Shown piece by piece: positions 1 to 37,177 of a stretch of 37,177 nucleotides of DNA (position 1 is the first letter of the stretch; each line of letters starts with the position of its first letter). The notes below the pieces were generated by a model. It saw only the letters and a program-made list of their open reading frames with translations, was not told where the DNA came from and ran no database searches. The stretch is taken from assembly GCA_028873525.1 (NCBI GenBank), contig JAGWIM010000009.1, positions 1-37,177 on the forward strand, given 5' to 3'. The stretch is from Pseudomonadota bacterium. Lineage in GTDB: Bacteria > Pseudomonadota > Alphaproteobacteria > Rickettsiales > SXRF01. The position numbers were made by a program, and so were the translations under genes.

Positions 1-1
1 C

Positions 2-574
2 TTCGACGCGCTGCCGGTGCGCCAGTATGTGCATCTGGCGGATGGCTGGCATGAGCGGCTCGTGATGGTAGGCATGGACGGGCAGTTGCATTTTACCATT
101 CCCGCCGCCGCCGGAAGAATGGTGGAACGCTGCGAGAGCGGCAAGGAATGGACGGCTTCCATCGCGCGGCGAATGCTGGACTATGGCGGGGCGGCGCTGA
201 TTATTGATTACGGCTATAATGGGCCGCCTAAAAACAGCCAGGAAACCCTGCAGGCGGTACGCGGCCATCAGCATCACGACCCGCTGAAAGACCCCGGCTC
301 CGCCGACCTCACCGCCCATGTCGATTTCCATGCGCTGAAACAGGCGGCGGCGGAAGAAGGCGCGGCGGGCTATGGGCCGGTGGCGCAGGGCGCGTTTCTT
401 CAAAGCCTCGGCGCAGCAATACGCCTGGAAAAACTCTGCGAAAAGGTGGAATCCGCCGACAAATCCGCTATGATTTCGGCGCTGGCGCGGCTAACATCGC
501 CACAGCATATGGGCGAACTGTTCAAGGCGTTATGCATCGCGCACCCCAACCATCCGAAGCCGGAGGGCTTTTAG
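2..574 (+). CDS. MidA/NDUFAF7-like SAM-dependent methyltransferase, C-terminal part
   Basis: The reading frame is open from base 2, so the gene is cut by the window edge; the first residues (FDALPVRQYV) match the family's conserved FxDALP segment after the SAM-binding core. The visible part carries LIIDYGYNG, the TLQAVRGH block and the GSADLTAHVDF block, which are diagnostic of the COG1565/DUF185 family. In mitochondria the homologue NDUFAF7 methylates a complex I subunit; the bacterial substrate is not known to me. The N-terminal SAM-binding glycine motif lies outside the window. The end overlaps pgeF by 43 bp, which implies one transcript. In many alphaproteobacteria the order lgt, this methyltransferase, pgeF is kept. 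Confidence 0.88.
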   Translation, partial: FDALPVRQYVHLADGWHERLVMVGMDGQLHFTIPAAAGRMVERCESGKEWTASIARRMLDYGGAALIIDYGYNGPPKNSQETLQAVRGHQHHDPLKDPGSADLTAHVDFHALKQAAAEEGAAGYGPVAQGAFLQSLGAAIRLEKLCEKVESADKSAMISALARLTSPQHMGELFKALCIAHPNHPKPEGF

Positions 575-1386
575 CCCTCACCGCCCCGCCGCTGGCGCTG
601 CCCGGTATCCGGCACGGGTTTTTCACCCGCAATGGCGGCGTCAGCGAGGGAATCTACGCCTCGCTCAACTGCGGCTATGGCTCCGGCGATAATCAGAAAA
701 AAGTGGCGGAGAACCGCGCGCGCGTGGCCAAGACGTTCGGGGAAACCGGTGACCGGCTGCTTACCGCTTTTCAGGTGCACGGCGCCAGAGCCGTCATTGT
801 CACTGAGCCGTGGCGCCGGGAGAACGCGCCCGAAGCCGACGCGCTGGCGACCAAAACCCCCGGCGTCATTCTTGGCATCCTGACCGCCGATTGCCTGCCT
901 ATTTTATTCGCCGATGCCGGGCATAAAGTCATCGCCGCCGCCCATGCCGGATGGAAAGGCGCCAGCGGCGGCGTCATCGAGGCGGCCGTTGACGCCATGT
1001 TGCAGTTGGGCGCGGCGCGGTCTGCCATTGTCGCGGCAATCGGCCCCGGCATCGCGCAGGGGTCATATGAGGTGGATAGCCTCTTCCGCGACAGGTTTCT
1101 TATGGAAGATGAGCGTAACCGCATGTATTTCGTCCACGGCGCGCGCGACGGCCATTTCCTGTTCGACCTCAAGGCCTACGCCGGGGGCCGGCTGAAAGAA
1201 GCAGGCATCGCGCCGATCAATGTGCTTGCGGACGATACCTGTTTGCAGGAAAACGCGTTTTTCAGTTACCGGCGGGCGACTTTGCGCAGTGAGAGCGCCT
1301 ATGGCCGCCAGGTGTCGGCAATCGCCCTGTCCGAAAACCGCGCCAGCCGGTCAAGGTACGCTATCCCGCCCCTTTCATCAGCATAA
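532..1386 (+). CDS. pgeF: Peptidoglycan editing factor / multicopper polyphenol oxidase-like (YfiH family)
   Basis: A 284-residue protein of the laccase-domain YfiH/DUF152 family. The three conserved metal-site elements are present: His in QVHGA, Cys in TADCLPIL and His in AAHAGWKG; the family end motif FFSYRR is also there. In E. coli this protein removes L-serine misincorporated in the peptidoglycan stem peptide; homologues were earlier described as polyphenol oxidases or purine nucleosidases. The start ATG lies inside the upstream methyltransferase gene (43-bp overlap); the first ~24 residues before LPGIRHGFFTRNGGVSEG are not conserved in the family, but no better start is visible. A 157-bp gap separates it from mreC. 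Confidence 0.9.
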   Translation: MHRAPQPSEAGGLLALTAPPLALPGIRHGFFTRNGGVSEGIYASLNCGYGSGDNQKKVAENRARVAKTFGETGDRLLTAFQVHGARAVIVTEPWRRENAPEADALATKTPGVILGILTADCLPILFADAGHKVIAAAHAGWKGASGGVIEAAVDAMLQLGAARSAIVAAIGPGIAQGSYEVDSLFRDRFLMEDERNRMYFVHGARDGHFLFDLKAYAGGRLKEAGIAPINVLADDTCLQENAFFSYRRATLRSESAYGRQVSAIALSENRASRSRYAIPPLSSA

Positions 1387-1543
1387 CGCCCTATTTCAAG
1401 GCAGGTTTACGCAATTTTAATCAAATGGGGCATACAATGGCGCAGGTGCGGGATATTTTTCCCGCGCCCGGGGATTTTTTGGTTGCGGCGCCGGCAACAA
1501 AAAGTCATATAAATATCATGATGCCAGTTTAGGACATTGCGCC

Positions 1544-2374
1544 ATGGTTGTTAAGAAATCGCGCCCCACCTATTTTCCATTGCCGGGAAAAGCCTGGTTT
1601 CACCGTGCCGGCCTGCTGCTCATGGCCGTCTCGGCGCTGGCGCTGATGGTGATGAGCAAGACGCGCAACCCGGGAGTAGAGAAACTGCGCGGCGGCATTA
1701 CCGATGTCATGGCGCCGGTGCTGGAGACGGTGGCGCGGCCGCTCGATGCGCTGCATGACGCCGGCGCCTGGGTGACGGACATGTCGCGCCTGCGCGCTGA
1801 AAATACCCTGCTTAGGAACCGGAATATCCAGTTGCTGCGCTGGCAGGCGGCGGCGCGCGACATGGAAGATGAAAACCGCTCGTTACGCGCCCTGCTCAAT
1901 GTGCTTCCGGCCGAAAAAAACCATTACGTGACGGCACGCGTGGTATCCGACCTGGGCGGGCCATATGTGCATTCGGCGCTGATCGACGGCGGCAGCGCGG
2001 GCGGCATCAGGAAGGATCAGGCGGTCATCAACGAAAACGGCCTGGTTGGGCGCATCGTCGATGTCGGGGCAAGCAGCGCCCGCGTATTGCTGCTTACCGA
2101 TATTAACTCGCGCATTCCCGTTATCGCCGAACGCGCGAACGAAAAAAGCATCCTCGCCGGCAATAACAGCGCTCTGCCGAGTCTCTCCTATTTATCGGGC
2201 GACAGCAGGATCAGCGTCGGCGATCGCATTGTCACCTCGGGCGACGGCGGCGTGTTTCCCAAAGGCATACCGGTGGGCATCGTCACCAGCGTTGACAAGG
2301 AGGCAGTGAGCGTTCAGCCCTTCGTCGACCCGTCGCGGGTCGAATATGTCAGCGTCATCGATTACGCGTTTTGA
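1544..2374 (+). CDS. mreC: Rod-shape determining protein MreC
   Basis: A 276-residue bitopic inner-membrane protein of the elongasome. A short basic N-terminus is followed by one membrane helix (about residues 22-38), a coiled-coil stretch (about 80-122, rich in Leu/Arg/Glu/Asn, containing RLRAENTLLRNRN and DENRSLRALL) and the periplasmic beta-domain with the typical VVSDLGGPY, NENGLVGRIVDVG, ARVLLLTDINSRIPV and GDRIVTSGDGGVFPKGIPVG blocks. It links MreB to PBP2. An AGGA sequence 9 nt before the ATG can serve as ribosome binding site. It is followed by mreD and mrdA in the usual order, but mreB, which normally precedes it, is about 28 kb away on the other strand. Confidence 0.95.
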   Translation: MVVKKSRPTYFPLPGKAWFHRAGLLLMAVSALALMVMSKTRNPGVEKLRGGITDVMAPVLETVARPLDALHDAGAWVTDMSRLRAENTLLRNRNIQLLRWQAAARDMEDENRSLRALLNVLPAEKNHYVTARVVSDLGGPYVHSALIDGGSAGGIRKDQAVINENGLVGRIVDVGASSARVLLLTDINSRIPVIAERANEKSILAGNNSALPSLSYLSGDSRISVGDRIVTSGDGGVFPKGIPVGIVTSVDKEAVSVQPFVDPSRVEYVSVIDYAF

Positions 2375-3053
2375 GAACGACAGGCAGAGCGCCGGATCCT
2401 TCCTTTCCTCCTCCCTTCGAGGGATGGGGCAGGGGGCCTCGCTCCGGCGGCGCCGGCCAACCGTCAACGGCCGGCCGAAACACCTTCTCCGCCCCTCTCC
2501 CTCAAGGGGGGGGAGGATTATAGTTCCCGCCGCCGGCAGGGCGGAGCTGTGGTTTTGGGCCATCTTTCCCGGCATCATCACCGTCGCCCTGACGCTTCTG
2601 GTGCTGGTGTCCAAGCATCTGCCCGGCCTCGGGCACATCATGCCGGTGCTGCCGCTGATGCCGGTTTTTTACTGGGGTATGCTGCGCGCCAGGGAAATGC
2701 CGTACTGGCTGGTTTTCACGCTCGGACTGGTGACGGATGCGGTAATCGGCGCCGGGCTTGGCATGTCGTCGCTGCTCTATATGCTGTTTTTGGGCTTGGT
2801 GCGCACCCAGCGCAAATACATCCACAAAGAAGGCTTCGTCATCAAATGGGGCTATTTCGCCGGCCTGCTGGGCGTGGTCAGCCTGCTGTACTGGGCGATG
2901 CTGTCCTTTTATTACGGCCTGGTGATGCCGCCGGCGCCGGCTTTTTTCCAATGGCTGTTGACCGTCTGCTGCTACCCGCTGTTGCATCAGGGATTCGACC
3001 GGCTTCAGGATCATATGCAGGCGCGCCGCTGGCAAGTGCTGCATGGCGGGTGA
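2346..3053 (+). CDS. mreD: Rod-shape determining protein MreD, N-terminally enlarged by a repeat
   Basis: The C-terminal ~175 residues form a small multi-spanning membrane protein with the MreD pattern: a first helix from about residue 60 (LWFWAIFPGIITVALTLLVL), then PVLPLMPVFYWGMLR, the TLGLVTDAVIGAGLGMSSLLYMLF segment and three further hydrophobic stretches. Genomic position between mreC and mrdA supports the call. The first ~58 residues are Ser/Arg/Gly-rich, not membrane-like, and are encoded by a GC-rich repeat (about 2383-2520). The only ATG codons upstream of the first helix are 2346 (29 bp inside mreC) and 2424 (inside the repeat); neither has a convincing Shine-Dalgarno. The true start is therefore uncertain. 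Confidence 0.85.
   Translation: MSASSITRFENDRQSAGSFLSSSLRGMGQGASLRRRRPTVNGRPKHLLRPSPSRGGRIIVPAAGRAELWFWAIFPGIITVALTLLVLVSKHLPGLGHIMPVLPLMPVFYWGMLRAREMPYWLVFTLGLVTDAVIGAGLGMSSLLYMLFLGLVRTQRKYIHKEGFVIKWGYFAGLLGVVSLLYWAMLSFYYGLVMPPAPAFFQWLLTVCCYPLLHQGFDRLQDHMQARRWQVLHGG
2383..2520. repeat. GC-rich palindromic repeat pair inside the start of mreD
   Basis: Two C-run/G-run hairpins (CCTCCCTTCGAGGGATGGGG near 2411-2430 and CCCTCTCCCTCAAGGGGGGG near 2492-2511) flank a GC-rich core holding GGCCGGCC-like palindromes. The same CCCTCTCCC...GGGAG word occurs in folD, glyS, upstream of the GDPD gene and after thiG. The segment is translated in frame as the non-conserved N-terminal tail of MreD. Confidence 0.75.
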
Positions 3054-3119
3054 CGGGTATCGGGCATCGGAAGGGCATCGGAATTTTATTTTACTGATAC
3101 CCGATACCTGATACCTGAA
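3051..3119. repeat. Heptamer-array element with two opposed arms, before mrdA
   Basis: The left arm starts with two 7-bp units, CGGGTAT and CGGGCAT (3054-3067), then a degenerate copy. The right arm (3095-3115) has three 7-bp units of the form YGATACC. The arms are complementary in outline and separated by an AT-rich loop (about 3081-3094). The right arm ends 8 bases before the mrdA start codon and leaves no recognisable Shine-Dalgarno. Confidence 0.8.
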
Positions 3120-3127
3120 TATCTGTC

Positions 3128-4948
3128 ATGCCCAAAGAAAACGAAAAGCAACGCATCTTCACGCGCCGCGCCGTGATTTTCTGCGGGCTGCAGGCGGCGG
3201 CGTTCCTGGCGCTGCTTGACCGGCTTTATTATTTGCAGTTCATGAAGGCCGGTGAATATGCCACCTTGTCGGAAAACAACCGCATCAAGCTGCAATTGGT
3301 CGCCCCCGACCGCGGCCTTATCCTGGATCGCCGCAACGTCGCCATGGCGGCCAACCGGAAAAACTACCGGTTGTTCCTCGATTACAGTGCGTTGACACAG
3401 GCGGCGTTCCGCGCCACCGTCGAAAAATTGCAGGCGCTGGTGCCGCTGGGAGAAAAAAAACTCAAGCAGCTACGGAACACCCGCGTATCTTCGGCGTCGA
3501 TGCCCGAGCTGCTGAAGGAATATTTAAGCTGGGAGGAACTCTCGCTCATCGAGCTGCATTTGATTGAACTGCCGGGCGTCGCCATTGACATCGGCCAGAT
3601 ACGGCATTACCCGTTCGCTGATGAAGCGGCGCATCTGATCGGCTATGTCGGTACGGTGTCGGAAGGTGATCTGTCGGCTGACGACGAGCCGCTGTTGCGC
3701 CTGCCCGATTTCAAGATTGGGAAGAACGGCGCCGAGAAAATGCTGGAAGAGCGACTGCGCGGCACGCCGGGCATCCGCAGCCTCGAAGTCAATGTCCACG
3801 GCGTGCCGGTGCGCGAAGTCAGCGAGAAAAACAGCGTGCCCGGCGAGAACGTCCGTCTGACGGTGGACAGCCGCTTGCAGACTTACGCCGCCGATCTGGT
3901 TAAGGACGAAAGCGCTTCGGTGGTGGTAATGGAGGTGGATACCGGCAATGTGCTGGCGCTGGTGGCCATGCCGGGGTTCGATCCCGATATTTTCAGTACC
4001 GGCATCACCACCGATTACTGGAAAACTTTGAGCGGAAACAAAAAAGACCCGCTGCTCAACAAGGCGATTTCCGGCCAGTATCCGCCCGGGTCGACCTTCA
4101 AGATGATGGTAGGCCTGGCGGCGCTGGAGGCCGGTGTCATCACGCCGGAAACCACCATCTTCTGCCCCGGCCAGTTTTACCTCGGCGATCACAAGTTTGA
4201 CTGTTGGAAGCAGGGCGGCCACGGTACGGTTGATTATCACAAAGCGGTGCAGCAATCCTGCGACGTGTTTTTCTACACGGTGGCCAGCCGCCTCGGCATT
4301 GATCCTTACGTCGCCATGGCGCGGCGGTTCGGCCTCGGCGCGTTGCATAATCTTGGGTTGACCGGAGAGAAACCCGGCATCATCCCCGATCCCGCCTGGA
4401 AGCTGGCGCGCTACAAGCAGCGCTGGAGCGGCGGCGACACCATCAACTGCGCCATTGGTCAGGGCTATGTGCTCTCAACGCCGCTGCAGCTTGCCGTCAT
4501 GGCGGCGCGCCTTGCCGGCGGAGTCGCCGTAGAACCGCGATTGTCCGTGCCCCCGGGCGAGGAAAGTCCATCCTTCGATCCGCTGCCGGTGAAAAGCGAA
4601 TGGCTCGACCTGACGCGCGAGGCGATGGCGTCCGTCGTCAATGATCCGGGCGGCACCGCCTACAGCAAGCGCATCACCGAGCCGCAGTTCGCCATGGCCG
4701 GGAAAACCGGCACGGCGCAGGTGCGAAAGCTGATACAGCACGGCATGAACCAGAATCTGCTGCCGTGGGAATACCGGCATCACGCGCTGTTCATCGGCTT
4801 TGCGCCGGTGGATGCCCCGAAATATGCCTGCGCGGTGGTTATTGAGCATGGCGGCGGCGGCGGCGAGGTGGCGGCGCCCGTGGCGCATGACGCCCTGCTC
4901 AAAATTCAGCAGTGGGATGAAGAAGACAAGGCGAGACCCCCTGCATAA
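3128..4948 (+). CDS. mrdA: Penicillin-binding protein 2 (elongasome transpeptidase)
   Basis: A 606-residue class B PBP that cross-links peptidoglycan during cell elongation. An N-terminal membrane anchor (about residues 15-35) precedes the dimerisation/pedestal domain (APDRGLILDRRN, then YVGTVSEGD and IGKNGAEKMLEE). The transpeptidase domain carries the active Ser322 in STFK, the SxN-type motif SCD at about 377 and KTGT at 526. It follows mreD by 74 bp, a gap filled by a heptamer repeat, so no Shine-Dalgarno is seen before the ATG. rodA, the glycosyltransferase partner that usually comes next, is absent; the following gene is an unrelated antitoxin. Confidence 0.95.
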   Translation: MPKENEKQRIFTRRAVIFCGLQAAAFLALLDRLYYLQFMKAGEYATLSENNRIKLQLVAPDRGLILDRRNVAMAANRKNYRLFLDYSALTQAAFRATVEKLQALVPLGEKKLKQLRNTRVSSASMPELLKEYLSWEELSLIELHLIELPGVAIDIGQIRHYPFADEAAHLIGYVGTVSEGDLSADDEPLLRLPDFKIGKNGAEKMLEERLRGTPGIRSLEVNVHGVPVREVSEKNSVPGENVRLTVDSRLQTYAADLVKDESASVVVMEVDTGNVLALVAMPGFDPDIFSTGITTDYWKTLSGNKKDPLLNKAISGQYPPGSTFKMMVGLAALEAGVITPETTIFCPGQFYLGDHKFDCWKQGGHGTVDYHKAVQQSCDVFFYTVASRLGIDPYVAMARRFGLGALHNLGLTGEKPGIIPDPAWKLARYKQRWSGGDTINCAIGQGYVLSTPLQLAVMAARLAGGVAVEPRLSVPPGEESPSFDPLPVKSEWLDLTREAMASVVNDPGGTAYSKRITEPQFAMAGKTGTAQVRKLIQHGMNQNLLPWEYRHHALFIGFAPVDAPKYACAVVIEHGGGGGEVAAPVAHDALLKIQQWDEEDKARPPA

Positions 4949-5152
4949 CCGATGAGTATCATCGTCATTGCATTGTTGTAAACGGCAGCGGCGAGATCCT
5001 GCCCCTGCGGCGGCGAGGGCGTGGAGCGGCCTGTACCCTTTCGCAGCGCATCGCGGCCTCCCCATTTTAGGGTTGCAAATATTCAAATATCTGATAAATA
5101 ATTAATAATTAGTTGATGCAAGAGGTTTAACAGGAAAATCTGATTTTCATAT

Positions 5153-5188
5153 TCGTAGAGATAATCGTAGAGATAATCGTAGAGACAA
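5153..5188. repeat. Three 12-bp tandem repeats upstream of the antitoxin
   Basis: TCGTAGAGATAA occurs twice (5153-5164 and 5165-5176) and a third time with one change (5177-5188, TCGTAGAGACAA). The array ends 4 bases before the antitoxin ATG. The preceding ~70 bases are strongly AT-rich (AAATAT and AATAATT words). Such iterated sites are typical operator candidates for a Phd-type autorepressor, but no binding consensus is proven here. The AGAG in each unit could also act as a weak ribosome binding site. Confidence 0.85.
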
Positions 5189-5192
5189 AATC

Positions 5193-5477
5193 ATGGTGAC
5201 TGGAGATCAGACGCTAACGGCCACCGAGGCCTCCCGCTCCTTTTCGGAACTGCTGCACCGCGTATGCTACGGCGGCGAATCCTTCGTCATCAAAAAAGGC
5301 CAGCGGCTGATGGCGCGCATCGCGCCGGTCGAGTCGGAAGAATCGAAGGAATCCTCTTCCTCTGAAAGGGCGGCGCCGCCGGATTCGCCGGAGGAAACGC
5401 CGCCGCCGGATATGACGGCGGATGAAGCGGAATTCTATCGCGCCTGGATGGAACAGGTGCGAAAGGTAGATGCTTAA
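5193..5477 (+). CDS. Phd/YefM-family type II antitoxin, no toxin adjacent
   Basis: A 94-residue protein. Residues 7-50 (LTATEASRSFSELLHRVCYGGESFVIKKGQRLMARIAP) are the Phd/YefM DNA-binding fold: an N-terminal strand, the EASRSFSELL helix and the GESFVIKKG hairpin. A Ser/Glu/Pro-rich linker follows, then a C-terminal helix (DEAEFYRAWMEQVRKVDA) that in relatives neutralises the toxin. Normally a PIN, RelE or Doc toxin gene comes within a few bases; here the next gene, 66 bp on, is a beta-oxidation enzyme. It is either an orphan antitoxin, a solitary regulator, or one whose toxin was lost. The 12-bp repeats just upstream suggest autoregulation. Confidence 0.85.
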   Translation: MVTGDQTLTATEASRSFSELLHRVCYGGESFVIKKGQRLMARIAPVESEESKESSSSERAAPPDSPEETPPPDMTADEAEFYRAWMEQVRKVDA

Positions 5478-5543
5478 CCATTCACCAATAGACTTTTGAT
5501 AGTATTTGCCCTTATTTCAATGTGAACAACTCAAGGGCATCTT

Positions 5544-7904
5544 ATGGCTGACATCAAAAAAATCGCCGTGCTGGGTTCGGGCGTCATGGGTAGCGGCATC
5601 GCGGCGCACGCCGCCAATGCCGGGCTTGAGGTGCTGCTGCTGGATATTGTCAAACCCGGCGAGAAAAATCGCAATTTCCTCACCGAAAAAGCTATCGAAC
5701 GGCAGCTGGAGGCCAAGCCCGCCTCGGGATTCACCCATAAAAAAAATGCCAGGCGCGTCACCTGCGGCAACCTGGAAGATGATCTGGGCAAGCTCAAGGA
5801 CTGCGACTGGATTATCGAGGCGGTGCTGGAGAAGCTCGAAGTCAAGCAGGACGTCTATAAGAAAATCGACGCGGCGCGGAAGATTGGCTCCATCGTGTCG
5901 TCCAACACCTCGACGCTGCCGATTCACGAACTCATGAACGGCCTGCCCGCCGGGTTCGCCGGGGATTTCATGATCACCCATTTCTTCAACCCGCCGCGCT
6001 TCATGCGGCTGCTTGAAGTGGTGAAGGGCAAGGACACGCGCGCCGAGGCGTTCGACGCCATCCGCGCCTTCGCCGACGTGACGCTGGGCAAGGGCGTGGT
6101 CGAGTGCAAGGATACGCCGGGCTTCATCGCCAACCGCATCGGCGTGTTCTGGATGATGCTGGGGCTGCTCGAAGCCGTGCGGCTGGGGATTCCCGTCGAA
6201 GCGGCGGACGCGGTGATGGGCAAGCCGGTCGGCATCCCGAAGACCGGCGTGTTCGGGCTGTTCGATTTAATCGGCATCGACCTGATGCCGCTTATCGCCC
6301 GCGAAATGCTGCACACGCTGCCGAAGGACGATCCGTTTGTAAAAATCTATCAGGAGCCGCCGCTGGTGACCAAGATGATTGCCGATGGCTACACCGGCAG
6401 AAAAGGCAAGGGCGGGTTTTACAAGCTCGAAAAAGACGGCGAGAAAAAAATCAAAAAGGTGATCGACCTCAAGACCGGCGAGTATTACGCGCAGCCGAAG
6501 AAGGTGGAACTCGCCAGCGTTGCGGCGGGAAAACAGGGGTTGCGCGCCGTCGTCGAGTCGCCGGATATTGGCGGTCAATATGCCTGGGCGGTGCTTTCCG
6601 GCACGCTGCATTACGCCGCCATGCTGATTCCCGAAATTTCCGACAGCATCGCGGATGTCGACGCGGCGATGAAGACCGGCTACGCATGGAAATTCGGCCC
6701 GTTCGAGATGATGGATAAACTGGGCGTTGATTGGTTCACGGAGAAACTGGCGGCGGAAAAAATTCCGTTGCCGCCGATTCTGGAGAAAGCCAGGGGCAAG
6801 ACGCTGTATAAAATGGAAAACGGTCAGCGGTCGGCCATTACCGTAGGCGGCGCTTACCAGCCACTCATTCCGCCTAAAGGCTCGCTGATGCTGGCGGACA
6901 TCAAGCTCGGCAGGAAGCCCGTGCAGAAAAACGCTTCCGCCTCGCTGTGGGATTTGGGCGACGGCGTCGCCGGCCTGGAATTCACCTCGAAGATGAACTC
7001 CATCGATCTCGATATTCTTGGCATGATCGAAAATGCCGTCGCGCTGGTGAAGAAAGATTTCAAGGGGCTGGTGCTCGGCAGTGACGGCGATAATTTTTCG
7101 GTCGGCGCCAACTTGGGCCTTATGCTGATGGCCGCCAACCTGGCGGCGTGGAAGGACATCAGCGAGATGATCACGCGCGGGCAGGCGGCAACGATGGCGC
7201 TTAAATACGCGCCGTTCCCGGTGGTGGCGTCGTTGTCCGGCATGGCGCTGGGCGGCGGCTGCGAGATGGTGCTGCACAGCAATGCCGTGGCGGCGCACAT
7301 CGAGTCTTATCCCGGGCTGGTGGAAGTCGGCGTCGGGCTGATTCCGGCGTGGGGCGGCTGCAAGGAAATGCTCGTGCGTACTCTCGGCCAGAAGGAAGTA
7401 AAGGGCGGCATGATCGGCAGCCTGATGGCGACCGGCGGCGCGATGCCGGCCATCAGCAAGGTGTTCGAGCAGATCGCCATGGCCAAAGTCGCAGGCAGCG
7501 CCGAACAGGCGCGCGACATGAAAATCCTGCGCGAAGACGACCGCATCACCATGAACCGCACGCGCGTGCTGGCCGACGCCAAGGCGCGCTGCCTCGAGAT
7601 GGCGAAAAACTATACGCCGCCGACTCCGGCGGCGTTACATTTGCCGGGCGGAACGGCGCGCGTCGCGCTCTCGATAGCGGTTGATGGTTTTGCCAAGGCA
7701 GGAAAAGCGACGCCGCATGACGTGGTGGTGAGCAAGGCGCTGGCGCGCGTGCTCTCCGGCGGCGACACCGACATGGCCGATGCGCTGACCGAACAGCAGG
7801 TGCTCGCCCTTGAGCATGAGGCGTTCATGGAACTGGTCAAGACCAGAGGCACCCTCGCCCGTATCGAGCATATGCTGGAAACCGGGAAGCCGCTGAGGAA
7901 TTGA
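5544..7904 (+). CDS. 3-hydroxyacyl-CoA dehydrogenase / enoyl-CoA hydratase (FadN-type)
   Basis: A 786-residue bifunctional fatty-acid beta-oxidation enzyme. The N-terminal NAD-binding fold has LGSGVMGSGIAAH (residues 8-20), and the dehydrogenase His is in ITHFFNPP (H146); two 3HCDH C-terminal-type domains follow to about residue 430. The enoyl-CoA hydratase/crotonase domain comes last, with an oxyanion-hole region at NFSVGANL (about 515) and GGGCEM (about 569) and the catalytic-type Glu in EVGVGLIP (about 594). This order, dehydrogenase first, is that of Bacillus FadN and the reverse of FadB/FadJ. The length fits FadN (about 790). The gene is convergent with the thiolase, which would carry out the next step. 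Confidence 0.92.
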   Translation: MADIKKIAVLGSGVMGSGIAAHAANAGLEVLLLDIVKPGEKNRNFLTEKAIERQLEAKPASGFTHKKNARRVTCGNLEDDLGKLKDCDWIIEAVLEKLEVKQDVYKKIDAARKIGSIVSSNTSTLPIHELMNGLPAGFAGDFMITHFFNPPRFMRLLEVVKGKDTRAEAFDAIRAFADVTLGKGVVECKDTPGFIANRIGVFWMMLGLLEAVRLGIPVEAADAVMGKPVGIPKTGVFGLFDLIGIDLMPLIAREMLHTLPKDDPFVKIYQEPPLVTKMIADGYTGRKGKGGFYKLEKDGEKKIKKVIDLKTGEYYAQPKKVELASVAAGKQGLRAVVESPDIGGQYAWAVLSGTLHYAAMLIPEISDSIADVDAAMKTGYAWKFGPFEMMDKLGVDWFTEKLAAEKIPLPPILEKARGKTLYKMENGQRSAITVGGAYQPLIPPKGSLMLADIKLGRKPVQKNASASLWDLGDGVAGLEFTSKMNSIDLDILGMIENAVALVKKDFKGLVLGSDGDNFSVGANLGLMLMAANLAAWKDISEMITRGQAATMALKYAPFPVVASLSGMALGGGCEMVLHSNAVAAHIESYPGLVEVGVGLIPAWGGCKEMLVRTLGQKEVKGGMIGSLMATGGAMPAISKVFEQIAMAKVAGSAEQARDMKILREDDRITMNRTRVLADAKARCLEMAKNYTPPTPAALHLPGGTARVALSIAVDGFAKAGKATPHDVVVSKALARVLSGGDTDMADALTEQQVLALEHEAFMELVKTRGTLARIEHMLETGKPLRN

Positions 7905-7933
7905 CCGCCCCCGGCTAACGCCTCGCACAGGAT

Positions 7934-9058
7934 TCAAATCCTCTCCAGCACGGTGGCAATGCCCTGCCCGCCGCCGATGCACATGGTGGCCAGCGCATAT
8001 TTTCCGCCGCGCTGGTGCAAAAGCTGCGCCGCCTTGCCGGTAATCCTCGCGCCCGACGCGCCGAGCGGATGCCCCAGCGCCAGCGCCCCGCCTTCAAGGT
8101 TGAGTTTGGACGTATCCATGCCGAGTTCTTTAATGACCGCCAGCGCCTGCACGGCAAACGCCTCGTTAAGCTCGATAATATCCATGTCCTTAAGCGCAAG
8201 GCCGGCGCGCCTCAGCGCCTTGCGGCTGGCCTCGACCGGGCCTAAGCCCATGATCTCCGGCGCAATGCCGGCCACCGCGAAACTTTTGATGCGCGCCAGC
8301 TTGGGCAATGTATTTTTGTCGGCATATGCTTCGCTGGCCACAATCACCGCCGCCGCGCCGTCGGTCACCGGCGAGGAGGTCGCCGCCGTCACCATGCCTT
8401 TTTCGTCGAAGGCCGGTGCCAGCGCCGCCATTTTTTCCAGGCTCGTATCCGGCCGGATGCAGCCGTCCCTGGTGACGCTGCCGCCCCTGACGGTAATAGG
8501 AATAATCTCCCGCGACAAATCGGCCTTGGCCGCTTTCTGGTGGCTTGAGAGCGTGAATTCCTCCTGGCGTTCACGCGGAATCGGAAATTTGGCGCATAAA
8601 TTCTCCGCCGTCATGCCCATCGACATATAGGCCGCCGGCATGGATTCATAGAGATTCGGGTTGGGCGACACGTTGAACCCGCCCATCGGGATGCGCGACA
8701 TGGATTCCACCCCCGCCGCGATGAACAGTTCCCCGGCGCCGCAGGCGATTTTGCCGGTTGCCATGTGAATGCTCTCCATCGAGGAGCCGCAGAAGCGGTT
8801 GACCGTCGCCCCCGCTACCGTGAGCGGCAGCCCGGCGACAAACCCCGCCAGCCGCGCGATATTGAGTCCCTGCTCGCCTTCCGGAAAGGCGCACCCGGCC
8901 AGCAGGTCTTCAATGTCATCGGCCTTGATCGGCGCCCTGGCCAGCAGCCCCTTGATGACCTGCGCCAGCAGGTCGTCCGGGCGGGTTTTGGCCAGTTCGC
9001 CCTTGTTGGCGAGTGTAAACGGCGAGCGCGCATAGGCGCAGATAACAGCGTAAGACAT
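7934..9058 (-). CDS. Acetyl-CoA C-acyltransferase (thiolase, FadA/FadI type)
   Basis: A 374-residue degradative thiolase that cleaves 3-ketoacyl-CoA in beta-oxidation. The acyl-accepting Cys90 lies in VNRFCGSSM, the active-site His330 in GHPLGASGAR and the second Cys360 in MCIGGGQG; NEAFA is also conserved. Slightly shorter than the usual ~390 residues, with no block missing. It ends 29 bp from the FadN-type gene on the opposite strand, so the two genes for consecutive steps are convergent rather than in one operon. Upstream of its start lies a short palindromic repeat (9074-9115). A biosynthetic PhaA-like role is less likely given the sequence around Cys90. Confidence 0.92.
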   Translation of the reverse strand: MSYAVICAYARSPFTLANKGELAKTRPDDLLAQVIKGLLARAPIKADDIEDLLAGCAFPEGEQGLNIARLAGFVAGLPLTVAGATVNRFCGSSMESIHMATGKIACGAGELFIAAGVESMSRIPMGGFNVSPNPNLYESMPAAYMSMGMTAENLCAKFPIPRERQEEFTLSSHQKAAKADLSREIIPITVRGGSVTRDGCIRPDTSLEKMAALAPAFDEKGMVTAATSSPVTDGAAAVIVASEAYADKNTLPKLARIKSFAVAGIAPEIMGLGPVEASRKALRRAGLALKDMDIIELNEAFAVQALAVIKELGMDTSKLNLEGGALALGHPLGASGARITGKAAQLLHQRGGKYALATMCIGGGQGIATVLERI

Positions 9059-9073
9059 ATATACCTCGTGGCT

Positions 9074-9115
9074 CGAGTCGCGAAAAATTCACGCGACTCG
9101 CGACTCGTAGACTCG
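9074..9115. repeat. CGCGACT heptamer element between thiolase and reductase genes
   Basis: CGCGACT occurs twice in tandem (9092-9105), followed by an 8-base variant. The inverted arm CGAGTCGCG is at 9074-9082, a perfect 9-bp inverted repeat with 9092-9100. It lies in the divergent promoter region of the thiolase and reductase genes. Confidence 0.75.
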
Positions 9116-9172
9116 AATCACATTATTGTAGCAAAAAAACCTTACTTTTTCATTAGTTTTTCGTTAGAAACG

Positions 9173-9204
9173 TCATTATGAGCGTAGCGGAGCAATAACG
9201 GAGA
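9173..9204. repeat. GTCATTATGAGCGTAGCGGAGCA-type repeat fragment
   Basis: The sequence around 9173-9204 (cgtcattatgagcgtagcgg, then agcaataacgg) resembles the widespread bacterial GTCATTGCGAGCGAAGCGAAGCAATC repeat family. It also supplies the GGAG-like ribosome binding region of the next gene. Single copy in this window. Confidence 0.5.
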
Positions 9205-9208
9205 AGGC

Positions 9209-10285
9209 ATGGGCGCCATTGAGACGGATATCGTGATTATCGGCGCCGGGCCGGTCGGGCTTTTCGCCGTGTTCGAGGCCGGGATGCTGAAAATGCGCGC
9301 CCATGTCGTCGACGCGCTGGATCTGGTCGGCGGCCAGTGCGCCGCGCTCTACCCGGAAAAGCCGATTTACGACATCCCCGGCCATCCTTCCATCCTCGCC
9401 GCCGCACTCATCGAAAAGCTGAAGGAACAGGCGGCGCCGTTTAAGCCGGTGTATCATCTGGGACAGAAGGTGGAAAAAATAGTTCCTTGTGATTCGCGCC
9501 CCGTGCCGTGTGAAGAAAATGAATTACAAGGCGCAGGGCACAGGGCACAAAGTACAGGATTCACTTTGACCACCTCCGCCGGAACCAGCATCACCTGCAA
9601 AGCCATCATCATCGCCGCCGGCTGCGGCGCCTTCGGCCCCAACCGCCCGCCGCTCGCCGGACTGGAGCAGTACGAAGGCAAGAGCGTGTTTTACCTGGTC
9701 GGCAGGCGCGAGGACTTCCACGGCAAAAGCGTTGTCATCGCCGGCGGCGGCGACTCGGCGGTCGACTGGGCGATTTCGCTTTCCGAACTGGCGAAGAAAA
9801 TCTATGTCGTCCACCGCCGCGACAAATTCCGCTGTGCGCCCGAAAGCGCCGCTCGTTTGAAGGCGTTGGCCGACAGCGGCAAAATCGAATTGGTGATTCC
9901 TTACCAGTTGGCACGCCTCGAAGGCAAAAACGGACAGCTTTCCTCGGTTGTCGCCGCGACGCTGGAGGGCGAGGAACGGGCGCTCGCCGCCGACGCGCTG
10001 CTGCCGTTCTTCGGGCTTGCCATGGAACTTGGGCCGATCGCCGGGTGGGGGCTGAACCTCACGCAGAACCATGTCGCGGTGAACCCGGCCACCTGCGAAA
10101 CCAACAGCCCCGGCATCTTCGCCATCGGCGACATCGCCGCCTATCCCGGCAAGCTGAAACTCATCCTCTGCGGCTTTTCGGAAGCGGCGATGGCGATGCG
10201 CGCCGCCTACCCGCTCGTCCACCCGAACGAGGCGCTGCATTTTGAATATTCCACCACCAGCGGCATTCCAAAGATGTCCATATGA
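9209..10285 (+). CDS. Ferredoxin/flavodoxin-NADP+ reductase, thioredoxin-reductase-like type
   Basis: A 358-residue FAD/NAD(P)H oxidoreductase. The FAD motif [11 protein letters not shown] is at residues 10-20, [18 protein letters not shown] at 41-58, the NADPH motif [14 protein letters not shown] at about 176-189 followed by HRRDKFR, and the C-terminal FAD motif [14 protein letters not shown]. There is no CxxC redox pair, which separates this YumC/TrxR-like FNR group from true thioredoxin reductases. It would pass electrons between NADPH and ferredoxin or flavodoxin. Residues ~94-116 are a non-conserved insert encoded by a heptamer repeat. Its TGA overlaps the folD start (ATGA). Length without the insert fits the family (about 335-345). 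Confidence 0.9.
9488..9557. repeat. Heptamer-array element inserted in frame in the reductase gene
   Basis: Four 7-bp units in tandem at 9530-9557, of the form GGCACAG (second and third units GGCACAG, GGCACAA). An opposed arm with GTGCC words lies at about 9496-9512. Translated in frame as about 23 residues containing [16 protein letters not shown], between two conserved strands of the FAD domain. Confidence 0.8.
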
Positions 10286-11169
10286 CCCAGACGAAAATTA
10301 TTGATGGAAAGGCATTCGCGGAAAAGTTGCGTGCCGACATCGCGCGGCGCGTGGCGAAGCTGAAGACCGAAAAACACATCACGCCGGGGCTGGCGGTAGT
10401 GCTGGTCGGCGATAATCCTGCCAGCGATGTGTATGTAAAAAACAAGGCAAAGCAGACCCGCGAAGCCGGCATGAACTCCTACGAATTCCGCCTGCCGGAA
10501 GACACCTATGAGGCAACGCTGCTGGCCAAGATTGAAGAATTGAACCATGATCCGAACGTGCACGGTATTTTAGTGCAGCTACCGTTGCCGAAACAGATTA
10601 ACGAAGCAGCGGTTATCCATGCCGTTGATCACAAGAAAGATGTGGATGGGTTTCACGTCGTCAATGCCGGTTTGCTTGCCACCGGCCAACCGGGCTTCGT
10701 CCCCTGCACGCCATTGGGTTGTTTGATGTTACTTAAAGATACGCTGGGCGATTTATCCGGCAAACACGCCATCATACTTGGCCGCTCGAACATCGTCGGA
10801 AAACCCATGGCGGCGCTGCTGCTGCGTGAAAACTGCACCGTCACCGTCGCCCACTCGAAAACGAAGGATTTACCGGCGCTGGTGAAACAGGCCGACATCG
10901 TCGTTGCCGCCATCGGCAAACCAGAGACGGTGAAAGGCGCATGGCTCAAGCCAGGCGCGGTCGTTATCGATGTCGGCATCAACCGCCTACCCTCCCTTTC
11001 ATCCTCCCTGCCAGCGGGGGGGGCACAGGGGGGAAAACTGGTCGGCGACGTTGATTTTGAAAGCTGCAAAGGCATCGCCGCCGCCATTACTCCCGTCCCC
11101 GGCGGCGTGGGACCCATGACCATCGCCTGCCTGCTTGAGAATACGCTGAAGGCCGCTACTGCTTCTTAG
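10282..11169 (+). CDS. folD: Methylenetetrahydrofolate dehydrogenase / cyclohydrolase
   Basis: A 295-residue bifunctional FolD that interconverts 5,10-methylene- and 10-formyl-tetrahydrofolate with NADP+. Catalytic Tyr50 and Lys54 are in [10 protein letters not shown], the folate-site block is [10 protein letters not shown], Asp of KKDVDGF follows, and the NADP site is [11 protein letters not shown] (about 166-176). The C-terminal [10 protein letters not shown] signature is complete. The start overlaps the reductase stop as ATGA, so translation is probably coupled. Between VGINR and KLVGDVDF, normally a short loop, residues about 236-251 are an extra Ser/Pro/Gly-rich stretch from a GC-rich repeat. 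The end overlaps the convergent mltG by 14 bp. Confidence 0.94.
10987..11034. repeat. C-run/G-run palindromic repeat inserted in frame in folD
   Basis: A CCTCCCTTTCATCCTCCCT block followed by GGGGGGG and GGGGGG runs, the same type as in mreD and glyS. It encodes about 16 extra residues ([16 protein letters not shown]) in the loop before the conserved KLVGDVDF block. Confidence 0.75.
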
Positions 11170-12121
11170 CCACCGCCTGCCGGTATTTTTGCACGTTGTG
11201 ATCATGCTGTTTAAGCGTGGCGGCGAAGTTGTGGCCGCCGTTTCCCGTCGCCACGAAATAGAGGTCGGATGTATCCGGCGGGTTCAGCGCCGCCTCGATG
11301 GAAGCCTTGCCGGGATTGCAGATGGGTGCCGGCGGCAGGCCGGAGATGACGTAGGTATTATAGGGGTTCGGCGCCTGCAGGTCGGCGGTGGTCAGCGCCG
11401 TACCGGGCTTGCCCAGCCCGTACGCCACCGTCGGGTCGGATTGCAGTTTCATGCCTTTCCGCAGGCGGTTGACGAAGACGCCGGCGATATGCCCGCGTTC
11501 ACCCGCAAGCCCGGTTTCCTTCTCGACCATCGAGGCCAGCGTCACCGCCTGCTGTGGCGTAGTAAACGGCAGCCCGGCCTCGCGCTTCGGCCATAACTGC
11601 GCCAACAGCTTCGTCATGCCGGCCTGCATCCGCGCGATCACATCGCTCTTCTTGTCGCCATAGACGAAATAATAGGTGTCCGGCAACAGGCCGCCCTCGG
11701 GGATATTGGCCGGCACGCTTCCTTCCAACGCCGCTTCGCGGTCAAGCAGGACTTCGACTTCAGCGACCGTCAGCCCCTCGGCGACCGTGAGTTTATGGAT
11801 GACGACGCGGCCATGCGTGATCATGTCCATCACCATGGCCGGGCTGGCGGCGGCGGGAAATGCATATTCCCCGGCGCGGAACTTGTGCCGGTCGCCGGAA
11901 AGCAGGGCAATCGCGCCAAACAGCAGCGGATGATTGATAACATGGGCGGCGGCCATGTCGGCGGCGATGGACTGGAGCCGCTCGCCGCGCTTGAAGATAA
12001 GGGCGGTGTCCTGCCGCGACGGCCCGGGCGCGGCATAGTAATGCCACGCATAAACGAACAATACCGCCGGCGCCAATGCAAAACCTAAGAAAATGAATCT
12101 ACGCAATGCCGTCCTCACCAA
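11156..12121 (-). CDS. mltG: Endolytic murein transglycosylase MltG
   Basis: A 321-residue YceG-like protein: N-terminal membrane helix (about residues 9-28), a LysM-like segment ([15 protein letters not shown]), then the YceG domain with GLLPDTYYF and the catalytic Glu200 in [10 protein letters not shown]; the C-terminal [38 protein letters not shown] and [13 protein letters not shown] blocks are all present. It cleaves nascent glycan strands at the inner membrane. The start is TTG at 12121 or GTG at 12118; neither has a strong Shine-Dalgarno. In many proteobacteria mltG follows fabF; here it stands alone, convergent and overlapping with folD. Confidence 0.92.
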
Positions 12122-12341
12122 GGGCTATAACCATCCGTACTCGCTGAACCTAGCGGCCTGCCGGATTTTGTCACCTGTTTCGTTGACGGCGTTCCACAGT
12201 ATGCAGTTTTTTATCCTGAACCGCCCGCCGTTTTCCGGCAGCCGCGCGCGTCCGGCCCGGCGGACAATCGCGGCCACAGGCCGGCGCATGTTCTGGAGTT
12301 CCGTGGTCACGGGAATGACAAAACGAATCCGACGCCAGATA

Positions 12342-12370
12342 AACTTGTCCCCGCGAAGGCGGGGATGAGG
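12342..12370. repeat. TCCCCGC hairpin after maeB
   Basis: A perfect 7-bp stem, TCCCCGC at 12348-12354 and GCGGGGA at 12359-12365, with a 4-base loop. It starts 3 bases beyond the maeB stop on the minus strand. It lacks a T-run, so it is a repeat of the GTCATCCCCGCGAA type rather than a classical terminator, though it may still stabilise the transcript end. The same hairpin is inside glyS (27174-27199). Confidence 0.7.
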
Positions 12371-12372
12371 AG

Positions 12373-14685
<2,313 letters not shown>

Positions 14686-15069
14686 TGTAATCCCTGCGTT
14701 TATCGCGGGGTCTGGCGTTGTTACCAGGGATGCCCGCTTGCTGATACCGGATCCCGCAACAAGCGCGGGGATGATGCTGCGCCGCAGCATAATCTTATGA
14801 GTGCATCGAACAAGCTGCTTTCTACAATGCGGTAGCCGGAATGCAAGGGGAAAGTGCCATTCCGGCGCAGGCCCGCATCCATCATATGATCATTTTATTT
14901 CGGCGCATTTTCTTATTTCCCCGCTCTCGTTTAAGGGAGATGGCCGGGGCGAGGGCGGCGCTGAAACTCTCACTCTCACCCGGTTTTTCCAAGCCTTGCC
15001 GGCGCCCGGCCGGGAAAACCTGCCTTTTCCCCGGGAGGGGGAACAAAAGGGCAACGTCAAGGGAATGTG
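14686..15069. repeat. Repeat-filled intergenic region between maeB and the GDPD gene
   Basis: 384 bases without a convincing gene. Next to maeB are two degenerate hairpins of the CCCCGC...GCGGGG type (about 14692-14716 and 14752-14776). Further on, 14917-14965 and 15010-15045 hold C-run/G-run repeats (TTTCCCCGCTCTCGTTTAAG and CCTTTTCCCCGGGAGGGGGA). The maeB promoter must lie in the first part, but I see no clear -35/-10 pair. Confidence 0.65.
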
Positions 15070-15786
15070 CTACAAGTTTTCCACCGCGTCACTGATCATG
15101 CCGTCCACGCCCAGCGCTTTGGCCTTGGCAATCTGCTCGGGCGTGTTGGCCGTCCAGGTGATGATCTTGAGACGGAGGCGGTGCGCGTCGTCAACCACGG
15201 GCTGCTCCAGCGCGTCGATGCATGGGTTCACCGACCACATGCCTGCGGCTTGCGCCCGTGCCGTAAAATCCGCCGGAATCCTCTGTTCTGGCGGCGTCGC
15301 GCCGATCAGGATGTTCGCATTAACGGCTTGTATCCGCAGCAGCGTATCCCAGTTGAAGCCGATGACGGGAAACCGTGCGTAACCATGGCGTTTGCTGCAC
15401 CGCGTCACCAGTTCCGCCACGCGCGGCACGGCGTCCGCCGCCTTGATTTCGATGAACACCATCAGCCTGTCTGCGGCGAAGGCAAGCAGTTCCTCCAGCG
15501 TCGGGATGCGCTCGCCGCCGCCGGCAACGAACCCCTTCAGTTCTTTCAAAGTAAAATCCGCCACCCGGCCACGCCCGCTGGTTGTGCGTTCCAGCGTATC
15601 GTCGTGGATCACTACTGCCTCGCCGTCTTTGGATACATGCACGTCGCATTCCACGGCATCGGCGCCAAGCTCCAGCGCTTTGCGGAAAGCGGACATCGTG
15701 TTTTCCGGCGCGGCGGCCGACGCGCCGCGATGGGCGATGCGTAAGCAGTGCCGGGTGTTCAATGCCTGGCGCTTGGTGGACATCAT
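15070..15786 (-). CDS. Glycerophosphodiester phosphodiesterase (UgpQ-like)
   Basis: A 238-residue TIM-barrel GDPD that hydrolyses deacylated phospholipids to glycerol-3-phosphate and an alcohol. Conserved features: IAHRGASAAAPENT with the catalytic His (about residue 19), the metal ligands in ADAVECDVHVSKDGEAVVIHDDTLERTT (Glu, Asp and second His), IEIKA, and the C-terminal TWTANTPEQ and LGVDGMISD. No signal peptide, so cytoplasmic like UgpQ. The first ~14 residues come from a heptamer array that also contributes the start region; the catalytic core begins only at LRIAHRG. The gene ends next to repeats and starts 18 bp from the aroQ stop on the same strand, so aroQ-GDPD may be co-transcribed. 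Confidence 0.9.
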   Translation of the reverse strand: MMSTKRQALNTRHCLRIAHRGASAAAPENTMSAFRKALELGADAVECDVHVSKDGEAVVIHDDTLERTTSGRGRVADFTLKELKGFVAGGGERIPTLEELLAFAADRLMVFIEIKAADAVPRVAELVTRCSKRHGYARFPVIGFNWDTLLRIQAVNANILIGATPPEQRIPADFTARAQAAGMWSVNPCIDALEQPVVDDAHRLRLKIITWTANTPEQIAKAKALGVDGMISDAVENL

Positions 15787-15805
15787 TCAGCCAAGCACCG
15801 GGCGC
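15749..15805. repeat. Heptamer-array element at the GDPD start
   Basis: Four 7-bp units at 15749-15776, for example TGCCGGG (15749) and TGCCTGG (15763). The opposed arm CCAAGCACCGGGCGC is at 15791-15805, complementary in part to GCGCTTGGTGG at 15769-15779. The element contains the GDPD start codons (ATG on the minus strand at 15786 and 15783) and reaches the aroQ stop. Confidence 0.8.
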
Positions 15806-16248
15806 TATTTACTGCGCGCTAAGTCAGCCATCGCCTCAATCGCCAATAGGTAACTGCGGCTGCCGAAGCCGCAGATGACGCCTTTGGCCGCCTTCGAGAC
15901 GTAGGACTCATGGCGGAATTCCTCGCGCCGGAAAATATTCGACATATGCACTTCGATGACGGGGATGGAAACCGCCAGCAGCGCGTCCATGATGGCAATC
16001 GAGGTATGGGTGTAAGCGCCGGCGTTGAGGATGATGCCGGCGCAGTTTCCGCCCGCTTTCTGGATGGCGTCGACCAGTTCGCCTTCATGGTTGGACTGAA
16101 AGCAATCCAGCGCCAGCCCGAGCTTTTTCGCCGCCGCGCCGCATTGCTTTTCGATGTCGGCGAGCGTCTCGCGGCCATAGATGTCCGGCTCGCGGCTGCC
16201 TAATTGGTTCAGGTTCGGGCCGTTGACGAGGAGCAGGCGAGGGGGCAT
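15805..16248 (-). CDS. aroQ: 3-dehydroquinate dehydratase, type II
   Basis: A 147-residue type II dehydroquinase (shikimate pathway, third step). LLVNGPNLNQLGSREPDIYG holds the catalytic Tyr and Arg loop, FQSNHEGELVDAIQ the substrate-site block, ILNAGAYTHTSIAI the Asn/His loop, and IPVIEVHMSNIFRREEFRHESYVS the end of the site. I took ATG 16248 because GGAAA stands 6 nt upstream and the product then begins MPPRLLLVNGPNLN with normal family length. The frame remains open to 16314, but that part is repeat-derived. It ends one base into the repeat that precedes the GDPD gene; divergent from thiS. Confidence 0.93.
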   Translation of the reverse strand: MPPRLLLVNGPNLNQLGSREPDIYGRETLADIEKQCGAAAKKLGLALDCFQSNHEGELVDAIQKAGGNCAGIILNAGAYTHTSIAIMDALLAVSIPVIEVHMSNIFRREEFRHESYVSKAAKGVICGFGSRSYLLAIEAMADLARSK

Positions 16249-16275
16249 AATCGTTTCCATGGGTGCGTAGTTTGC

Positions 16276-16330
16276 AGTGCCTGATGCCCGGTAAGCAAAA
16301 CAAGCACCAAGCACTTTACACCAGGCACTA
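16276..16330. repeat. Heptamer-array element between aroQ and thiS
   Basis: The left arm (16276-16296) reads as three 7-bp units beginning AGTGCCT, GATGCCC. The right arm (16303-16330) has four units beginning AGCACCA, AGCACTT and ending GGCACTA. AGTGCCTG at the left end is complementary to CAGGCACT at the right end, so the whole can fold into one long imperfect hairpin. It ends 7 bases before the thiS ATG. Confidence 0.85.
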
Positions 16331-16337
16331 TATAACT

Positions 16338-16538
16338 ATGAACATCAAGCTCAACGGAAAACATCAATCCGCCCCGGACGGCGCGACCGTGCTGGCGCTT
16401 GCCGAGTCGCTTGGCCTCAACCCGAAGCAGGTGGCCATTGAGCGCAACCGCGGGATTGTGCCAAGGAGCGTTTACGGCAGCGTGCGGCTTGCCGAGGGCG
16501 ATGAAATCGAGGTCGTGAAATTTATCGGGGGAGGGTAG
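16338..16538 (+). CDS. thiS: Sulfur carrier protein ThiS
   Basis: A 66-residue ubiquitin-fold sulfur carrier for the thiazole part of thiamine. MNIKLNGK at the start, VLALAESLGLNPKQVAIERN in the middle, and the C-terminal FIGGG with the diglycine that is adenylated and thiocarboxylated. The frame is open further upstream, but the added residues come from the heptamer element, so ATG 16338 is the natural start. No Shine-Dalgarno is visible because the repeat occupies that place. No TPP riboswitch is recognisable upstream. Followed by thiG after another repeat. Confidence 0.92.
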   Translation: MNIKLNGKHQSAPDGATVLALAESLGLNPKQVAIERNRGIVPRSVYGSVRLAEGDEIEVVKFIGGG

Positions 16539-16553
16539 AAGCGCGTAGTGTGC

Positions 16554-16604
16554 AGCGCCTGGTACTTGAACGTGCCAGGCGCCGAGCACCAGGCACGAAG
16601 CACT
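16554..16604. repeat. Heptamer-array element between thiS and thiG
   Basis: The left part begins AGCGCCT, GGTACTT (16554-16567). The right part (16575-16602) has four 7-bp units, for example CCAGGCA (16589) and CGAAGCA (16596), and ends 2 bases before the thiG ATG. GGCGCC-type words allow pairing of the two parts. Unit sequence is close to the copy before thiS. Confidence 0.85.
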
Positions 16605-17387
16605 ATGGAAAATGATGCGTTCATATTAGCAGGTAAATCTTACCGTTCCCGCTTGCTGGTCGGCACCGGAAAATATAAAAACCTCGCCGAGACGAAAGCA
16701 GTGGTCGAAGCCAGCGGCGCCGAGATTATCACCGTGGCGCTGCGGCGCGTCGACCTCGCCACAAAAGGCGAGGGGAGTTTGATGGAGGCGCTGCCGCCGC
16801 CGCGTTATGCCTATCTTCCCAACAGCGCCGGATGTTTTACCGCCGACGAGGCGATACGCACCTTAAAACTGGCGCGCGAACTCGGCGGCTGGATGCTGGT
16901 CAAGCTGGAAGTCATCGCCGACCGCACGACGCTTTATCCCGATGTCGAGGAAACCATCAGGGCGGCGCGCACCCTCGCCAGGGACGGATTCCACGTGATG
17001 GCCTATACGACCGATGACCTCGCGGCGGCGCGGCGGCTGGAAGATGCAGGCTGTGCCGCCGTAATGCCGCTGGCGTCGCCCATCGGTTCCGGGCTTGGCA
17101 TCCGCAGTCCCGAAAAAATCGCCGCGATTGCCGGAAAATTAAAGGTGCCGGTGCTGGTCGATGCCGGAATCGGCACGGCGTCGGATGCGACGATCGCCAT
17201 GGAGCTTGGCTGTGCCGGGGTGCTGCTCAACTCGGCGCTGGCTGGGGCCAGGCAGCCGGTGGTCATGGCGCGGGCGATGAAGGCGGCGGTCGAGGCCGGC
17301 AGGCTCGCCTGTCTTGCCGGACGCATGGCAAAACGCGAAACGGCCAGCGCCAGTTCGCCGCAAAAAGGCACTCTTCCCGCAGCTTAG
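16605..17387 (+). CDS. thiG: Thiazole synthase ThiG
   Basis: A 260-residue TIM-barrel enzyme forming the thiazole phosphate from deoxyxylulose phosphate, dehydroglycine and ThiS thiocarboxylate. [10 protein letters not shown] near the start, VALRRVD, the Schiff-base Lys in [22 protein letters not shown] and [15 protein letters not shown] phosphate-site blocks, and the C-terminal [14 protein letters not shown] 16605 gives the normal family start and length; upstream residues in the same frame are encoded by the repeat. thiS and thiG are adjacent, but thiE, thiO or thiC do not follow; the next 155 bp contain a small hairpin repeat. Confidence 0.95.
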
Positions 17388-17410
17388 GATGTATCCCAAT
17401 TGTGCTATCC

Positions 17411-17431
17411 CCTCTCCCGCTTGCGGAAGAG
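17411..17431. repeat. CTCTCCCGC/GCGGAAGAG hairpin after thiG
   Basis: CTCTCCCGC at 17412-17420 pairs with GCGGAAGAG at 17423-17431 with one mismatch. It matches the C-run/G-run repeat class seen in mreD, folD and glyS. There is no T-run, so I do not call it a terminator. Confidence 0.55.
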
Positions 17432-17542
17432 ACGAATGCCGAACTTTTCATTAAGCGCTATAACGTATTGTTTTCGCTGACGCGCTAGCTTAGGCACGGT
17501 TTTTGCTCCTAAATTCCCCGAGACCAACCAAATGGGGGAGTT

Positions 17543-18181
17543 ATGAGCGCTATCAGCAACTTATCCGGCGGCTATTACCAGTTGAACAATCCGGGCGCCG
17601 GGCTTGCGAACGCCCAGCAGGCGCCCAACGCCACGGATGCGCTTTTGCAGGCCATGTCGTCATCGGATGGCGGCGGCAATATTTCTTCGCCTAACAGTGA
17701 CGCCTTCCTGCTCGATTTAAGCCCGCAGGCGCAGCAGATTATCGGTGGCATGGGCGGCGCCGCGTCCACCGGCGCGGCGTCAGCCGCCGATATTTTCGGC
17801 GGCGGCGGCAATTTTATCCTAAGCGCACAGCAGCAGCAGCAGGTCGGCGCTATTCTCGCCAAATACAAGGACGCGCCCTACACGCAGGACACCTTCAACA
17901 AGATTCAGAACGACCTGAACGCCGCCGGGCTTGGGCCAAGCCTGCTGTCGCTGAAAGATCAAACGCAATCCTTCGACCCGGCGCTGGTACTGATCGATGC
18001 GCTGAACGGAACGGCGACCGACAGCAGCAGCGGCGCGTTAGGCCTTGGAACCAATGCTGCCGGTGAACAAACCAAAACCGCCAACTACATGCAGGGCATC
18101 ATCCAGCAATGGCAAAATATTTCCACTACCTATAAGGCGCAAAACAACGCCGCGCCGGCGGCGGGAACGGCGGGGGCGTAA
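17543..18181 (+). CDS. Unrecognised low-complexity Ala/Gly/Gln/Ser-rich protein
   Basis: A 212-residue protein with a strong GGGGGAG ribosome binding site 3 nt before the ATG. Composition is dominated by Ala, Gly, Ser, Gln and Asn, with almost no Cys or aromatic residues. It has an FLLDLSPQAQQII segment (about 53-65), an LSPxAQ-type motif that I associate with exported or motility-linked hypothetical proteins of proteobacteria, a Gly-rich linker and a more ordered C-terminal half (QVGAILAKYKDAPYTQDTFNKIQNDL). No signal peptide or membrane segment. It could be secreted by a leaderless route, but that is inference. A protein of similar character is at 34201-34680. Confidence 0.75.
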   Translation: MSAISNLSGGYYQLNNPGAGLANAQQAPNATDALLQAMSSSDGGGNISSPNSDAFLLDLSPQAQQIIGGMGGAASTGAASAADIFGGGGNFILSAQQQQQVGAILAKYKDAPYTQDTFNKIQNDLNAAGLGPSLLSLKDQTQSFDPALVLIDALNGTATDSSSGALGLGTNAAGEQTKTANYMQGIIQQWQNISTTYKAQNNAAPAAGTAGA

Positions 18182-18227
18182 AACCATAAGGTCTATATCG
18201 CGCCCACGGCACCGCACGCCGGATTCC

Positions 18228-18259
18228 CCCGTAATTTTCGCAAGGGCAAAAATTACGGG
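18228..18259. repeat. 11-bp hairpin beyond the Hc1-like gene
   Basis: CCCGTAATTTT at 18228-18238 pairs perfectly with AAAATTACGGG at 18249-18259 around a CGCAAGGGCA loop. The left half and loop recur at about 22298-22320 (CCCGTAATTTTCGCAAGAGC), so this is a dispersed repeat. It lies between the convergent ends of the flanking genes and may also act as a bidirectional transcript end, though no clear T-run follows on either strand. Confidence 0.65.
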
Positions 18260-18271
18260 AAAATGACAAAA

Positions 18272-18448
18272 TCAACCGGCGTTCTTGGCGTCCTGAATTT
18301 CCTTGCGGCGGCTGTCGCACAGCCGCTTGATTTCCATCAGCGCCTTGCGTGCGCGGGTGCCGGCGGCGGCGTTGCCGCCTTCGAATTTGTCGTCTTCTTC
18401 GGCGAATGTCCTGACCAATTCTTCGAGCTGCATGCTGGCTTTTGACAT
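18272..18448 (-). CDS. Small Hc1-like (histone H1-type) protein
   Basis: A 58-residue ORF with a good ribosome binding site (AAAGGA, 6 nt before the ATG). The protein begins MSKASMQLEELVRTFAEEDD and contains the GNAAAGTRARKALMEIKRL block, ending in RRKEIQDAKNAG. This block matches what I know of the Hc1/histone-H1-like family of small bacterial DNA-associated proteins (Chlamydia Hc1 N-terminus, short Bacteroidetes homologues). The Lys/Ala/Pro-rich DNA-binding tail of chlamydial Hc1 is missing, so DNA binding is not assured. It starts 52 bp from the icd stop, on the same strand, so it may be co-transcribed with icd. Confidence 0.75.
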   Translation of the reverse strand: MSKASMQLEELVRTFAEEDDKFEGGNAAAGTRARKALMEIKRLCDSRRKEIQDAKNAG

Positions 18449-18500
18449 GAAATGTCCTTTCGCGTTGTTGGTGGAAGGTAGCGGACGTTTCTATAGCCAG

Positions 18501-19712
18501 TTATTTCTTTCCGCGCAACCGTTCTTCCACTCTGTCCAGAAATTGTTCCGTCGTGAGAAACTTCTGGTCGGGGTCGATCAGCGCCGCCAGGTCTTTCGTC
18601 ATGAACCCGGCTTCCACCGTATCGATGCAGGCGCGCTCAATCTTCTCCGCGAATTCGGCGACCTCCGGCGTGGCGTCGAATCTGGCGCGGCAGGAAAGCG
18701 CGCGCGTCCAGGCGAAGACCGAGGCGATGGGATTGGTTGAAGTCGGCTTGCCCTGCTGGTGCTGGCGGAAGTGACGCGTCACCGTGCCGTGCGCGGCTTC
18801 GGCCAGGGCGGTTTTTCCGTCCGGCGTCATCAGCACCGAGGTCATGAGGCCCAAAGAACCGAACCCCTGCGCCACCGTGTCGGACTGCACGTCGCCATCG
18901 TAATTCTTGCATGCCCACAGGAATCCGCCCGGCCATTTGAGCGCCATCGCCACCATGTCGTCGATGAGACGGTGTTCATATGTCAGCCCGGCCTTGTCGA
19001 ATTTTTCGGCGAACTCGGCATCGAACACCTCGTGGAAAATATCCTTGAAGCGGCCATCATATGCCTTGAGAATGGTGTTTTTGGTGGAGAGATAGACCGG
19101 GTATTTGCGCGCCAGCGCATAGTTGAAGCAGGCATGGGCGAAGCCGCGAATGGAATCGTCGAGATTATACATGCCCATTGCCACACCCGCGCCCTTGAAA
19201 TTGAATATCTCATGGTGCGAAGGCGCGCCGCCATTTTCAGGAGTAAATGTCATCGTCAGTTTACCGGCTTCCGGCACGATGAAATCGGTCGCCTTGTATT
19301 GATCGCCGAAGGCGTGGCGGCCAATGACGATCGGCTGCGTCCAGCCGGGCACCAGGCGCGGCACGTTCCTGCAGATAATCGGCTCGCGGAAAACCGTGCC
19401 GTCCAGGATGTTGCGGATGGTGCCGTTGGGCGATTTCCACATCTTTTTGAGGCCGAATTCCTTAACGCGCGCCTCGTCGGGCGTGATGGTGGCGCATTTG
19501 ACGCCGACGCCGAATGTTTTAACCGCCTCGCCGGCCTGGACGGTGATTTTATCCCCGCCGGCGTCGCGGGCCTGGATGGAGAGGTCGAAATATTTGAGGT
19601 CGATGTCGAGGAAGGGCAGGATAAGCTTATCCTTGATCAACTTCCAGATGACGCGCGTCATCTCGTCGCCGTCAATCTCGACGATGGGATTTTTTACCCT
19701 TATAGGCGCCAT
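18501..19712 (-). CDS. icd: NADP-dependent isocitrate dehydrogenase (eukaryotic-like type)
   Basis: A 403-residue TCA-cycle enzyme converting isocitrate to 2-oxoglutarate. Conserved blocks: [19 protein letters not shown] at the start, [38 protein letters not shown] (substrate phosphate loop), [30 protein letters not shown] with the metal-binding Asp residues, and [13 protein letters not shown] with the NADP-specific His/Arg. This is the type II IDH shared by alphaproteobacteria and mitochondria, not the E. coli type. ATG 19712 has GGGAG 7 nt upstream and gives the family length; the open frame further upstream is repeat sequence. Confidence 0.96.
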
Positions 19713-19754
19713 GGACGTCTCCCGATGATTCCGCCTTATAGCAAAGGAAGGCGT

Positions 19755-19859
19755 GATTGTCATCCCGTCATCGCTCGAATCGCGGAACAATGCCGGGGCG
19801 GTCTGGAAAAAGACCGGGTTCTCCAGGGCGTTGCAAAAGCACACTCCGGGGAATGACGG
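19755..19859. repeat. Dispersed repeat upstream of icd (CCCGTCATCGCTCGAATCGCG type)
   Basis: A roughly 105-bp segment starting with GTCATCCCGTCATCGCTCG and ending CGGGGAATGACGG, so its ends are roughly complementary. The first part (CCCGTCATCGCTCGAATCGC, about 19764) matches 22243-22262 with one change. It separates icd from the lipoprotein genes and must contain or abut the icd promoter. Confidence 0.6.
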
Positions 19860-19934
19860 ATTTGGTGTATCATTTTTTTAGCTTCATTGCGGTAATCTCC
19901 GTGCTATGATGCGGCGTCATTCAGGAGATTCTCG

Positions 19935-20426
19935 ATGCGCCGTCTTGGGATGGTTTGCGTTCCATTGCTGCTTGCCGGCTGCCACATTGAGCAGCAGGGG
20001 CGTGAATTCCATGTCAGCCCGCCGCCGGCGTTTATTCACCAGACCTGGGGGATTTCGCAGCAGGAAACGTCGCCCGGCGGCACGCGCGTATGCACAGTCT
20101 CTGCGGGCGAGATAGATGTGACGCAGCGCGGCGCCCGGCGCGGAAGCACGGCGCGCGTGTCGATGGACCGCGGCCTCGCCCCCGGCGAGAGCTATAAAAT
20201 CCTGTTCGGCGACACGATTTATGAAACCCTCACCGGGCGGTTTTCCGCCGCCGATTCCGCCGCCATCATCGAACGCCTGAAGCGGGCGAAAATGGTTTAT
20301 ACGGAACTGACGGTGAACTTCATCGGCTTTGCCGGCGGCCAGTGGAGGCATGTGCAGAATGAAATCCCGCTGGCCGGTTTCCCGGCGCGCTACCGTGCCT
20401 GTGAACGTTTCATGACAAAAAAATAA
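19935..20426 (+). CDS. Putative lipoprotein of unknown function
   Basis: A 163-residue protein with a short lipoprotein signal: positive MRRLG, a hydrophobic stretch and the lipobox LLAGC with Cys16 as the lipidated residue. AGGAG lies 8 nt before the ATG. The mature part has no domain I recognise with certainty; GTRVCTVSAGEIDVTQR, SYKILFGDTIYET and the C-terminal PARYRACERFM hint at a beta-rich, disulfide-bearing domain slightly like IalB-type proteins, but this is weak. It is followed 16 bp later by a second lipoprotein, so the pair probably forms an operon acting at the envelope. Confidence 0.8.
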   Translation: MRRLGMVCVPLLLAGCHIEQQGREFHVSPPPAFIHQTWGISQQETSPGGTRVCTVSAGEIDVTQRGARRGSTARVSMDRGLAPGESYKILFGDTIYETLTGRFSAADSAAIIERLKRAKMVYTELTVNFIGFAGGQWRHVQNEIPLAGFPARYRACERFMTKK

Positions 20427-20442
20427 CGGCGGGTATTGGGTT

Positions 20443-20889
20443 ATGGCGACGCTGTTACGGTATATCGGTTGTATACTTGCCGCGGGCGGGTTGTCGGCCT
20501 GCGCGGCGTTGCAGGCGCCGCCCGTAATCCAGTCGCGCGCGGCATTGTGGCAGCGTTATGGCCATCAGCCGCTCGATGCGCTGATCATGGCCTGGGGAGC
20601 GCCTTCGGCCGAGACGCGCCTGACCGACGGCTCGCGCCTGCTGACCTACCGCCGCACCACCACCTACGATGCGGAATCGCCGCAGGAAATCATCTCCGAC
20701 TGCGAGGCGGTATTCCTGGCCAAAGCGCCGCGCTACCGCATCAGCAATGTCGCCATGCGCGGGGATCCTTACGAATGTGAATTGCTGGCGGAAGGAAAAC
20801 CGGGCGAAGTGCGCCATATATATATCCCGCCGCCCTATCCGTACCCGTACCCCTATCCTTATCGTTATCCGTTTTACCGGCATCCGTGA
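20443..20889 (+). CDS. Putative lipoprotein with C-terminal Pro-Tyr repeats
   Basis: A 148-residue protein with a signal sequence and lipobox LSAC (Cys20). The middle part (ALWQRYGHQPLDALIMAWGAPSAETRLTDGSRLLTYRR) resembles the small BamE/SmpA-like fold found in many envelope lipoproteins, in which a short helix pair is followed by a GxP turn and a strand reporting on a template string. The end is a run of Pro-Tyr pairs (IPPPYPYPYPYPYRYP), encoded by an imperfect 6-bp repeat at about 20828-20875. The function is unknown. It lies in the same direction 16 bp after the first lipoprotein gene. Confidence 0.8.
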   Translation: MATLLRYIGCILAAGGLSACAALQAPPVIQSRAALWQRYGHQPLDALIMAWGAPSAETRLTDGSRLLTYRRTTTYDAESPQEIISDCEAVFLAKAPRYRISNVAMRGDPYECELLAEGKPGEVRHIYIPPPYPYPYPYPYRYPFYRHP

Positions 20890-20983
20890 TGACCGTAACG
20901 GCCAAACCTGCGGGCCATCCGCACCCGCCGGAAATGACCGGCGCTGGTGAAGGAGTGTTTCAGCAGCGAATTTTCGGCGCGAG

Positions 20984-22240
20984 ATGACGCCGCTGCTTGC
21001 CAGCCGCCGGTTTTTGCCGCTGTTCGCCACGCAGTTTCTCGGCGCCTGCAACGATAATCTGCTCAAGAACGCGCTGGTGATGCTGGTGACGTACCGCATC
21101 GCCGGCAGCGGCGGCGCGCAGCTCCTGGTGACGCTGGCGGCCGGGCTTTTCATCCTGCCGTTTTTCCTGTTCTCGGCGACCGCCGGGCAGCTCGCCGACA
21201 AGATTGACCGCGCGCGGCTGGCGCGCTTCGTCAAGCTCGCCGAAATCTGCCTGATGGTGATCGCCGGTGCCGGCTTCGCGCTTTCGAGCGTGCCGCTCTT
21301 GCTCTTCGCGCTGTTCGGCATGGGCGTGCATTCGACCTTTTTCGGGCCGATAAAATATGCGCTGCTGCCGCAGCACCTGCGTGATGATGAACTCCTCGCC
21401 GGCAACGGCTATATCGAGGCGGGCACGTTCCTTGCCATCCTGCTTGGCACGATTATCGGCGGGCTGCTGGTGCTTAAGGCGGGTGGCCGCGCGTGGGTTT
21501 CTTCCGTGATGATCGCCCTGGCTCTTTCAGGCTACGCCGCATCCCGCGCCATTCCGTCCGCGCCGCCGCCGGAACCGCAGCTTGCCCTCGACTGGAATCT
21601 CGCCAGGCAGACCTGGCGCATCGTGGGTTTCAGCCGCGACGACCGCTCGGTCTTCGCCTGCATCCTTGGCATCTCGTGGTTCTGGCTGGTCGGGGCGACC
21701 TATCTCTCGCAGTTTGCGCCGTTCGTGAAAGACACGCTGCATGCCGCGCCGGAGGTGGTGACGCTGTTCCTCACGATCTTTTCGGTGGGCATCGGCATCG
21801 GTTCTTTCCTCTGCAACAAGTTGCTCGGCGGCGAAATGGAAAGCAGTTACGTCCCGCCGGCGGCGTTCGGCATGGCGGTCTTCGGCATCGATTTATATCT
21901 GGCCAGCGGTGCGGCGCGCGCCGGTGCGTCACTAACGGGCTGGCGCGAATTCACGAGCGCGCTTCCGGGGCTGCGCGTTATGTTCGACCTCGTGATGATC
22001 GCCATCTGCGGCGGCATCTACATCGTTCCGCTGTATGCCATCATGCAGCACAGGAGCGCCGCGCGTCACCGCGCCCGCATCATCGCCGCCAACAATGTGG
22101 TCAACGCGCTCTTCATGGCGGCGGCGGCGCTGTTGACGCTTGCCATGCTGTCGCTGAAATGCACCATCCCGGAAGTGTTCCTGGTGGTCGCCTGCGGCAA
22201 TGTCGCCGCGGCGCTGGCGTGCCGGAGGTATGTTACATAA
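20984..22240 (+). CDS. MFS transporter, LplT-like lysophospholipid transporter
   Basis: A 418-residue, roughly 12-helix membrane protein. The start FLPLFATQFLGACNDNLLKNALVMLV, then TAGQLADKIDRARLARFVKLAE, and especially HSTFFGPIKYALLPQHLRDDELLAGNGYIEAGTFLAILLGTIIGGLL are signatures of the LplT family, which flips lysophospholipids back to the inner leaflet for reacylation. In many alphaproteobacteria this domain is fused to a PlsC-type acyltransferase and an acyl-ACP synthetase (Aas). Here the protein stops after the transporter and the partner domains are not in the neighbourhood. Gene start: ATG without a good ribosome binding site, but the N-terminus aligns with the family. Confidence 0.88.
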   Translation: MTPLLASRRFLPLFATQFLGACNDNLLKNALVMLVTYRIAGSGGAQLLVTLAAGLFILPFFLFSATAGQLADKIDRARLARFVKLAEICLMVIAGAGFALSSVPLLLFALFGMGVHSTFFGPIKYALLPQHLRDDELLAGNGYIEAGTFLAILLGTIIGGLLVLKAGGRAWVSSVMIALALSGYAASRAIPSAPPPEPQLALDWNLARQTWRIVGFSRDDRSVFACILGISWFWLVGATYLSQFAPFVKDTLHAAPEVVTLFLTIFSVGIGIGSFLCNKLLGGEMESSYVPPAAFGMAVFGIDLYLASGAARAGASLTGWREFTSALPGLRVMFDLVMIAICGGIYIVPLYAIMQHRSAARHRARIIAANNVVNALFMAAAALLTLAMLSLKCTIPEVFLVVACGNVAAALACRRYVT

Positions 22241-22241
22241 C

Positions 22242-22340
22242 CCGTCATCGCCCGAATCGCGCGGGCGATTCCAGGGCGATCCGGTAAAAGACCGTATTGC
22301 CCGTAATTTTCGCAAGAGCAAGATGCGTGGAACGACGGGA
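22242..22340. repeat. Dispersed repeat between convergent LplT-like and thioredoxin-like genes
   Basis: Starts with CCCGTCATCGCCCGAATCGC, near-identical to the copy upstream of icd, contains GCGCGGGCGAT and CCGGTAAAAGACCG words, then CCCGTAATTTTCGCAAGAGC as in the hairpin near 18228. It fills the whole gap between the two convergent stop codons. Confidence 0.6.
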
Positions 22341-22345
22341 AATAT

Positions 22346-22900
22346 TTATTCGCCGCGCCATTTAATCGAGCAGCCGATGCTCGGATGTTGCGCCGCCGGG
22401 GCGCGGCCGGTCATCGCCACCTGCGTCATCGCCTCGAACAGCTCGCGCGCGCCGCTTTCGGTTTTCTGCATGCCGGAGGCGTCGAGCCTGCCGCGATATT
22501 GCAGCGTGAGATTCGCATCGAAGCCGAAGAAATCCGGCGTGCAGACCGCGCCGTAGGCCCTGGCCACCGCTTGCGTTTCATCAATCGCATATGGGAAGGT
22601 GAAGCCGTGTTTTCCGGCGAAGGCCTTCATGTTGTCGAAAGAATCTTCCGGATAATGCTCCGTGTCGTTGGACATTACGGCGATGCTGCCGATGCCTTCC
22701 GCCGCCAGCGCTTTCGCATCACGCGCGATTTTATCTGCGATCGCCCGCACGAACGGGCAGTGATTGCAGATGAACATGACCACCAGTCCCTTCGCGCCCC
22801 TGGCGTCTCTCAGCGACCAGGTTTTCCCGTCGGTGCCCCTCAGCTTGAAATCAGGGGCATGCCAGCCGATGCTGGCGGCGGGGGTGGTGAGCGCGGGCAT
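22346..22900 (-). CDS. Thioredoxin-fold / AhpC-TSA family protein
   Basis: A 184-residue cytoplasmic thioredoxin-like protein. GWHAPDFKLRGTDGKTWSL is the usual N-terminal strand-turn region of peroxiredoxin/TlpA-like proteins; the redox site is CNHCPFV (CxxC) after VVMFI; later come VMSNDTEHYPEDSFDNMKAFA, FPYAIDE and the cis-Pro-bearing GAVCTPDFFGFD. Family members are annotated as thioredoxin family or peroxiredoxin-like proteins, with substrate unknown. ATG 22900 has GGAGA 7 nt upstream; the in-frame extension to 22942 lacks support. It stands alone, convergent with the transporter. Confidence 0.88.
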   Translation of the reverse strand: MPALTTPAASIGWHAPDFKLRGTDGKTWSLRDARGAKGLVVMFICNHCPFVRAIADKIARDAKALAAEGIGSIAVMSNDTEHYPEDSFDNMKAFAGKHGFTFPYAIDETQAVARAYGAVCTPDFFGFDANLTLQYRGRLDASGMQKTESGARELFEAMTQVAMTGRAPAAQHPSIGCSIKWRGE

Positions 22901-23045
22901 GATTGTCTCTCCATGGTGCGGGATGACCGGACAACGAAACAAATTATCCAGTCTCTCGGTCGTCCAGTCAACCGGCTATTCTGGTTACCTGGTCATCCGT
23001 GTAATCCCCGCTTGCAATCCTTGCGGCGGCGGGCATGATGGGCGC

Positions 23046-23897
23046 ATGAGAATTCCTGCCGCCGCCGTCATCCTGCTGGCCTCGGTCTCCAGCGCCGCCG
23101 CCGCGCCGTCTTTCTATCTCGAAGACCTCACCTGGCCGGAGGTGAAGGCGCGGATGGAGCGCGGCGCACGCACCATTATCGTTCCCAGCGGCGGCACCGA
23201 GCAGAACGGCCCGGCGATTGCCATCGGCAAGCACAACTGGATTGTGCAGTACACCTCCGGCGAGATTGCGCGGGAATTAGGCGACGCGCTGGCGGCGCCG
23301 GTCATCGCCTATGTGCCTGAAGGAAATATCAGCCCGCCGGAAGGCCATATGCGGTTTCCCGGCACGATTTCCGTGAGCGGCGATGACTATGCGCGTATCC
23401 TTGAAGACGCGGCGCGCAGCTTCAGGCAGGAAGGCTTCACCACCATCTGCTTCATCGGCGATCACGGCGGCGACCAGAAGCCGCAGCGGCAGGTCGCCGA
23501 AACATTAAACGAAGAATGGGCGGGGCAGGGCGTCAAGGTGATTGCCGTCGGCGATTATTACGCGGGCAAATCTTCCGACGCCTGGGTGAAGGCGCAGCGT
23601 ATCCCGGTGAAAGATCCGGAGGCGCACGCCGGATTCATGGATGCGTCGGAAGTGATGGCGGTTCGCCCGGGTGGCGTGCGGCCGGCATTGCTGAAACCTT
23701 ATACGCCGCAGGATTACGCCGCTCTCGGCGCGGAGGGCGACGAAACCCGCGCGGCGGCGGCCTACGGGAAAACGCTGCTTTCGCTGCGCATCAAGGCGGC
23801 GGTCGATCAGATTCGCCGCGTCGCCGGCGGGAAAATCCCGGCGCTGAATCAACCGGATACCGCGCCGCCAGGAAATGGCGGCGTCCCGGCCAGGTAA
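23046..23897 (+). CDS. Exported creatininase-family amidohydrolase-like protein
   Basis: A 283-residue protein with a clear signal peptide (MRIPAAAVILLASVSSAAAA, cleavage near residue 20), so periplasmic. The creatininase fold is seen in TIIVPSGGTEQNGPAIAIGKHNWIV, EGHMRFPGTISVS, ICFIGDHGGDQ and HAGFMDASEVMAV. The family's metal ligands are usually in EQHGPHLP and HAGE motifs; here the first His is Asn (EQNGP) and the Glu after HAG is Phe, while a His appears at GKHN. This variant pattern occurs in a separate branch of the family as I remember it; the reaction is unknown. ATG 23046 was chosen because the signal peptide begins there. Confidence 0.85.
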   Translation: MRIPAAAVILLASVSSAAAAPSFYLEDLTWPEVKARMERGARTIIVPSGGTEQNGPAIAIGKHNWIVQYTSGEIARELGDALAAPVIAYVPEGNISPPEGHMRFPGTISVSGDDYARILEDAARSFRQEGFTTICFIGDHGGDQKPQRQVAETLNEEWAGQGVKVIAVGDYYAGKSSDAWVKAQRIPVKDPEAHAGFMDASEVMAVRPGGVRPALLKPYTPQDYAALGAEGDETRAAAAYGKTLLSLRIKAAVDQIRRVAGGKIPALNQPDTAPPGNGGVPAR

Positions 23898-23937
23898 GCA
23901 GGAGCGCAGAAGGCGCCTGGCCTCTCTTCCGAAAAAA

Positions 23938-24012
23938 TGGTGCTGCTGAGATGAATCGAACATCCGACCCCGTCATTACCAATGACGTGCTCTACCACTG
24001 AGCTACAGCAGC
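23938..24012 (-). tRNA. tRNA-Thr (anticodon GGT)
   Basis: On the minus strand a complete cloverleaf forms: acceptor stem GCTGCTG/CAGCAGC, D-arm GCTC/GAGC with AGTGGTA loop, anticodon stem CGTCA/TGACG with loop TTGGTAA (anticodon GGT), variable loop GGGTC, T-arm GGATG/CATCT (one G-T pair) with loop TTCGATT, discriminator A. The CCA end is encoded (23938-23940). Decodes ACC and ACT. Confidence 0.97.
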
Positions 24013-24029
24013 CCGCAAACAGACGGCGG

Positions 24030-24058
24030 AAAATGCCACAGGATGCCGGTCAAGGCAA
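24030..24058 (-). promoter_or_regulatory. Candidate promoter of tRNA-Thr
   Basis: On the minus strand TTGCCT (24053-24058) and CATTTT (24030-24035) are 17 bases apart, ending 17 bases before the tRNA. TTGACC (24048-24053), a typical alphaproteobacterial -35, overlaps but is badly spaced. Match to consensus is moderate. Confidence 0.35.
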
Positions 24059-24144
24059 GCGCGTTTGCACGCCCGCGATTAAACCATTGCAATAACGGCG
24101 GCATTTCTGCACAATGGCGGTCTATTCCTTGCTGGACAAATGCC

Positions 24145-24255
24145 ATGCCATCGCCTTCTAACCGATTAAAAAAAAAGAAAAATCCTGACCGCCTGGCGCG
24201 CGCGCTCAAAGCCAATCTCAGGCGGCGCAAGCAGGCGGAAAAACCCAGGAGCTAG
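24145..24255 (+). CDS. Short basic conserved-type hypothetical protein
   Basis: A 36-residue ORF, MPSPSNRLKKKKNPDRLARALKANLRRRKQAEKPRS without the stop. The LARALKANLRRRKQ part resembles a short basic protein common in alphaproteobacteria (form LxxALRxNLxRRKxQxR), whose function is unknown to me. No clear Shine-Dalgarno. It is followed 3 bp later by another basic protein gene, which supports real translation of both. The frame is open further upstream to 24043, but those residues do not look conserved. Confidence 0.6.
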   Translation: MPSPSNRLKKKKNPDRLARALKANLRRRKQAEKPRS

Positions 24256-24258
24256 CGC

Positions 24259-24546
24259 ATGTTCGGCCATATTTTCCAGAGCAGAAAAGAACGCAAGAAG
24301 GCGCAGATCAAGAAAAATCGCTACCACGAAGAGATTTTTCAGCTTCTGCGGCTGCGCCGCGCCGAGGAAACGCGAGTCAAGGGATTGGAAAGCAAACACA
24401 AATCAAAAGCGTCACATACACCCGACAGCGAAGTCGCCGACAAAGTCGCCCGCATCAGGAACCGCCTGACCGGCCAGCGGCGCGTCTCCAGGGAGCGCTG
24501 GAACCGGTTTGCCGGCACCGGCGGCGAGGGCGGGCGCGGGCTTTGA
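24259..24546 (+). CDS. Unrecognised small basic protein
   Basis: A 95-residue, strongly Lys/Arg-rich protein. Residues 8-45 (SRKERKKAQIKKNRYHEEIFQLLRLRRAEETRVKGL) should form a long charged helix; the end is Gly-rich. There is no recognised domain. The gene starts 3 bp after the preceding short ORF, suggesting co-translation. Nucleic-acid or ribosome binding would fit the charge, but this is only inference. A phased A-tract region begins at its stop codon. Confidence 0.6.
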   Translation: MFGHIFQSRKERKKAQIKKNRYHEEIFQLLRLRRAEETRVKGLESKHKSKASHTPDSEVADKVARIRNRLTGQRRVSRERWNRFAGTGGEGGRGL

Positions 24547-24614
24547 AAAACCCGAAAAAAATACGAAAAAATGCCGGAAAACGGGAGAAGAATGGCCGAA
24601 AAATGGCGAAAAAA
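24546..24614. other. Phased A-tracts upstream of glyQ (predicted curved DNA)
   Basis: A-runs of 4-7 bases begin at about 24546, 24555, 24566, 24578, 24599 and 24609, that is at spacings near one or two helical turns, all on the same strand and mostly preceded by CG. This should give intrinsic curvature. It lies 95-163 bp before the glyQ start, a typical position for upstream activation or nucleoid-protein binding. Confidence 0.6.
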
Positions 24615-24708
24615 CCTGTTTTAATGCCCCAGAAATAGCCCGAAAATCATTGAATCCGCGCCAAAAGCGGCTACAACGATATTCCCTTTTCACCTGACCG
24701 GAACGCCC

Positions 24709-25653
24709 ATGCCGCTTTCGTTCCAACAACTGATTTTGAACCTGCACCAGTTCTGGGCGGAGCAGGGCTGCGTCATTTTGCAACCGTACGACATGGAAGT
24801 CGGCGCCGGGACGTTCCACCCGGCGACGGTGCTGCGCGCGCTGACGGACAAACCGTGGAATGCCGCATATGTGCAACCGTCGCGCCGGCCGAAGGACGGC
24901 CGTTACGGCGAAAACCCGAATCGTCTCCAGCACTATTACCAGTACCAGGTCATTCTGAAACCCTCGCCCGATAATATTCAGGAGATGTATCTGGACAGCC
25001 TGAAGATGCTCGGCATTGACCCCATGAAGCATGACATCCGCTTCGTCGAGGATGACTGGGAATCGCCGACGCTCGGCGCCTGGGGACTCGGCTGGGAAGT
25101 CTGGTGCGACGGCATGGAAGTGACGCAGTTCACGTATTTTCAGCAGGTCGGCGGCATCGAGTGCAGGCCGGTCTCCGGCGAAATCACCTATGGCCTTGAG
25201 CGGCTTGCCATGTATATTCAGGGCGTGGAGAATGTGTATGATTTGGTGTATCAATCCCGTGCCGACGCCTCCGGCGTCCCGCAGGATTCGGTGACGTACG
25301 GCGACATCTTTCTTGAGAATGAAAAAGAATTCTCCGCTTATAATCTTGAATATGCCGATACCGCGCAACTCCTGCGCCATTTCAAGGACGCCGAAACCGA
25401 ATGCGAGGCGCTGCTGAAGCGGAACCTGCCGCTGCCCGCCTATGACCAGTGCATCAAGGCCTCGCACCGCTTCAACCTGCTTGACGCGCGCGGCGTGATT
25501 TCCGTCACCGAGCGCGCTTCTTACATTGCGAAGGTGCGGGCGCTGGCGAAAGGCTGCTGCGAGGCGTATATCAATCCTGCGCGACCCGCGGGATCCGCCG
25601 GAGGAAAGGATACTGCGCAATCACTTCGCGATTCGCAGGATTTACGCGCATGA
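24709..25653 (+). CDS. glyQ: Glycyl-tRNA synthetase alpha subunit
   Basis: A 314-residue class II aminoacyl-tRNA synthetase catalytic subunit of the bacterial alpha2beta2 type. Near-canonical from [43 protein letters not shown] through [34 protein letters not shown] to [29 protein letters not shown] (motif 3 region). After [12 protein letters not shown] the last ~24 residues ([16 protein letters not shown] onwards) replace the usual SREALGFP-like end and are encoded by an inverted repeat. Its TGA overlaps the panD start (ATGA). glyS follows after panD. Confidence 0.95.
25573..25642. repeat. 9-bp inverted repeat in the glyQ 3' end
   Basis: AATCCTGCG (25573-25581) and CGCAGGATT (25634-25642) are perfect inverted copies 52 bp apart, with further GCGGGATCC-like palindromic words between. 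The segment encodes the non-conserved tail of GlyQ and ends 8 bp before the panD start. Confidence 0.6.
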
Positions 25654-26006
25654 TGTTCAAGATGCTGCATAGCAAGCTGCACCGCGCGCGCGTGACGCGC
25701 GCGGAGCTGCATTACAACGGGTCGCTCGGCATCGACCGCGATTTAATCGAGATGGCGGGCATGATGCCCGGCCAGCAGATTGACGTGCTCAACGTCAATA
25801 ACGGCGCGCGCTTCACCACCTACATCCTCGAGGAGCCGCGCGGCAGCAAAACCATCGGCGTCTACGGCGCGGCGGCGCACCTGGCCAAGCCCGGCGATCT
25901 TGTCATCGTCATCGCCTATGCGCTGATGGACGAGCGCGAGGCCAAAAAATTCAGGCCCGTCGTGCTGGTGCTGGATGAGAAGAATAACGTGGTGGAAAAT
26001 GCTTAG
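25650..26006 (+). CDS. panD: Aspartate 1-decarboxylase (pyruvoyl enzyme)
   Basis: A 118-residue proenzyme that makes beta-alanine for pantothenate. [27 protein letters not shown] aligns with the E. coli sequence, including catalytic Lys9, Tyr22 and the Gly24-Ser25 self-cleavage site that creates the pyruvoyl group; [19 protein letters not shown] and the [19 protein letters not shown] strands are conserved. Start overlaps the glyQ stop (ATGA), and glyS starts 11 bp after its end, so panD is embedded in the glycyl-tRNA synthetase operon. A second ATG follows immediately (25653); numbering by the first matches the family. Confidence 0.95.
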
Positions 26007-26017
26007 GCGGGGTAATC

Positions 26018-28228
26018 ATGCCTGACTTCCTGCTTGAACTCTTCTCCGAGGAAATCCCGGCGCGGATGCAACAGGGCGCGATCGACGTTCTGCAAGCGGA
26101 ATTAGTCAATACGTTGGATAATGTTGGCCTGAAGGTAAAAAAGAACCCACGATTTTTTGTTACTCCTCGCCGCCTGGCGGTTATTATGAGTGACCTTCCC
26201 GTTGCCCAACCCGATATTTCCACCGAACTCAAAGGCCCGAAAATTGATGCGCCGGAAGCGGCATTGCAAGGATTCCTCAAGAAAACCGGCATGACGAAGG
26301 AGCGACTGGAAAATCGCGGCGGTGTCTATTTCGCCGCCATTCATCAAAAAGGCAAGCCGACAGACGATGTTCTTAAAGAGATCATCGAAAAAATATTAGC
26401 TAATTTCCCCTGGCCGAAATCCATGCGGTGGCCAGTCCCGGCGGCGCGTGAGCGAGAAAAAACGGGCGAGGCAACGTGGGTGCGGCCGCTGCACGGCATT
26501 TTGTGCATCTTCGACGGCAGGGTGGTGCCGGTGGAATTCGCCGGCATCAAAGCCGGCAACACGACGCGCGGCCACCGCTTCCTCGCTCCCGAAGAAATCA
26601 CCGTCAAAAAAGCCACCGATTATGAATCGGCGCTGGAAAAAACGTTCGTCATCGCCGACCGGGAAAAACGCAAGGCGGAGATTTTGAAGCAGGCGGAGGC
26701 TGCCGCGTCTAAACACAAGCTCACGCTGAAACAAGATGCGGGGCTGCTCGACGAAATAACCGGCCTTGTCGAGTGGCCGGCGGTGCTGATGGGCAGTATC
26801 GACAAAACATTCATGGATTTGCCGCCGGAAGTGCTGACCACCGTCATGCGTTCGCATCAGAAGTATTTCGCCCTTACTTCCCCCTCTCCCGTTCGGGGGG
26901 AGGGTCGGGGAGGGGGTGAATCACTCGCTCCGCGTTTCCTCATCGTCGCCAACATGGAAACCAAGGACGGCGGCAAGGCCATTATCGCCGGCAACGAGCG
27001 CGTGCTGCGCGCGCGGTTTTCGGATGCGCGGTTTTTCTGGGATCATGACCTCAAGAAACCGCTGGAAGAATGGGCGGGTGGCTTAAAAAACATCACGTTC
27101 CACGCCACGCTGGGAACGGTGGCAGATAAGGTGGAGAGGGTGAAGGCGTTGGCGGTGCAATTGGCTCCATATTGTCATCCCCGCGAATGCGGGGACGACA
27201 TTATTCGCGCCGCCGCGCTCTGCAAAGCCGACCTCACCACCGGCATGGTCGGCGAGTTCCCGGAATTGCAGGGCATCATGGGGTGGCATTATGCCATGCG
27301 GCAGGGTGAAAAACCGAAAGTCGCCGACGCCATCCGCGATCATTACAAGCCGCAAGGGCCAAATGATTCCGTGCCGAGTGCGCCGGTTTCCGTCTGCGTC
27401 GCGCTGGCCGATAAATTGGATACGCTCGTCTCCATGTTTGCCATCGGCGAAAAACCGACCGGCAGCAAAGACCCGTTTGCGCTGCGCCGCGCCGCGCTCG
27501 GCGCGATACGGATTATTCTGGAGAATAATATACGTATTGGTCTTCGTGCGTTAGTTGTAAAGCACGCTGGTGAAGTTCTAGGTGGTTTAGCACATGCGTC
27601 ACTTGATGAAAAAAGAGAGAAAATTAGAGAAACACGTAAATTGGAAAAAAGTTCAACCCCTATCACACTTGGTGAAACATATAGTTCAGAGACCTCTGCT
27701 TCTGAATTGCTCGCGTTCTTCATCGACCGGCTCAAAATTCAGCTCAAAGATAGCGGCATCCGCCATGACGTGATTGCCGCCGTGGTCGCCGACGGCGACG
27801 ACGATCTGGTACGCGTGAAGGCGCGGGCGCAGGCATTACAGGTCTTCCTGGCCACCGACGATGGTGCCAACCTGCTTATTGCCTACAGGCGGGCAGCCAA
27901 CATTCTGGCGATTGAGGAGAAGAAGGACGGGATCCATTATCATGGCTCGGATCTTGAAGAAACATCATTGACGGAGCCGGAAGAAAGCGCATTACGGTTC
28001 GCCTGTACTCCGCAGAAAGACGAAGAATTAAACGAATATGTAAAAAACGAACAGTATGTGGAACTTATGAAATGGTTGGCGACATTGCGGCGGCCGGTTG
28101 ATCGTTTCTTCGATAAAATCATGGTCAATTGCGAAGACAGGAAGCTGCGGGAAAACCGGCTTCGCTTGCTTGCGCTCATACGTGACGTGATGGACAAGAT
28201 AGCCAATTTCGGGCTGATTGAGGGATGA
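26018..28228 (+). CDS. glyS: Glycyl-tRNA synthetase beta subunit, with two repeat-derived inserts
   Basis: A 736-residue tRNA-binding beta subunit. Conserved blocks run throughout: MPDFLLELFSEEIPARMQ, WVRPLHGILCIFDG, NTTRGHRFLAP, LPPEVLTTVMRSHQKYFAL, NMETKDGGKAIIAGNERVLRARFSDARFFWDHD, CKADLTTGMVGEFPELQGIMG, KPTGSKDPFALRRAALG and the C-terminal anticodon-binding-like VDRFFDKIMVN. Two stretches are foreign to the family: SPSPVRGEGRGGGES after KYFAL (26876-26925) and YCHPRECGDDI (27170-27202), both encoded by GC-rich hairpins. The stretch 27523-27710 is visibly AT-rich and uses other codons than the rest. Length is somewhat above the usual ~690. Confidence 0.95.
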   Translation: MPDFLLELFSEEIPARMQQGAIDVLQAELVNTLDNVGLKVKKNPRFFVTPRRLAVIMSDLPVAQPDISTELKGPKIDAPEAALQGFLKKTGMTKERLENRGGVYFAAIHQKGKPTDDVLKEIIEKILANFPWPKSMRWPVPAAREREKTGEATWVRPLHGILCIFDGRVVPVEFAGIKAGNTTRGHRFLAPEEITVKKATDYESALEKTFVIADREKRKAEILKQAEAAASKHKLTLKQDAGLLDEITGLVEWPAVLMGSIDKTFMDLPPEVLTTVMRSHQKYFALTSPSPVRGEGRGGGESLAPRFLIVANMETKDGGKAIIAGNERVLRARFSDARFFWDHDLKKPLEEWAGGLKNITFHATLGTVADKVERVKALAVQLAPYCHPRECGDDIIRAAALCKADLTTGMVGEFPELQGIMGWHYAMRQGEKPKVADAIRDHYKPQGPNDSVPSAPVSVCVALADKLDTLVSMFAIGEKPTGSKDPFALRRAALGAIRIILENNIRIGLRALVVKHAGEVLGGLAHASLDEKREKIRETRKLEKSSTPITLGETYSSETSASELLAFFIDRLKIQLKDSGIRHDVIAAVVADGDDDLVRVKARAQALQVFLATDDGANLLIAYRRAANILAIEEKKDGIHYHGSDLEETSLTEPEESALRFACTPQKDEELNEYVKNEQYVELMKWLATLRRPVDRFFDKIMVNCEDRKLRENRLRLLALIRDVMDKIANFGLIEG
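26876..26925. repeat. C-run/G-run palindromic repeat inserted in frame in glyS
   Basis: CCCCCTCTCCCGTTCGGGGG at about 26880-26899 continues into GAGGGTCGGGGAGGGGGTGA. This matches the CCCTCTCCC...GGGAGGGTCGGGG class common between genes in proteobacteria. Translated as SPSPVRGEGRGGGES at a surface loop after the conserved RSHQKYFAL block. Confidence 0.8.
27174..27199. repeat. TCCCCGC hairpin repeat inserted in frame in glyS
   Basis: TCCCCGC (27178-27184) and GCGGGGA (27189-27195) form a perfect stem, extended by GTC/GAC outside one mismatch. Same element as after maeB. Translated as CHPRECGDD, in the helical linker before the conserved CKADLTTGMVGEFPELQGIMG block. Confidence 0.8.
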
Positions 28229-28341
28229 CTCGGAAGCAACCCATGGATGAAGCCGAACGATTTACCGCGTCGAACAGGGCGGTTTCAAGGATGCGCCGCA
28301 ACGCCTTGGCAGGCGCCGTGCGCGGCGGCTCATATCCATGA
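28225..28341 (+). CDS. Possible 38-residue ORF overlapping the glyS stop
   Basis: ATG at 28225 overlaps the glyS TGA (ATGA). The product, MTRKQPMDEAERFTASNRAV and 18 more basic residues, has no recognised relative. GAGGG directly abuts the ATG, too close for a normal ribosome binding site. The surrounding 264-bp gap up to the next gene shows nothing else. Equally likely to be a chance ORF. Confidence 0.25.
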   Translation: MTRKQPMDEAERFTASNRAVSRMRRNALAGAVRGGSYP

Positions 28342-28492
28342 GCGCCACCATCGCTTCGATGGGAGAACGTGCAATTGTCTCTTTCAGAAAGAAGTATTAT
28401 AGTCAGATGACTGCATCGTTAATCACCAGACCCCGCATCCCCTTTCGCTGACACCGCGGCGGCCACGGCAAGTGCGGGAATGACAAGGAACC

Positions 28493-29485
28493 ATGAAACA
28501 CTTCCTCCCCTCCGGCCTCATTACCGCCATCGCCTTGCTGATTGCTTTCCTGTGGGCGGGCGTAAGCGGCCTCTTCATCTGCGTATTGATGATTATCCTC
28601 GAGGTCAGTTTTTCTTTTGACAACGCCGTCGTGAACGCCACGGTGATGCGCAACATGAAGAAAAAATGGCAGCAGCGTTTCCTGACCTGGGGGATGCTGG
28701 TCACCGTTTTCGGCATGTATTATCTGTTCCCGCTGCTGATCGTTTCGCTGGCGACCGGGCTTGATATCATCGATGTCATGCGGCTGGCCATTCATGCGCC
28801 ACGGATCTACAGCCAGCACGTCATGGCGTCGCATACGCAGATCGACGCCTTCGGCGGCATGTTCCTGCTCATGGTGTTCCTCACGTTCATTCTCGACGAA
28901 GGCAAGGATCTTCACTGGCTTGGGGGCATCGAAAAGCATCTCGCCCGCCTCGGCCAACTGGAGGCTATCGAAATCATCGTTGCGCTGGTGCTGTTGCTCG
29001 CGCTGCAATCCTTCCTTCCCGACGCCGACCGCCTGCACGCCATGATTGCCGGCATCGCCGGGGTAACGCTGTACGTGGTCATGGGCAGCATCATCTCCCT
29101 GTTCAACCTCAAGGAAATGCGCAAGAGCGCCTTTGCCAAATCCGGCCTGATGGGATTTATTTATCTGAACCTGCTCGACGCCTCGTTCTCACTCGACGCC
29201 GTGGTCGGGTCGTTCGTCATCAGCAACGACATCGTCATCATCGTTTTAGGATTATCGGCGGGCGCCATGTTCGTGCGCTCGCTGACGGTGCAACTGGTGC
29301 GCAAGGACACGCTGGCGCAATATGTGTTCCTTGAGCACGGCGCGCATTACGCCATCGGCGCGCTGGCCGTCATCATGCTGGTCTCCATCATCACGCCGGT
29401 GTCACAGATTGTCACCGGTCTGGCCGGGCTGGTATTCATCCTGGCGTCATTCTGGTCGTCGGTGAGGTATAATCGCCGTCATTGA
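28493..29485 (+). CDS. DUF475 family integral membrane protein (TerC superfamily)
   Basis: A 330-residue protein with about eight membrane segments. LEVSFSFDNAVVNATVMRNM (about residues 36-55) and LLDASFSLDAVVGSFVISNDIVIIVLGL (about 222-249) are the two internally related acidic membrane motifs of the TerC/DUF475 group, thought to take part in metal-ion (Mn, Ca) handling or in assembly of exported metalloproteins. A soluble loop lies at LDEGKDLHWLGGIEKHL. AAGGA(ACC) directly precedes the ATG. It stands alone: upstream a 264-bp gap after glyS, downstream convergent mreB. Ion specificity cannot be read from the sequence. Confidence 0.88.
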   Translation: MKHFLPSGLITAIALLIAFLWAGVSGLFICVLMIILEVSFSFDNAVVNATVMRNMKKKWQQRFLTWGMLVTVFGMYYLFPLLIVSLATGLDIIDVMRLAIHAPRIYSQHVMASHTQIDAFGGMFLLMVFLTFILDEGKDLHWLGGIEKHLARLGQLEAIEIIVALVLLLALQSFLPDADRLHAMIAGIAGVTLYVVMGSIISLFNLKEMRKSAFAKSGLMGFIYLNLLDASFSLDAVVGSFVISNDIVIIVLGLSAGAMFVRSLTVQLVRKDTLAQYVFLEHGAHYAIGALAVIMLVSIITPVSQIVTGLAGLVFILASFWSSVRYNRRH

Positions 29486-29521
29486 TGTCCGCCGCGGGGC
29501 ATGTTCGGTAGCTTGATAAGC

Positions 29522-29539
29522 CTCCCGCTTGCGCGGGAG
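29522..29539. repeat. CTCCCGC hairpin between convergent DUF475 and mreB genes
   Basis: CTCCCGC (29522-29528) and GCGGGAG (29533-29539) with loop TTGC. It belongs to the same short hairpin class as near 17411. No T-run follows; a terminator role is possible but not shown. Confidence 0.5.
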
Positions 29540-29618
29540 CCGGCCGGGTTCAAAGAGAAAATGAAGTCATTCGACTATTGGCCAGCGCCATGAACAGCCG
29601 CTGCCCGGCCCCTGTGGA

Positions 29619-30755
<1,137 letters not shown>

Positions 30756-30877
30756 CATTATTCGTACAGAATATGCCCGGCAGTTGTCTGTTCGCGGATT
30801 CCGCAGATTTTTTTTGCGTCCGGCGCTAATGATTGCTAGAATTTATTAATCGGTGTCACGCCTTCAACCCAGCCGTC

Positions 30878-32494
30878 ATGCGCCCTCGCTTATCGTATAT
30901 TATCTGCACCAGCCCTCGCTCCGGCAGTTGGCTGCTGGCGGACGGGTTGGAAAGCACCGGCGTTGCCGGCAACCCGAAGGAATGGTTCAGCATTGAGGAA
31001 ACAGGAGATAATGAAGAAAATCTCGCCAAACGGTGGGGTATTTCGCTGGCGCCGCCTGCAACCTACGAGCCGTATATCGGTAAAGTGCTTGAAGAAGGGA
31101 CGACCGGCAATGGTATTTTCGGCATGAAGTGCATGTCTGGTCAGTTCGCGGTACTGCCGGAAAAACTGAAGACCATCGCCGGATATAGCAACCTTCCCGT
31201 GCCGGAGCGCATGGCGCGCGCTTTCCCGAATCTGCATTATATACGGCTTATACGCCGTGACAAGATTCGCCAGGCCATTTCGTATTATCGCGCTCGCCAA
31301 ACAGATGTCTGGCACATCGAGTCCGGATTGCCGGCTGAACACGCTCTCGAACCAACATACGATTTTGAGAAAATTGCCGGCTTGGAAAATACATTCGTAA
31401 CCCAGGATCGGAATTGGGAGGAATATCTCGGGTCATGTCAGCGACCGCTGTTTATTCTTACCTATGAAGAATTGTCGAAAGATTATGAAAATTCCATTCG
31501 GCGCGTGCTTGCATATTTGCACCTGAAAGAAGCTTCGCATCTTACGATACAGCCCCCGCGGTACAAAAAATTAGCCGATGCGTCGGTGGATAAATGGATG
31601 CCCCTGTACATGGAATATAAACGCAACCACGCAGGCATATTCATGGATAAAAGCTGGCTGGCATGGACTGAGGAGAATCTTCGGCGCGGGTGCAATCCCG
31701 AGGAAATTCTGGGCATTCTGCTTAAAAATAATTTCGCGCCGGCGGTGATACGCCAGGCGATGGGCGATCAATTCCCGGCGCACTCCGCTTTGCTGCAGGC
31801 GCACGCTCCGCGCCAGTTGCCGCCGCCCGCGCCGGCGGGCGTGGATTACAAGTCGCTCTGCGAAATACCGCTCCTGCGGCTGGGCCGGATGAAAGGCGCC
31901 GGCTATGTCGCCAATCCGAAAATGCAGCTCTTCACTATCGACCATTTCCTGGCCCCTGAGGAATGCGACCGGCTGATTGAGATCATCAACCCCAACCTTC
32001 GCCCTTCGACGGTCACGGTTTACGCCGAAGGGTTCCGCACCAGCGCTACCTGCGATCTGTGCCTCCTGCCGGATCCCTTCGTAGCCGAGATTGACAGAAA
32101 AATCGCGGCGGCGCTCGGCATCCGCCTGCCGTATTCGGAAGGCATCCAGGCGCAAAAATACGAGGCGGGCGAGGAATTCAAGCCGCATACCGATTATTTC
32201 GAGCCAGGTACGAAAGAATACGCCGATCATGCCGCGCAGAAAGGAAACCGCACCTGGACGCTCATGGTTTATCTGAATGACACGCTGAAAGGCGGCGGCA
32301 CGCGCTTTGTCAACCTCAACCGCACATTTTATCCGAAGAAGGGCATGGCCGTCGCCTGGAACAACCTATACGCCGACGGCAGGCCGAACCCGGACACCCG
32401 GCATTGGGGTATGCCGGTGGAAGAAGGCGCGAAAATCATCATCACTAAATGGTTCCGCGAAAAGGGACCGGGGCCGATGTTCGAGGGTATCTAA
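30878..32494 (+). CDS. Stf0-type sulfotransferase fused to a 2OG-Fe(II) prolyl-hydroxylase-like domain
   Basis: A 538-residue two-domain enzyme. Residues ~5-265 are a Stf0/NodH-type sulfotransferase: YIICTSPRSGSWLLADGL (PAPS 5'-phosphosulfate loop, residues 7-24), GVAGNPKEWF, GMKCMSGQF, and IRLIRRDKIRQAISYYRA (3'-phosphate site). Residues ~262-300 are a short helical linker (LRRGCNPEEILGILLKNN), then a P4H-type dioxygenase: FTIDHFLAPEECDRLI, Fe ligands H437 and D439 in FKPHTDYF, GGGTRFVNLN, H509 and the 2-oxoglutarate Lys519 in GAKIIITKW. Both active sites look intact. ATG 30878 places the sulfotransferase start correctly; TTG 30833 would add 15 residues. No signal peptide, so cytoplasmic. 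Substrate unknown. Lies between divergent mreB and convergent leuA. Confidence 0.88.
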   Translation: MRPRLSYIICTSPRSGSWLLADGLESTGVAGNPKEWFSIEETGDNEENLAKRWGISLAPPATYEPYIGKVLEEGTTGNGIFGMKCMSGQFAVLPEKLKTIAGYSNLPVPERMARAFPNLHYIRLIRRDKIRQAISYYRARQTDVWHIESGLPAEHALEPTYDFEKIAGLENTFVTQDRNWEEYLGSCQRPLFILTYEELSKDYENSIRRVLAYLHLKEASHLTIQPPRYKKLADASVDKWMPLYMEYKRNHAGIFMDKSWLAWTEENLRRGCNPEEILGILLKNNFAPAVIRQAMGDQFPAHSALLQAHAPRQLPPPAPAGVDYKSLCEIPLLRLGRMKGAGYVANPKMQLFTIDHFLAPEECDRLIEIINPNLRPSTVTVYAEGFRTSATCDLCLLPDPFVAEIDRKIAAALGIRLPYSEGIQAQKYEAGEEFKPHTDYFEPGTKEYADHAAQKGNRTWTLMVYLNDTLKGGGTRFVNLNRTFYPKKGMAVAWNNLYADGRPNPDTRHWGMPVEEGAKIIITKWFREKGPGPMFEGI

Positions 32495-32502
32495 GGGCAG
32501 GA

Positions 32503-34071
<1,569 letters not shown>

Positions 34072-34200
34072 GCGCCCATTAATAGCGTCTTGATGGGGTA
34101 GGCGGCAAGTCGTTTATCGGAGGTAATGAGCGCTATGCGATCAGGCACCGCCCGCGCCCCCGGCATCCGGTCGAAAGGACCGTGATGTGGGAGAGGCGGC

Positions 34201-34680
34201 TCAGGCAATCAGGCTGCTGTTGGCCTGCTCCACCGCCTGCGCCTGTTGCAGCAGGGTGGTGTTGTAGGCGTTGGAAGCGGTATTCAGATTGGCGATAAGA
34301 TTCCAGGTAGCGTTATCGGTTTGCGCCGCGCTCTGCGCCGCCTGCTGGTTGGCAGCGGCGACGGCGGCTTCTATCGGCCCGGTGGTGGTATTACCAGAGA
34401 GCAGGCTGTTATACACGCCGGCCAGCGGGTCGGTGGGCGAAATGCCGTTGCCGCCGTCGCCGAGCAATGTCGAAAGCTGGTCGCTGGTGGTGGAACCCAT
34501 GCCGGTGCCCTGCAGCAACGCCAGCACATTCGAGGGGATGCCGAGGCCGCCGGGCGCGGGCGCGGCGGCGGAAGTGGTTGACGTCGGCGCGGCGGCCGGC
34601 GCCGGCGTGGGCGCAGTCACGCCCTCAATCTGGCCCAGCCAGGTCGCCGCGTTGAAGCCGGATATTGCACTGGTGGACAT
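34201..34680 (-). CDS. Unrecognised low-complexity Ala/Thr/Gln-rich protein
   Basis: A 159-residue protein with AGGAG 7 nt before its ATG. An N-terminal MSTSAISGFNAATWLGQIEG is followed by a Pro/Ala/Thr/Ser linker (about 22-47), a Gly/Ser-rich middle with LALLQGTGMGSTTSDQLSTLLGDGG, and a C-terminal Ala/Gln/Asn-rich helix (AAVAAANQQAAQSAAQTDNATWNLIANLNTASNAYNTTLLQQAQAVEQ). No Cys, no membrane segment, no signal peptide. The C-terminal helix pattern with regularly spaced Ala resembles flagellin or pilin-like coiled regions, but no family is recognised. In character it matches the 17543-18181 product. Confidence 0.7.
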   Translation of the reverse strand: MSTSAISGFNAATWLGQIEGVTAPTPAPAAAPTSTTSAAAPAPGGLGIPSNVLALLQGTGMGSTTSDQLSTLLGDGGNGISPTDPLAGVYNSLLSGNTTTGPIEAAVAAANQQAAQSAAQTDNATWNLIANLNTASNAYNTTLLQQAQAVEQANSSLIA

Positions 34681-34845
34681 AACAATCTCCTGATGATTAT
34701 ACTCACAACTCGACCCCGAGGAAAAACCCTACCATATTTCCCGTTAAAAATCCACTAATTTCCGGTGTGCCATAGAATAACCCATTGATAATACATATTA
34801 TAAAAATTAGCCATATTCTCCCGCCGGTTATGTTAGGCTCGTGAA

Positions 34846-36039
34846 ATGACTATGGATTTGGACGCCTCGCTTAAGGAAGAACTTTCGGCCATGGAGCGGG
34901 CCGGCACGCTGAAGACGTTTCGCCACATTGCCTCCAGGATGGCGCCGGAGGTGGCGATGGAGGAACGCAAGGGCACGGTGCTGGTGCTGTCGTCGAATAA
35001 TTATCTGGGACTGGCCGATCACCCGGAAGTGATTGCGGCGGGCATTGCGGCGCTGAAAGAATACGGCGCGGGCACGGCGTCGGTGCGGTTCATCTGCGGC
35101 ACGTTTTCCATTCATGAAAAAATCGAACAGGCGCTGGCAAAACTCCACCACACCGAGGCGGCGCTGACATATGTCGCCTGCTGGACGGCCAATACCGGGC
35201 TGATACCGGCGGTGGCGGGCGAGGGTGACGCGCTTATCTCCGACGCGTTCAACCATGCTTCGCTGATTGACGGCTGCCGCCTGTCGAAAGCCAGGCGTTT
35301 TGTCTACAAGCATTCCGACATGGCTGACCTCGAAGCGAAATTGCAAGAGGCGAAGAACGCGCGCCGCCTGTTCGTCATCACTGACGGCGTGTTCAGCATG
35401 GAAGGCGACATCGCCAAACTGCCGGACATCCTCGCGCTGGCGAAAACATATAACGCTTCGGTGATTCTTGATGATTCACACGGCGTCGGCGTGATGGGGC
35501 TTAACGGGCGCGGCGTGCCGGAGCATTTCGGCGTCGAGGGCAAAGTGGACATCATCACCGGCACGCTCGGCAAGGCGCTGGGCGGCGCGGCGGGCGGCTA
35601 TGTCGCCGGGTCGCAGGCGCTGATCGATTATTTGCAGCAAACTTCCCGCCCGCAGCTTTTTTCCAACGCGCTGCCCGCCACCATCGCCGGTTCCGCCATG
35701 AAGGCCATCGAGATTTTAGCGCATGAGCCGGCGCGCGTGGCGCGGCTGCGTGACATTACGAAAGTGATGCGCGAGGGGCTGAAAAAACGCGGGTTCAGGC
35801 CGCTCGACGGTGCATCGGCGATCATCCCCATCATCGTCGGTGATACGGTCTTTGCCATCAGGATGAGCCAGGCGCTGCTGGAGGAAGGCGTTTTCATCAC
35901 CGGATTCGGCTATCCGGTGGTGCCGGAAGGCGTCGCGCGCCTGCGCATCCAGATGTGCGCTTCGCTCACCGACGCGCAGATCGATTTCGCGCTCGATACA
36001 TTCGAGAAAGTGGGAAAGCGGCTGGGGGTTATTGTATGA
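34846..36039 (+). CDS. kbl: Glycine C-acetyltransferase-like PLP enzyme (2-amino-3-ketobutyrate CoA ligase)
   Basis: A 397-residue alpha-oxoamine synthase. SSNNYLGLADHPEVI, GAGTASVRFICGTFSIHEKIE, AALTYVACWTANTG, DDSHGVGVMGLNGRGVPEH and the PLP Lys in TGTLGKALGGAAGGYVAG; the C-terminal FGYPVVPEGVARLRIQMCA is complete. RFICGTFSIH and the C-terminal region point to Kbl (glycine + acetyl-CoA from threonine breakdown) rather than BioF, HemA or serine palmitoyltransferase. tdh, the usual partner encoding threonine dehydrogenase, is not adjacent. The ~165-bp upstream region is AT-rich but no clear promoter pair stands out. Ends one base before the convergent low-GC gene. Confidence 0.87.
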   Translation: MTMDLDASLKEELSAMERAGTLKTFRHIASRMAPEVAMEERKGTVLVLSSNNYLGLADHPEVIAAGIAALKEYGAGTASVRFICGTFSIHEKIEQALAKLHHTEAALTYVACWTANTGLIPAVAGEGDALISDAFNHASLIDGCRLSKARRFVYKHSDMADLEAKLQEAKNARRLFVITDGVFSMEGDIAKLPDILALAKTYNASVILDDSHGVGVMGLNGRGVPEHFGVEGKVDIITGTLGKALGGAAGGYVAGSQALIDYLQQTSRPQLFSNALPATIAGSAMKAIEILAHEPARVARLRDITKVMREGLKKRGFRPLDGASAIIPIIVGDTVFAIRMSQALLEEGVFITGFGYPVVPEGVARLRIQMCASLTDAQIDFALDTFEKVGKRLGVIV

Positions 36040-36040
36040 G

Positions 36041-37177
36041 TTAAAAATCCATCTCTATACTTCCAGTATCAGTACCAGCGCTGTGTTTTCTCTCCATAAC
36101 CTTGGATTCCAGAATAGGGTTATGACCGATGTTGGTTGCAAGTTCCGGGTATTTTTTGAATGCTTCAGGGTGTTCGTGTTTCAGCAATTCAACATTAATT
36201 TGAGGTTCTATCCTAATCCGGACAGTAGTTTCGTGAGTGGTTTTGCGATTTTTGGAAAGTAATGCAAACATTCCTTTCGCTGGCTTTGCGGAAGGAATTT
36301 CTTGTTCTTCCCGATAACCATCGATTCCGTCAAAAAATGCCTTTTCATTTTTTGTAAGATTCAAAGGTCCGCAGGTATTTTGCTTGCTTGGCCCTGTCAC
36401 ATTCACGAGTAATTGATTAATAGTAGCAAAAATATCATCCACTTTTTCTCTCAGTGCGGGCATTTTATTTGCGGCGATTTCCGGCTCTACTCTTTCCAGA
36501 AAACGCCGCTTATTTTCCGGCGTATCCTGAAAAGTGGACAATAGATTATTATTCTCAGGCCAAACGCCACGAGACATAGGCATATAGGCCATTATCAGCG
36601 TTCTCAGGGTGTCCAGGCGATTATCGGGTGACGAAGGATCAAGGTTTTTTAGCGGATTGCCATTCGAGATGTACCGTCCTTTAATCAAGTTATAAATGTC
36701 GATTAAATCAGTAGGCTTGTACTTATCGGTTATGCTCCTAACGATTTTTCCTGCCAGCATATCCAGAGTACGGGTTCGTTTGAATGATCCGGCGCCGCTT
36801 TCGGGTTTCGTATCTATCGGATTTATCAGCATGGGAAACGGATCTGCGTTTACCCCAAGCACTAGCCGCACTTCTAACGGTTCCTTGGGGATAAAAGGTT
36901 GTAATTCTTCGTAATCCCGACGGTTTTTCAGGCGCTCATACATTTCCTGCGGGGAAAATGTTTTTGCTACAAAAAAATCCCCGACAAAGTCACTGTCGGG
37001 TAACTTAAGGACATCTTCAGGCTTATCCACTCTTTTTATCTCTGTGCCGTTATATCCGTGGGTTTCTTCCAGGTAAGACAATCCTGCATCGGCAATAGAT
37101 TTTTTTATTATAGGCGATACCGCCTGAATTATTTTTTCAGTGAATTCGCCATTGGAAGAATGTCCGTTTTTCTCCAT
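36041..37177 (-). CDS. Low-GC gene of unknown function, possibly AbiEii-like nucleotidyltransferase part
   Basis: 378 residues from an ATG exactly at the window edge; the real start may lie beyond. Base and codon use are much AT-richer than in all neighbours, suggesting acquisition. The middle part has LEVRLVLGVNADPFPMLI, then RTRTLDMLAGKIVRSITDKYKPTDLIDIYNLIKGRY and NRLDTLRTLIMAYM. The pattern of Ala-Gly-Lys helix, then Lys-x-x-Asp-Leu-x-Asp-Ile-Tyr-Asn-Leu, resembles the second half of AbiEii/AbiGii-type nucleotidyltransferase toxins. The N-terminal GS-x(n)-DxD nucleotidyltransferase motif is not seen in the visible part, so the call is tentative. It is convergent with kbl, with 1 bp between stop codons. 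Confidence 0.6.
   Translation of the reverse strand: MEKNGHSSNGEFTEKIIQAVSPIIKKSIADAGLSYLEETHGYNGTEIKRVDKPEDVLKLPDSDFVGDFFVAKTFSPQEMYERLKNRRDYEELQPFIPKEPLEVRLVLGVNADPFPMLINPIDTKPESGAGSFKRTRTLDMLAGKIVRSITDKYKPTDLIDIYNLIKGRYISNGNPLKNLDPSSPDNRLDTLRTLIMAYMPMSRGVWPENNNLLSTFQDTPENKRRFLERVEPEIAANKMPALREKVDDIFATINQLLVNVTGPSKQNTCGPLNLTKNEKAFFDGIDGYREEQEIPSAKPAKGMFALLSKNRKTTHETTVRIRIEPQINVELLKHEHPEAFKKYPELATNIGHNPILESKVMERKHSAGTDTGSIEMDF

Follow-up and report, generated by a model that had tools for sequence, protein, structure and literature searches.

A single chain that pairs a 2OG-Fe(II) hydroxylase with a transferase is a known design: in the collagen lysyl hydroxylase LH3 and in mimivirus L230 the transferase domain modifies the newly made hydroxyl group, and L230 is reported to carry out both hydroxylation and glycosyl transfer (PMC9546862). 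In the Skp1 pathway these kinds of step fall to separate eukaryotic proteins, prolyl hydroxylation (PhyA) being followed by transfer of GlcNAc to the P4H-made hydroxyproline by Gnt1, a GT60 enzyme of protists (PMC6939170). Because the GT60 family also holds a trypanosome polypeptide GlcNAc transferase (PMC6939170), a GT60 domain by itself is no proof of hydroxyproline. Stand-alone prolyl hydroxylases of solved structure, such as 5hv0 and 5v7y from Bacillus anthracis and 3gze from Chlamydomonas, have the fold and the iron and 2OG residues described below and are without a transferase domain. The mycobacterial Stf0 (1TEX) and NodH-type sulfotransferases (PF09037, Stf0 fold) likewise stand alone. 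NodH sulfates a GlcNAc, and to our knowledge every Stf0/NodH enzyme of known function sulfates sugars.

Here we describe a gene whose product joins an Stf0 sulfotransferase to a P4H-type hydroxylase, found in a window of 37,177 nucleotides (the whole stretch of DNA analysed). Like LH3 and L230, the protein carries two intact catalytic domains on a single polypeptide, a frame error being unlikely. Unlike them, it would transfer sulfate rather than sugar and act on proline rather than lysine, and it has a different type of transferase domain; the LH3/L230 and P4H hydroxylase domains have the general 2OG fold class in common and no more. In our main reading, to which we give a probability of roughly 0.45, the protein is a bifunctional enzyme in which the P4H module hydroxylates proline and the Stf0 domain sulfates the same modified site using PAPS. 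The sequence-only reading knew of no described enzyme with the Stf0-P4H domain pair, and the literature searched bears this out: we found no account of the pair, of the sulfate version of the hydroxylase/transferase design or of “sulfated hydroxyproline”.

The fusion gene and its setting

The frame (30833/30878-32494, plus strand) runs without interruption, with an in-frame TTG (30833) upstream of the ATG at 30878 from which 538 residues are counted. Its features are as follows.

30878..32494, plus strand: Stf0-P4H fusion gene, 538 codons, ATG start (ORF scan, translation, Pfam, AlphaFold2)
30893..31609, plus strand: Stf0 sulfotransferase domain, residues 6-244 (PF09037; 1TEX by sequence and fold; 28 relatives aligned)
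30914..30937, plus strand: PRSGSWLL, residues 13-20, presumably the 5'-phosphosulfate loop, with W18 for the usual Thr (alignment columns)
30980..30982, plus strand: E35, opposite a Glu of 1TEX Stf0 in the phmmer alignment
31625..31645, plus strand: fusion junction, residues 250-256, M256 being the start site of stand-alone P4Hs (alignments, composition change)
31643..31777, plus strand: small three-helix segment that opens the hydroxylase module, residues 256-300, without a Pfam match (common to stand-alone relatives; model)
31898..32464, plus strand: P4H-type double-stranded beta-helix 2OG-Fe(II) oxygenase, residues 341-529 (PF13640, P4H structures)
32186..32194, plus strand: iron ligands H437 and D439, HxD (invariant in the 12 nearest relatives)
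32402..32404, plus strand: distal iron ligand H509 (invariant in relatives)
32432..32434, plus strand: 2OG-binding lysine K519 (invariant in relatives)

The continuous frame and the presence of both Pfam domains confirm the sequence-only reading of one 538-residue chain, and its statement that no substrate gene is adjacent also stands: the open reading frames of the window place the gene on its own, with neither an operon nor a substrate gene adjoining it. Promoter and terminator scans over 30600-32600 gave nothing above chance. The gene is flanked by leuA and mreB, which directly adjoin each other in the congener G143 and in G056, with no fusion gene at that locus; two further family members have other genes between them. 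Inserts at this leuA-mreB junction (window 30665-32503; L306-L309) vary by family member, that of G111 being a PMT_2 membrane protein.

Distribution of the fusion

About 1,200 genomes were sampled, including 175 of the host's order, 385 of its class, 16 of its family and 398 of its phylum, and no second Stf0-P4H fusion was found among them. The gene is the sole match of its kind in the host genome, and PF09037 was not found fused to a 2OG domain in the 398 genomes of the phylum. When the P4H half was searched against one genome per species (84,980 species), no Stf0 fusion appeared among the best 80 relatives listed; phage and plasmid records held the halves only as separate proteins, and no relative of the Stf0 half turned up in a scan of viral contigs. 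The fusion occurs in one genome, so the fused state is without conservation. This occurrence, the direct leuA-mreB adjacency in the congener and the differing codon composition of the two halves are most simply explained by a recent chimeric insertion.

The sulfotransferase half

Pfam assigns PF09037 to residues 6-244, well above the curated cut-off (E 1.4e-37, 130 bits vs 22) and over essentially the whole domain (profile positions 1-241 of 244). Stf0 1TEX, a trehalose complex, was matched both in a sequence search of solved structures (E 9.1e-13) and by Foldseek on the AlphaFold2 model (target TM 0.71-0.74); the score against the trehalose 2-sulfotransferase equivalog NF047724 was 104.4 bits vs a cut-off of 400. 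Seven residues (R14, G16, R126, Q132, A133, S135 and A139) are invariant in 28/28 aligned Stf0 relatives, and the PAPS-binding positions (RSGS loop, R126, S135) are kept. The loop itself reads PRSGSW in the fusion vs PRSGST in most relatives; Trp at position 18, where relatives mostly have Thr, is unusual, although not unique, because one relative (L029) has it too. The earlier description of the catalytic motifs as intact therefore holds for HxD, H509, K519 and the PAPS positions and needs amending at W18. E35 lies at what we take to be the general-base position, occupied by Glu in 14/28 relatives and by Ser in the other 14/28. The host genome encodes an APS kinase and CysD/CysH-type genes, and therefore PAPS can be made. 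From these sequence matches the Stf0 half is predicted to carry out PAPS-dependent sulfation. In the phylum sample of 398 genomes, one Stf0 domain is fused behind glycosyltransferase-like domains (L272:1417-3675).

The hydroxylase half

The P4H-type module is complete (about residues 256-535) and includes its own helical N-terminal part, which forms three helices in the AlphaFold2 model (258-269, 274-283 and 288-298) and whose residues 256-300 matched no family in a Pfam search. The catalytic domain matched 2OG-FeII_Oxy_3 (PF13640) on residues 424-527 (E 1.1e-14, 55.6 bits vs a cut-off of 27) and, in the search of solved structures, the P4Hs 5iax, 5hv0, 7zsc and 2jig/3gze (best E 5.6e-26). Foldseek agrees, with target TM values of 0.73-0.77 for 3gze, 5hv0 and 5v7y (3gze 0.77; 5hv0 E 7.2e-17), and the P4Hs that it ranks include the (Ser-Pro)5-bound algal enzyme (3gze) and an EF-Tu-modifying one. 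H437, D439, H509 and K519 are invariant in 12/12 nearest P4H relatives, so that the profile, the HxD...H iron site and the lysine all place the module among P4H-type enzymes. Hydroxylation of peptidyl proline is the activity predicted for this half.

Junction and origin of the chain

Stand-alone Stf0 proteins stop at about residue 249, and stand-alone hydroxylase relatives (G058, at 48% identity, and proteins of Alteromonas and Methylomagnum) begin at or near M256 with the same three-helix part first, so the chain unites an entire Stf0 and an entire P4H, about six residues apart and without a linker. Codon composition is not the same in the two halves (GC3 is 0.57 for Stf0 and 0.73 for P4H), the best change point falling at residue 285 and being reached by 0/2000 shuffles. 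Of the other window genes sampled, 10/11 have GC3 values of 0.63-0.85 and one, at 36044, has 0.41. The frame there (window 36041-37177, minus strand) spans 378 codons, reaches the window end, has a GC content of 0.426 and matched no Pfam family.

In-frame homology extends as far as about residue 247 and is found again from M256, so an indel would need to fall within about 25 bases; on these alignments it is unlikely that a frame error has merged two genes. The AlphaFold2 model of the fusion (mean pLDDT 85.6) has both domains folding as expected and leaves their relative placement unpredicted (pTM 0.55). It was built on an alignment (A6) of 28 Stf0 and 12 P4H rows and draws on fewer sequences from residue 177 onward, where the Stf0 rows are blank at the sampled columns; two joint Stf0 and P4H alignments (A3, A4) were set aside, one half or the other being misaligned.

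The company of the hydroxylase module

Among the matches listed, the nearest relative of residues 256-535 (56% identity) is in a Burkholderiales MAG (L041). There a 641-codon frame (L041:1132-2991) carries, by Pfam, an N-terminal PF11397 glycosyltransferase, which we take to be the family of Gnt1/GT60, followed by the P4H. This protein has the same order of parts as our fusion, transferase first and then the helical and P4H module, and links the module type to the Skp1 pathway through its GT60-family domain; unlike it, our fusion has Stf0 rather than PF11397 at its N-terminus according to Pfam. A second PF11397-2OG fusion is found in a same-order genome (L006:1447-3258), and these two bacterial GT60-P4H fusions are possibly one-chain hydroxyproline glycosylation enzymes. 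A third relative, L052, has an inserted JmjC/cupin domain.

A PF11397-like domain, either fused or in a nearby gene, occurs in 6 of the best 80 genome loci (765 kb): L041, L062, L111, L114, L115 and L118, with Pfam checks made for L041, L062, L111 and L115. Chance expectation, taken from the order survey (17/175 genomes with a match), is far below one, a rough figure that is indicative only since the phyla differ. In about 20 viral contigs, too, a P4H gene is found close to one whose product bears a PF11397-like domain, and the one such contig scanned has an O-FucT domain as well (L140:5297-8047).

The module also keeps other company. Twenty loci, chiefly from Alteromonadales and Hyphomonas relatives, have a P4H gene followed by that of a lipoprotein with a Pro/Thr tract behind its lipobox (L037:6972-11069, L101:5880-7568 and 18 similar loci), and in many of them a TonB-dependent receptor comes next; a search of the host family, made without a positive control, found no relative of this lipoprotein. 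In Methylomagnum, a 2OG oxygenase relative (L038:5932-6819) directly follows a CefA RiPP cluster that includes radical SAM maturases.

Giant chains of the host family

Among the host's own proteins is a chain of 1,656 residues (G000:C91:34916-39883; L234:4917-9884) that combines an N-terminal sulfotransferase-like domain with three PF11397 domains, one AhpC/TSA-like domain and a P4H. The N-terminal domain has a weak Pfam match, below the cut-off (E 0.009), and the top Foldseek matches of its model (pLDDT 74.9) are sulfotransferases (8w5z, E 1.8e-4). Homologues of this giant occur in 10/16 family genomes, with varying numbers of PF11397 domains and open frames that reach about 2,450 codons. Next to the host's giant gene lies a PF13469 sulfotransferase gene, and a homologue of it adjoins the giants in at least 8 of the 10 family genomes that carry them. 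In relatives of the host (L255:3534-5669, L256:929-3052), GT2, methyltransferase-like and sulfotransferase-like domains are fused in one chain.

Proposed function and alternatives

We propose that the fusion protein, probably cytoplasmic, would act on one substrate in two steps: the C-terminal P4H-type module would hydroxylate a peptidyl proline, probably in a flexible proline-rich stretch, and the N-terminal Stf0 domain would then sulfate the modified site from PAPS, either on the new hydroxyl itself or on a sugar attached to it. It would thereby be the counterpart, for sulfate, of the GT60-P4H fusion in L041. The first step is predicted from the fold and the conserved residues, and the coupling of the two is suggested by the recurring company of the hydroxylase module; we infer proline as the target, the shared substrate, the order of the steps and the activity itself. 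By analogy, sister proteins in which the same hydroxylase is fused to sugar-adding enzymes suggest a machine that makes a handle and then decorates it. The earlier idea of hydroxylation followed by modification gains from the fusion of this module to GT60 domains, or its presence beside them, and from the lineage's single chains of sulfotransferase-like, GT60 and P4H domains; its sulfate acceptor we infer. Complete domains, retained catalytic residues, the PAPS genes, the repeated GT60 association of the module, the giant chains with their PF13469 neighbours and the Pro/Thr-tract lipoproteins encoded after P4H genes speak for the coupled reading; against it stand the occurrence in one genome, the unpredicted placement of the domains (pTM 0.55), the sugar chemistry of Stf0 enzymes as we know it, the solitary gene, W18 and the lack of any mention of sulfated hydroxyproline in the papers searched.

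If both sites share a substrate, the protein would be a self-contained route from plain proline to an anionic sulfated site and would extend the collagen-type hydroxylase-transferase design to sulfation. The narrower proposal that one enzyme makes hydroxyproline and sulfates it directly, so that hydroxyproline O-sulfate would be a protein modification encoded in bacteria, we consider unlikely. The larger theme is that of a bacterial P4H module recurring with GT60, and of a bacterial family whose giant chains unite sulfotransferase-like, GT60 and P4H domains, through which bacterial hydroxyproline decoration would become directly testable.

The alternative that survives best keeps the pathway and changes the acceptor: hydroxyproline made by the P4H would receive sugars from the giant's GT60 domains, and Stf0 would sulfate the sugar, as NodH does on GlcNAc, so that the fusion would join the first and last enzymes of a cascade. 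The sugar substrates of the Stf0 family as we know it, the trehalose complex of 1TEX, the giant encoded in the same genome and the glycosyltransferase-like domains ahead of Stf0 in L272 all agree with this arrangement, but the fusion gene is unlinked to the giant gene and, as giant and fusion each carry a P4H, the fused P4H would be redundant there; we regard it as doubtful, though worth keeping in view. That the two activities are unrelated and share expression only, Stf0 working on a lipid or polysaccharide and the P4H on another protein such as EF-Tu, seems improbable: it would suit a recent one-genome chimera with no linker and halves of differing codon composition, and EF-Tu-modifying stand-alone P4Hs are structural relatives, but the repeated fusion or adjacency of the module with GT60-type glycosyltransferases argues for coupled chemistry. 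We give still less weight to a recent chimera that does little or nothing, or in which only one half is active, for which the single genome, the gene's absence from the congener's locus and W18 in the PAPS loop could be cited, because 538 codons remain open and all iron and 2OG and most PAPS-binding positions are kept. An assembly or sequencing indel fusing two overlapping, co-transcribed genes, compatible with the single sequence, with M256 at the usual stand-alone P4H start and with a frame-shifted TAA just behind M256, is highly improbable given the in-frame homology on both sides, which leaves it about 25 bases without long homopolymers.

A proline-rich candidate substrate

Returning to the proposed bifunctional enzyme, we considered one host protein as its substrate. 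An alternating Pro-(Ala/Thr) codon pattern occurs at one locus of the host genome (G000:C38:12186-12421), within a frame of 1,846 codons (G000:C38:7283-12823; L328:1284-6824) that encodes a 90-residue TP/SP/AP tract, many SP dipeptides and 61 Cys and matched no Pfam family. Relatives of its C-terminal part are present in 15/16 family genomes, and because they also occur where the fusion is absent, the protein does not track the fusion. By sequence it resembles the Ser-Pro substrate of the algal P4H; it is a candidate and a lead only.
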